Assembly (NCBI GenBank): GCA_009801085.1
Contig: VNWV01000005.1
Span: 992,001 to 1,056,000, forward strand
Source: Lasiodiplodia sp. COLG20
Lineage: Eukaryota > Ascomycota > Dothideomycetes > Botryosphaeriales > Botryosphaeriaceae
Length of the DNA stretch: 64,000 nt
Reading direction: 5' to 3'
A program made the position numbers and the translations under genes. The notes beneath the pieces were generated by a model, which was not told where the DNA came from, did not search any database, and was given only the letters and a program-made list of their open reading frames with translations. Within the stretch, counting starts at the first letter, position 1. Every line of letters starts with the position of its first letter. Positions 1-64,000 of this stretch are shown in pieces.

Positions 1-1
1 C

Positions 2-1295
2 CGGAGCACAGCGTCCGTCCGTTCGAACATCTTCCGGACCGCGGCCAACAGGCTGCCGCACAACCGCAGCAGGAGACTGGTCGACGAAGCCAGCGATATG
101 CTCACGCTTCCCCCTGGTCTCGCTGCTATAGCCGAGGAAAGGGATGGCGGGAGGACCGTAGAGATGATGAAGCGGAAGGAATGGCAGAGGGAAGAGAAGT
201 GGCGGAAGATGGGGAAGCTCGTGGGCAAGTCTCCAAGCGGAGGCGGAATGCTCTTCGAATTCGACACCAGAAACCCCAAGCTCATCGAGCGCACGTGGAA
301 AGGAATTCCGGACAGGTGGCGGTCCACCGCGTGGTACGCGTTTCTCGCGGCGAGCGCGAAGAAGGACCCGAACAGCGCTCCGGACGAAGAGCTCATCGAG
401 GCATTCTACGAACTCCAGGACGACGATTCCGCAGAAGACATGCAGATCGATATGGACGTGCCCCGGACCATCAGTCACCACATCATGTTCAGGAGACGCT
501 ACCGCGGTGGCCAGCGCTTGCTGTTCCGCGTGCTACACGCCTTTTCGCTCTATCTCCCGGATACCGGCTACGTTCAGGGAATGGCCGCGCTCGCGGCGAC
601 CCTGCTCTGCTACTACGACGAGGAGAGGGCGTTCGTCATGCTGGTGCGGCTGTGGAAGCTGAGAGGCCTGGAACGCCTGTACCAACACGGGTTCGAAGGT
701 CTCATGGAAGCGTTGGGCGACTTCGAGAAGTATTGGCTCGGCGGAGGCGATGTGGCTCAGAAATTGGTAAGTCTCGGCAACCACTGGTCGCACAGCGCTT
801 TGTGGAACCGGTCCGCCTCGTTTGGCACCGAGCTGAACGCAAAGTTCGGTCTGGACTACTCGTGGCTCCCTGTTCCGAAGCCTTGCTATACCGCAGCCTC
901 ACGTTTTGATTCGCTGGCGCTGACCGACACTATAGGAGGAACTTGGCGTGCACTGTACCGCTTACGGGACGCGTTGGTACCTCACGCTCTTCAACTACTC
1001 GATTCCGTTCCCGGCGCAGCTCCGTGTCTGGGACGTGTTCATGCTGCTCGGAGACGCTTCTATGTCTTGCGACCCAAACAATTCCTTCCACGCCGATCTC
1101 GACGTGCTGCACGCCACCTCGGCCGCTCTCATCGACGCGACGCGCGAGATCCTGTTGGATTCGGACTTTGAGAACGCGATGAAGACGCTAACCTCGTGGG
1201 TTCCGGTCAAGGACGAGGATCTGCTCATGCGCGTGGCAAGGGCAGAGTGGAAGCAGAGAAAGAAGCGAGCCAAGGCAAATCCTACGACCGGGTAA
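2..1295 (+). CDS. TBC-domain Rab GTPase-activating protein (5' truncated by window)
   Basis: The reading frame is open from position 2, so the gene begins upstream of the window; the first in-frame ATG is at 98. A phase-0 intron (767-935, GTAAGT...TAG) joins ...VAQKL to EELGVHCTAYGTRWYLTLF. The protein shows both catalytic signatures of TBC domains: the arginine finger in GIPDRWRSTAWY and the glutamine finger in TGYVQGMAAL, followed by the conserved block PAQLRVWDVFMLLGD. TBC proteins accelerate GTP hydrolysis on Rab GTPases and so act in membrane traffic. The N-terminal basic segment (MMKRKEWQREEKWRKMGK) is typical of a fungal TBC subfamily. At least 374 residues are visible. The Rab substrate cannot be read from the sequence. 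Confidence 0.9.
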
Positions 1296-2615
1296 TGCTG
1301 CGTCCCACCTGTCGCCCGAGCCCAAAAGAGGTGGACTGCGTCGTCCGACCGGCAAGATTAAACTGTTCGCATTCGCACTCGAGCCTGCTGCAGAACCTCG
1401 CGGCAAAGGTTGCATCGATGGCGTAGAGGGCTGCCGAGGCTAGGCTCAAAGTGCTGGCTAGGGGCTGCGCCTTTTAGCGAACCACTTCCGCGCTTCCACC
1501 TACCTACCTTTTCCGGTATCACCACCCGGAGAATACCTTTCCACACTCCTGCATCATCTTTCGGACGAAAACCCAAAGATGGGGCGATATCGAGCAGGGC
1601 TGCCGCGTGGCTTTAGCGTGGCACTTTGCCTCCTGATCAGGCGTTCTGTCGTTACTTTGTTTTTGTTTTCCTGCTCGCTTGTGTGTTTTTCCACGGAGGT
1701 CTTTCACAAATCACCTTCCAATCACCGTCACAACCGAATACCCCGATTGGAAGTCTCTTGTTCGCAATCTTTCTCTCATTTTTGTTAGTTTTTGATTCCC
1801 ATTGCTTTTGCGCGCGAAGATCTGTTTCACCGGCGGCAATCTGCAGGATCGTTTGCGGCCAATCACGATGTCGTTCTCGTTGCGCTGTCTTATTTTCTTG
1901 TTAGCTTGCACTTATCGCGTCGGAGGTCTTTTCCGACACTGTATTCTCCAAGTCGGCTTGGGGCCGTACGACACGCAGATGACCTGTTCGCCTTCCTTTT
2001 GCGTAAGAAAAGAGCTACCCCGACGTCACGAACGACGGGTGTTTCCGCCATTGCAACTTTAACTGGTTTTCCACTCTGTCGATCATTTACCATTTTCGTT
2101 GCTCACCTCTTCTTTCACTTCATGGGCGGCTAATATGCAGCCAGTCGATCGCGTCTCCCGGAGCTGGGGCCGAAGACTGCACAGGCTTTTGACCTGTCCA
2201 TGCTTTTTTTTTCTTCCATCCAATCATTTTTCGTTTTCGCTTTGTTTTTGTCTCGAACGAAGTTGTTGATATCCATCATGTTTGCCAAGGTTCAGCCTGC
2301 AGCGGGGGTGATAGAAAAGAGGTTCCTCCCCGACGGGCCGGCAGCAGATACATACTTACAGGTCTTTTTTGTGTTTGATAGGATAGAAAGCATCAGGTGG
2401 GGAGGGGTCATCGAAAGGAAAAGAGGGCATCAAAAGGGCAAAAAGAGATCGTTATTATTGTAGTAGTAATCGCTAATGATTGGCTAAGACAAACAAGCCC
2501 CCCCAAAGACCGTTCCTCCGCCATGTGACCAAGTTATCGACGAATCAGAATCGATGAACCCCTACGCTTCATAAGTGGTGCGCCTCTTTATTGAGCCGTC
2601 TTTTGTCTCTATGTA
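1296..2615. other. intergenic, no gene seen
   Basis: The interval is pyrimidine-rich, with several ORFs of 60-115 codons on both strands that show no family motif and no splice-supported extension. It probably holds the 3' UTR of the TBC gene and spacer. Confidence 0.5.
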
Positions 2616-2841
2616 CAGAGGGTATCGCAGCCGAGGGCTAACAAGAATTTGTTTTTCGTTCATGTCGTGGGTAGTTGAATACCTACATCCGGACGTGATG
2701 TGGCATTAACAACCATAGATTCTCGTCCGGACGATAGCTTCTACTGCTCACATACTTGTAAGAAATTGCTGAGGCACAATTACCCCATGTTCCGGGGCCC
2801 TGTTATTCTTTGCGCTAGCCTTCGGCTGCGATACCCCTCTG
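2616..2841. mobile_element. foldback MITE, copy A (226 bp)
   Basis: The element starts CAGAGGGTATCGCAGCCGAG and ends in the reverse complement of a near-identical sequence (CGGCTGCGATACCCCTCTG). An inner inverted pair contains CCGGACG (ATCCGGACGTGATG... and ...CGTCCGGACGATAGCTTC). The same outer and inner repeats recur at 42116-42302 and 54307-54525, which shows a dispersed family. There is no coding capacity. The left flank ends in TA, as in copy C (copy B has TGA there), but no clear target duplication survives. Confidence 0.8.
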
Positions 2842-5800
2842 CACTACAAACGACCCCCTGACGATGCGCTCTTGAACTCGTCTCGCGGATGCGCGGCACG
2901 GCTGGTTGGCGTGAGAGGGGCACACGAATCTGATCATAGTGTCACGGCGTTACCCGTAGAGCGGATTGTTGACCCGGACAGCATGCTTTTTTAGTGCCTT
3001 CATCTCCTTCCTTTTTGAAGCTTCACTACAGAACCGGCCATAGCGCAAATGGGACTCGGCTGTTATCAAGTTCGCGAGCACGATCCGCGTAAGATTTTGG
3101 GTCCGGATGTCGCCGGGGTGGCTGAGAGATTGCAATGACTTGGCTTGCTGAACTTGGAAGACGGACAGGGTGAAGGGGGGTGCGCCCTGGATATTACTGC
3201 ATTATTCATGTTTGCGACCATCGTTTTCTTGCTTCGTGCAACGGGGACCGTCAGATATGCTGTGCGGTACTGTTTTGCGGAGAAACCTCGGCGATGAAGG
3301 ACGTAATGGCTCTTTCCGTCCCACCTCTCGCAAACCCGCTGTAGTGGGAAGAGCGACGAGGGTCCGAGACAGAAGGGGCACGGTACTTCTCACGAGCAGA
3401 AGAGAGAAAGGAAGGGGTGTGAATCCCAAGCCAGGGTCTACGCGCCATGTTCCGTCCCGCCCACGACGCGAAGCGTACCCAAGATGGGGCCCTAGGAAAT
3501 AAAATTTCCCGATAACCCACCCGCTCATGTGCGTGTACCATGTACAGAGCGCGGGATGCGATCCCTGGCGCTGGCGCTGGCACCCTGGGACCACGGCTCA
3601 ACAATATGTACCTTCTTGTTAGAGGATTGGAGGGATTCGCCAGCTTATGCTAGTGTGCACGGAGATATTCCCATAAGCATCTGTGTATGAGAGCTTGTGA
3701 GAGGAGAGGTACAAAGGTTCCGCGACTAAGAGTACCTTATTGCCGGAAAATCCGAATGCACCCCCGAGGCCCACCGTCCTTGCCCCCCTATTGTAAACGG
3801 AGAATTGCGTCTACTATATGGACAGAAGCAGGGCGAACGAGCGAGGAAGGGGAGGAGGCAACGTTTGATCGTGCGTTCACAGGCACGTGCGCGCGTGTGT
3901 GGATTCTTGCCGCGGTCTCTCGTGAGAGCAGCATCAGACTCGGTACTTGATTGTTGACAGGCCAGAATCCGGTCCGCTTTTTGCCCCCCACCATCTACGT
4001 GAATCTCGAACGATCCAAGATGATCAATCTTGTCAATCTGCACGAGAGCACCAATGAAAACCTGTCGAGTGTTCTTTTCCGAGAAGCGGGTTCTTCCATG
4101 ATGGAGAGTGAGGGCCGCCTGCTGGAGTGATGATCGGCGGCCGAAGTGTCTCCATTTTATTTCCCAAGCAAGTAGAGTCTGGGAACGAGGCACTGCAAGG
4201 AACACGAGATCTGGAGGAAATGTCTCCGTAGCGGTCTGAGCTCGGTGCCGGCCGTCTGGCATGCTTCTCCGCTTTTTCGATTGTTCTCCCCCCCGTCTAC
4301 CTCGGCGTTGAGGGCGAGAGGGGGCGCCAGCGCAACGTAGCCACGGTGATCGGGGCGATGGGATTCGAGACAGTGCGGTGAGGTATCGGGATTGCAAAAA
4401 GCGGTAAGTGAATGCGGGCGGCAGTGCCGCAGGTCCCGGCAGTTGCCCTCGTCTCCTACATGCATCCACGGCGGACGAGGCAATGCGGTTTAGCTGGGTT
4501 ACAAAAGTCGAGCCAGAAAGGCGGCGTGCGGGTGCCAGCGAAGCGCCTGATAGGCCGGGTTGTGGCATTTATTTTTTTTTTTTCCTCGACTTTATGCCGC
4601 GTGCCAGCCTTGGTCGAAGTGAGGAGGACTGCGATTCGTGCATTAGCTGCACGCGACTCAGATGGAGTAGCAAGGCAGACGCGACAAGGCATTCGCCGGT
4701 CGGAGAAAGAGGAGGCGGCGGGAGTGGCAGTTGCGGGCGGCTATGCAGGTGGAGCTTGCGTGAGGATTGTTGATGGTGTCTGACTGATGTGACAGGGAAG
4801 GCCGGCTCCTGGCGAAGGAGCAGGGTCCGCGTCCCGGGGGGAAAGACGCAATCTTGCCAGATTGAGGGGCCGCTCGTAGATCATCACACCACTTTTCGCT
4901 CATCGCTGCATCTCGCGCTGCTCTCGAATCGCTGGAAAAAGAGGCGCACGCGCGGAACTGGAAACCGGGAACCACAGCGCACGCTGAGATCTGTCGGAGC
5001 CCCAGCCATCGCCGCCGCCGCCGACACCACGCCGCAGATGTGGCACGCGCCGCCGTGGTCCCCGCCTCACATCCTGGCCGCTGGGATCTGCTGTGCGCCC
5101 TGCCGATGCGCGGCTGTGCAGAGAAGGGGAAAAGTCGACGTCGCCGCAACAAGCACGCACGCGCGGGCTAACGGCGTCGCCACGAGTTGCCGCGCCCGCC
5201 TAGGGCTGATGACGGGGCTCGAGTTGGCGATTGGCGATAGGCGACGGCGAAGATCTCGCCTGCGCCTGCCCGGGCTGCCGCTCCTCGCCACCAACTGCTC
5301 CGCCGGCTTGCCCGCTTCTGGCCACGACGTCCTCGTTCGAGCAATCGGCATGCCGGCCTCATCGGCACGACGCACCTCTCCCACCCCCTCTCCGGAGCAT
5401 GCCTTTGGGGCTCCTTCCCGGCCGCACTTGCTCCCGCCGCCTCCACCGTCAACGACACCGGCTGGCTAGCACGCAGCTGGCCCCGCCGATTATTGCCCGC
5501 CTCGCGTATCCGGCCGCGAAGCTACTGCTCGGTCGACGTCGGTAGCGCTGCGCTCTTTCATCTCGCCAAGCGGCATCCGAGTGTCTTAGATGAGTGAAGG
5601 GAAAGTGGCTTGCAGAAAACGCACGTAATCTGGGAGTCGCGGGCGTGTCTCAGCATCAAACCGGCCAGGAGGGCATAGCACTGCTCTTTTATTTTTCCGC
5701 TTTCTGCACCGGCCCTCCTCCTTTTGACTTCGCCGGCGTTTGAGCAGCGCGCGTTTGGCTGCCGACGTCTTGAGCACGTTTGGGAGCCGGGATACGGGGC

Positions 5801-7050
5801 CAGGGTACGGCGGCGCCATCAACAATTACGCTTAACCCGCTCCCGCGCGCCCTCGAGGGAGACGGCGCCGGCAGGGGTGCGCCCGCCGTTGCGAAAGAAG
5901 GTCGACGCTGGTGGCCCGAGCCAGGCTGGGGAACCCTCGCGCGCCGCTTTGGGGGTGTCGGATGTTCCGCGTTTGTATCATCCGCACATTCGTCAGCAAT
6001 TGGCCGCTCAGTCGCTGCATGACATCGCTCTAGCTCGGGGGGTCCAGCGGCTCTCTGCTCGCGGCGCGTCGATTGGCGGGCGTGCAGCGTCTAGATCCCG
6101 ATGCGAGCAGATCTCGTCGCCTGATCGGGAGCGCCACGGTGTTTCAGCTGGGCTGGCCAGGCCGAAAGGGAGCAGTGACGGAGATGAGGCGGCTGCGGGA
6201 GCTGGGCGATGACGAGCAGCGCGCGCGCGTCACGGGCAGCCGCGCCTGGCGGCGGCGGCGGAGGAGGAGGAGGTTCTGGCAGGCGGAATGTCACTGTAAC
6301 GTCGCGGCGGAGATCATTGCCGACTTATCGATTGCATGCCGTCCGCCTTGCGGTGTCGATCGCGGGAGGAGTGCGAGCTAGGCGCATCTTCTTTCAGCCC
6401 TGGCGCCCATGGCAGATGCCGGCGCCGCGGCCGTTTCGCATAGAGGCGCTCATCAGGGCCAAATTGCTGGAGAAGCGCGCGCGGTCCTTCATTTTCTGGA
6501 CAACGCTCGCGACGAAATTGGGCGGTGGGACTTGGGGCTCCTGGCGAAATGACGCTTCGGGCTGAGTCTGAGGGCTGATAGGCTTGGGGCGGCGCGCCTG
6601 AGCGCGTCGAATCGGGCGCGATGCGACGAGGATGGACTGCGCTAGCATCGTGCCCGCGCGCTGTGCATTTGCCGCTGCGCGCCACACGCTCTGCGCCTGC
6701 CGTTGAAGCCGAGCGACACCAGACACCGCCCAGGCCTACGTGATCGCCGCCCTTCACGCGAGCGCTGGATCGACCGCGCAGCCATCCAGCCCGTTAGCCT
6801 TACGGCATGCGGCAGGCGAATCTCCCACCCGGCCGGTAAGGTTCCTGGTCCACCGGCCCAGCCATGCCTCTAAATAAGGTAGCCCTCCCCAAGCCAGCTC
6901 CGCGCGCCTCGACGGCCTCAAAAAGCTGCCATCATCGCAAAAGAGCTTTCCTTTCTTTTTCTTTTCTCCTTCTTCTTCCTCTCTTCTCTTCTCAGATGTC
7001 GGTCGTTGCCGCCCGCGCCCAAAGAAATTAAAAGACCTCTTTCCCCCCCA
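2842..7050. other. long intergenic region, no supported gene
   Basis: From about 4.4 to 6.8 kb the sequence is GC-rich with many overlapping ORFs on both strands, none with recognisable domains or coding-like continuity. A pyrimidine tract ending in CTTCTCAG at 6950-6995 looks like the 3' end of a 5'-UTR intron of the gene that starts at 7051. Confidence 0.45.
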
Positions 7051-8579
7051 ATGTTACTCACGCTGTCCCAACCGACCAGATCGGACTTTGAGTTCAAGCA
7101 TCCCCATGATTACCCTCCGCCCAAGGCCTACTCGCCGACCGCTCGACTTTCGCCCCAGGTGACCAGCGGCCCCAGCCCGCTCTCGCAGTCACTGCCGGCC
7201 AGTGCTCCCAGCACGATGAGCACCTCTCATCGCGGCCTCCCGCCGCCCGCAGCCATGACCCTGCCGGACCCCAGCCGCACCGCCCCGCCGCCCATGTCCG
7301 TCTCGCAGTCGCTGGGCCAGATGCCCGCCCCGCCCACCCAGTGGCAGGGCGCCGAGGAGTCGATGCGTAACTGGCTGTCGGCCAAGGCCGAGGAGGACAA
7401 GAGGAAGCAGGAGGAGGAGAGGACCCGCCAGGAATCGCTGCGCCTGGAGCAGCGCAAGATCGAGCAGTCGATGCTGCGCGAGTCGATGCAGGGCGGCGTG
7501 CCGCCGCACCTCGTGCCCATCATCTTCGCGGGCATCGGCGGCGGCAGCTCCGCCGGCGTCACTGTCGACTGGCTGCAGCAGTACTCGGTCCAGCTCCAGG
7601 CCCAGCAGCAGCAGGCCCTCGCCCAGGCCCAGGTGTCGCCAGACATGCGGAGGGGAGAGCAGCGCGTCATCAATCCCGCTCCGCCGGCCGTCTACGCGGG
7701 CGCGCCGCCCGTCGTGGGAGCACTCCCAGGCCAGGCCCCGCCGGCCCAGCCCGCCGCCGGGCCCTTCTCAGCGCCCACGTACGCGCCGGTGGGCGGCATG
7801 TCGCCGCGAGCGCGGGCGGCGTCCAACTACCCCCAGCACCCAAAGCCGCCGGCGCACTCGCAGCTGCCCCGGCTCACGACGAACGAGATGCAGATCCAGC
7901 CGCCGCCGCAGGCGCAGACGCTCAGCACGATCCAGCAATCGCAGCAGGAACAACCGCAGACATCGTCGCCCTCGATCTACTTTCACCACTGGGTGCCCCC
8001 AACCACCCAGTCCAGCTCCGGTACGAATCCTTCCGCGACGCCGTCAGGTAAACACCACAAATAGGGAGCGTCCACACAAGTCTGACAGCTTACGAATGCG
8101 GTGTAGACTACGCGAGCTCGCCCAAGAAGCGTAAGGCGCAGGGAGCGCACCAGGCAGCACCGGCGCCCACCTCTGCGCCGCAATATACCTCGCCCTCGTT
8201 CTCGCATGTCTCGGGCTCATCAACGTCGACACCAGGCCGGCGAGGCCACGCACGGACCCGCAGCGACCAGTCGTCGCGAGGGTACGCGACTGAGCAGACG
8301 CAGTACACCGGCCGGAGCAGGGCCGGCACGCACACGGGTGCCGAATCGAGCTCATATTCCGACCGGCATGCAAGCCACGATGCTCACCGACGAGAGCAGC
8401 AGCAGCAGCAACCGCTCCAGGCGCCGCACGGCGCCGAGGAGCGAGGGAACCATGGCAGCGACGGCGAGGGCTCGGAGAGGTCCTCGCTAGTCCAGCGTGA
8501 AACGCGGCCGTCAGTACAAGCGTCCCAGGGCTCGCGTCCCAGCACGCCGAAGCGGGAAGCGGGGGCTGGCCGGCCATGA
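7051..8579 (+). CDS. Pro/Gln-rich nuclear protein, conserved fungal type, function unknown
   Basis: There are two exons, 7051-8047 and 8107-8579 (intron GTAAAC...TAG, phase 1), giving 489 residues. I chose ATG 7051 because the upstream ATG at 6996 stops within a few codons. Residues about 105-155 form a charged coiled coil (KAEEDKRKQEEERTRQESL...), followed by GGVPPHLVPIIFAGIGGG and a Q-rich stretch. The central part is Pro/Ala/Gln-rich and includes SIYFHHWVPP. The splice creates PSGDYASSPKKRKAQG, whose PKKRK is a classical nuclear localisation signal, followed by GRRGHARTRSD and a poly-Gln run. The layout suggests a nuclear regulatory protein of filamentous fungi. No DNA-binding or catalytic domain is visible. 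Confidence 0.75.
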
Positions 8580-11500
8580 TTGTCGCTCGTTTGGGCGGTG
8601 GGGCTGAAAGGGCGGGCGCAGGAGGAGAAAGCCGCGGCACGGGCTTGTGCGATCGCTGACGTTGACCATTTCTGCGCAGGTCACCACTCCCGTTCGGACT
8701 TTGGGCTGGGGGGAGATTGCGGATTACGGCGACAGTCTGCTGGGACCCGAAGCGAGATTGGCCGGCCTCCTCGATCACACTGCGCTGTTTCAGCGTGCTC
8801 AAACCCACCAAAAATTTCCTATCGCGGGCTCGACGGAGGACTCCGCGGACTACACCTCGCCGTCCTGGATGACGGCTCCATCTTTTGCTTGCTCCATTCG
8901 CTATACCCGGACGCCATCATAGAGACACGGCTTCTGGAACCGCTCGTTCATTGCTGCTTTCAGATTCCCCAGCGCGGCTTCTTACCCCGCCGCCACGCGG
9001 CTGCCCATGTTTTTGCCTCTCCAGCTGCCGCGGCTCCTCGCACCGCATTGCGCCGGCGATCCTTTGTGACGCGCAATCTGCATCATCGCCGACGTTTGGA
9101 ACAAGTCCCGTTGGTGTTGTTGGCCCTACTGCACTGCAAGCCATCGCGAGTCTTGGCAGCTCACCGGGTCCCCAGGCGGAGATCCTACGGTTCCCGGACG
9201 CACCCAACGAATGCCGGGGAAAGCTTGCGCGGCTTGTCCCTCACCCCGTCCTTTTCGTCTTCTTTCATGCTTACACGCGCTTCTATCTTTGGCCGGGCGG
9301 CGATCTGATTTTTGCCTGCAGATCACGCAGCTTCTTTCTTCGTCCTTTCACGCGTGCCACGCCGGTCCCACCGTTGGCTTCAGTCTCTCTGCATTTTCCT
9401 GGCGCCATGCTCTTTTTCTTGAACTCGTTTGCGTACATGTGTCATCCTTTTTTGTGAGACGAAAAATCTAGGGTATCGGGCTTGCATTGGCGCGAGTTGG
9501 GCGGGTGCATGGGGTTTCCCTCTTCTTCCACATTCCATCTTCTTCTCATATAGGGCCAGGTTTTGCATTTCCACCTTTCACTCATCCTTTCCGTTTGCCA
9601 GCGTTCAGCGAGAACACGGCCGCGAGGCAGATGGCGGGGACATCCCCTTGGGCTCTGTGTATACTTTCGAGCCATCACTGTGCGACATTTTCCACCACCT
9701 TTCGATTCTCTGTAAATAAGATACTTTTTACGAATGAGCCGCGCCCAGATCACATGGGGACAGTACAGGCTTTGGAACAGCGCAATGCCGCCTTTTCTCG
9801 TTGTACAAGTGACGCGGTGCCCATGTCTCTGCCCGTCATTCGCCGGAATGTGAGTACTTGATCCATGATGCTGGCCGTTGCTGACCGATTCGGGGCATGT
9901 CCACACGAGCAGATACGCGGGTCCACGTGAGGGACACTTCACTCGGGTTGAATACGAGCCACGAGGTTCTCGTGAAGAAGCTTTCAAGCGCAATAAAGAT
10001 CGACTACGAGTCAGTGTTGGTGCCAATCAGGCGGCGCGTTCAAGATTGTTCCTCGTATTACTGGATCCAGAAGTCGTGCTAAAAGTCTTCGAAGCCGGCT
10101 ACATAAGACGCGGCTTTCCTTCGTACGAGATGTATACCGTACATTGTGCGTTTGCCTTGCCAATCTCTTTTGCGACCCGCCGAGGCCGGCAATACATGCC
10201 CGAATAGGGAGCATCCGACGGCTACAAAGTATCGAGGCGCCGAGGCCTGTTGGAAGCACTTCACGTGTGGCATCCCTGCCTCTCTCGGCGCGCAGGGCCC
10301 GAGACGGCCGCAGCCGCGCAACACGGTCGGGATGCGCCGTTCTAGATCCGGGGGGATTGTTTAAGCAGAGGCCGGCATGCTCCCCTGCCCTGGAAAATGG
10401 AGCATGTGAGGGCCAGGTCAGCGGAAGAGGTGAAACATGGCCGGCCCTGTCAGCGGGTGTGCAGGCCTACGTGGAGTTGCAGCAGCCAAACGATGTGTCA
10501 CTTCTCTCGTCTTTGCTGTTGTGGAAAAATAAATTGGGGCATGCATCAAAGAAGACTGGTCTCCGCTGTACGCGCGGGCTATCATTTCCGACCCATGTCA
10601 AACCTATTACACTCTACACAGCGCCTCTTATATAACCCGCGACATGATAGGACGCCATTATACACGCAGCGCTTCGCATTGGCTCTCCTGCAGCTTTCCA
10701 TATCAGAAGATGCCGACGGATGATGCGGCGGATGCATACACTCGTCCGCTACCGTGGGTCTCGCTCCGGGTAAAAAGGCTCTCCTCTTGGCATAATTACA
10801 TGGATGGGTGCGTGGCAAGCGTGTTATCAAACTTTCCGTGCCACTAATGTTCCGGCTCCTCTGAGGATTGAGGACAACAAGATTCATTTCGAGCAGGTCT
10901 ACAAACATGTCACTTCGGCGCTACTTACCAACCTTCGGCCAGGCCGAGGATTCCTTTGTCAGACCAGCAACGTCATCGGTTCCGACCATGGCCTCTGCAC
11001 TTTGCCTCTCCAAAAGCAAGAAACGCGGGTGGGTTTTGCAACGTTTGTCATCCTTTCGAGGCAGACATCTCTTCCACAGCCTCCGGGCTATGTTGGTTGT
11101 GTAGTCTGCCGTAAGCACGCGCAGTACGACAGTGTCTGCCTTCTTCTCTCGGACGCGGCCAATTGACGGCCAAGGGCGTTCGTCATACTTGCTCTACGCG
11201 CAGCGTTAGTGCTTACCGTTGTGGAGCCTTTACGCGCAACACCGCCTTTCAACACATTCCCCAGAAGGAGTATGCCGTCTGTCATCTGTTACACCGGGTT
11301 GAAAACGAATATGGAGCCCTCTTCACCGTCGAGGTCGAGCTGGTTTCACCACAGCTGTGTCTGCAAGGCTGTGTTTCTCGGGACTGAGCTTGACTGCGGG
11401 AGCCCGGAGTCAGCCTTGGTCGAATTCAATTTCGGACGTCCATAAGGTGAGCGGGTCTCTGTTCTGCTCATGGGGCGTAGACCGAAATGAGACGATACCG

Positions 11501-13446
11501 CAGAAGACGAGATGGGATGGGTAAAACCGGACGTCATCTAGCGGTGACGAATGTGACGGAATGATTAATAAACACATGTAGTCTCGAGACGGGGGGCGGG
11601 GCAAGCTTACGATTACCCCTCTATACAATACTCTTGTAGACAGCTGAATCCAAGTCCAGATGTATTTGTACAGACTACAACTACGCCGGGGCCGTTGAAA
11701 CAAAGCCCAGGAAGGCAAACGATGGGCCGGAAAGCAGCGGAAGGAACCATGGCAAGGAGTGCCCTCTTCCCCAGAGGAGGGAGGCCGAAGGTTCCCAAAG
11801 CGTGGTTCGCGCCAGTAGCATGAGTTGCGAGCGGGCTACTTTTCCGTTCTTGGAAGTGTCTCACAGGAGAACCAGGAAGCGACCTAGAGTCCCGCAACCC
11901 CGAAGAAGAGACTCACGAACTCTAATTCACAGTTGACCTCGCGGAAGGACCCAAAGGAGACGACCCGCGTGACTAGCGATGACGTCTCGGACTGAGAAGA
12001 TCGCCGAAGACCGACAGAAACAGCATCCAAACTAGCTCGAGTCTAGTAGGATCTTGGAAACGGGATCAGTTGACTGTTCCGGAAGACTGCGGCACTAAAT
12101 TATACCATCTACTCTTTCCCTTCATCGCGGTTTACCTTGCCCATCGAAGTCCTCGCCATGCTCACTAGTACCTTATGGGGCTTAGTGTATTCTTGAGGAA
12201 TAAACCGCTCTTAGAACTACATCTACGTAAAGTAGACGCGTCGGTAGATGTAGTAATGGGCCTTAGCAAGCGATAACATGTGACTACTTGGGCTTCGCGA
12301 ATTCTTTTTTTTTAGGGTTGTAGCGATGCCGCATCCCGATGAATGTAGAGTGCTAGGTTAAGTAGTAAAAGCATTGAGAAAAGCGTCTTCTCTTGTCATC
12401 CGCTGTAGTAACTCCGGCGATCGAAGATCATAGGTTATTTCAGTGTCTCAGGACACATGTGATAATTTCTCAAGGATAATTGACAGCATTAAGTTTTAAT
12501 GCACCGAGAGGATGGGTAAGTCGCTGTTACTGTTGCTACCGACCATTTGCAGGGTACCTGCTGAGTAAGAGAAGGCAAATAATTCCGCTGTTTAACCACA
12601 CTCGACACGCAACAGCGACTCAACACGACCGCCCCCACGACTATAGGCCAGCCTGTATTCAATATTCATAAGATTACAAGGAAGAGCTGTTTTATCCTCT
12701 ACTTGAGTGGTGATGCATAACTACTAAAGCTTGTATTAACCCCTCCTTCGGTACCTTTTATTCAGAATCCGAAGAGGTTTAGAACCAATTCAGAAACTCC
12801 TAACGGCTATAACTTAGAACCCTCTCTACGGCTCCCAGCTCGTTGGGGATGATCTTTTTAAGAGAACCGGTCTCTTTTCAGGACTACTGGGTGAACCATC
12901 CACTTTGAATGGACGTAAATCAAGAAGTCATATTCTAAAACTCCTCACCAGCCTTCAACAACCGCGGCCGGCTGGACTCTCCTAACTGAGGTGACTAGGT
13001 GAGGGGTATAGGGTATGCGAGCAAGCACGTACAGATTCTGATGGGATCCAAGAGACGGGTCAGAGAAGAGGACGGATTGTGGGGCGCTGTTCGTGGTGGA
13101 GAAGACTTGGGTTTCGAATGAGGATAATGTGAGTTTGAATCCCAGTCAATGACGTTATGGCTTAGTAAACTGACGGGGAAAATTGTATTAATACCAACAG
13201 TTCTGCCGACATGGAAGGAAGGGCGCCATACCAGGGGGTGTGGTAGTTGTGCTCGCGCGTGGAATTTTGAGGGAGATGCCAGGCCAGAGAACCCATCCCG
13301 TGAGTCAAGAACCACTTGGGCGACTCGTGAAATCTTGATGCACCACGGGCTGTCAACCTCGATCAATAGAAGGTTTACTCGTTCTCATCCTGCGATGCTT
13401 TGTTCTATTGCAAAAGAAATAAATCATACCCATGCCATTGAGCCTG
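8580..13446. other. gene-poor interval
   Basis: The ORFs here are short (at most 194 codons), overlap on both strands and carry no recognisable motifs. Composition becomes more AT-rich after about 11.9 kb, where ORFs nearly vanish (11.9-13.0 kb), as in decayed repeats. A perfect 11-bp hairpin lies at 12216-12254. Confidence 0.5.
12216..12254. repeat. short perfect inverted repeat (hairpin)
   Basis: ACTACATCTAC (12216-12226) is followed after 17 nt by its exact reverse complement GTAGATGTAGT (12244-12254). It lies in AT-rich, ORF-free sequence and may be the fold of a small decayed element. Confidence 0.5.
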
Positions 13447-15390
13447 TCAGTGTTTCATTTTGACTGGGTTGACTTTATGAATGAAGCTATTGAGCTCCTT
13501 TACGGACGTGAAAGCGATGCCGCTTATATACCTCTCGCTTCGGTCGTCATACCTGATGACCTCTATCATTTTTCTGAGCAACCACCAGATCTCAACGGCA
13601 TGCATCGTAAACGCTGGTGGCTGTACTTTTGCGTCCCTCTTTAAAGCAGCATCCCATAAGATCTTCCATCTGTTTGTTGCGCGGAGAATCTCTTCCGAAA
13701 CCGAGTTGGCAGCAAAGCTCATTCTCGAAGAGAAATACATCGAGTTCAGTGTCAAAAAGGTAAGTGTCGGCCTATGATGTTGAGCGGTTTGGGACTCACA
13801 GCATATCAGCAGCAACAGATGAGGGACCGAAATAGAGTCCCACTGAGGGCCTTGCAGCCCTCCCCATGAGTCCTGACAAAGCCAGGTCCTCAGCTCTAGC
13901 AACAACGGGGTACAAACGCCTTGGGGGTTCAAAGAGACCAAATGCTGGTACTCGGCGTCCGTTTCTGCTTCGAACAGCAATTCGCGGCACGGCATGTTCC
14001 CGATCATCTCCGACAGCGCTATCCGGGAAGGATCATTGAAAAAGAAGGTCATGTGGCAGTCGGAAAGATACATCCAAGACCAAAGCCTACGCTTCTAGTC
14101 AGTCGTCGTTGGCTGCAGCCATGCGTATGAAATTCATACCTAATTTTAACCTCGGTATCTATGAAAGACTTCCATGATTCTCCACCCTCGCGCAGCTCGT
14201 GCGCGACACCGGGAAGACCAAATAGCCTCATTTTAGCAATAAGGCACGGGTGTCGTTCGTTGCGGAGCCTTTGGCGTGCCTGCACGTCATCGTCGTGGAT
14301 TAGGAGCAGGTGCACAAGCATCGCGGCCTGCAAAATCTCTATGGGTTCACTATTTTCTTCTGTAAACGAGGAGGAAGTCCCGTGGTTGAATACGTATTCC
14401 TCAATGGCCCTGGAGAACTGGCGGGCTTGTATGACTTGATCGGGTGGCGCAGAATGTTTGGCGCCGGCGAGGAAGATGGCGAGAAGGAGCGGGACGCTCG
14501 CTTTCCCGAGTTCGAACGTGGGCCGGTGGACAACTGGTGTTATTCGGTGCACACGGTCGAAGTAGACTGAAGCGAAGTCTGTGAGGTTTTTTGCTGTGAA
14601 TACGGTGCTGACCAGCGCTGCATCTACGCGGAAGTGGTGTTGTTGGACGAACATGTCCAAGACAGCCGATGTTTGGAGGATAGCTTCAGTCATAGCTGCC
14701 TCAAGAGCCCTCGCCCTTCCGTAAGACAGCCACAGACATCCACGGCGGGTCTCATTGTCCCTGAGAATCAAATCTGGTGATAGGTTCCTTGAGAGTGCAC
14801 CAGACATGGTGTACAAGGTATCCCCAAATTCAGCTTCATGTGAGTTGTCGGATTGCCGGAGCGTTTCTTCGGCAATGGCGATACTGGAGTCGCATAGTAA
14901 TGTATCCGTCAACCTTCGTAGAATGGGCACGTGGTCCTCCTCTTCAGCAAGCTGGCCAGGAGCTACTTCGTATGAGCACGTCAGACCACTTTTGCTGCAG
15001 CGCTGGCAAGGAACATGGGCGTCACATGCGACTTTTTTCCGCCAGCAGTTGGCGCACGAATGCCGTTTCCTTCCAGGCTTGCCGTGTTCTGGGAATGGCT
15101 TGTTCACCTTTTTGGCACAAGCCTTGGCATGTCGCCGCGTCACTTCGCTGATGATTGTCAATTGATATTCAGAGATGGCAATTACTGGAACGTACTTCTT
15201 GATAAAGGCCTTACCGCAGAAAGGACACTGTGAGGCGGGTTTGTCACTGTCTATTCTCATAAGTGGATGCGCAGAGAATGAAGCTGCATGAGCTCTTACG
15301 CGTGGCCTTGTGTCGATTCAGATGGCTTTTAGTCGAGTAAGCCTTGCTGCATGTGGTGCATCTGAAAGATCCATTTGCATGTGGGGTCAT
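13447..15390 (-). CDS. fungal transcription factor with C2H2, C2HC and Zn2Cys6 fingers
   Basis: Four exons: 15390-15300, 15250-15196, 15147-14151 and 14094-13447 (introns 49, 48 and 56 nt), 596 residues. Finger 1 uses C11, C14, H27 and H31; the splice after codon 30 creates H31, which supports that intron. Finger 2 is C39-C42-H55-C59, completed by removal of the second intron. The Zn2Cys6 cluster CANCWRKKVACDAHVPCQRC continues to C106. The middle region (DFASVYFDRVHRITPVVHRP) and KRRLWSWMYLSDCHMTFF match the fungal_trans regulatory domain. HAVEIWWLLRKMIEV and ELNSFIHKV near the end are typical of this double-finger factor group. It should bind DNA and regulate transcription. Targets are unknown. 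An extra intron near 13790 is possible but not required. Confidence 0.85.
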
Positions 15391-15983
15391 TGAACAGCGA
15401 GTTTTTGGTGTTTGAGGAAGTTGATGCAGGGGCCGGGTTCAGCCGACGGTAGGGTTCCCCGAGGAATTTGTAGGTGTTTCCCTAGCGGCTGTGGGGGTTT
15501 CCCGGTGCTAGTCATCGGGCGCTATTGTTTTTGATTGGAGCAATCGCCTCGCTGCTACAGTTGGTACCGCTTTGGGACTAGTGGCCCTACTCCGGTACTT
15601 CGTGGTACTCATCGTTATTATAATTTGCACATTACAGCTCAGATGAGAAACGATCCTTTCTCGTAGTCTGAAAACAAGGTGGACATGTTCTCTTGTACTC
15701 ACCGGCGTTTCCGAGCACAATTCGCCCTGCGTTTACGCGTTTTGAATGTCACCGGGGTACTGTACAACCGAAATACTGTATCAGTATTTGCAGTGCATTG
15801 GGTGGTCCCTGTGTTAATTCACCTCGAGGAGTTATCGCAGCCCCACTTGGGGTGAGCAAACCAGGATACGCAGAACGCTTACGACGTCAGTGAGTTTTCA
15901 TATGTTGCACGGAGGCTCTTACGAGCAATCTCCTTCGCAAACCATCTCCTCTCCACACAATATTCCCTTGACTGGTCAGCAAT
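15391..15983. promoter_or_regulatory. divergent intergenic region between the zinc-finger factor and NDUFS7
   Basis: This 593-bp spacer separates divergently transcribed genes and must hold both promoters. I see no distinct TATA box or binding-site cluster that I would stand on. Confidence 0.4.
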
Positions 15984-16727
15984 ATGCTCTCGAAAACGAA
16001 GTCGACCTTCTCAATGGCACTGCGAGGTTCGTTGCCATGCTGCAACAACTCCCAATCGAAATCTAAACTTTGAGACAGCCAGACCGTCGACCGCGCTACT
16101 GCCATACCTTCCAGCATCCGCAGCACATCTCTCATCAACGAGCTCGAACCTTGGCAATGCTGGCAATGAACAGACACGTCGGACGGGGAAGCCGCTCGAG
16201 GGACAGAAAGGAGCTGTGCAGTACGCACTGTATGTAAATATGCACCCGACAGTAGCCCCGCTCACGTATCCAACAGAACCACTCTTGACCAAATCGTCAA
16301 CTGGGCCAACCAAGGGTCCATGTGGCCCATGACGTTCGGCCTCGCGTGCTGCGCCATCGAAATGATGCACCTCTCGATGCCCCGCTACGACCAGGACCGG
16401 CTCGGCATATTCTTCCGGGCTTCGCCGCGGCAGTCGGACGTCCTCATCGTGGCGGGCACGCTTACGAACAAGATGGCGCCGGCTTTCCGGCAGGTGTACG
16501 ACCAGATGCCGACGCCCAAATGGGTGATATCAATGGGTAGCTGTGCGAATGGGGGAGGGTACTATCACTACAGTTACTCGGTGGTAAGGGGGTGCGATCG
16601 GGTTGTGCCGGTGGATATATACGTTCCAGGCTGCCCGCCTACAGCTGAAGCATTGATGTACGGCGTATTCCAGCTGCATAAGAAGATCAGGCGAACGAAG
16701 ATAACTCGGATGTGGTACAGGAAGTGA
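15984..16727 (+). CDS. NDUFS7: mitochondrial complex I 20-kDa subunit (PSST/NuoB)
   Basis: Three exons: 15984-16026, 16079-16229 and 16277-16727 (introns 52 and 47 nt), 214 residues, the usual size. The splices join a Ser/Arg-rich mitochondrial presequence ([14 protein letters not shown]) to [20 protein letters not shown] and then to [17 protein letters not shown]. Ligands of iron-sulphur cluster N2 are present: C89, C90, C154 (SMGSC) and C184 (VPGCPP). The subunit carries the last cluster before ubiquinone in NADH:ubiquinone oxidoreductase of the inner mitochondrial membrane. The protein ends TRMWYRK. The previously obvious ATG at 16320 is internal; the upstream exons are required by conservation. 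Confidence 0.95.
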
Positions 16728-17492
16728 AAGGGGGCAATTTATATGCCAGCACGGTAGGGTGCAAGTCTGATCTACACCTTTTCGTCTATTTCATTCCGAC
16801 AATTCATGAGTTTAATGCAAGGCTAAAATGTTTCGGTCATTCGGTGGCCGGGAGAGGGTCTCGTTTTAACGCAATAAAATTCCCATTCCAACATTCAAGC
16901 CCAGCCTTGAAACCATTCAACCCCGAAATCGGCTTCGGCAAACCAACGAAAGTGTAATGTAGAGCTGCCCTGGTTGGGAAGGGCTATGGATCCATCGTCA
17001 TCCAGCAATCCAAATTGTCACACCCTCGATGGTTCTTAAGTTTTCATCATCTGTGAAGGCCCGCTCGCGTACCCGATTCGGAAAGTGGCACGTGCGTTTT
17101 CCTCGAATTGGCAAGAGGATGTGGAGAGCGCCGAGACTCGCTGATCCCAATTAGTTTGACGCGCAACCGTGGTTCAACGTAGCCATAGTTGCATGGCCTT
17201 GACCTTCTTAGCTAGAGTAGACATCTGGACACTGGATTCAACTACCCACGTGTGTTTGGTTCAAAGTACATCTATTGGAACATAATGCGTGTCAGTCGCA
17301 CCCTTTACTCGGCTGAAATTCACCACAAGGATGGCTCCAGCATCGCTTGTTCCAACAGCCTCTTGCACCCGTTTTTGCTCAATAGCGTAAGGGGTGCGAT
17401 AATGGTACAGAAAAAATCACGATCGAAACTGCCTCTCGAGGGAACGCCGTGTTCTCTTCGCTAAAACAGCAAGTGACAAGATCCAAGGATAA
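16728..17492. other. intergenic, no gene seen
   Basis: This is a convergent spacer between NDUFS7 and the membrane-protein gene, AT-rich, with no ORF that I can support. It contains the 3' UTRs. Confidence 0.5.
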
Positions 17493-19970
17493 TTAGGCAT
17501 ACAGCTCGTTTGGCACAATCTCGCCGACTTCACCCTCGGAAAGACCGGCGTGGCGCCACTGGCCGGTCTCATTCGTCCCCACTGCAATTGGCCGATCAGA
17601 ATTGGAGGAAAGCGTGGAGTGACGGTCAACTTACAGTCTCCCCAGTGGATGCCCTCCATGGGGAAATCGCTGAGATTGCTGGTGGAGGCGCAGAGGGCGC
17701 GGATGGAGCCGAACATCTGCGGTATGAAGCCCTCGCGCCTGTACGTGTAAGCCCACCAACAGGCGCTGGTCATGGCAAGAAGGAGGGCGCAAGAGCCCCA
17801 GACGCCGTCCGGAACGGTTACAATCTGGAGCGGTCAGTCATGGGCACGGCAAAGGCGAGGATCGACTTACGTTGTAGCGAGAGTATATGACGAAGCCGTC
17901 GTCGACAATCTCTTCCTTGGCGAGGATGGCGAGACCCAGCAGCCAGTGCATGAGAACCGAGTAGACCATGATGGGGAACAGGATCTTCTTGGGGAGCTGC
18001 AGGAAATACGACTCGTCGAAGCGCTCGCTCTTGACGATGGTGCAGCGCAGGCGCTGGCGGCCCTTTTCGAACTTGCCCCACTCGTGCTCCATGCAGATGA
18101 GGGTGACGTTGTAGATCAGCAGCAGGTACAGGCACGAGTAGAGCAGCTGGGCGCCGTTGGAGATGAGGAAGGCGGCAATCTCGCCCCACAGGCTGTCGAC
18201 GGCCATGGAGGCGAAGGTCTGCGGCGCGGCAAACTGCTCGTTGTACGTGGTCCAGCGCACGCACACGGCGTAGGCGTACTGGGCAGTGAAGATGATGGCG
18301 ATGAAGACGGAGGCGGCCACCATGCCCACCGAGCAGAAGCTCAGCGTCAGCATCTGCGTGAGGGCCGTCTGGCCGAGGTTGGTGATGAGCGACTTCTTGC
18401 GCTTGGTCGACAGCGACGGCCACGGCAGGCCCGGGCAGTTGTTGACCGTGTTGTGCTTCTTGCACTTCTGGCAGTGGCCCAGCTCCTCGCCCGTGTCGGA
18501 CAGCTGGGTGGCTTTGCAGTGCTTGTGGCAGGTGTGCGACACGGCGCGCCGGTGGAAGTCGCCGCCGTTGACCATCGACTCGCTGGGGATGCGCAGGTCG
18601 GGGTCGAAGTTGGAGGCCACCAGCACGTCGCCGAAGGTCAGGCAGTGGGTTTTGATCTGGCGGCGGTTGCGCACGTTGACGGCGACCATGTAGGCGGCTT
18701 TGATGGAGATGCAGACGGCGAGGATGATGGCAGCCTGCATGCGCATCACCAGCCGCACATGGTGCCCCTGCCGGTCTCCACCGTCGACCATCGAGTTGCC
18801 GCTGTAGTGGCAAGAGAAGTTGCGTCCGGAACAGCCCCCGAAGTACGTGTAGTTGTTGGAGTAGTCGCCGCTTTCCCACTCGTCCCACACTCTGTCGTGC
18901 GGCACCGACTGGTTGACCAGCTTGCTGCACGCCGACCCCGGCTCGTAGTAGACGGTGATGTCAGTGTAGACGGCCTCTTCGGAATTGGACGCGTCAAAGG
19001 GGTTATTTGGGTCCGAGTGGTTGGCGGGACACAGGGAGGCCGAAGTGTAGTAGTTGTCGGCGTACGACGATCCGGGAAGCGCATCCTCCCACATGGTCGG
19101 GTCGAGTCGCGCTTGGCCCGTCCGCAGCGCAGAGTAGCAGTCGAAGCTGCCGAAGCTGTAGCTGGAGTTCGAGGTGACGTTGTCCTCGGCATGGTAGTGC
19201 ACGTTCAACCTCACTCCGTAGTAGTCCGAGACGCCGATGACCGAGTTGGCCAGCAGGTGCACCGGCATCGACGTACAGATGAGCAGCATCCACGCAAGCC
19301 AGGCGCGTAGGCGTCCGTCTCGCTTGTGCTTGATCGAGAAGGGCGAATTCGTCCCCACTCGGGCGTCGCCGTACTTGTAGAGCGCGTGCTTCAGGTCGTC
19401 GACGGTCAGAGCGGTGAGAAGCTGCTGGTACGTGTTGGACATGCCCAGGATCATGGTTGCCGCGACGTTGATGAGGAACTTGTACGCCTCGGCCTTGCGG
19501 TCCGAGTCGCTGCCCGAAGAAATCGTCACCGACGTCGAGTTGGGCAGGCTCTCCATGTGCTTGGTGAAGTCGTTGGCGTAAATGACGCAAATGACGATCA
19601 TGACGACGGCGAAGGTGCTCGTGAGCCCAGCCATGCCTCGCAGCGTGCGGTCGACGAGCATGAGCTCGCTCCAAAGGCCGTGGCCTGGTCGCGTGTTCTC
19701 TCGCTCATTGCGCGACACATTTTTCGAGATGCCAAACGTGCTCCTGGCGCGCTCGAGGAAAGCCTTGCCTTTTGACTTGAGCGTCCAATCGCTTGCCGCT
19801 GACAATGACGAGATGGACCGCGCTTTTGGAGCGCGGCTCGACCCCCGGTACGGATCGTAGGCGGTGGCGGAGAGAAGGTGTGTGTTGGAGAGGTCCCCAA
19901 GCTCCAGCTTGTCGTAGCTTCCCCGGTCGTCGCCGTTGCTGCGTCTTTGCGTTAGCCCGTCGCTAACCAT
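17493..19970 (-). CDS. multi-pass membrane protein, DUF6536-like, function unknown
   Basis: Three exons: 19970-17871, 17824-17635 and 17581-17493 (introns 46 and 53 nt), 792 residues if translation starts at MVSDGLTQRRSN. The frame is open to 20216, but that extension does not look coding. After a Ser/Arg-rich cytoplasmic region, a first transmembrane helix (MAGLTSTFAVVMIVICVIYA) is followed by further hydrophobic segments and a large loop with several N-glycosylation sequons (NVTSNSS, NYTYF, NFSCHYS). A second loop holds CHKHCKATQLSDTG and CQKCKKHN, a cysteine/histidine cluster that could bind metal. The C-terminus FPMEGIHWGD...WRHAGLSEGEVGEI...ELYA matches the ending of DUF6536 proteins common in filamentous fungi. 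Role unknown; plasma-membrane location is inferred. Confidence 0.8.
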
Positions 19971-20490
19971 CTGGAACACGAGAACAACACCTTTTAGTGG
20001 AATACGCTCCCAGGCTGTAGCGCGACACAGCGCTGGACGGAGATTCCAGCGATTTCCGATGCGACATGGTGGACGGCAGTCCCACGAGGAGCCGCCGACT
20101 CTGGAGAGAAATCGAGTTTCTCGGGGCTGGGGAATCCGGAATGAAAGGGACTGTGGCGTGCAGTCCGTAGGATCCATATCCTTCCCGGCCCCCAACCCCC
20201 AAAAAGCCGAGACCAACGCGCCGTCTCAGAAGCACAGATTGAAATGCAGTTCCCGCTCCGTTCTGGCGAATGATCGGATTTGAACAGCTTAGTGGGCTGA
20301 CGACTGGCTTCCCCTGCAGCTCACCTTCATATTGCCGCCTGTCGAGCATGACGCCATGGTTGATTTGTCGCTGCCTATTTTTAGTGATCAGCGTAGCTTG
20401 TGCCAGGAACAGACCTCCACCTCGCCGATCCCTGTCGGTGTAGCCACGCTTATCTAGAACACCTAACAAGGGAAAATATCGACCTCGCGT
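19971..20490. other. intergenic upstream of the membrane-protein gene
   Basis: This holds the likely promoter and 5' UTR of the minus-strand gene. The reading frame continues to 20216 without coding character. Confidence 0.4.
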
Positions 20491-20491
20491 A

Positions 20492-20571
20492 GGTAGCTGA
20501 AATTCATGTCCGGACGCATTCGTTCAACTTTGAAATTAATATCTGCGTTCAGACAACAGCTCCAGCTACTC
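20492..20571. mobile_element. degenerate core of the palindromic MITE family, copy D
   Basis: GGTAGCTGAA followed by ATGTCCGGACG on the left and GTTCAGAC...AGCTCCAGCTAC on the right resemble the inner inverted repeats of the copies at 2616, 42116 and 54307. The outer terminal repeats are not recognisable, so this is a partial or strongly mutated copy. Confidence 0.4.
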
Positions 20572-20690
20572 TCGAATGTAGCATTTTATGCCCGATATTT
20601 CTTTGAACGGGAAATCTGTCATTCATGTATGAGCTATCTACCTCTTCTTCTTCACCTGGCGTGCTCATCGTATGGTCTGTACTTTTCACT

Positions 20691-21014
20691 CTATGCTGCT
20701 GAGCCAGACTTCACATGTTCCCTTTTGACATGTGCCCAGAATCTCTTCTCATCTTCTTCTCGGAATCCGCAGATAAGACACCCGTGTGTCAGTCTCTCCC
20801 ACTCGTCATACCCGATGCCTTTGTATCTCTGCGTTCTCTTCATCATCCGCCATTTCTTGTCCTGCATGTAGTAGGTGACCACAATGCCCTTGGCCATTTC
20901 TTCATACTTTGTGATCATCTCCTGGTCTTCGATTGCAACCGTGTTAGGTCGTTGTTCTTTTTTAACCTCGGCCTTATCAGATTCCTTAGCCTTGGACTTA
21001 CCGGGTTGCCACAT
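20691..21014 (-). pseudogene. short ORF with a CxxC...HxxxxH motif, probably transposon debris
   Basis: A 107-codon frame contains CLICGFREEDEKRFWAHVKREH, a possible zinc-binding motif, preceded by a Lys/Glu-rich segment. It lies directly downstream of the LINE-like fragment on the same strand. It has no promoter or exon structure that I can support. It could also be a small genuine gene. Confidence 0.3.
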
Positions 21015-21021
21015 GTCGAGC

Positions 21022-21322
21022 TTGGTAGGTGCAACAAGTCTGCTGTTCTCAAGCTGCCGAATGGGGTAATAGAGTCAGATAACTCTGAGAGTCCGTTCTG
21101 TAGTGGATTTTGGGTGCCTCGGATCCCGTGGGAATCCACGCCATCTTTTAAAAACGCGCAGTGTACGAGAAAGTGTACGGTTTGTTGGCCTCCACACTTC
21201 TCGAAAGTTGCAACAAGGCTGTTAACCCAGCCCGTTTCTTCTGGGAAAGTCTCCAGCCTTGTCAATGGGCAACTGGCTCTCGTTCCCACCAGAATTCCCA
21301 CGGCAGTGTTCTGAATCCACAT
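21022..21322 (-). pseudogene. LINE (Tad1-type) C-terminal fragment
   Basis: The translated segment EKCGGQQTVHFLVHCAFLKD matches the terminal zinc-knuckle pattern of Tad1-like LINE polyproteins (C-x-C-G-x-x-x-Q-T-V-x-H-x-L-x-x-C); the first cysteine of that pattern is lost. The frame is short and isolated, so this is a decayed retrotransposon end. The assignment rests on one motif. Confidence 0.4.
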
Positions 21323-21804
21323 TCACCTCAGCAGCACGGCTTTGTTGGTGCGAAAAGGGAGAGCAAACGAGGGCGGATTGGCGTGGAAATGGTGCGAGGA
21401 GAGGAGAAGCTTGCAGCATGTCACTTTGTACTTATCAAAAGGGACAGATTTGCCCGCCGCATTACACGAAACCCTTCGCACCCGGCGACTTCTGGAATCC
21501 CGCCTCCAACTCTAGAATGTTCAGACCACTTCCTGATCTCCGACTTGTCGGCCTTCTGCCTCTTGTGGATTCTTTCATCTTGCAGTTTCCAAAAGGATAT
21601 GATGTGCTTGCTCGTGCTTGACTACAGCTAGCTTCCAGCCAACTGCAAGGCATTACACCAGAATCTGCCTACTTTTAGGTAGAGATAGCTCTTGTCGCCT
21701 GCTTAGTATTGATCTCTGAGAGTTGGTGGCGTGTTGGTGCGCGAAACCTGCGAAACGATTGAGAGGCCCCCGCCCACCCCAACTTTGATGCATCGTGGAT
21801 AGGT

Positions 21805-21848
21805 AAAAAAAAATTTAGCAAAAAAAAAAGTGCTATTTGAAAAAAAAA
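21805..21848 (-). terminator. Pol III terminator runs of tRNA-Gly
   Basis: Downstream of the tRNA on its own strand are three T runs of 9, 10 and 9 nt (21848-21840, 21829-21820, 21813-21805). The first starts 14 nt after the mature 3' end, as expected for RNA polymerase III termination. Confidence 0.75.
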
Positions 21849-21862
21849 TAGTAATTGCGCAT

Positions 21863-22014
21863 GCGCCGATCGGGAATCTGTTGGATTATTAGAATATGCA
21901 TTGTGTAGGAGTCGAACTTTGAAACTTACCGAACCCGAATCTAATGCTATCGGAAGTCGTAAACTGAATTACGAGGTTGGAAGGCATTAATGCTAACCAT
22001 TACACCATCGGCGC
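21863..22014 (-). tRNA. tRNA-Gly(UCC) with a 37/38 intron and a T-loop insert
   Basis: Read on the minus strand, the acceptor arms GCGCCGA (22014-22008) and TCGGCGC (21869-21863) pair over all seven bases. The D-arm with A-box TGGTGTAATGG follows. The anticodon stem AATGC/GCATT encloses loop CTTCCAA with anticodon TCC, interrupted after position 37 by a 29-nt intron (21977-21949). The T stem TCGGG/CCCGA pairs perfectly, but its loop TTCG|ATT is split by a 52-nt insert (21929-21878) that begins GTAAGT and ends CAACAG. Removing both gives a 71-nt cloverleaf. A chance fit of every stem is very unlikely. No CCA is encoded, as usual in eukaryotes. Strong T runs follow. Confidence 0.85.
21878..21929 (-). 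other. T-loop insert (putative second intron) of tRNA-Gly
   Basis: This 52-nt insert lies between tRNA positions 57 and 58. It begins GTAAGT, carries AGTTCGACTCC (a full match to the Pol III B-box RGTTCRANNCC) after six intervening bases, has a branch-like TCTAAT, and ends CAACAG. The mature B-box of the tRNA would be split by it, so the internal copy probably replaces it for transcription. Confidence 0.75.
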
Positions 22015-23142
22015 TTGTTGGAGGTTTGCTGTCGACATTTAATTTAAGTACTCAAGAATATTTTGCTGGGGCCAGAATTCAACTAATACCCACTACGCAC
22101 CAAACACAATAGCTTGTATCGCGAAGTGACCGAGGATCGTTTAAGCAGCTCTTACTAACATAACCACAAAAAGAATGTTTTAGGTGAATTGAATTGAATT
22201 GATTGCTAAATTATTCCATCCGCCTGGATAAGTCATATATTCGTTTCGGCATGCCGATTTGGTGTTTGTTAATGAATGTCTGTGGAACTCGTTCCAGCCT
22301 TTAAGCATCAATTCTCTCCTGTCCTGGCTCAGGCAAGGGCTGGCGTGCTGGGCCAAAACTGCCCAATCTTCGAGATCCACCAAATCGAACACCTTTGCAT
22401 GGCTGCAAGGGCTTCCAGTACGGTCAAAATGTTCTGCAGCACGCACTCTATCAATGACTTGATTCTTGATCGGTGTGTGGAACCTCTCGCATTGCTTGGG
22501 GGAGTGAGGAGTATGGTTGTTGTTGATGTGCCGGTCGCTTCGCGGTGCGTGTTATTTTGTCCACCGCGTGCCGCGCTTACCACCAGTGCCCGCCTACAGA
22601 AATCTACAGGTTTTGACTCCAAGCAGCCAAAATTCCACCTCAACAGCCTTACATGCCCCAACAACTGAACCAATTACTATCTTCCTCATCGTCGTCCACC
22701 GTCCGAGGCGCCTGGGTGCCCTTCTTGGAGGCTGTTCCAATTGGCTACCATCAGATAAACTGCGGAGGGTTTTTTACCTTGTCGAGCCTTTTTCGGGCGG
22801 ATCATTTCGTACAGGTTATCCATTTCTTTGTTGGTTAAATCATTGATAGCCGTGGTCAATGGGTTCTCCTCCTCCTCGAGAGGTGCATCCTTGTCCAGGC
22901 CAAGGGTATCCGTAATATACTTACGGAACTCTAGACCTACACTACTACAGCGACTACTACAATTACAGTGCTTGCCTCATCTCGTTCATCTCTGTGCCGT
23001 GAGATTCTCGCTGGGTGTGAACCTTTGGTGCCCTCGCACACATCTCTCCCAACGGGTAGCATCCTCGTCCGCGTTGAACTGCAACGCCTGTCACTCCTGT
23101 GCCGCTGGCCAGGCCGTTGGCGTAGCCAACGGCGCGGCCGCC
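22015..23142. other. repeat-like AT-rich interval, no supported gene
   Basis: It has short ORFs on both strands without recognisable domains and lies between the tRNA and the inverted repeat. It probably holds remnants of mobile DNA. Confidence 0.4.
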
Positions 23143-23516
23143 GCAGGGCAGCCTGGTAGGCGAACCGACTTCATGATCTCGGCAGCCCCGACAAGGTAAG
23201 TATGGGTCAGAGAAGTGGAGGCGAGGGGAGGCCCAAAAACAACAGGGAACGACTGTGCCCAATTGAGCGACATGATACGTTGGCATCTGGTGTTTCTGCC
23301 CTCGGCTGGGCGGGCACCGGTGGCACCTTCCGCCGGCCGCCAGGCTGCAGCGTTGCCCGGAAAAACCCCGTCCGACCGCCGGGCTCGCTTAGATGCACGG
23401 GCCATTCCATCTGCCTATTTAACTCGGCCTCCCCTCGCCTCCCCTTCTCTGACCCATACTTACCTTGTCGGGGCTGCCGAGATCATGAAGTCGGTTCGCC
23501 TACCAGGCTGCCCTGC
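23143..23516. repeat. 91-bp inverted repeat pair with 192-bp spacer
   Basis: The left arm 23143-23233 (GCAGGGCAGCCTGGTAGGCG...) and the right arm 23426-23516 are reverse complements with a single mismatch (GAAGTGG versus GAAGGGG). The 192-bp spacer is GC-rich and non-coding. No target duplication is visible outside the arms. The near-identity in an otherwise decayed neighbourhood indicates a recent insertion or inverted duplication. Confidence 0.85.
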
Positions 23517-23704
23517 ATTGCACAGCGCGGAGGTGGCTTGGTATGAATCTCCTTCGGGGGCTTCACTGGCGCAATTTTTGATGGCTTCCCATGTGGAACA
23601 AAGCTTTTCGTTGTCGCTTTCGCCTTGCGCGGAACTTCGAGGAAGAGTCACCTGTCGTTGTATGGTTGTGCATGAATGTTTGAAGTGTCTGACGCCATCA
23701 GTGG

Positions 23705-23727
23705 TGCGCTGCGCTGCGCTGCGCTGC
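23705..23727. repeat. GCGCT pentanucleotide microsatellite
   Basis: Four to five tandem GCGCT units occur in a row. Confidence 0.8.
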
Positions 23728-25008
23728 AGCTCACCACGACGGCGTCGGTCTATGAGGTCGCCCGCAAGAGATTGGTGTGTACGTGCTCGCTCGTGAAGTC
23801 ACTGTCTCGAGCAACGACGTTTGCAACGCTGACAGCTCATCTCAGCGCCCGCCGACGGTACGCCCAAACCTTGACCTGGCTTGACCTGAACCATCGTAAT
23901 GCCTGCCCGCTGCTCCCCAGCGCAGCCGAATCCACAGCCACCCACGAGCTCCGCGAGTACTCTGAAGGGCCGTTGGGGGAGACACCTCATTGGGCGGTGT
24001 TGTTGAACGCGGGAAGCCGCGACGCGACGGAACGCGTCGCGGCGGCTCACTTGGAAGACCCTATCGAATCAAGAACTTTCGTAGATAGTTGAATAACGTA
24101 CGTACGTCGAGAAATTTGCTTCAACCGCGTCAGAAGAGGACGGCGTCCTCAGTGGAGTCCAAATCTTCTACAACACAAATCCTCTTCTATGACCAGCGCT
24201 GCTGACAATCCAAGACTCAATCAACGCCGGAAGGCAGCAATGAAGATGGCAGTTGTTCTCAATGTCGGGCCAGTCTGTTAGTGAGGGCAGCATCATCTAC
24301 ATTGACCTTGGAATGCTGCCAGCAAGCGCGCGTTTCCGAAGCAGCATGTGTCGTTTATTCGAGCCTTGCATCTCAAACCAAAGGCAGGAACTCATACTAC
24401 AGGGTGAAGAACTTTTCAGGAAGCAGCCCGCTTTGAGATTCCCCTCTGTTTTCCAGCTGAAGCCTATGCATGGCCGTCGCTTTCGCCGTAAATGTCTTGT
24501 CAAGGCGTTCAAAATCTCCACGTTGCTTGATCTCGAATATGCATCATCGCTTTGCTTGCCCTCAAACATCGCCTACGATTGCTTGATCTCGCGCGTGTAG
24601 TTCAGCGCATGCCCTTTTGACCCGTTGCTGTACTCTGAATTGTCCGCTTCGTGTGCCGTCATATTGAACGAAGCGGGCAAGATATCTTTGGCCCGGCAAG
24701 GGCGAAGAAAATTGCTGAGACGATTATCTGACTCCATAAATGCAACGTGTGGATTTCAGACGCGTGTTTGACGTCCTGCATCGCACTTTGACAAGAGGTT
24801 ATTGACTATAGGTGGCGGCGAGACTTGGCGGTGCGGCTCTGTTGGCCGCCCGGTCAGCTTGACGCGCCTCGTTGCGTGCCTGGAGCCGAAGCTACCAAGA
24901 CCCAAGCTCCAAACCACCGCAACCCTCCGACCCCATCAACCACCGCATCCGCATCTCGGCCGCCTCCTCTGCTTCCCTCACCCGTCCTGCCAGATCACAC
25001 TCCGCACC
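23728..25008. other. intergenic, no supported gene
   Basis: The ORFs here are up to about 140 codons with no family motif. The last 200 bp are GC-rich and hold the 5' UTR and promoter of the proteasome gene. Confidence 0.45.
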
Positions 25009-26024
25009 ATGGAATCGTTAGTGGCGCAGTACAGCCAGCCGGCGCACCAGACCGAAGGCTACGGCCATGACGAACAGCAGGAGCTCATGGAGGTCACCCC
25101 GCCGCTGTCGTTGAAGTTCGCTCTTCCTCCCATCGCCGCCGTACGTCAAGCGCTCCAGCTCCCGTCCGCAGCTTCTCGTGGTGCTAACAGCTCCGTCAGC
25201 CCGCATCATGGCTCCGCACCATGACCGACGACCACTCCAACCCGAGCTGCCCCATCAAGCTGGCTCACGGTACCACGACGCTGGCATTCAGGTTCAAGGG
25301 CGGCATCATCGTTGCAACCGATTCGAGAGCGACGGCCGGCAACTGGATCGCCAGTCAAACGGTGAAGAAGGTCATTGAGATCAACAACTGCCTGCTGGGA
25401 ACCATGGCCGGTGGCGCCGCTGTGAGCCGCCCCAGTCCCGCACGAGAAACACTCACGCTGATGCTATCAGGATTGCCAATACTGGCTCGCCTACCTCGGT
25501 ATGCAGTGCCGTCTCCACGAGCTCAGGCACAAGCGCCGCATCTCCGTCGCCGCCGCCTCTAAGATTCTCGCGAACCTGGTCTACTCCTACAAGGGAATGG
25601 GCCTGAGCATGGTAATAGCTGGATCTCAACACTGAAAGTGCAGCGTATGCTGATATACTGGCCGTAGGGAACCATGTGTGCTGGCGTGACGCCGCAAGAA
25701 GGCCCGGCTCTCTACTACATCGACAGCGACGGCACCCGTCTCGCCGGAAACCTCTTCTGTGTCGGCTCCGGCCAGACGTTCGCGTACGGTGTCCTGGATG
25801 CGGAGTACAAGTACGATCTCTCGGACGAGGACGCGCTCGAGCTGGGTCGCCGCAGCATCCTGGCGGCCACGCACAGGGACGCATACTCGGGTGGTTTCAT
25901 CAACCTCTACCACGTCAAGGAGGACGGCTGGGTCAAGCACGGCTTCAACGACACGAACCCCATCTTCTGGAAGACGAAGCTGGAGAAGGGCGAGTTCTCC
26001 AACGTCACGGCGGATTTGGAGTAG
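25009..26024 (+). CDS. PRE2: 20S proteasome subunit beta5 (chymotrypsin-like)
   Basis: Four exons: 25009-25140, 25200-25421, 25471-25611 and 25668-26024 (introns 59, 49 and 56 nt, all phase 0), 283 residues. The propeptide ends at G68; [13 protein letters not shown] gives the catalytic Thr1 (T69), and Asp17 and Lys33 of the mature numbering are both present ([19 protein letters not shown]). Conserved blocks [46 protein letters not shown] and [14 protein letters not shown] follow. The subunit performs the chymotrypsin-like cleavage in the 20S core after autocatalytic removal of the propeptide. Length is standard. Confidence 0.97.
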
Positions 26025-26436
26025 GCGACGTAATGATGGGGCTGGGGGAGCGGGGAGATCAGGACTGTATTTTGTCATGAGCACAGCTAGCATAGAGCTC
26101 AATTCACGAAGCCAGGACACGACGCGCATGAGTGACAGGTGATGGTGGTGCCGCAGCGTTTCGAATTGTGTTTGACGAGCGTCCAATAGCGAGGGCGGTG
26201 GAGATGGCTTTGAACAGCCCCTGTAGGGCAGCTCACGCGCATGCCGCGTGAAGGCCCGCCAGCCGCCGGCTCCGTCGATCCTCGTCACCGGCCATTTGCT
26301 CTTTGCTGTGCCCGCACCCGCCCACCACCGCACAACAAACTCCACTCACGCAACACCACGACCCTCGCGCCTGCAGTCACTACCAACCCCGTCCGCGCCC
26401 GCGTCAGCATGCACACCTGATTAGCCCGCATGCGCC

Positions 26437-28267
26437 ATGTCCTCCCCGCCTGCTCCCTCGACCCCAAGTCCGGCGCAACCAACCGCTAAGCACGGCGTGC
26501 GCCGCTCTTTCACCCTGCCCACGCGCCTCGCCGGCTCGAGTCCCGCGGCGCAATCGGCCGGCTCCGCCGACGGCGTTGAGATACTGTTCAATCACAGCTT
26601 CGCCAAAATCTTGCTGTTCACGACCGCCTCGTCGTTATCTCGGCCGTCGTCTAGCGCTAGCAATCGGACGGTGCTAGGGGACAATGGCCACGCCGACACG
26701 ATCCCCTGGATCTCGCCAACGGAGAGCACCGTCGCTGCTGGTATGTGTGACGCAGTAGCTGCGTGTGCCCGCTGTTAACCATTGCACAGGCCCCATAAGA
26801 ATCTACCGCGTCCCCGGATCCGTCGCATTCCTACACTCGGGCTCCTTGCTGCACGCCATCTTGCCCAAGTCGCAGTGTTGGTGCGTCGATGGCGTGTCCA
26901 AGTTTGCCATGCGCATACCCCGCCCCAATTCGTACTACCGCATCGAGCTTCCCGGCGAGGGGGCGGAGAACCTGGCCAAGGTGGAGGAGTTCAAGGCCGT
27001 GATGGAGAAGGTCCTTTTGTACGAAAAAACCGTCTGTCCGTTTACGCGCGGCTTTCACGTCGAGCTACCCGAGGTGCCGGCCACGCCGCCCCGTAAAAAG
27101 AGACCCGTGACACCCGGCAGGGCCAAGAAGTGGAAGCTGGACGGCATCTGGAAGCCCGAGGATGGACAGAGGCCGGTGAGCCAGGGAACCGAGAGATCTT
27201 TTAGCTCGGAAACGAGCACCATTTCTGCGTCATCCGGCCCCTACAGACGCAGCAGCGTCTTTTCGACGTCGTCTATTTCCAGCTCCATCGTCGAGGACGA
27301 GACTCCTTCCGAGGACGGCTCCTCGGAGAGCTCTGCCCCACGGCGGCCGCCCCTCAAAGCCAACATGAAGCCCGCCGAGGGCTCGAGGTCGGTGACGGCG
27401 CCGGCAGGGCTGAGGCTGAGGTCGGCGTCGAGTTCGAGGCTCAGGTCGGCGTCGAGTTCTTCGCTTGGCGTCTCGGCTGAAGAGTCGTCAGACATCCATT
27501 CTGATGCCGCAAGCATCTCGTCGACCGCAGACTCGACTGCGGACTCGTTTTACTCGCTGAACAACGAATCGCATCTGCGACAGCTGCACTCTCGGCAGGC
27601 ATCCATGTATTTTGACGCCGCATCGATGCGTCGAGAATCGCCACCTTCGCAGTCGGTAGACGGCGCGTCAGAATATAATACGGATTCCAGCCCTGGCAGA
27701 CGCCATAAGCGTGAGATCTCCGAGCTGACCATCACCGGTCGGACGCACCTGAGCGAGGACGAGCGGTCACCGTTCACGCCGTCGCCTCGTGCCGACGAAC
27801 GGCCAACTTCGGCGCCGCCGACACCGACGCTGACCAGCGATTCGGATTCGGCCGTCGATCTGAGCTATCCAGATATCGACCCCCCGCCGGAGAACATCAG
27901 GCTGCGGCGCCTGACGAGCACGTCGCATCTGCGAGCCTTCTCTCCGATGCCCCATCCAGCCAATCTGTTCACTCCGCCGGCGCAGGCGCATCCCAAGAAG
28001 GAGTACAGGACGGCCATCATGCAGAAGACGATGGGCATGTTGATCGGGCCGCCTGCACATCTGGTCGCGCTCATGCTCCGTATCGCGGCACGCATTGCGA
28101 CCGGGGTGTTCACGCCGGATTCGTGGAGGCTGCGGCGGGGGAAGAAGATTCCGGGAGCATGGCAGTGGAGCGAAGACGAGGCGGACGAATGGGATGACGA
28201 GGACGATTACGGCATCCCTCTCGGGAACTACAGGAGGAGAGAGACGGACGCGTCGGATGTTGACTGA
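26437..28267 (+). CDS. INP1: inheritance of peroxisomes protein 1-like
   Basis: Two exons, 26437-26740 and 26790-28267 (intron 49 nt, phase 1), 593 residues. The N-terminal domain (GVEILFNHSFAKILLFTT... then PIRIYRVPGSVAFLHSGSLL and SQCWCVDGVSKFAMRIPRP) and the C-terminal ..LIGPPAHLVALMLRIAARIA.. match the fungal Inp1 family. The middle is a long Ser-rich, probably phosphorylated disordered region. Inp1 tethers peroxisomes at the mother-cell cortex and so governs their partition. The assignment is from family resemblance. The function in a filamentous fungus may differ from that in yeast. Confidence 0.75.
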
Positions 28268-29912
28268 ATTTCGTAAGTTTGTAACAAAGATACCCCCTCC
28301 TTGAACAGCACCTCGGCGTCAGGGCTGAATCTTTTCTTTCCCACTTTCCTTTCGGCGCGGCGCGGGGGATTTTCACCTGAAGCGTTAAGCAACGTTCTCT
28401 TTGGATAGCGGAGTTAGGACTGCTCCTCGTTTGTTAGACTAAGATGATTTCAGGCGTTATGGAGGGGTGGCAACGGGCTTGGCTAGAGATGAGCCCCCTT
28501 CAGAAAAGAGGAGGAGTAGAGGCAGTGAGTGGTAAGTGGTGCGCAAGGAAAATATGCTATTGGTCGTTTTGAGGGCAGCCTTTTCACTGAAGAGCAGAAT
28601 AATATGAGCAAGTGACCACGATTCACTCGATTTTGTGCAGATCGACAGAGGAGCCGCCCCCAAAAAGCCGTATCACCAAAATGAAATGGATCAGGTCACA
28701 CTTGATGAAGAGGGTTTTGCTACAGAAGCATTCGAGAGATAAGCAGCCGTAAGCCGTGCATATCTGTAGTCGGGGATGATTGGCAGCGGCTACCACGTGC
28801 TCCTGGTGCCGAATGCGAGTGTTCCGAGACGGGTGCTAATCCTCCGCCCGCAGCCGTGGTCCCCACACCCACAGCTGCGAGTCATCAGGCTGAATAACGA
28901 GTCTTCTGCCTTGGTGCCTCGGTAGGCGGCCGGCAGGGGTCATGATGATGATGATGGCTACGAGCTTGTGTTACATTTTGCACTTCACATCCGGCGGGGA
29001 GCCGCGGAGATCATGGGATGGTGTTTATGAAAGGCTGAAGGGCTGAAGGAGCTGAGTGACTTGCGGCGAAGATGCGGCGTCGAAGATGGTGTGCGGCGGT
29101 GAGGTGGGCAGCAGAGGGCAGCCCAAGTCGAGGCAAGGCCAGACGAGAGGCGGAGCACCCCTGCGTACCTGTCATCAGGACGGCAAAGCCCAGGTACGGC
29201 GGTGGAGAAAAGAAGGGTTCAGAAGTGGATACGGGAGCGGGAAGACGAGGACGTATCGGGTCGAGTTCATCTGCAGCGCCGCATGACCAGCAGAAGCAGA
29301 TGTCGGGCGGCTGCAGAGCTTATTTGCTCCTCCCGCTTCCCTGCAGCAACCGCCCGCGCTAGTAGTAGTGGCCGCGGCAACGCGTCGCTAGCGCGCACCT
29401 GACGGCCAGGACTTGTACCGCGACGTCACCAACCTTCGCCGCGACACTTCGCACCACGACGGCCCAGAAGCCCACTGACATCAGCTTACCGAGCCCTGCG
29501 GCCTCGCTGCTCCACCGCAGCATATCGCTCATCTTATCGCCTACTCACGCGCACCAGGCCTCTCTGTTTCGCGTCGTCTTGCCCGAGTGGCTGGGTGGCA
29601 GGCCCACGCCCAACCTCTCGAGCAACCTTCGGCCACCCACGCTCCCAAATCCAGTCTTGTGCCACTCCAGCCCTGCCTGAAAAAGCCCAGCCTAGAGCGC
29701 TGCCCTCTGAGATCACAGCCCAAGAATGTGCGTGGCAGGCCGTCTATATAGCTCCAAGCCCACCTCTACCCGCCACCCCTCCCCTTGATTCACCTTTCCC
29801 ACCTTGATTCCCGAGGCTGATTGTCCGTGCTCGTGTCCTCCGTGCGCCGTGTGTCCCCTTCAGCTTCTCGAGACCATCGCCTCTTTCCCGTCCGGGTACA
29901 TGCTTGTTCACC
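28268..29912. other. intergenic, no supported gene
   Basis: This 1.6-kb interval has only short shadow ORFs. The last 300 bp are C-rich and probably promoter and 5' leader of the next gene. Confidence 0.45.
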
Positions 29913-30509
29913 ATGGAATGCCGCTCACCCTCCCCGCCTCTTCACTTCCCGGACATTCGCTCCACCCCTTCGCCCCTCCGCCGCCGCCTTCCGCGCCCGT
30001 TGCCCGACCCTCCAGGTAGACTCCCCAAGGTTGGCACCTGGGCCTCCTCTCCGTCATCGTCGGTGGCCTCGTCCCGGTCGTGTAGCGCCTGCAGCGACGG
30101 GTCGGAGAGCGTGCTCGCCATCATCCATGAGATCGACGATGCCCTCTACTACACCAACAGCACCTCCTCCCGCCGACAAAAGTCTCCCCGGTTCTCGGCA
30201 GTGCCCGACTACTACCGCCCCGCTCCGCCCACCGTGTTCCCCTTGTCGCCGCCACGGCAGCGGCGAGGGTCGACGGCATCGTCGGCGTCGATTTCCTCTT
30301 CCTCATCATCATCCTCTTCGTCATCGCCGCCGACCTCCGGGCGGATGCTCCGCCGCAAGTTTTCTCCCCGTAACGAGAGCTTGCGGGAGATCCGCGCGCG
30401 CGACTCGGAGATCTGTCTGCAGCGCGTGTACGAGCGCGAGGTGATGATGTACCTCGACGGCAGCATTTTCTCCGTGAGACCCTTCCAGGACGGATGGGGG
30501 ACTCCTTGA
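29913..30509 (+). CDS. hypothetical Ser/Pro-rich protein
   Basis: A single exon of 198 residues starts at ATG 29913 (context CACCATGG). The first two thirds are Ser/Pro/Arg-rich with a run of about 18 serines. The C-terminal third is ordered-looking and charged (SLREIRARDSEICLQRVYER, then EVMMYLDGSIFSVRPFQDGW). I do not recognise the family. The codon-like composition and well-placed start support a real gene. Function unknown. Confidence 0.55.
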   Translation: MECRSPSPPLHFPDIRSTPSPLRRRLPRPLPDPPGRLPKVGTWASSPSSSVASSRSCSACSDGSESVLAIIHEIDDALYYTNSTSSRRQKSPRFSAVPDYYRPAPPTVFPLSPPRQRRGSTASSASISSSSSSSSSSSPPTSGRMLRRKFSPRNESLREIRARDSEICLQRVYEREVMMYLDGSIFSVRPFQDGWGTP

Positions 30510-30702
30510 ATTGCGAGTGTAAGCGAGTACTCGCTCATAGTTTTGCGGGTGAGTGTGCTCTCCCGGCGGTGAAGCTTGCCGGCGTACAGCGAATAACTGA
30601 CTAACTGAATTGGCAGCAAGGAAGGAAAAATGTGGAAAGTCTGCAGGGAGGACCCTGGAAGGCTTTTTGCGCGTGGCTTATCAGGCCGCAAAAGTGATAC
30701 CC

Positions 30703-31083
30703 CTATGGGCAGCTGACGAAGGCCCAATCGAGTTGTAATGGCGTTTGACGAAGGAGGGCTTGTGCAGTGAGGGGGCCGGGAATTAGAAGCAGGACTTCAC
30801 GGAAAGTACAATTCTCCAAACCAAACGAGAAGTCATGTAAAGCTGTAGCGAGGGAGTTGAAAGATTTGACGATAAAATAGCCTAGTCCGGACATTACGAT
30901 GGTAACGACGTCACGAAGCGACGAGCCAAAAAGAATAACGAATATACCAGGTTCTTCTGTACAAGTAACTAAGCCTACATCTACTAAAAATCCAAACTGT
31001 GCCGCCCAAGGTATTGCCACAAGAATGTTTCGCAACTCAAACAAAACGCCTCCGTCGTCGGATTCTCCTCGCGGAGTAGTCAT
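30703..31083 (-). CDS. small hydrophobic ORF, possible membrane protein
   Basis: A 126-residue frame with ATG at 31083 has two or three hydrophobic segments (ILVAIPWAAQFGFLVDVGLV, IFVILFGSSLRDVVTIVMSG) and no low-complexity sequence. Its composition differs from the shadow ORFs around it. It lies on the same strand as, and 112 bp downstream of, the stop codon of the next gene. No family recognised. It may be a small gene or the remnant of a larger one. Confidence 0.35.
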   Translation of the reverse strand: MTTPRGESDDGGVLFELRNILVAIPWAAQFGFLVDVGLVTCTEEPGIFVILFGSSLRDVVTIVMSGLGYFIVKSFNSLATALHDFSFGLENCTFREVLLLIPGPLTAQALLRQTPLQLDWAFVSCP

Positions 31084-31195
31084 CTAATTCATACCGTCAT
31101 CTATCGTGTCACCTAATTATTAGCATCGTCAGTCGTCCAAGTTGCCCCCCCTTTTCCGTCCTACAACACGGCCTCGGACAGCACCGCTTTCCTTT

Positions 31196-33550
31196 TTACA
31201 ACATAGCCTCGGACATGACCGTCCAGTCGACACCTCCATCACTCCGATTCTCCTGACCCGACCCGGGTCTCGCCCACTCCTCTCTCCCCGTCTCGCCCGC
31301 AGCGGCTTCTCTCATGGCGGCGGCGACACCGCCACTGACACCGATATCCTTCCTCCACCGGATCTCGGCCAACAACTCGTCCCTCAGCTCGGTAAAGGCC
31401 CTGAAAACGGCCCTCGCCGTCTCGTCCTTGACCAGCTCGTCGCCGACCTCGCCGACCTCGCCGTCGCTGCCGTCACAGCGGTGCTTCAAGCCGTCCTCGT
31501 GCCAGCGCCGCAGCTCCCTGCGCACCTCCCTGACGAGCGCGCGCAGCGACACCTCGCTGCTGCCGGCCTTTGCGTCGACGGGCACGCCGCGCAGGCCGAT
31601 GCCGTAGTCCGGGACGAGCACGTCGGCGGCCGACGTGAAGCCGTCGACGGCGTCGAGCACGACGGGGCGGCAGGCGACGCCGCGCGACACGAGGAAGAAG
31701 TGCACGGCGTTGTACTGCACGACGGCGTCGTGGTTGCTATTGGTGCCGGCGGCGCCCAGGATGGCCTCGACCCGTTCCATCATGCCCTTGGGCAGCAGCG
31801 AGCGCAGGTGGCCCATGTCGACCAGCTCGCCCGCCGTGTGGTTCGGCGCCGGGTACGGGATGCAGGCCGACCGCGGCGCCAGCGACGACCACCGCGCGTT
31901 GTAGGCGGCGAGCGACGGCTTGAGGTCGGCCGGAGACCACGTTCGCACGTGGCCGCGCGCGTTCGCCGGCGTGGGGTTGGGCGGAGGTGCGGTCTGGGGG
32001 TTGCAGGGGGCAGGAGGGGGAGAGGACGAGGAAGACGAGGAGGATGTGTTCGTGGTGGCCGTCGCGATGCTGTCGGCATCCGAGGGGTAGGATGCCGACG
32101 AGTGGCGCGACGTGTCGCTGCCGTTGACGGACCACCAGGACGCGCTGCGGTAGTCGTGCTGCTGCTGTTGCTTCTCCTTGGCCGGTTTCTGGCGATGGTC
32201 ACGGCGCCAGCTGTCGTCAGGGACCACTTTGCCCCGCGGCTTGCTTCGGCTCCGCCTCACCGATCGTCTTTTCCGGACGTTGGCTTCGTCGTGGACAGTA
32301 GTACCAGTAGCAGGGGCCGGACTAGTGGCAGGGCCCGACGAAGTAGCGGGCTCCGGGGAAGCGAAAGGAGAGGGGGAAGCAGTAGGAGCGGGGGAAGTGG
32401 CAGGAGCCGGGTCAGCGAAAGGAGCAGCAGTAGCGAAAGTACTGATAGGAGGAGTCGCTGGAGGAGTCGCAGTAGGAGCAGGGGTCGTAATAGGAGCAGG
32501 AGCAGAAGTGGTAGTAGTAGGGGTAGCAGCAGAGACCGGAGCAGCAGCATCGGCAGAAGTCGTGGTAGTGGTGGTAGTGGTGGTGGTCGTCGTTGTCGTC
32601 CATGTCTGCTGCTGCGCTTTCAGCAGCTCCTGCAGCTGTCGCCTTTCCCTCTCGAACACCTCGCGGTCGTGACGAAGGCGCTTCTGGCCCAGCTTGAGCG
32701 CGTCTTCGCGGACCTTAAGGTCTCGCTCCCTGCGCTGGACCTCTCTCCACGCTGCTGCCAGAGCCGTGGCCTCATCGAGCAGTGCCGTGGACTTCGCGGG
32801 CAAAGAACCATCCTCCTTTCCTGCCGAGTCCTTCGTGGCGGTAGAATCCGTGTGCTCTGCTTCCACGGTCATATCTGCAGAAGGCTCGGCCACTGAAGCT
32901 CCAGTGTTGCTGTCCGCCGCGGCGGTAGTGCCAGGGGCAGCGGCTCGTGGTGCTTTGGGGAGACGATACGACACCGAGTACCGTGGACGCAATGCTCCTG
33001 CGCCTCTCAACGATCCCAGGTTGCCGCTGTTCCTGCCAATGGGAGAGGGACCGCCCGACGCCTGCGTCGATGTCTGATCCGGCGAAGACGAAGACACGGC
33101 TCTCAGATACGCAGCAGACACCTTTCGCGGAAATGCTGACGATTGCTCTTTCCTGGACGATGGGGATCCAGACGGAGGAACCGTGGAAGCTTCCGCGCCC
33201 GCCTGAGGAGTGACTGTGGCCATGGATGCTGGAGTCGACCGGGGTTTCATGCGCACCGATACCCTGGTGGTGCTGCGGGTGAGTGGCCGGCCGTCGATGG
33301 ACTTGCGCCGCCCCTTGGATGGACTGCGCCGACTGTAACTTTTGGACGGAGGTGCAGTTGCCGCACAAGAGGTGCTATCTGGTATGCTGTTGCACGGCTT
33401 CTGCGTTGATGGCCGCAGCCGGATCACGCTAATCTCGTCATCTGCAAATTTTTGACAGGCGGATGACAGGTTCCCAGAGTTGGGCTCGTCTTGCTCCGGT
33501 ATAGTGTCCGTGCTGGCGGTGAACGTAGGTTGGGTAGCGTCTGGATCCAT
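31196..33550 (-). CDS. hypothetical protein with coiled coil and conserved-looking C-terminal domain
   Basis: One exon of 784 residues; ATG 33550 (MDPDATQPTF) is chosen over an in-frame ATG 63 bp upstream with poorly coding sequence. Order: a disordered basic/Ser-rich N-terminus with RSPSKGRRKSIDGR-like phosphosites, a coiled coil (ALAAAWREVQRRERDLKVRE...), a long Thr/Pro/Ala low-complexity tract with poly-Thr, and a C-terminal part of about 180 residues that looks folded (MGHLRSLLPKGMMERVEAIL, VVQYNAVHFFLVSRGVACRP). I do not recognise a family. The opposite strand carries a 584-codon shadow ORF caused by the GC-rich repeats. Confidence 0.6.
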   Translation of the reverse strand: MDPDATQPTFTASTDTIPEQDEPNSGNLSSACQKFADDEISVIRLRPSTQKPCNSIPDSTSCAATAPPSKSYSRRSPSKGRRKSIDGRPLTRSTTRVSVRMKPRSTPASMATVTPQAGAEASTVPPSGSPSSRKEQSSAFPRKVSAAYLRAVSSSSPDQTSTQASGGPSPIGRNSGNLGSLRGAGALRPRYSVSYRLPKAPRAAAPGTTAAADSNTGASVAEPSADMTVEAEHTDSTATKDSAGKEDGSLPAKSTALLDEATALAAAWREVQRRERDLKVREDALKLGQKRLRHDREVFERERRQLQELLKAQQQTWTTTTTTTTTTTTTTSADAAAPVSAATPTTTTSAPAPITTPAPTATPPATPPISTFATAAPFADPAPATSPAPTASPSPFASPEPATSSGPATSPAPATGTTVHDEANVRKRRSVRRSRSKPRGKVVPDDSWRRDHRQKPAKEKQQQQHDYRSASWWSVNGSDTSRHSSASYPSDADSIATATTNTSSSSSSSSPPPAPCNPQTAPPPNPTPANARGHVRTWSPADLKPSLAAYNARWSSLAPRSACIPYPAPNHTAGELVDMGHLRSLLPKGMMERVEAILGAAGTNSNHDAVVQYNAVHFFLVSRGVACRPVVLDAVDGFTSAADVLVPDYGIGLRGVPVDAKAGSSEVSLRALVREVRRELRRWHEDGLKHRCDGSDGEVGEVGDELVKDETARAVFRAFTELRDELLAEIRWRKDIGVSGGVAAAMREAAAGETGREEWARPGSGQENRSDGGVDWTVMSEAML

Positions 33551-34631
33551 GTTGGCCAGGAGATGAGTCGTCGAGAGGCCGTATCCTGGACATAAAAATG
33601 TGGTAGATGGCATTCAGATTGGCCGGGCTTCACTCCAGAAAGCTTGATTGTGACTTGAGAGTCTGTTAGTGAAGATGATATATTAATGCTGACGACGGCG
33701 GACCAAGTCTTGCTTAAATGCACTCTTCCCGACTCTCGGAAAGATACCACGCTCCTCCTCCAACTGGCGAGGCAGGTACAGTACATATAAGAATCGTGAA
33801 CAGACAATACACCGCCGAGCTTGAAGCGGTTGCTCCAGTGCACCATTCGCGAAGGATTCCACGACCGCAATTTCCGGAACGGGTATTGGGCATTACCACT
33901 TACTCAAGGATTGTATGTTGTTTGCCGGCGCTCGTGCGGCGTGCCACAACCGAAGTGCTAGCGCACCATCCGTTACCCGATGAAGTGTGACGCAATGGGA
34001 CAAAATAGAGGGCGACGGGCGCGGCGCGGCAAGGAAAACGGACAGAGAACGGCGGGGAAAGCCGGACGGTTCATTTGGCGGTGGTGTTGAGACTGGGCAT
34101 TTGATGGTTCCCTGCTGACCTTGGTGCGAAACCAGATCTTTCGGCGGGATTGCCGTGGGTCCGGGGATACGACGTCTGAGCGCTGCTGCTGGGCACCAAA
34201 AAACAAGGCGACGACTAGCAGCACGGCATCCGCGTGTCGCAGTCCCACGAGAAGGCGATGGTGTCAATAGTATTGTTTGTTGTTGTTGTGCCGACAACAA
34301 AAGACGGCCCGGTTGTTCAAGCTTTTCCTCCCGCGCTATAGCTATCCTTGAGAATTCCAAACCCATTCCCTGAAACCACCCCGAACGCGTTCCCTCCATG
34401 CCATGTTTCCGCCCTGTTGCGCGCATGACCGCCCAGCCACACCCGACCGAGAAGGGCAAGCGTGGCGGTATCAGGACATGCGGTCTGACTCGCTCGTTGA
34501 CAACGCAGACAATGCTCCACACCGCGCCGCCCGATCCATGAATCCTCCAAACGCCTTGACCACCACAACAAAACAATCCTGCTCCCATGTGACCTTCACC
34601 ATCCTAAGCTTCTTCAGCGAGCGCCTCGACT

Positions 34632-37600
34632 TTAGGCTTCTTCAGCAAATGCGTCAGAGAACCTCGAGAGCGAATTGAACCGCTCGACTTCTTCGGCGCT
34701 GGTAACCTTCGTGAGAATCCCATGGCTTTTCGCAAGGCCTATGTCTTCGATCCATGACCTTGGCACCATCATCATGCCTCTTTTGGCATCTTCCACGACA
34801 TGGACTTGTTCATGCGCCGTGTCGCCCGGCATCCTCATTTCTTGAGGCTGAGAGCCCAAAGCTTCGCTTCTCCGCTCCCGCTGTTCTAGAATGTCCACGT
34901 CGATCGTGTGCGGTGCAATGAACCGGTACACGTGAACCGGTCTCTGCTGTCCGTATCGCCTCGCCCGTCCGATCGACTGGATCATGGCCGCGTGGTATTT
35001 TTGACTCGTACTGGTGAGGAGCGGCGAGATGAATATTACGTGATTCGCGTTGACGAGGTTCCTGTGCTGTGTCAGTCTTAAATCTTAAGGCATCGCTCTT
35101 AAAACTTACATTCCAGAGGCCGATTCGTCTCCCAAGTTAAGAATCAGGACCTTGCCAAAATCACCATTTAGCTTCGTCTTGCCGCTGTCCGTGTACCGCG
35201 AGTTCTTCACGAAAGCTTCAATCTTGTCAGTTGCGCTTTCAGACACTCGATCAATGGCGTATAGAGAAATCTCTCGGGTCGTAAGTGCTTCATCGACCTT
35301 TGACATCATGCTGTACGATTGCACGAAGATGATAGCCTGTTCCTCGTCGGGGATCGACTTCAGCAACTTGATCACGCTGTCCAGTTTCGAACCGAAGCTC
35401 TCTACACGAGGAGCAGTGTCCTCGCACCTCCACAAAGTCTCTGCGTCGAGAACGCCGTGCTCTCGAATCTCCATCTCGCACCCGACGACGCCACACCTCT
35501 CTTCGGCCATACCATCGTCCAGGCAATCGTGACAAACAACATGACCACACCCGACGATGATTGAGGTGAGCGAGGCAGAAATCGGGTGAGGAGCGTCGCC
35601 GCATTCACACTTTAAGTCTTTGTCCTCTAAGAGTGCTGATTGAACCTTTAACACGGAGCGGGCATATCTGACCGACCTGCGCATGTTTGTGAACTTGCGG
35701 GCTTCTCCACCAACCTTGGTTCGCACGAGCTTCTGCAGGTTGGCTGCAGCATTCGCAGATTGTGTGGTGGCAACGCCGGCGCATTCTTCTTCAGCTCTCA
35801 GTATCATCTTTTTGATTTCGGCGTGAGACTTTGGGTCTGTAGATGTGCTCAAGTCCCCTCGGTATCTTTCTGCCCACCCCTTCCATTCTGAGTTCGGATC
35901 GCCGCTACGTTTGGCGAGAGTGGCTGCTTCGAGGATGTAGTTTCGCAGCCTGTTCGCCTGCTCGTTCAATTCTGTTTCGCGCTGCCTGATGAGGTTTGTG
36001 CATGCCGAGACATCGCTCGTTTCGGTCGTGCGCACACTGCAGCAGTTTACCAGTGCTTCCTCGGCCGTCTCGAAACCGCGTATACTCTGCCGCAGCTTTT
36101 TCGCTCGGTCACCGAGCTCCGCGCCCGAGAGGCCAGTCATGGTCATGTTTCGTCCTTTGAAGTACGAGGACAGCTCTTCGTAATCTGCGCGATGGTCGAG
36201 CGCCAACGGGACAGACCGCAGACTCTCGTAGCACTTGACATCACCGATGTCGGCGGAGTTCTGACGGGCAAAGGAATCCAAAAAATCCTGCGCGTGTTGG
36301 TGCCGGGTTTCGTGCCACGTCGGCGAGCGCCTCTCGCTGAACGCCTGAAAAAGTTCGAAGCTCGTCTTCTCTTTCCGCATCTGCTTCGAATTCTCTCGGG
36401 TTATTACGCCCGGCGTGTCCAAGTCCATCCCTAGGTTGACTCCCAAGAAAGCGGCGAAACGCTTTACATCTGCAAAGTCCCCGAGCGGCGGGGTTCCGGA
36501 AAGGATCCACCGTTTCTCCGCGGAGAGCGTGACCAGAGCAGTGTAATCTCTATCGCGGAGGTAGTGAAACTCATCTATGATTATGCGGTTAAAGCTGAAT
36601 TGATGGAAGACCGGGAATTCCCACCGCTCCCAGTCATCCTTTGGCGCGTACACATTCGCAGCCGCCGGCGCTTTGGGATGGCTATTTTTGGTTGTTTGCT
36701 TGCTATTGCCCTCTAGCTCCTCGAAGCTCTTGTAGTTCGCCCCCTTCGTACGCTTCGAGGGCATGATTCCGGTGAAGTCTTTAAGGGATTTCGTTTTTTC
36801 AAGTTCGTCTTTGAGGTACCGCTTGAACGAGGAGACACCAAGGTTTCTCAGCTGGTCATTCACGTCCGGGATCCGTTTGAGGCAGTATTTAAACCATGCG
36901 TCGTACTGACGCCCCTCCGACATGGGTGTCTCCGGAACGGCCGAGACGTTAGCGAGCTGCTGGGCGTAAAAATCTTTGCCAAGCAGAGAGAACGAGGCGA
37001 TAATGATCTTCGCCCGTTTAAAGTCCTGAATCCGCAAATTCTTGAGCTCGTTAGCGTTCCTGATCTTCAGGATTTCCCCAGATGCGTAGTCTTTGCTCGG
37101 CAGACATTTCAAGGCCTCTTGCATCCACTGATTGGGCAAGTTGTTCGGGACAAGAATCAGCGTTGCTTTCAAAGGTATCAATCCCTCGTCGCCGCTGGGA
37201 ACGTCTTGGGATTCGCAAAACCCCGCGTGGACGAGCGCCAGCGACGTGATGGTCTTGCCATACGACACCTGATCGGCGACGACGCCGCCCTTGACCGTCA
37301 TGTCGATCCCCGCCTTGGCTTCAATTCTCCAGCGCATTGGCTCAACGACTTCTTCCGCGATTTCTTGCACAGCAAAATGCTTGCCTTTTTCTTGCTGCCT
37401 CATCCAGGAAAGGGACCTCCGCTGAGCGGGCCGAAGGTTGAGGCGGAAGTTCCTCGGTTGGTCATTTTCTTGATCGAGGATGTTGCTCAACAGTCGAAAA
37501 GGCCGAAGGTCCGGTGCTGCCGGAGGCACGTACTCGGTGGTCAGCTTCCACGCAAGGACTGGGTTCCCTCGACGAGGATGGAGATGAGCGAGCGCCCTGT

Positions 37601-40600
37601 GAGCCAAAGCAACAACATTCAGCCCGATCTGCAAGTGGCAGATGTTGGACCCGTTCACCGCCGTTGTCATGTCGAGAATATGCGGACGCGCTTTCATGCC
37701 GAGCTCGTACCGAGCGGCTTCTTCGGGGTCCTCCTGAGCGACAAAGGTACTCTTGGTCTTCCCTCGCCCGGAGTCTGACAGGGCCCACCGGACTGACGGT
37801 AGCACGGGACCACACGTATCGCAAGGTCCAACGGTATCACCGATGTCGAGCCTTCGCCACTCTTTCAGGCTGGGAAGGTGCGCGTTGGTCGCGAGAACCC
37901 ACGAGAACCTCTTAATGAACGCTGATCCGTTGCGCTCATCGAAACGGCGCTCCCTTAACTCGTTACTGTCATCAACTTGGAACTTCAAACTCAGAACCGC
38001 GAGACTTTGCGAGCAATCTCGAGACACTTTCGTACCCCAATCACGACTACTATTCGGGCCTTTGACGACGAGAATGTCGCGTGATGCGTACAGCTTTGAC
38101 GCGTCCTCTTGTACCCAGAGCCCAGCAAGACTGCCCTCGGTCTCGAATGATTTCCGGTTCCAGGGCCGGAACGAGGGCTTCAGACGGGTGACCACTTCTC
38201 TTTGCTCGTTGCTCTCCAGACGCTCGTGTGCGCTGGAGAACACAAAGCAATCCTGATCCACAGGACCAATCGGCGAAGGATCTAGGAAAAGGTACAAGGG
38301 GGCGGCTTCAGGGACCTCGTCAGAACAGGACAACCTGCGATACAAACTCGAGCAAGCCGTGCCACAATCCGGCAGGTGCTTGTAAGTCCCAGAAATATCC
38401 TGGGGTAGAAGCTTTGCATCGTCTGCAGAAATTGACACGTTGAGCTGCTGTGGCACCGTCTCTTTCTGGTACTCGACAAGCCCATACATAGCCCTCCAGG
38501 ATCGATTGAAGTCCTCACTTCCCTGGACAGAGACTTGAAAACGGCGGCTCGAAGGGACGAACCATTCCCAATGATCCGCCCAACAATCGTCGTGGCCATT
38601 CGTGTCTAGACCAGTCGGTAGCTTGGCACGAGCGACGGGCGACCTTAGGAGGTCTCTGAGCGGATCGTCTCCAGCCAAATGGGCGGGAGCCTTGACGAAC
38701 AAGAGCCATACTGCTTCGCGGTCAATTTGGAGCTTCAAGATGGCCCGGGGCGACTCGTAACGGACGGCCCATTTCAAGGTTCGCTGGAAATTTTGAAACT
38801 CGAATTGCTCTTCGAGAGCCTCGGATACCACGCTGAAATACTTATCACAGAGGGAATTGTCCACTTGATTCCCATGTTTCAGGTTAGGGAGGTGGGGTTT
38901 CGCTGTAAACCGTAGCTTCGAGGGAAAATGGTGTTTCCAGCGCAGCTCAAACTCGTGAGCGGTGATTGTGCGGTTGAACAGTCCGGCCTTAAAATCATGT
39001 AATGGTTTACTTTTACACTTACGGCATACGGTATGCTCACACTCCTTGCACACGAGTACTTCTTGATCCGTGCTCCCAAATCGACCCTCGCAACGGCAGA
39101 GTCGGATGCTATTCGATGCGTCCTCGCAGAGCCCACCGACGGAGAATTCCGAGGTCTTGAGGTCTTGATACTCTACTGGTCGTAGATCTCCATTTCCTCG
39201 CATGGAGGAATCGATTTGGGAAGATGTAGCCGGGTCGGAAGTAGCCGGCGGACTGGCTTGCTTGAGCATTGGGGATGCCACGATAAGGGCTGCTATCTGT
39301 GCAATGCCGACGACGGTCGAACTCATAGCGTTGCCCGCGAGGTCCTGCAGCTCACGCATAGTCTCGATGGTAAAGGAGATCTTGTCCAAGGGAAGCCCTT
39401 GGAGAGCCAGCGTTTCGTAGGGCGTCAGAGGACCACCGCGATCAGTTAAAAAGAATATACCAGAGGGAGTGATGCAGGAGCATATGCCGAACGGCATCTC
39501 CTGAGCGAACCTGTCCACATTCTGGCTCAACTCCATGATCGAGGTTTTGAACGCGGGATCATATCCGGGCGCGCCGCTACCGTTGTCCTTTGCGGCGCGG
39601 AGAAAACGAATCTCGATCGAGTCCCACACCCTTTCGACCTGCTTCTGAAACCACATCTTGTGTGCATTCTCAAAAGTAACGCATGTGCCCCCATCGATCC
39701 ACTGCGTAATTGGTCGTTGGTTGCCGAGGCCATCCGATCGCCGCACCTTTTGGTGTCGAATGCGGCAGGCATCCCAATTGACCGTCCTGTCTTTTGCGTC
39801 TTGTCTGTACTGGGTAGTGAGCTGTGAGTTGAATTGGTGCACCCGGTGGTCGTCAGCAGGCAGGAGGAAATCGGACGCCGGGGCGCTCGCGCGACGTTTA
39901 AAATCTTGCATGAGCGCTGTCCACTGGCTCACAGCCGTGCGCGCACTCCCAGGCCCAGGGAACTGCTCTTTGTGGATGCACACCATGTATCCACGCGTAC
40001 GGGTGTGCGGCAGATAGTAGTCCTTCGTATCCACGCGCACGAAATCCGCCGCGTAACCAACCTTCTCCGCACGCTTGACGCACTTCGGCCACGGTGCTCC
40101 GTAGACGTTTTCCAAGACGATAATCTTGGGCTTCCACTTCTCGGCGTAGCTCAAGATCGCCTCGAGAGTATCCCGAGACTCTCCCTTTTCGTTCAATGTC
40201 TTTCCCTTGTTGTTCAGCGCGGAAAAGTCCACGCAAGAGAAGCCGGCTACGAGGATGTCGATGTCTCCCGGAATCGCCACTTTTGCGCCGTACACGTTTG
40301 TCCTGGGACCTATTAGCACATGCTCATGCAGATGTAGTCTCTAATACTTACGCCCCTGCCTCGAATGCGTCCTCTTTCGCAAGCTCCCGGATGTCCCTGA
40401 ATATGATTGGCGGGTGAAAATTCCGTTCAATGTATGCCTGCTTTTTTGGTACAATTTCCGCGCTAAAGACGTGCCGGAGGCCTAACACGTCGCCGTTTTG
40501 CTGCAGGGCCTCGGACACGAGCTGAAGGGCCAGGACCGGGCTTTCTGTCCCGGAACACATGGTAGCTATGCGAAGTTCGTGACCGTTGAGTGCCTTAAGC

Positions 40601-41378
40601 GTCTTGCGGAGACCCTTGCTCATCGCGCGCTCCGTGATGTCCTCGAAGATGTCTTCGATGCTGGACAAGGGCGGAAGACTCGCGTCGATGCCGCGCGGCC
40701 TAGCCGGCCTTTTGCTGGCGGTATCCTTCCTCTTGGCTCTTTGAGGCTTCGGATGCGCCTTCTGCACGGACACTTCGGGCTCGTCATCCAGGTCCATGAC
40801 TTCGGCACCGCGCTCATCTGCACTGGTTTCTGACTCGGCACTCGCGGTTGGTTCTGAATCCGAATCAAACTCTTCAGATGGAGGTGAAGTCGGGGCCTCG
40901 GGCTCTGCGTAGTCGGACTCCTCGTCATCGTCAATAGCGTCACCGGTGTCGCTCTCGTCAGGTGGGGGAACCAGTTCGGCATATGAGACCCGTCCGTTTC
41001 TAGCACGGCGTAACGGAGGACGTTTTGCCTCATCCGAGGAACCTTGTGGGGTTGGCAAAGAGGTGGCCGCATGTTCCAGGTGGAATGTAACGCTGGGCTT
41101 GACCCTTTTGGCTCGAACGGGGACTGCAAATGGAGCGTCAGTGGCTGGCGGCCTTGGTCGTCCACACGATGTGAGATAGGGAAAGCTTGGTACGTACTGG
41201 CAACGTGACTGAAAACTCCGATTGGTCCGGGCTGCAATTGCGCCTGGGCACTTGAGCGCTTCTTGGACATTCTGTCATTGTCCGCCTTGCTAGCAGCGTT
41301 GTCACTGTTGGTGAGATCCGCTGTGGGAGACGAGCGTGCGCGGCTAGGCGCAAAGTATGCGCGTATGTCTCTTCTCAT
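34632..41378 (-). CDS. DNMT5: DNMT5-type DNA (cytosine-5) methyltransferase with RING and SNF2 ATPase
   Basis: Four exons: 41378-41198, 41123-40352, 40302-35110 and 35061-34632 (introns 74, 49 and 48 nt), 2191 residues. An acidic, basic-patched N-terminus precedes the methyltransferase: motif I IATMCSGTESP (about 245-255), catalytic loop GFSCVDFS with C341, ENVYG at 382, HTRTRGYMVCI at 417 and motif X GNAMSSTVVG at 641. A cysteine cluster follows (about 710-747, CKECEHTVCRKC). The SNF2 motor has ADQVSYGKT (about 1330), IIIDEFHYL (about 1560), SGTP (about 1585) and QSIGRARRYGQ (about 2075). A RING-like insert (CECGD...CGHVVCHDC) sits at about 1880-1935. This is the architecture of DNMT5, an ATP-dependent maintenance methyltransferase acting on hemimethylated CG in other fungi. 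Nuclear role inferred. Confidence 0.92.
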
Positions 41379-42115
41379 TGCTAAGCACAGTGGTAAGCGC
41401 TATCGGTAGGTTAGTGTAGAGAAGTCGCATTAAGCAGCTTGTATTTGCATTGGAAGCTGCGATGTTGAGAGCACGTTGTGCGACGTGCTGACGCGTGGAG
41501 CTGGGCGACGCGCCGACGCGTCTCATAGGCGCAGCGTGGTGGGCGGAAGAACGGGCCGCGCCGGCGCGGCGAGCTGCCCGCTTGAACCAGGTGCCAGGTT
41601 GGCGCAGCCTCAGGTCACACGCATTGTGCGATACCACATACTTGCAAACACTCGCCTCGAGAATGGGTCCTTTTACTGGAATCGACTGGCAGGACCCCAT
41701 TTCCGCTTTGTCGCTAGCGAGGACCGCCCAGGCAAGCCCCGAATCCCGCAAGGGTGGTGCCATTATCTGCGGAGAGAAGTGACGTCAGGATCCTTCAGTC
41801 AATGGCCGGCGCTACAGCTTGCGTGGCCTTTTCGAAGCGCCCTTTCGCGAATTGCTCTGGTCGAATAACGGAGGGAGCGGCCAGTGCGGGTCGATGCAAC
41901 ATGCCATGGATTTCCACTCGAAAACGGCAACACGATGGCTGTTGCTACGAGCTTCATTCCCGAGAATTGAAACAGCAAAGTCTCTGGGAATTAAGGTTGA
42001 AGAATCGTTGCGGCTGTAGCACGATGCAGGGTCTGTCACCCCGTAGCACAAAGCATTCTACATTCCCTTGAAGCCGTTCCCGGCTCAAAGCTCAGAGGGT
42101 CAGGGCCTCTTGTGA
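41379..42115. other. intergenic, no supported gene
   Basis: This is the upstream region of the methyltransferase gene. Small plus-strand ORFs have no family support. Confidence 0.45.
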
Positions 42116-42302
42116 CAGTCCCCTCTTGCAGCCGACGGCTAGTGTGAATTTGCTTTTTGGTCATGTCATGGGTAGTTGAAGCTATCGCCCGGACGAGAAT
42201 GTCGAAGTAAAAATTCTACATACACGTCAGAGGATAGCTTCAACTACCCGCATATGCTATTTTTCTAAAGCAGCGCGCTAGCCATCGGCTGCGGTACCTC
42301 TG
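42116..42302. mobile_element. foldback MITE, copy B (187 bp)
   Basis: The left half (GCAGCCGACGGCTAGTGTGA ... CATGGGTAGTTGAAGCTATC) is complementary to the right half (GGATAGCTTCAACTACCCGC ... GCTAGCCATCGGCTGCGG). The element is therefore almost wholly palindromic. It lies about 110 bp downstream of the peroxiredoxin stop codon and may affect its 3' end. Confidence 0.8.
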
Positions 42303-42409
42303 CAAGTTGTTTTCCAACGTCACGTTCGAGCTGATCTGCACACAGTACACTTTGGAGGCACCACTGTCATATTTTACATCTCCATTGGCGCATAATTGGT
42401 CTAAATGAA

Positions 42410-43265
42410 TCAACCCAAAACCTTGTCCGCCGCGGAGACTACCATCCTCGTTAGTACACAATGCTGACGAGACGCTCGAAAGATCCATACCGTTGACGCC
42501 GGTGTTGTCAGGCTCGACGTGAGCTTCCTTGACCTTGCCGTCCTCGATAACAAGCGCATAACGCTTGCTGCGCTCGTTGCCAAAGATAGCACGGCTGTCG
42601 AAGGAGAGATCCAGGGCCTTGGTAAAGGAGCCGGCAGGGTCGGCAATGAAGCGGATCTGGGAGGCCGTTAATGGAGGGATACAACAGCAGGATGCAAGAC
42701 TGATTCATACGCCACTCTTGCCGGCAGGATCAAGAACATCGCCCCACGCCTTCATTCTGTTGGGCCTAGTGAGTACGACAACGCTGAAGATTCGGCCGAG
42801 AGAGACAAGAGAGCCTTACACGAAGGGGTCGTTGACTGAGACAACAAACACCTGGCCGGCAGCAGCCAGCTTGGGGTGCGAGATGTATCCCGGGATATGG
42901 CTCGACGAGCATGCCGGGCCTGGGAGACGGGGGTCAGCAACCGAGCAGCGTCACACAGCTCCGGAAAAAGCAACTCTCTTACTGTACGCTGCCGGGACGC
43001 CGATGATCTGGGGCGCGATCAAAGAGTGTCAGCGGGGCGGCGGCGGGGCGAGGACGCAGCCGGGGGGCGCGCAAAGACTCACAAGTCCCTTGCCTTTCAG
43101 CTCCTTGGCGATGCTGAGCTTGTTGCCGGGGCTGGCTTCCATGAGCTCGACGTCGGGCACGGCATCGCCCACGCGCACACAGGCACGGGCAGAGGCGTGG
43201 AACTGGGCGGCGCGGGGGCGCACGAGGCGCGGTAGGGCGGCAGGAATACGACGGGCAGCAAGCAT
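42410..43265 (-). CDS. PRX5/AHP1-type peroxiredoxin, probably mitochondrial
   Basis: Six exons: 43265-43083, 43007-42983, 42919-42820, 42756-42711, 42656-42491 and 42438-42410, 182 residues; the second exon is only 25 nt. The splices restore LKGKGLIIGVPAAYSPACSS and the following SHIPGY, with peroxidatic C73, then VNDPFVMKAWGD and GVNVSAADKVLG at the C-terminus, all characteristic of the redoxin-fold PRX5/AHP1 group. The N-terminus MLAARRIPAALPRLVRPRAA looks like a mitochondrial presequence. The only other cysteine is C29, near the predicted cleavage area, so the resolving partner is uncertain. The enzyme reduces hydroperoxides using thioredoxin or glutathione systems. It is divergent from SKN7. 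Confidence 0.92.
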
Positions 43266-44314
43266 CGTGGTAGAGTGGCGGCGGTGTTGCGAGCACGCAG
43301 GCGCCGGACCCAGACGTCACAGCGCTGGCAGGCGGAGAGGGCTGCCGGGGCTAAGCGAGCGCAGGCCGGGCAAGGTGCCGCGGGTGGGACTCAGGACGAC
43401 GCACCGCTGACAGCGGGCCACTTTGCTTGCTGGAAATTCGATCGAGAGGGGCAATCTGAAATGAAGATCGCACCGCCCGCATCTCCCGGGAGCGCGGCCG
43501 CGCGCTGCTACGCCGCCTCACTGGGCGATTGGCGGGCTTCAGGCGTCACGGCGTCGCCTCAGACTTTTCAGCGTCGCCGGCGCGCTGCGCGATCCAAACC
43601 AGCGTGGCAGCGGCCCTCTCTTTCGACTGCCGCGCCGATCGTGCTGGTCAGCCTTGACTGCCCGCCGCCATAGGTCGTTGTTGCGCGCAACAAAGGCACT
43701 CGCTCGACGCGCCTTCCCAGAACCAGCAGCCCTTCTGTGCCCGATCAGCTGGCCCACGGCGCTCTCTCTCCCTTCACGCATCGCACGCCAAGGCCCCGCT
43801 GCGTCCCAGCCTGTCGAGTCCTCCCCGCGTCCCAAGCTCGCTCGCCAGAGCTGCCGCGCAGCTGAGGCCGTGTCCATCTAGTAGCGCTCCTCTAGCACCG
43901 GCCGCCGCCCGCCAATACCGTCGAGGCTCGCGCCTGCCTCCTCCGAGCCCACCTCATCCCTCTGGACTCCAAGTCCTCGCTCTTCGAGTCCTGCATCCAC
44001 CGGACCCCATCCCGCGCGCATCCATCGCATTGCGACAGGCTTCAGCCTCTCCAACCTTATTCCCGTGCCTGCCCGTCCCTGGCCGTCGGGCTCTTGACGT
44101 AGACGGGCACCCCTGCCTGCGACGGCCCGTCTGCCGCACGACGACCGACCGTCGCGCCCGCCGAACCTACGCTCGCGACCCCATCCAGCGCCATTGCATC
44201 CAGGCATCGATCCCGTCCTAGAGCGTTGCCGTCCACGCTGGCCCGCTGCGGCTGTCTCCGCGAAGCTCCAACGACCCGCCAACGGTGCGCGACCGCATCC
44301 GAGCCCGAGACGCC
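43266..44314. promoter_or_regulatory. shared divergent promoter region, peroxiredoxin / SKN7
   Basis: These 1049 bp separate the start codons of the peroxiredoxin (-) and SKN7 (+). The sequence is GC-rich with pyrimidine-rich tracts on the SKN7 side. No heat-shock element or Yap1 site is convincing by eye. Confidence 0.5.
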
Positions 44315-46675
44315 ATGGACTCCAGCAACACGACCAGTCAAGGAGGCGCCGGCGGTGGTGGCGGCTCCAATTCGAGCGACTTCGTGAGTGATGCCCTCCC
44401 ACAGACGCAGACGCGCACGCGCGCGCGCGAGCGCGTGCCCTGCGGTCTCCCCCCCGCGCGATCCGCCCTGCTAACCCGCTGCAACAGGTTCGCAAGCTGT
44501 ACAAGTGCGTTCCCTCCCGGACTGGATTTCGTCCTCTTGAGTTCGTCCATTGACCATCGCTGCAGGATGTTGGAAAACCCCTCCGACGAGAGTGTCGTGC
44601 GATGGGGAAACGAGGGTGACAGTTTCGTCGTTTTGGAGGTAATGGCCCGCCGCGACCACACGCCCCCTTGGCGCCGGTACTGACGACTCTGGGCGCAGAA
44701 CGAAAAGTTTACCAAGCACATTCTGCCCAAACATTTCAAGCACAGCAACTTCGCCAGTTTCGTCAGACAGCTTAACAAGTATGATTTTCACAAGGTCCGG
44801 CACAACAACGAGGAGAACGGACAGTCGCCCTATGGCGCAGGAGTGAGTACACAAAGTCGACGGCCGTGACGCAAGACGATGCTAAGCGCAGCGAAACCAG
44901 GCCTGGGAGTTCAAGCACCCGGATTTCAAGATGAACAATAAAGATGCCCTGGATAACATTCGAAGGAAAGCGCCTGCGCCGAGGAAGCCCGCCACCAACG
45001 CCGAGGACATGGTCATTCCGACGCAGCAGATGGACATGTTCAACACGCAGCTGATGGCGACGCAACAGCAGCTGCAGCAGCTGCAGGAGCGTTACAACGA
45101 GTTGAGCATCCACCACTCGATGCTCCTCCAGGAATTGATGGGGATGCAGAAGACGATTGTCAACCACGAGCACATCATGCAGAGCGTCATGAGCTTCTTG
45201 CATTCGGTCGACGCTCAACGGAGGAGGGACAGCAGGCTGGTCAACCCGTTCCCCGGGGACGGTTCCGGGGCGCAGAACGGAAACATGGACCCCTCGAATC
45301 AGCAGATGCCTTCCATGGAAGATGACGGTCCCGCCTCGCCGCTGCAGCACGCTTCGAAACTGCTCAGCGAAACGAACGCCGACGTGATGCTCAACCCGCG
45401 CAACCTGGAGCACATGAACGAGCTGGCCATGCGTATGAACGGGACCCTCACCACACCACCTCCGGACCTGCTCCGCAACGGCAACCGCCCGGCCAGCCGC
45501 AACGCCGCGCCCCACTCGGCGAGCTCTTCCACTTCCATGCGGCTGGGCGATATCGATTCCCTCGTGTACCCTGTCGGACAGAACAACGGCATCGATCCCA
45601 TGTACAGCGAACACATCAACAACATTCCTTATCCGATGCCCACCAAACCCGTCGAAAACAGCAGCGGCGGCGGAGGCGGCGGCAACAGCGGCAACAACGA
45701 CCACAGATTCCGTACCGCGGAGCAACGCAAGAAGAGCGCTCAAGTCGATCCGGGTTGGATCCGGCAGCCTCAGATCCTGCTGGTCGAAGATGATCAAACG
45801 TGCCGACGCATCGGCAGCAAATTCCTCTACGCTTTCAATTGCGCCATCGACAGCGCGGTAAGTATTTGTTCGAGGCCGGTCGGAATGTTCCCATGCTGAT
45901 TCTCGGCCAGTTGGACGGTTTGGAGGCAGTCAACAAGATGAACCAAGGTTCGAAGTACGATTTGGTTCTCATGGATATCATCATGCCCAATCTGGACGGA
46001 GTGTCCGCTTGTCACTTGATCCGGCAATTCGATTCGACGCCGATCATTGCCATGACGTCCAACATTCGTAGCGACGACATTTCGATGTACTTTCAGCATG
46101 GTGAGTGCGCCCGCGAACGTCACGAAGTCCTCGGCTAACGCTTGATAGGTATGAACGACGTGTTGCCAAAGCCTTTCACGAAAGAGGGTTTGCTGCAAAT
46201 GCTCGAGAAGCATCTCGCGCACTTGAAGAAGCCGGGCCACGGCATGGACGCCATGGTCCCCCCGGCGGTGCAAGCGCCCCAACCGCTGCCGCAGAGCTCC
46301 AACAGGCCATCTCTCAAGGACGAGGACTCGCCCGCCAAGTCGCCCACGACCGGCAGCAATTGGAACTCCCCGAGCCAGATTCCAGGCGTCTCGCCCGTGG
46401 GAAGCTCCGTTGCGGATGAGTATATGAACACCGTCCCTGGCCACCCCGGGGCCTACGGAGTCCCGCCCGGCGCTGCACCTCTGCAGGCCGGCATGCAGTA
46501 TAACACGTCACCTCAATTGGCCATGGGAGCGCGGCAAGCGAGCGCTCAGCACCGAAGACAGATATCTGAAATATCCGGAGGAGACGACATGAACGCACCG
46601 AATAAGCGGCAACAGCTCTACGCCAACGCACAGCTGCAACCCCAAGCCATGAATCCAATGCAGAGGCCACGATAA
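44315..46675 (+). CDS. SKN7: Skn7 response-regulator transcription factor
   Basis: Seven exons: 44315-44383, 44488-44504 (17 nt), 44566-44638, 44699-44842, 44901-45857, 45911-46100 and 46149-46675, 658 residues. An HSF-type DNA-binding domain covers about residues 22-115 ([40 protein letters not shown]). A Gln-rich coiled coil follows ([20 protein letters not shown]). The receiver domain starts at [12 protein letters not shown] and has the phospho-acceptor D442 in [10 protein letters not shown], then AMTSN and [11 protein letters not shown]. Skn7 receives phosphate from the Sln1/Ypd1-type phosphorelay and controls oxidative, osmotic and cell-wall stress genes in the nucleus. The C-terminal tail is disordered and Gln/Pro-rich. 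Acceptor 44900 was chosen because it gives [13 protein letters not shown]. Confidence 0.95.
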
Positions 46676-47415
46676 CACTGGAAGCGGTATCGGATTTTTT
46701 GTAGGGATTTTTTTCAATACGTCAGGCGCAAGGGAGGATATGTTATTGGGTGTTTTCCTCGATGCATCTGGTGTTTTGGTTTCAATTTCTGCTCCACCAT
46801 TTTGTCTGTCCAGAGCAAGCTCGTCGAGGCTGTGCCAAGGGAGGAAAGGAGGGATTTTGCTCTTCGGTCGAACGAGCATACCACGGGAAATCTACGATGC
46901 GGAGAAATAAAAACAAATCTAGAGGGGGACACACGCAAAGGAGCCGAACCATGGCCTTGGGCCGCCGGGAGCGGTCGAACGGCAACGGCGTCAACGGGAT
47001 CGGGTATTTCGGGGGTTAAGGCGAGTCTCCGGGATCAGGCGCCCATTGTCCAATTTTGGCGTTGCTCGTACCAATCGAGGCAGATGATGACAATCTACCG
47101 TTGCCATTTCAAAGTTGCTGTCACAATAAGAGTGGCTCGAAACTAAGCGCATGGTCAGGGAGGGCGGGATTCACTGTACATTTGTGTAGAACGTTCAACA
47201 TGTAGCAATAGTCGAGACCTGCTCGCAAGTTGGCTGGGCTTGTTGAATTTTACTGTGGCGAAAGAGTTCTAATCTTTCGGATTGTCTTCTTGCAGCATCC
47301 CCGCGTAGCCGCTAACAATTACGAGTCATGCACATGCCGCCGCTTTGAGTCAACTCGCGCTTTGGAGAAAACACCACCGCGACTCTACAACACCGCCCGC
47401 CGACCGCCACGCACC
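46676..47415. other. intergenic, no gene seen
   Basis: This holds the SKN7 3' UTR and the eIF2B-epsilon promoter. No ORF is supported. Confidence 0.5.
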
Positions 47416-49801
47416 ATGGGACCCAAGGCGAAGAAAGGCGCTTCCAATGACCGGCAGCGGTCCGCGGAGGAAGAAGTCGAGGATCCTCTCCAGGCTGTGG
47501 TGAGTTCCGTCGCGGCAACGAGCCACCACTGCGTCATACTAAGCTCGCTGCCAGATACTCGCTGATCCGTTCGAGACGCGCTTTAACCCCTTCACCCTCG
47601 AACGGCCCCGGGTACGTCGGCCTCGCTCTGCAGGCGTGCTCACAGACACTGATGTGCCGCCGTTGGTAGTGTCTTCTCCCTCTCGCGAACACCCCGCTCA
47701 TCGAGTACACCTTCGAATTTCTCGCAAACGCTGGCGTTGAGGAGGTCTTTGTGTGCTGCGGCGCCCACACGGACCTCGTCGAAGAGTACATTCAGTAGGT
47801 GCCACGGAGCCGCCGGCATCGACGAAGAATTTTCGGCGACATCGCTGACACGGGAGCCGCCAGGAATTCGAAATGGTATTCGCCCTCGTCGCCCTTCTCG
47901 AAGGTCGAGCTCGTGCGGTCGGCCTCCCACACGATCGGCGACGCCATGCGTGACCTCGACCACCGCGGATTCCTCGTGGGAGATTTCCTCATAGTGTACG
48001 GCGACGTCATCAGCAACTTGCCGCTCGAAGCGGCGCTCGCAGCGCACAGGGCGCGCCGGGCAAAGGACAAGAACGCAATCATGACCATGGTCTTGAGGGA
48101 AGCGGGCGCAGTCCACCGCACCAAAGCGCAGGAATCGCGGCCTGTTTTTGTCATCGACCCGACCAAGGATCGCTGCTTGCACTTCGAGCAGATGCACTCC
48201 AGAGAACATTCGGATAAGCATTTCGTCAGCATCGCCCCGGACTTGCTCGCCGAAAACACGGAGCTCGAGGTCCGCAACGACCTGATCGACTGCGGCATCG
48301 ACATTTGCACTCCGGACGTCCTCGCGCTGTGGAGTGACAACTTCGATTTCCAGGCCCCGCGGAGGGGTTTCCTGCACAGCGTGCTGAAAGACTACGAGCT
48401 GAACGGCAAGACGATCCACACCCACATCGTGGACGATCACTACGCGGCGCGCGTGCGGAACCTCCACGCGTATGATGCGGTGAGCCAGGACGTCATCTCC
48501 CGGTGGGCGTACCCGCTCTGCCCGGACAGCAACCTCCTCCGCGGCCAGACGTACCGGTTTCAAAAGGGCAACATCTACAAGGAGGACGGCGTCATCCTGG
48601 CACGGTCATGCGTGATTAATCGCGGCACGGTCATCGGCAAGGACAGCAGCATTGGGGACGGCAGCGTCGTGTCGAACAGCATCATCGGCCGCATGTGCTA
48701 CATCGGAAGGAATGTCACCATCGAAGGGGCGTACATCTGGGACAACGCGGTGATTGGTGACGACACCGTCATCAGGAAGGCCGTCATTGCCAACGAGGCG
48801 AGCATCGGCAAGAGGTGCACAGTCGAACCTGGGGCTCTCATATCGTACGGCGTGCGGATAGCGGACGGTATCACTGTCGACGGGTCGAGCAGGATCACGC
48901 GCGCGAAGAGGAAGAGGGAGGAAGGCGAGGACGTCGAGAGGGCGGCGCCGGACCCAAAGGTCGTCGGCGAAAAGGGCGACGGTATCGAATACGTCGACCC
49001 GGACGAGGACGACGTAGACGAGATCGTCGAAGGCCTCGTGCCGAAGAAGTCGAGTAAGTGGCCCCCCAGACGGGCGCCTGGCGGGCGTGTTGCTGACGTG
49101 ATACAGTCTACAATCTCGCGCACCTCTCTTTGTCCGCCGAGTCGATCTCTACGCTCAATTCCGAGTCGGACATCTCCGGTGATGGCCTGCACCACGACAG
49201 GTCGAGAGCGGGAAGCTTCGTCTCGATCAATTCCGACGCGTCGAGCCACCACGCTGCCAACTTCGACCACGAAGCGGTCGACAGCATGCTCGACTCGTTC
49301 CGAAAGGGCGACGATTCGGCAAACATTCAGCTGGAGCTGGCGTCTCTGCGCATGACTACCAACGCGTCGGAGCACCAGGTGCGGCGCGCCCTCGTCATAG
49401 CGCTGGTGCGCCGCATTTCCGAAGTTGTCCAATCCGGACAGGGCATCAAGCAGGCTACAGAACAGGTGCTCAGCCCGCACCAAAATCTCATCGCCCGGAC
49501 AATGTTCGACAAGGACGCATCAAGCAAAGTCGACCAGATCGACTTCCTGCTGCTGCTGCAGGCGGATCTGGCACCTCGCAACGAGGGAGACAGCATGCTG
49601 CTCCACATATCGATGAAGCTATACGAAATGGACGTGTTGGAAGACGAGGCGTTTGAGCAGTGGTGGTCGGACCCCAAATCCAGCGAGAATGAGGGTCTGC
49701 AGAAGGTCAGAGGCAAGACGCAACAGTTTATCGATTTCCTAGCACAGTCGGACGAGGAGAGCAGCGAGGAGGAGGACGACGAAGACGAGGACGACGAGTA
49801 G
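47416..49801 (+). CDS. GCD6: translation initiation factor eIF2B subunit epsilon
   Basis: Five exons: 47416-47499, 47555-47611, 47670-47794, 47864-49053 and 49107-49801 (introns 55, 58, 69 and 53 nt), 716 residues, matching the family length. The nucleotidyltransferase-like domain is rebuilt by splicing (AVILADPFETRFNPFTLERP, then CLLPLANTPLIEYTFEFL). A left-handed beta-helix of hexapeptide repeats follows (INRGTVIGKDSSIGDGSVVS...). The C-terminal W2/HEAT domain ends EQWWSDPKSSENEG with an acidic tail, the surface that binds eIF2 and catalyses GDP release. It is the catalytic subunit of the eIF2 guanine-nucleotide exchange factor and the target of translational control by eIF2 phosphorylation. 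Cytoplasmic. Confidence 0.96.
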
Positions 49802-50482
49802 ATTAGATAGCGTTTTGATCTGCAGACATGCCGAGGTTCACGCGAACATGTCCGGCGAAGAGACTACTCGAGCCGTGGCGACAGCGCCGGACGGTGGAGG
49901 GAAAAGACCAAGGAGAGAAAAAAAATGTAATGGAAGGAACGAATGCGCCAGGCGTCAGCCGCAAGGTGACTCGCACTACAGTTCTGCGCAGGGCGGCCCC
50001 GGAAATGAAGCCGGCAGGCAGACGCGGTTGCCTCCGGGCGAACACTAGCGGCTGGCTGTGCCCGCCAGTGCGTCTATCGCTGCCCGTACTGTCATGACCT
50101 AGCCAGCGTGTGCCTGACAACCCTTCAACCGCTCCAGCTGACTCCCACCTCACCAGCCCGCCTTCTTCTGCATCTCTCCGCCACACGACCCTCACCCACA
50201 CCGAAGCCACCCTCCAGCACACCGCGCGTGACCGCTGACCGTCGCTCTCTCTCTCTCTCTCCTACCCCGACCCTCCCTTCGTCCCAGCGAGCAGCCGATT
50301 CCGTCATCACGGCGGATTCGGCTCCTTGACCACCACCCACCACGCCTTCCGCCGTCAAGAAGCGAAAGGCCTCCGAGTCCGACGCCGTATCGACCCTACC
50401 CAATAAACGCCCGGAGACTGTCTCGACGCGTTTGACCAAACAGGCTCTCCCAGCCACCCCCCTCACCACAGCCTCGCCCTCG
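49802..50482. other. intergenic with CT-rich tract
   Basis: The interval contains a C/T-rich leader including a (CT)9-like run near 50244-50262, typical of strong fungal promoters or 5' UTRs. No gene is supported. Confidence 0.5.
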
Positions 50483-52219
50483 ATGGATTCCGACGACGAC
50501 TTCAACAGCCCGCAGTCGAGCGAGGACGACTTCATGGTCGACGATGACAGCGACGTGAGCCTGCAGGACGGTACGTCGCCTCCCGCCCCGCAGTCGCCCC
50601 TCCGCGAGCCGGCCCTTGATGCTAACCCAGGGCGCAGACTCCGACCTCGACGTAGAGGACGCCGACGTCGCGTTCGACTCGCAGGACAAGGATATCAAGC
50701 CGAGCAAGAAGTCGTACGAGGTCGACTTCAAGGTCTACAGCCCCGCCGACATCCAAGCATACCAGAACCGCGTCATCGACGAGGTCTCGCAGATCCTCGG
50801 CCAGCCCGCAGAATCGACCGCCATCCTCCTACGATACGCGCGGTGGAACAAGGAGCGGCTCATCGAACAGTACATGGACAAGCAGGAGGAGCTGCTCGAG
50901 GATGCCGGGCTCGGCGACGATGTCGAGGGGGTCGTGAAGATCTCGAAAGCAGGAGCGGACTTCATGTGCGACATCTGCGCCGACGACGACGCAGAGCTGG
51001 ACACGTTTGCCATGAAGTGCGGCCACAAGTTTTGCGTCCCGTGCTGGAAGCAATATCTCTACACCAAGATAAAGGACGAGGGTGAAGCAGCGCGCATCAA
51101 GTGCCCGGGCACCGACTGCAACCGGATAGTGGACTCCAAGTCTCTGGAGTTGCTGGTCGCCGCGGATCTCAAGGATAGGTACGTCTCGCTGGACTTTTCT
51201 GCAGCAACATCCAATGTGCCATGGATTAACGGTGGCGTTGCAGGTACCACGTCTTGCTGACGAGGACGTACGTCGACGACAAGGAGAACCTGAAGTGGTG
51301 TCCGGCGCCGAACTGCGAGTTCGCCGTGGATTGCCCGGTGAAGCAGAGGGACCTCTTGCGGATCGTGCCCACGGTCATGTGCGATTGCAAGCACCACTTC
51401 TGCTTCGGTTGTTCGCTGAACGACCACCAACCGGCGCCGTGCGCTTTGGTGAAGAAGTGGCTCAAGAAGTGCGAGGACGACTCGGAGACGGCCAATTGGA
51501 TCTCGGCCAACACCAAGGAATGCCCAAAGTGCCACTCGACGATTGAGAAGAACGGAGGCTGCAATCACATGACTTGCCGAAAGTGTCGCCACGAGTTCTG
51601 TTGGATGTGCATGGGCGTCTGGTCCGAGCACGGCACCAGCTGGTACAACTGCAACCGCTACGAGGAGAAGAGTGGCCACGAGGCGCGCGACGCGCAGGCC
51701 AAGTCGCGGCAGTCCCTCGAACGCTACCTGCACTACTACAACCGCTATGCGAACCACGAGCAATCCGCCAAGCTCGACAAGGACATCTACCTCAAGACGG
51801 AGAGAAAGATGACGCAGCTCCAAACGTCGTCGGGAATGTCGTGGATTGAAGTGCAGTTCCTCGAGCAGGCGTCGCAGGCTCTCCAGCAATGCCGCCAGAC
51901 GTTGAAGTGGACGTACGCGTTCGCGTACTACCTTGCCCGCAACAACTTGACCGAAATCTTCGAAGACAACCAGAAGGACCTCGAGATGGCCGTCGAGAAC
52001 CTCAGCGAGATGTTCGAGAAGCCTGTCGATCAGCTCGCCGACCTCAAGGTCGAGATGATGGACAAGACGTCGTACTGCAACCGCCGGCGGGTGATTCTAC
52101 TCAGTGACACGGCAGACAATCTGAAGTCAGGTGAGGGCTACACTCGGCCGTGGAGTCAAAGCGATGGGCTAACTCGGAGACTAGGCAACTGGGAGTTCAA
52201 CGTGGATCTCTCGGGCTGA
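50483..52219 (+). CDS. Ariadne-type RBR E3 ubiquitin ligase
   Basis: Four exons: 50483-50570, 50638-51178, 51244-52130 and 52185-52219 (introns 67, 65 and 54 nt; the last is in frame and open), 516 residues. Acidic N-terminus, UBA-like segment (about 60-115), RING1 from C140 (CDICADDDAELDTFAMKCGH), IBR, and RING2 from C303 (CPKCHSTIEKNGGCNHMTC) whose C316 is the catalytic, ubiquitin-accepting cysteine. A helical Ariadne domain follows (KWTYAFAYYLARNN...), ending KSGNWEFNVDLSG. Ariadne ligases work with UbcH7-type E2 enzymes and neddylated cullins; the Ariadne domain keeps RING2 inhibited until activation. Length and order match HHARI. Confidence 0.95.
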
Positions 52220-54306
52220 GACCGTCGCGTTGCACGCTTCTTTCCAGTGTTGTTGATGAAATCATAGGACACGAATGATGACGATCGAACTTGTAGGCAA
52301 CGGACGTGCATGGCCTCCCGGCGATAGGCCAGCCGCTCTCACATAGCCGGAAACGATATCGCCAGATATTATGGGCCTTTTGCTAGCAACGTTGTCTCTT
52401 GTTTCGGCCCCATGCAGGAGAAGCAATCTGCTATAGGCTACACTCGGTAAGACGAGCGTCTCCGGGGGGCAAATAACCCGTTTATTTTGTATTTGCTTTT
52501 TGAAGCGGATTTTTGGGCAACGGCGCTTTGGGGGAAATGGGATGCATGGCAGGAGCCGACCGGAAAGTGCTGCTGGGGAGCATAGTTAGGGAACCTTCCT
52601 TTTCCATCGCCGCAATGGTATACTTGGTTCAGCATGATGGAGTTTTGTATCTTTAGCAGGGGCCAAACGCGGTCGATAGACTGGAGACTGTCACCTTTCC
52701 CGTCAGGTTCCTTATTAATCCACGTGTGGATGTTCGATCAGGATTTGCAAAACCTCGTGAGTCAACATCCAAGCCCTTCTAACTAGGACGTCCCAGGATA
52801 GATGCGTATGACCTCAGCGATAAACGGCCGTCCTTGCAGGCACACATTTCTCAAAGTCGGGCAATGATGTGCTTCGATGATCACGTGCATCGTACAGGAG
52901 GGTGCAAGCCTGATTCCGGTCGGACTTTGATAAGCATTGCCACATCCAGCAAGGCCCCATTCCAAAAAGAGAGAGGTCGGTTGTTGCATCTGCACCTTCC
53001 CGAGCCGCATCCATGACCCATCATCGCCGAGACATTCAGCTGCATGATTGCGAGTCAGCTCCCCAGCAAAGCCCATCGATCCTCGCATCACATGGGTTCG
53101 CATTTAGATCTCGGGCTGAAAACCCCCATGTTGAGGCGTCACGCTAATGTGTCGTTCCACACCCCCTCTCCTCTTCCGGAAAAAAACCCCGGCCCGTCGT
53201 GCAGCACAAAGCAATACGGTTCCTGCTCGAGCTGCACCGGAATGAAGAAGACAAAGATGCTTGGTGAGCCAAAACAAACGTCCAGGCGAGAGCTTGGATA
53301 CGGTCTTGCCGCCCGTCTCGCAACATGTATGTACGACTCTGCCATGCGTCCCCCTGTACCGGGATGCAGTCTTGGTGTAACCCCATGACCATCTCCTCGG
53401 GCCCGCACCCGGCAAAAGGGAACAATGTACCCTGACAAGCGATTAGTCCGTTGCCCAGAGATTTGTTTTGCGGCTGAACCCAAGAATTCACCTCTTCGTT
53501 TTGTTTTTTCCCTTCAGTATCCTCTCCATGGTCATGTACCGCATTGATGCTGCTGCTGCATCAATCCTTGTTTTCTTGACTGATCATTAGAGAAATCTCA
53601 CGCCATTCGCCTAGTAACTAGCCACCTAGCAACGTATATTCCAGAAGTAATTATAAAAAAAACCATATCTTGTTCAAAATGACTGACTGTAAGGGGCCAA
53701 ATATAGCTCCTTGAACCGTGCCGGTCAAGGTTCTCGCTTTTGATTTATTGTCTTCATCGGTGTCTGGATACCCCAACGATAAAGATACACTTGAGATTAT
53801 CTTCGTTGAAACTTTACTACACTTTCAGGGTGCGGAATCCGGTAAGAGGACAAGATTTGGCCCGTTGTATAGATAGTGGTTGGCCATTTCGAACACGACA
53901 CGTTTTTTACTCCTACATCTCTACCTCCATGGATCATCCTGCGCATCTTCAATACTAGAGCGCGGATCTCGTCGCCACTTCTATTCCAAGTCCGGGAGAC
54001 GTCTTCAAAATGAAACAACCTGAAGACTTGTGACGTAGGATCACAAGGATCCGGGATGCTTCCGGTCGACGCAATTGCGGGTGCCGGCTTCGCCCCCTGC
54101 CGTTCGCGATGCGCCACGCCCAATGTCATTGAGGAGTTGTGCCGCTACGTCACTATTTCTGGCCGGCAACCGCTCAGCTCCGACTTCCTTCAGCTATTGT
54201 TCAGGTCCTCGGCGTGCATGCAGGGTCAGGATCCTCTCATTAGGCCCCGCCGAGAAATACGTATACAGTCATCGATGGATATCCGCATACTCTGGTCTAG
54301 CTTATA
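52220..54306. other. intergenic, no supported gene
   Basis: Only short, motif-free ORFs occur on both strands. It forms the left part of the repeat-rich 52-57 kb island. Confidence 0.45.
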
Positions 54307-54525
54307 CAGGGGGTTATCGCAGCGTGAGACATGGCTATGCCTCAGTTGTTTTCTTAGAAAAATAACATATGTGGGTAACTGAAGCTATCATCCGGACGTA
54401 AGTGTGTAACTATCAATTCCACATTTACATCCGGACGATAGCTTCAGCTACCCATGGCATGAGCAAAAATCCACGCTAGCCATCGGCATGTAGATCGGTG
54501 CGCTGGTGCGGTTACCTTCTCCCAT
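54307..54525. mobile_element. foldback MITE, copy C (about 219 bp)
   Basis: It begins CAGGGGGTTATCGCAGCG after TA. The inner repeats are CTGAAGCTATCATCCGGACG and its complement CATCCGGACGATAGCTTCAG. The arm CATGGCATGAGCAAAAATCC followed by ACGCTAGCCATCGGC matches the left arm of copy B in reverse complement. The right end is diverged, so the boundary is approximate. Confidence 0.75.
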
Positions 54526-55260
54526 AGATACTGCCAGTCACCGGATATGTGGCCTTCAAACCTCCATGGCTCAGCTATGGCTGAGATTATGGACAGGACA
54601 TTGTCCATCACCGGCATCGTGCTCCCAGCCTCTGTCATGGCGCATCCGTCCTCTGGAACGCGATGGAGAACATATCAATGAGTTAACCATGTCATGACGG
54701 TCAATGTAACATCAAACGTAGACGATGGCTGTGAGAATGCGTCGTAGTTATGAAAATGCCTCGCACTATTCCGAGGGGTTTTGAGCCCACTCACGTAGGC
54801 AGTTGAAGCCTAGGTCTAGACGTTTGATATTCACAATGTTTTTTGACTGAAAAAGTATCTGCTGTCCGCACTGATAATTTAGAAAGAGTAAAAAATATAT
54901 TCAAGTCATTTCTCTTGCACCATGTACTGAGTGGTAGGATAACACGCTCCAGGATCACATGTGATGTTGCCAAAATCGAACGTAAGATTTAGAAATAATA
55001 ACTTCTCTTTAAACATGTATAAGTGTACGATTTGTTTTTAGTTTCAGAATGTTCTACTTTCCCATACAGTTTTTTTTTTTTTTTTTTTAAGAAAAGAAAC
55101 AACGGCGAATACACGAGATGAGTGGTTGGTTATCTAATTTCATTCTACCTCGAAACCTTATGAAAGCCTCTAATTCATAGTTCATGCGACAGGACTAATG
55201 TAAGAATTCGAGCGTTAGTGAGGATGGCCTCTACTAATGCATCTCGTATAAGTTACTGGT
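54526..55260. other. AT-rich spacer, nothing recognised
   Basis: The spacer contains a 19-nt T run at 55070-55088 and no ORF of note. Confidence 0.5.
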
Positions 55261-55268
55261 TTAACTTA
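55261..55268. repeat. target-site duplication, left copy
   Basis: TTAACTTA immediately precedes the 586-bp element and recurs exactly at 55855-55862. Confidence 0.9.
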
Positions 55269-55854
55269 GGCACCTATAAATTTGACCCCCCCAAACCGAT
55301 GATTGACCCCCCCAGTCCGATCGTTGACCCCCCCACCCTAAATGCACCCAAATAACGCTACGGAGCCTACGGTTTTATTTATATTATTTTTTTAATACCT
55401 CTCTATTACTTCTTCTTTAGTTCTACGAAGTTGCATTTCGATACGACTACTATATATTACGCTGTGCCGGCGAAAGCGCTCGTTACCGTATTTTAGTATT
55501 CCTCGCTTAAGGCGGCTCGTGCAGTGGTAGCGGTGGTAATAGCGGTAGTAGTAGTAGCGGTAGTAGTAGTAGCGGTAGTAGTAGTAGCGGTGGTGATAGT
55601 AGTGGTGGTGATAGTAGTGGTGGTGATAGTAGTGGTGGTGGTGATAGTAGTAGTGGTGGTGATGGTGGTGGTGGTGGTGGTGATGGTGGCGGTGATGGTG
55701 TTGGTTTCTTCGCGGAGATACGGGTGAGTTCTCTATATCTACTATATAAAATCGAGGTGAGCGAGAAGAGATGAGGTGAAAATCTCGCGGGGGGGTCAAC
55801 GATCGGACTGGGGGGGTCAATCATCGGTTTGGGGGGGTCAAATTTATAGGTGCC
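55269..55854. mobile_element. 586-bp non-autonomous TIR element with 66-bp perfect termini
   Basis: The termini 55269-55334 and 55789-55854 are exact reverse complements over 66 bp, starting GGCACCTATAAATTTGACCC. Each terminus contains three copies of TTGACCCCCCCA spaced about 21 bp apart, possible transposase-binding sites. An 8-bp target duplication (TTAACTTA) flanks it. The interior has no transposase; it carries a GTA/GTG-rich satellite. An 8-bp duplication fits hAT-like or P-like transposases, but the terminal bases do not show the common hAT CAG start. Confidence 0.92.
55533..55712. repeat. GGTAGTAGTAGTAGC-type satellite inside the TIR element
   Basis: Fifteen-base units (GGTAGTAGTAGTAGC, drifting to GGTGGTGATAGTAGT) are followed by GGTGGT/GATGGT repeats. 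On the minus strand this would encode poly-His/Tyr in one frame, which I do not take as a gene. Confidence 0.85.
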
Positions 55855-55862
55855 TTAACTTA
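55855..55862. repeat. target-site duplication, right copy
   Basis: TTAACTTA is identical to the left flank of the 586-bp element. Confidence 0.9.
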
Positions 55863-57155
55863 AACGTTGTTTCCATAAATTGGATGTTTGGTTCTAGAGA
55901 TCAGTTACTACCGGGAGAGCTATTGGCCAAGTTTCATCATGTTAGCCTTGAGCCTCTGTTCTTGCTATTACGGAGGGCCTGTTTGGCCTCTCCTCTTTAT
56001 GTCACTCACGGAGACTACGCTTCGCCTCATTGAGCCTTGCGTTGAGAGAATGGGGTACTAACTAATGTGGAGGTTACATGCAACTTCAAATCCATCGAGT
56101 CTCGCATTTGAGATCATGGATAAACTGACTAGTGACTATTTCGGCGCCTCCAGACCTCGGGGACGAACTCTTCTTTGAATTGCAAAATAGTCTCTTCAAA
56201 TAGTTTTGATGGACCAGTTAAATATCCAGTCCCGCGCCGTTTGATATCAATTAGCATCTCTACGCGTTGAACCTTCGATATAATCATAAAGGCAAGAGTC
56301 GTGCCTCTTCGGGAATTCTTCTGCAAGGAAAACGGTGAATCCGCGCATTATTGATTTTCGAATCCTGTAGAAAGCCCTTGCTGTCACACCGTGGATGCTT
56401 GTATGTATGGGGTCGCTTCCGTTCACATTGGTCTGGGATGGTTAGTTACGTGGCACTAGATTGCGACCTCCGCCGTCTGGTTGCTCTTGGTCTGGTCATC
56501 TATTTATGGGTGATATTATATTGTTGGATGTTACGAAATTTCAAGCTCAAAGACCCTCTTCCAGGATAGTAGGGGAAAGCCGGGGATCTTTGTTATTTGA
56601 ATTCCCGGCGGCTGCCATCTGTGTGAAAAGGTTTTTTGAGGTACCTGTCCACCCATTCCTGGGTTCCCCGGTGCTCTTGGCCTGACCAGTAGGACCGCTT
56701 TTGTAACTCTTCACGTTATTGCCGATACATTTTTTTGGGGTTAGATTGGTGATCAATTACATAAAATTCTCTGGTGGCCTGCGCTTGATACATACGTCCG
56801 ATAAAGATCATCGTATTCATGGTATGATTGTAGGCTCGCCAGAAGCCACTATGATTCCAGTCTAACATGGCCCGGCTTGAAGATTGCTTCAAATTCCTCG
56901 AAGAAGCTGGATTCGAATGAGGACTTGAGCGCAGTGTGCACAGAGAACATTCGCACGAACCGCAAAGACCTAACCGAGTGGATTCCAATGAGTGGACAGA
57001 CGTGTTCGAACATCTTGAACATTGAAACAATAAATGAGATACCAGTCCCATCCGATATCCAAACGATATAACTCCAATTCATCCAACCAGCCGATTCCGA
57101 CCCAACCGGGAAACGCCGCCCTAATGCTAAACCCTAAAGTACGAACAAATCAATT
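55863..57155. other. AT-rich interval with possible decayed coding fragments
   Basis: Minus-strand fragments such as 56129-56326 and 56716-57082 have protein-like composition but frames broken by stops, and no domain that I can name. They are probably remnants of mobile or duplicated genes. Confidence 0.3.
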
Positions 57156-59171
57156 TTAGGCCATGTAGGACGCCTCTCTCATTGCCCTTTTATCTTTCTT
57201 CAACGGACTGAACGTAAAGCCATCCGCAGTCGTCAGCGTGCCTCCCATTGCTGCGCCCTTGCCCTTGAGGCCCATGGTCTTGTTCAAAGCCCTCGCCGCG
57301 AAAATTCCACGTCCAGGGATTGGCTTGGCAGGACGAGGGTCTTCATCCTCCATGTCGAAGAGGGTTGGTTTGCCAAGGACGCTGTTCTCGCCACCACCGA
57401 GCTTGCGCTTCTTTTTCTTGGCCGGCTCGTCATCGTCATCATCGTTAAAGGCAGGGAACGAGGCGAGCGACTTTCGGGGTTGATTCGTGGCCGATTTGGC
57501 CTTTGGCTTCAGCATCGTCGCGCCAGTCGTGGACTTCTTCGCCTTAGAGGCAGCGGGTTTCTCATTCTCCTTTTGCTTGGCAGGTCGAGGCCGCGGCGGC
57601 GTGCTCTCCCGCTCTTCATCGTCCTCGTCGTTGGCCTCCTCAGCAACCTTCTCTAACGAAGGCACAGCAGCTTTTTGGCGCTTGGACGCTTTGCTGTTCG
57701 ACGACTTGTTCGTAGATACGGGTGCGAGAGGCTTGGACTTGGCGGCGACGGCCTTTTTGTCGTTCTTGGATTTCGAAGTGGGTGTCGCTTGAGCAGCGAC
57801 GACTTCCTCGGTCTTGTCCCCTTCATGCTCGGACTCCTCCTCCGGAATCGGGCTAGACGGGGCGACGCTTGCTGTACGGTTGAGGAAGGGCGTAATGGAG
57901 AAGGTGGACTTGTCGCCCGGGGCCGCACTGCGTGATCTCTTCGCGGCCGGCCCATCTCCTGGAGTGCCCAGGGTCGTGGCATCGAGATCCATCTGCGCGA
58001 CACGCTTTCGAAGGTTCTTGGAGGGCTTGGGTACCTCCTCGACGGGGGGTCTCGCGGTGACAGCGGCTTGGGCCATTTGTAGCTCGGCCTGGGCCTCTTT
58101 TAGCTTCTCCTTAGTGGTCTTGAGCTTGGCCTTGTACGCTTCGGCGCGCTCGGTGGCGAGTGAGAGCTGGGCCTCGTTGTCCATCTGGGTCTTGTTGATG
58201 GCCTTTTCGGCCTTCTCGCGCTCGCGCTTCTCCTTTGCCATTTCTTTTCGGAGCTCCTCCACCTCACGCTGGCTCTGTGTCAGCTCCTCCTTGAGCTCAT
58301 CGGCCTTTGCGCTGTCCTTCGCCTCCCGCTCTGCTTTTTGCTGCTCCTTGGTCTGGGCACGCTCGGCCGCCTTCTTCTCGGAGTCGAGCTCGCGCTGCAG
58401 CTTCTGGGCGTCGCGCTCGGCCTTCTCGCGGTCGCGCCTCTCGGCGGCAAGCTGCTTCTCGAGGTCGTTGATCTGGTTCTGGTGCTCGGCGTCGCGTTCG
58501 CTCTGCTTCTCGGAGCGGGCGAGGGCGCGCTGAGTGGCGCGCTTCTCGTTTTCGAGCTCGACCTCGACGGTATTCAGCTGGCGCTGCAGAGACAGCTTCT
58601 CAGAGATGAGACCGTCCTGCGCGGCGACCTGCGACCGCAGGTGCTCCAGCTCGGGCTTCAAGGTGGAGAGTTCGCGGGACAGGGCCAGTTTCTCGGTCAG
58701 GAGCTTGTTGGAATCGGTAGAAATGGTCTCCATGGAAGCGAGTTCGGTCTGGTCGAGGGTGAGCGTGAGGGCACGGGGGCGGGGGGCGCTGACGGACCTT
58801 CATGTTCTCGGCCTCGCGCATCTTCATGCGCAGCTCGTTGGATACGCGCTGGAGGTCGGCGTCCCTCTCACGCAGGCGAGCGAGGGCATCGTCCAGAGCG
58901 GTCTCCAGCTTGCCGCAGCGCTGGTCCTCCTCCTGCAGCTGGTCTTGCAGGTCGTCATTCTCGTCCTCCAGCAGCAGGACCTGGAAGCGCAGCTTGCGGA
59001 TCTCCTCGTCGCGGTTGACCGACTCGACGATGCGCTGGCTGCGCTCGAGTTCTAGCTCGCATTCGGCGGTGCGGAGGGCCTGGTGCAGCTACGCGCGGTC
59101 AGCATTAGCGGGCGCGGACGGCAGAACAGGGCATTGACCTCTTTGGCGTCGCTCTCGGCGTGCGCCTCCAT
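57156..59171 (-). CDS. long coiled-coil nuclear protein, function unknown
   Basis: Three exons: 59171-59139 (11 codons), 59088-58798 and 58748-57156 (introns 50 and 49 nt), 638 residues. After MEAHAESDAKE the protein is an almost continuous coiled coil to about residue 340 (RIVESVNRDEEIRKLRFQVL, LLTEKLALSRELSTLKPELE ... EREKAEKAINKTQ). The C-terminal half is disordered and basic with several candidate nuclear signals (PAAKRSRS, AKKKKRKLGGG). It ends with a conserved-looking block (GRGIFAARALNKTMGLKGKG). The layout suggests a structural protein of chromosomes, spindle or nuclear periphery. I do not recognise the family well enough to name it. It is divergent from OST3. Confidence 0.75.
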
Positions 59172-59414
59172 GTTTGAGGCGATGCGGCGACAGGGTGTTG
59201 GCGGTGGGTGCGGTAAAGATGGCGGTTATGTGCGGAGTTTGAGGGCGCGCGGGACGAGTAAACATAACATCGCTCACCCCGGCAGCACGCACGGACCACC
59301 AGGCCGGGCCATCCCCGGGAGCTTTGAGGCTACGTAGATGAGTACATAGTAGCTTACGACGCCGACAGCAACAGCTGCTCCAAGACTCCCGCAGCCTCGG
59401 AAACGCTCGCCACC
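59172..59414. promoter_or_regulatory. short bidirectional promoter, coiled-coil gene / OST3
   Basis: Only 243 bp separate the two start codons, so both promoters must overlap. It is GC-rich without a clear TATA box. Confidence 0.5.
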
Positions 59415-60543
59415 ATGCGGTTCCTGTCGCTCTTCACCCAGCTCCTGCTGCCGCTGTCGGCATTGGCCGCCAAAAAGGCGCCGTCGCAGGACCGCTTCCA
59501 CACCTTCCGCGCCCAGGGCTCGCCGCTGAAGCTCGACGACGCCTCGTTCAATGAATTGACCTCAGCCCCGCGCGACTACGCCGTCGCCGTGCTGCTGACC
59601 GCCCTCGAGCCGCGCTTCGGCTGCCAGATGTGCCAGGAATTCCAGCCCGAGTGGAACCTGCTGGCGAAGAGCTGGACCAAGGGCGACAAGGACGCCGAGA
59701 GCCGCACCATCTTCGCGACTCTGGACTTTGTCGACGGCAAGGCCACCTTCCAATCCGTACGCAACCCCGCCGCGCCGCCGCCTGTTCAATTGCTGATGTC
59801 CTCGCCAGCTCATGCTCCAAACCGCGCCCGTCCTCCTGCTCTTCCACCCGACTTCCGGCATCAATGCCAGGGCTGACACCCAGCCCAAGCGCTTCGACTT
59901 TGCCAATGGGTACGCTTCCAATTGACGCGATGCGAGTCCCTGCTGACCCCGTGTAGCCCGCAGTCGGCCGACGGCATTCATGCCTGGATCTCGCGCAACC
60001 TCCCCGAGGGCCCGCACCCGCCCATTGTCCGCCCCATCAACTACCTGAAGATTGTCTCCGTGACCACCGCCGTGCTCGGCCTGATCACCTTCGTCACCGT
60101 CGCTGCGCCCTACATCCTGCCCGTCATCCAGAACCGCAACCTGTGGGCCGCCTTTAGCCTGATCATGGTGCTCCTATTCACCAGCGGCCACATGTTCAAC
60201 CACATCAGAAAGGTGCCCTACGTTGCCGGCGACGGAAAGGGCGGCATCAGCTACTTTGCCGGTGGTTTCCAGAACCAGTTCGGGATGGAAACGCAAATCG
60301 TCGCAGCTATCTGTAAGTTTGATGCACCTGTCCTGCGGGACCGGAATGCTGACCATCCTAGACGGTGTCCTTTCCTTTGCCACCATCTCGCTCGCCCTCA
60401 AGGTTCCCCGCATCGCGAACCCCAAGACGCAGCAGACCGCCGTCATCATTTGGGGTGGTCTGCTCTTCCTGTGCTACAGCTTCCTCCTCAGCGTTTTCAG
60501 GATCAAGAACGGCGGTTACCCTTTCTACCTGCCTCCGTTTTGA
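59415..60543 (+). CDS. OST3: oligosaccharyltransferase subunit Ost3/Ost6
   Basis: Four exons: 59415-59756, 59809-59909, 59957-60312 and 60362-60543 (introns 52, 47 and 49 nt), 326 residues. A signal peptide (MRFLSLFTQLLLPLSALAA) precedes a luminal thioredoxin-like domain with the redox motif CQMC (C70, C73). Four membrane helices follow, the first beginning YLKIVSVTTAVLGLITFVTV. The protein ends GGYPFYLPPF. Ost3/Ost6 form mixed disulfides with nascent chains in the endoplasmic reticulum to hold acceptor sequons for N-glycosylation. Family length and topology are standard. Confidence 0.95.
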
Positions 60544-60930
60544 GCTTGAAACCCATGTAACATACCTTTGAAATGAGCAGTGCTTGCAAGTAAAAGAAGA
60601 CGGCAATGTGACGCACCAGTAGCGCAGGAGTCCTGTAGTAAGTAGAACCTGTGGTCAGAAGAACTTGGGCAGGTTCCTATTTAAAAGTCAGATAGTCAAT
60701 TGAGATTTTGGAGATTGGGAATGATGAATTGTACTGCACCGGTGCCGTTGCTCCGAGAGAAAAGGAGCGTTGGAGAGCAGCCGGTGTTGCGGGGTTTTCG
60801 AACTGTCTACTGCTTGGCCGACTCGTTATCGTCCTTTGCCGCTTATTCTTTCCTCACACAATCGCTTGTCATAATCCAAGAGACCCTGTTCGATATCCAA
60901 GTGAACTGTTTAATTCAATTATTCAAATCC
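60544..60930. other. OST3 3' flank, no gene
   Basis: AT-rich, without a supported ORF. It leads into the minisatellite. Confidence 0.5.
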
Positions 60931-61190
60931 CTCAACCGGTGAACTGTTGTCCAATATTCCTCAGGTGAATTGTTCAGATCTGCTGTTCCATATTCCTCAA
61001 CTGGTGAACTGTTCGAGCTTGTTCTTCAATATTACCGCTCAGCCGGTGAGCCGTCCGAGCCTATTCTTCAATATACCCCTCAACCGGTCAGCCGTTAGAG
61101 CTTTTTGTCAATATACCCCTCAATCGGTGAACTGTTCAAGCTTGTTTTCAATGTACCCCTCAACCGGTCAACCGTTTCGAGCCCATTAAT
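60931..61190. repeat. minisatellite, about seven 29-42-bp units
   Basis: The units follow CTCAACCGGTGAACTGTTCG...TTCAATATACCC with substitutions and length changes. A degenerate partial unit precedes it (60890-60930). It is non-coding. Confidence 0.85.
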
Positions 61191-61198
61191 GCAGCAGG

Positions 61199-61254
61199 TG
61201 CATTGTTGTAATGCAAGACACGTTGTTGTAATGCAAAGACACGTTGTAATACAG
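61199..61254. repeat. three tandem copies of a ~21-bp unit
   Basis: GACACGTTGTTGTAATGCAA-like units follow the minisatellite directly. Confidence 0.75.
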
Positions 61255-61930
61255 TAGACTCATGAATGCAACTTCCAATCATACCATGCCACGAAGACAA
61301 GGACGCGTGTGCCCCTGTCTCATCTCGTCTCATGCGTGCCGGGCGCTCCGTGTTCTCAAAGTGGGTGTAATCCAAGGGGCAGTCCAATACGGCTGACTAG
61401 GCTTACCATAACGTTCATAGTCTACTAAATTAACAGATCAGGAACGGTTCCCGTTTACCAACTAACTGGCTATTTAAGAGCACCGTACGTAGTTAAATAT
61501 ACCGTCGAGGTTCGCCACACTCCAACACAAATTACTTCAATTGAAACGCCTGATAGTTGTTTCTTTAGGAGGATTTTCGATGTAAGTACGCTTTCTATGT
61601 GGTCAGAAGCGACCACCCTATGTAGAAAGACGATTTCTGCTTTGAGTATCAAATTTTGTATCTCCGCTAACGGCTTGTCAGATTCTCCAGTCAATTCGTT
61701 TCTCGATTCTGCTTAGACCTAGCCCATATCAGAGGATGAAAGTGGGATGACTTCCTGGAGATAGATGTGTAACAGTATTATCTGAAAGAGCATTCAAGTC
61801 TACATTCTCGTTTAGCCAACACAGCAGTATCCGTTAGCTGCCTACTGGCAAGTAGGTTATTCTTGTCTTGATATGGCATGCCCTCCTTCCCCGTATCATC
61901 AAGCAGCGGGTCTCAGCACCAGCACGCAGC
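61255..61930. other. AT-rich interval, nothing recognised
   Basis: It has short ORFs on both strands without motifs and is the upstream flank of tRNA-Ala. Confidence 0.45.
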
Positions 61931-62073
61931 GGGTCTGTGGTTTAGTGGTATAATACTCCCTTAGCATCACGTGATCCATGTAATATGGGAGTGGTCCCGG
62001 GTTCGGTGAGTCCTCATGTTCGAATCTTTTCAATATCATCAATCTAACAAAACATCAGATTCCCGGCGGATCC
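61931..62073 (+). tRNA. tRNA-Ala(AGC) with a 37/38 intron and a T-loop insert
   Basis: The acceptor arms GGGTCTG (61931-61937) and CGGATCC (62067-62073) pair over seven bases including G3:U70, the alanine identity pair. The A-box is TGGTTTAGTGG. The anticodon stem CTCCC/GGGAG encloses TTAGCA...T with anticodon AGC, split after position 37 by a 19-nt intron (61967-61985). The T stem CCGGG/CCCGG is perfect and its loop TTCG|ATT is split between positions 57 and 58 by a 53-nt insert (62006-62058, GTGAGT...CATCAG). The mature form is 71 nt. A T5 run lies 38 nt downstream. Confidence 0.85.
62006..62058 (+). other. T-loop insert (putative second intron) of tRNA-Ala
   Basis: The 53-nt insert has GTGAGT, six bases, GTTCGAATC (B-box core), sixteen bases, TCTAAC (branch-like), seven bases and CAG. 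The layout is the same as in the tRNA-Gly insert at 21929-21878, with no overall sequence identity outside these blocks. Confidence 0.75.
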
Positions 62074-62078
62074 AACAG

Positions 62079-62096
62079 TAACTGGTTCAATTCCGG
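62079..62096 (+). promoter_or_regulatory. extra B-box / T-arm-like sequence downstream of tRNA-Ala
   Basis: ACTGGTTCAATTCCGGT forms a 5-bp stem with a 7-nt loop, and GGTTCAATTCC is a full B-box consensus. It begins about six bases after the tRNA ends and could act as an external Pol III element or be a tRNA relic. Confidence 0.5.
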
Positions 62097-62110
62097 TCTT
62101 ATATCCTTTC

Positions 62111-62115
62111 TTTTT
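62111..62115 (+). terminator. Pol III terminator of tRNA-Ala
   Basis: A run of five T residues, preceded by TTTC, lies 38 nt beyond the mature end. Confidence 0.5.
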
Positions 62116-62612
62116 GCGTTTTCTTCGCTATTACCCCTTTCTTTTATTGTAATGGTAGAGATTAAGAAAGTATTAAAGGTAATTTTTTTTTTCAGTGGTA
62201 ACGCTCGGACCTCTATGATAATCTATTATTTCACGTAACCTATCTATCGCCTTACCCTTCCGTTAGAATTCCGACTTTTTGCTCTACCAAACCCGAACTG
62301 TAACACAGTGTACAAGGGGATGGATAACTGGGGTGCTAAATCCGCCACCCTTGTTTTCATCCTCAGTCCAATGTTGAACATCGAAACAACGAGCAAATAA
62401 ATCCAAGCAGATATATTCAACAGTGGTTTCTCTCATTCAAAGCCTTAGAGGAACAATACATCAATTTAAAAAGCAGTCTCTTGTGCCCGTCTATTCATTG
62501 GCCCGTACATTTCCCAGAACTCGCCAGAACAAACATCATAAGTAACATTATTCCTTTCACTTCCTTCCGAAAATTCCCCCCCAAGCCCTCTGCTAATCGC
62601 TCGGTCTGTCTC
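62116..62612. other. AT-rich spacer, no gene
   Basis: Between tRNA-Ala and the 3' end of the RG-tailed gene nothing further is recognised. Confidence 0.5.
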
Positions 62613-63986
62613 CTACTGTGTACGGCGACCACGGCTGCGGCTGCGACCATGAGCGCGACCACGACCACGACCACGACCTCGACCACGGCCACCCTCAGCA
62701 GGCGTCGGAGTCGTAGGTGTATCGGCACCTGTGTCGCCTTCACGCCCCTCAGGGCTTTGATTGTCGGCTGAAGTTTGCCCTCCTTGGCGCTGGCGGGCGC
62801 GAGTGGTGCCTAATATGAACCAGTTAGTCAAATGTATGACAGTATAGGTGCATCGAGACTTGCCTTTCTTGGAAGGATATTTAGTGTTCAGTAACTTCTT
62901 GTCAGCAGCGACAAAGACATGATCGAGTGAGTCATCTGGAAGGGAATCCATCAATGACATGAGCTCTTCTTCACCCAGTTGAGAGTCGCGGAGCCAATCG
63001 CGAAAGTCTTTGGCTTTTTGAATGGAACGCGTCGGACTGCTCATGGATACAACTGTGTTGCCCTCGCTTTCCCAGGCGTCAAGTGCTTGTTGTATCGCTT
63101 GACCAAATTCCTCTCCAAGCAAACGTCCCGTTGCTGCAGACGCGGCATCCTCCTGCTTGTCCGAACCGAACGCCGTGCTCAACGAGATGAACAAATCTGC
63201 TCCATCGCGATCCGTAAGTTGGCGTATATTTTGCGCAGTGTCGCTGTCGTCTTCTTGCTCCTCGAGGAATGCGGCCATGTGATCTGCGCAATTGGTTCTC
63301 TGCGTTGTGAAATGCTTAGATTTGGTCGTGACCAGGGGTGTCCCCTTGCCTTGTTCAACCCAGTTCTTGAATGTCTCGTTCAACAGCTGCTGGTGTGTCT
63401 CGATGAGGTTATTGACTGCTGCCGAGAGCGGCTTTTTGGGAGAGAGCGATCTTGATCTGCGTGGACGTGGTACGCCTATCTGTTCGATCGTTTCCAAGAG
63501 CTCATCCATAAGGATGTTGAGAATTGCAGTGTTCCGGTGGATGGCCATCTCGGAAACTTTCAGACTACTTGGATCCCGCAGCCTCCACCAGCTGTTTGCC
63601 TCTTTCAACTCACTTGGCTCACCATAGATCTCTCGAACATCAGACGAAGCTCCTGTGGGAGGTCGCGGGAAGAGTAGAGATGAACCGCTCTCCAAGACGA
63701 CAGAGGACCTTCGCGAAGAGGACTCAGAAGGAGAATTCATCGTTGTACTCCAAGAATTTTTCGATCGCAAGGCCAGGAAGTTGAGTGGTGTACAGCCAAC
63801 AATGCCACTGGGTGGCAGTAGGCTACCTAAATACCATCTAAATTTGTTTCCTTTACTTCTTGGGCCTAGCTTGATTTTTTTGGCCCATGTACGGAAAAAC
63901 ATGTTGTCTGATCCTTGTTTGGTGGCAATCACAACGAAATAACAGCTGCCAGCATCACAACAATTTGAAAATCCACACGTGCTCAT
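62613..63986 (-). CDS. uncharacterised protein with RG-repeat tail; start uncertain at window edge
   Basis: The frame is open from ATG 63986 to 62613; removing a likely 54-nt GC-AG intron (62863-62810, branch CTAAC) gives 439 residues. The first 80 codons look weakly coding, so the true start may be MNSPSESSSRRSS or lie beyond the window. The body is helical and acidic (MAIHRNTAILNILMDELLET, RTNCADHMAAFLEEQEDDSD). The tail is GRGRGRGRGRGRAHGRSRSR, an RGG/RG-like RNA-binding or methylation target. I recognise no domain. It stands in repeat-rich sequence and could be a lineage-specific gene. Confidence 0.5.
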   Translation of the reverse strand: MSTCGFSNCCDAGSCYFVVIATKQGSDNMFFRTWAKKIKLGPRSKGNKFRWYLGSLLPPSGIVGCTPLNFLALRSKNSWSTTMNSPSESSSRRSSVVLESGSSLLFPRPPTGASSDVREIYGEPSELKEANSWWRLRDPSSLKVSEMAIHRNTAILNILMDELLETIEQIGVPRPRRSRSLSPKKPLSAAVNNLIETHQQLLNETFKNWVEQGKGTPLVTTKSKHFTTQRTNCADHMAAFLEEQEDDSDTAQNIRQLTDRDGADLFISLSTAFGSDKQEDAASAATGRLLGEEFGQAIQQALDAWESEGNTVVSMSSPTRSIQKAKDFRDWLRDSQLGEEELMSLMDSLPDDSLDHVFVAADKKLLNTKYPSKKGKSRCTYTVIHLTNWFILGTTRARQRQGGQTSADNQSPEGREGDTGADTPTTPTPAEGGRGRGRGRGRGRAHGRSRSRGRRTQ

Positions 63987-64000
63987 AAAGGAGAGACAAT

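Follow-up and report, generated by a model that had tools for sequence, protein, structure and literature searches.

How can a tRNA gene be transcribed and matured when its T-loop, and with it the internal promoter element on which transcription depends, is split by what looks like an mRNA-type intron? Textbooks draw a clear divide, in which a protein endonuclease handles the introns of tRNAs and the spliceosome those of mRNAs. Two tRNA genes in a stretch of 64,000 nt of the Lasiodiplodia sp. COLG20 genome (C45:992001-1056000, here called the window) seem to fall on both sides of it. Our preferred reading, to which we give a probability of roughly 0.82, is that the inserts are U2-type spliceosomal introns in working Pol III tRNA genes, and that they would supply a replacement B-box where the insertion destroys the original one. 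The pattern searches covered the whole genome (43.5 Mb, 88 contigs), and the tRNA gene counts below refer to this one genome at the level of its DNA.

Among the protein-coding content of the window, an eIF2B-epsilon frame has its best named matches in Botryosphaeria dothidea, at 92% identity with 77% of the query covered, and in Neofusicoccum parvum, at 90% with 53% covered, and a TBC-domain frame has a named match in Diplodia seriata (85% identity over 69%). An open frame at 35109-40319 (minus strand) combines a C-5 DNA methylase domain with an SNF2 domain, in an arrangement like that of fungal DNMT5. Neither Rfam (gathering threshold) nor ARAGORN (default settings) reports any tRNA in the window, probably because both tRNA genes are split.

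Interrupted tRNA genes in the window and the genome

The tRNA-Ala(AGC) gene (61931-62074, plus strand) and the tRNA-Gly(UCC) gene (22014-21862, minus strand) were delimited by reading and by ARAGORN after splicing. In the Ala gene, which has a G3:U70 pair noted by reading, exon 1 (61931..62005, through position 57) includes a canonical 37/38 anticodon-loop intron of 19 nt (61967..61985; ARAGORN i(36,19), ends by reading), a GT-AG intron of 53 nt lies in the T-loop between positions 57 and 58 (62006..62058), and exon 2 (62059..62074) supplies positions 58-73. The Gly gene is built in the same way, with exon 1 at 21930..22014 (through position 57), a 29-nt canonical anticodon-loop intron within it (21949..21977; ARAGORN i(38,29), ends by reading), a T-loop GT-AG intron of 52 nt between positions 57 and 58 (21878..21929) and exon 2 at 21862..21877 (positions 58-73). 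An earlier note on this DNA had claimed that the two inserts share ordered blocks at nearly fixed spacing, and re-reading both loci recovered these exactly: GTGAGT-N6-GTTCGAATC-N16-TCTAAC-N7-CAG in Ala (62006-62058) and GTAAGT-N6-GTTCGACTC-N15-TCTAAT-N7-CAG in Gly (21929-21878, minus strand). The branch sites are CTAAC at 62044..62048 (branch A 62047) and CTAAT at 21888..21892 (branch A 21889), each with the branch A 11 nt from the intron end. The note had also held that removal of GT...AG restores the T-loop and that the insertion splits the B-box; spliced, both genes indeed have five-pair T-arms and a B-box of their own that scores 10/10, against 5-6/10 at either unspliced junction. At the sequence level the proposed replacement is present too, as a B-box-like block within each insert, TGTTCGAATCT in Ala (62017..62027, 8/10) and AGTTCGACTCC in Gly (21908..21918, minus strand, 9/10).

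Close in sequence to the Gly-UCC gene is the tRNA family GAGCCGATGGTGTAATGG... (L093, L108, L114, L126, L128), with a 46-nt canonical intron. ARAGORN calls its anticodon TCT in four genes and TAT in one, which suggests anticodon shifts inside the family.

The pattern GTRAGT-N6-GTTCGANTC, proposed beforehand as a genome-wide check, has five exact matches and none for the reversed control. Four are tRNA T-loops (Ala, Gly and two Pro-AGG) and the fifth is an intron of a protein-coding gene whose reading resembles a protein kinase. A T-loop search free of the B-box (GTTCG/GT..GT..AG/ATYC and two variants, introns of 36-66 nt, whole genome) gave 8, 3 and 1 matches, against 3, 4 and 7 for the reversed controls (12 vs 14). 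Counts so close to the controls prove nothing by themselves, and it is the reading of context that decides: six of the 12 matches are tRNA genes and six are non-tRNA places. The six genes with an intron at 57/58 are Ala-AGC, Gly-UCC, three Pro-AGG and Arg-CCT. Similar introns interrupt seven tRNA genes elsewhere (numbering by reading in all 13): Ala-UGC at 9/10, two Arg-UCU at 11/12 and 13/14, initiator Met at 24/25 and three Phe-GAA at 30/31. Thus the further examples on which the earlier proposal had been made to depend do exist, both at the T-loop and at other positions.

A splice-out scan, in which 1983 GT..AG candidates with a branch motif from 360 kb (the window and the loci collected up to then, overlaps counted) were passed to ARAGORN, recovered the T-loop cases and all seven non-T-loop genes. 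Its 14 distinct 5' sites comprise 11 real ones (13 genes, two pairs being merged) and three spurious ones (L125, L016, L031), and for Phe the scan gives further, incorrect 3' ends as well. The raw number from a decoy scan with five end-pairs (10,965 candidates) is not low, at 0, 3, 5, 3 and 5 distinct sites; each of these is an overlap with an intact tRNA gene or the shifted edges of a Phe or Arg-UCU intron, and none is a new gene. The initiator-Met, Phe and 11/12 Arg genes were first met as misread ARAGORN or partial Rfam matches, and the Ala-UGC and 13/14 Arg-UCU genes through an intact B-box, so that GT-AG was no condition for meeting these five lineages.

Without splicing, ARAGORN makes 81 distinct predictions in the non-mitochondrial loci, five of which are misread ectopic-intron genes and one (L080) a gene fragment; another eight ectopic-intron genes are passed over altogether, which leaves all 13 missed or misread. 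The 13 genes, nine lineages at most, stand among ~89 tRNA genes examined, a ratio that is not a genome rate, the sample having been partly drawn by T-loop intron searches; nor is 13 a genome total, as the Rfam tRNA search scored 63 of 1009 candidates. Eleven of the 13 also have a canonical 37/38 intron. In the L080 fragment (6030-6180, C45 at ~1,062,100), a long and nearly perfect inverted repeat stands before the 3' part of a tRNA-Ala(AGC) gene, and this may be a gene with an inserted palindrome or one with an unusual canonical intron.

Other routes yielded less. The pattern GGTTCRANYCC alone was dropped, with 257 matches against 297 for its control. Combined with a downstream TTTT it gave 207 rows, many repeating one site, against 31 for the control, and reading covered the places listed first, other than C18:151580, C23:1406725, C23:1606664 and C23:2508865. 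A scan of viral contigs gave three matches, two of them identical in sequence, with a tRNA context in none.

The B-box-like block of the T-loop introns

All six T-loop introns contain, at offset 10-11, a B-box-like block (degenerate in one), which is absent from the other seven. Five of the six have a GTTCGA core, the exception being Arg-CCT with the degenerate AGTTTAATTCC. The T-loop introns score 9/10 in Gly, Pro a and Pro b, 8/10 in Ala and Pro c, and 7 or 8 in Arg-CCT, where 8 applies to a rule allowing A at position 57; the seven other introns score 7, 6, 6, 7, 5, 7 and 6. With the Arg score taken as 8 (8, 9, 9, 9, 8, 8), the T-loop set is higher at a one-sided Mann-Whitney P=0.0014, the Pro and Phe paralogues being counted as independent. 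Random 53-nt segments of the window reach at least 8 in 6.2% of cases and at least 9 in 0.52%. Shuffling whole introns gave P-values of 0.005 for Ala, <0.001 for Gly, <0.001, 0.001 and 0.060 for Pro a-c and 0.190 for Arg, and shuffling the intron middle, a harsher null in which the block's own letters are kept, gave 0.064, 0.003, 0.026, 0.015, 0.23 and 0.059 in the same order. No single intron thus carries the case for a replacement B-box, which rests on the link of the block to the T-loop position and on the comparison of Pro a with Pro c. Outside the GT-AG introns (exons and canonical intron) the three pairs of Pro copies are identical, 88/88, while the introns themselves share 51/55, 35/57 and 33/57, and the flanks about half; most of what the introns of Pro a and Pro c still have in common is their 5' site, GTTCGA core, branch region and CAG.

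The main challenge comes from a reading in which the introns are spliceosomal and the block, far from being a working promoter, came about as a by-product when they arose, for instance by duplication of the T-loop. The almost fixed offset of 10-11 nt would fit such an origin, as would the modest P-values under the strict shuffle and the fact that introns outside the T-loop manage without a block. It does not account well for the survival of the GTTCGA core in Pro a and Pro c despite much divergence of the surrounding intron. Moreover, for five of the six T-loop genes, the unspliced sequence without the block would be left with 5-6/10 at whichever junction is better; for comparison, the Pro B-box reaches 8 after splicing. 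We therefore regard a mere by-product as unlikely, though it deserves more weight than the other alternatives discussed below, and retain the replacement B-box as our preferred reading.

The Arg-CCT gene (L047), which combines its T-loop intron and degenerate block with a 71-nt canonical intron, is possibly a copy in decay or a user of another promoter element. A B-box in every ectopic intron was also considered and rejected, there being none in the Phe, Arg-UCU and Ala-UGC introns and a score of 7/10 (P=0.28) in initiator Met. The class of introns that the earlier note had envisaged, uniting promoter and splice signals, is thus supported for the T-loop: the splice signals are found in 13/13, and the B-box at the T-loop but not at the other positions.

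Similar blocks occur outside tRNA genes. Three of 13 intron-like strings in the window score at least 8, namely the two tRNA introns and a string at 45858 (1/11 of the non-tRNA strings). The latter (45858-45910, plus strand) reads GTAAGT...CTGAT...CAG, lies towards the end of an open frame and has a GTTCGA block ~10 nt inside, and could be chance or a coding intron sharing the same block. The kinase-like coding intron also bears a like block, having been found by a search that demanded it.

Introns that split the A-box, of which there are three, restore it unevenly. Compared with 21 intact A-boxes, scoring from 9.4 up, the first has a near-intact A-box by way of its AG end (10.4), which is expected of any such intron at that place (P=1.0), the second has a weak internal match (5.2, P=0.011-0.017) and the third has none (-0.5). 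On these scores we rejected the idea that A-box-splitting introns always restore the A-box. In the Arg-UCU gene L077, with its intron at 11/12, no recognisable A-box is left, and a TATATATGG block lies ~40-48 nt upstream of the gene.

Splice signals and the removal of the introns

All 13 introns are 50-60 nt long, with GT-AG ends (which the search itself demanded of the six at the T-loop) and a CTAAC, CTAAT or CTGAC whose branch A is 10-12 nt from the intron end, the branch motif having been a condition of the splice-out scan and not of the T-loop patterns. The 5' hexamers are GTAAGT (seven), GTTAGT (three), GTGAGT, GTATGT and GTAAGC (one each), and the leading R of RCTRAY is present in 8/13 by reading. 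They thus have the GT-AG ends and extended, GTRAGT-like 5' site of U2-type introns, and in 13/13 an RCTRAY-type branch 6-36 nt before the acceptor, a distance criterion taken from PMC5832005. Their positions, 9/10, 11/12, 13/14, 24/25, 30/31 and 57/58, are not the canonical 37/38. Four coding introns of 53-58 nt could be delimited in the genome for comparison: three of eIF2B epsilon (GTGAGT..CAG, with CTAAG in place of the consensus branch; GTACGT..CTGAT..TAG, branch 17 nt; GTAAGT..CTGAC..CAG, branch 10 nt) and one of the kinase-like gene (GTAAGT..CTGAC..CAG, branch 11 nt). These shared signals make the tRNA introns resemble coding introns, with signals that are if anything more uniform.

Splicing restores a tRNA recognised by ARAGORN in 13/13 (two near-identical Pro copies are merged in the output), and every gene has TTTT within 60 nt downstream. 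When RNAfold is used by itself, the minimum-energy fold of several spliced tRNAs, among them Ala-UGC and one Phe, differs from the cloverleaf, and reading shows a single acceptor mismatch in Ala-UGC.

If the introns were instead ectopic ones of the bulge-helix-bulge kind that the tRNA-splicing endonuclease removes, which has been proposed for cases in red algae, their GT-AG look would be coincidental. Ectopic introns in the D-arm and T-arm are known in Cyanidioschyzon (PMC9602550), and the Phe introns form a 4/4 central helix in one arrangement; a test for the bulge-helix-bulge at the junctions found no consistent helix, with three positive controls likewise weak. An endonuclease that reads structure would have no need of the GT-AG ends, branch motif and spacing common to all 13. 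In the five lineages that were met without a demand for GT-AG, the tRNA itself fixes the junctions within 1-5 registers, and the chance of GT..AG falling in an allowed register in all five is ~4e-11 by rough arithmetic with ends taken as random. (A figure of 1.4e-19 for nine lineages was set aside, as GT-AG was a search condition for four.) We consider such a coincidence very improbable.

The spliceosome remains the agent that we favour. The earlier note had left the choice between it and some unknown route; the signals turn out to be those of ordinary U2-type fungal introns, which points to the former by inference and makes the latter unneeded. A plausible order of events would begin with transcription of the whole gene by Pol III, intron included. 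As a T-loop intron at 57/58 splits the internal B-box, TFIIIC would bind instead to the B-box ~12 nt inside the intron. The spliceosome would then excise the intron from the pre-tRNA by its 5' site (mostly GTRAGT), its CTRAY branch and its CAG or TAG end, and so rebuild the T-arm, and the canonical 37/38 intron of 11/13 genes would be cut by the tRNA endonuclease. The sequence evidence therefore supports the earlier interpretation, in which TFIIIC binding and spliceosomal excision are steps that we infer.

Conservation, gene copies and comparison with known systems

As in Pro, the Phe copies are far better conserved outside their introns, where they share 103-105 of 105-106 positions, than within them (32-40 of 58-60). 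Judged by the 3' end there are six Phe genes, with the intron in 3/3 that were read, and the contiguous Phe junction AGCGCCAGACTGAAG occurs nowhere in the genome as an exact pattern, which a diverged version would escape. Initiator Met has two genes by T-arm match. The intron is present in the one that was read, and in the second AGCGCCGGGCTCATA is found at the corresponding spacing, consistent with an intron that has an AG end; the intron-free initiator-Met 17-mer is found nowhere in the genome, again as an exact pattern that a diverged gene would escape. The junction pattern for Phe and initiator Met had 14 matches overall, against 9 for the control. The 15-mer AGCGCCGGGCTCATA also occurs at C12:3869617-3869631 and C67:88603-88617 without the T-arm pattern, and these places may be initiator genes whose T-arm is altered or interrupted.

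Other tRNAs have copies without an ectopic intron: Ala-AGC (L059, L064), Arg-CCT (L066, L067) and, by the ARAGORN anticodon call, Arg-UCU (L108, L114, L126, L128). Three of the five Pro-AGG genes have the T-loop intron, and the remaining two, which the T-loop pattern does not match, probably lack it. Such copies in Ala-AGC and Arg-CCT, and probably in Arg-UCU and Pro-AGG, together with the degenerate block of Arg-CCT, are what might be expected of decayed, unexpressed tRNA pseudogenes with introner-like or other short DNA inserted, an explanation that we hold for scarcely credible in view of the near complete restored stems, the identity or near-identity of paralogues outside their drifting introns and, for initiator Met and Phe, the failure to find an intron-free junction by exact pattern, which a diverged version would escape.

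Given the intron-free copies of Ala-AGC, Arg-CCT and Arg-UCU, it is Phe and initiator Met that carry the argument for an obligate role. We lean towards the view, suggested by the sequences, that the spliceosome is indispensable for core tRNAs, perhaps family-wide: every initiator tRNA-Met and tRNA-Phe gene would carry an mRNA-type intron, translation would depend on spliceosomal processing of Pol III transcripts, and the T-loop introns would be portable promoter cassettes carrying the B-box of the gene they interrupt.

Introns of the mRNA type occur in the nuclear rDNA of ascomycetes, and are alike in sitting in a structural RNA gene; those hosts are not transcribed by Pol III and no internal promoter is at stake. 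The U6 intron of S. pombe reportedly holds a B-box (Frendewey et al. 1990). By sequence, the T-loop introns are likewise mRNA-type introns with a B-box-like block. In S. pombe the U6 snRNA gene, whose small RNA is made by Pol III, has an intron of the mRNA type (PMC10484740), and in this it and other fungal U6 genes resemble the genes described here. The differences are that the host here is a tRNA, that the T-loop intron falls inside the B-box of its host gene, and that a second intron of the tRNA-endonuclease type is often in the transcript. The one U6 match in our genome (L048; 47 of 2400 candidates scored) covers model positions 1-105 uninterrupted. Fungal U3 snoRNA introns, found in most of the Pezizomycotina examined in PMC5832005, are likewise GT-AG introns in a structured RNA, with RCTRAY at a mean of 15 nt from the acceptor, and differ in their host; that paper stated in 2017 that U3 and U6 were the only small structured RNAs known so far as often interrupted by introns. 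In Cyanidioschyzon merolae (PMC9602550) tRNAs have introns outside 37/38, several per tRNA, with the D- and T-introns supposedly removed before the anticodon intron; the T-arm intron of tRNA-Ile(UAU) lies at 53/54 rather than 57/58, and the passages on these introns mention neither GT-AG signals nor a replacement B-box. From the canonical eukaryotic 37/38 introns, which 11/13 genes also have, the ectopic introns differ in position and in signals. Searches of open-licence papers turned up no description of tRNA genes with spliceosomal introns.

Split genes of this kind show why tRNA finders may miss them, and they offer a testable case of how an intron invades an internal promoter and survives by bringing a replacement. 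Genes that apparently need both splicing systems would break the textbook divide and link Pol III transcription to the spliceosome.
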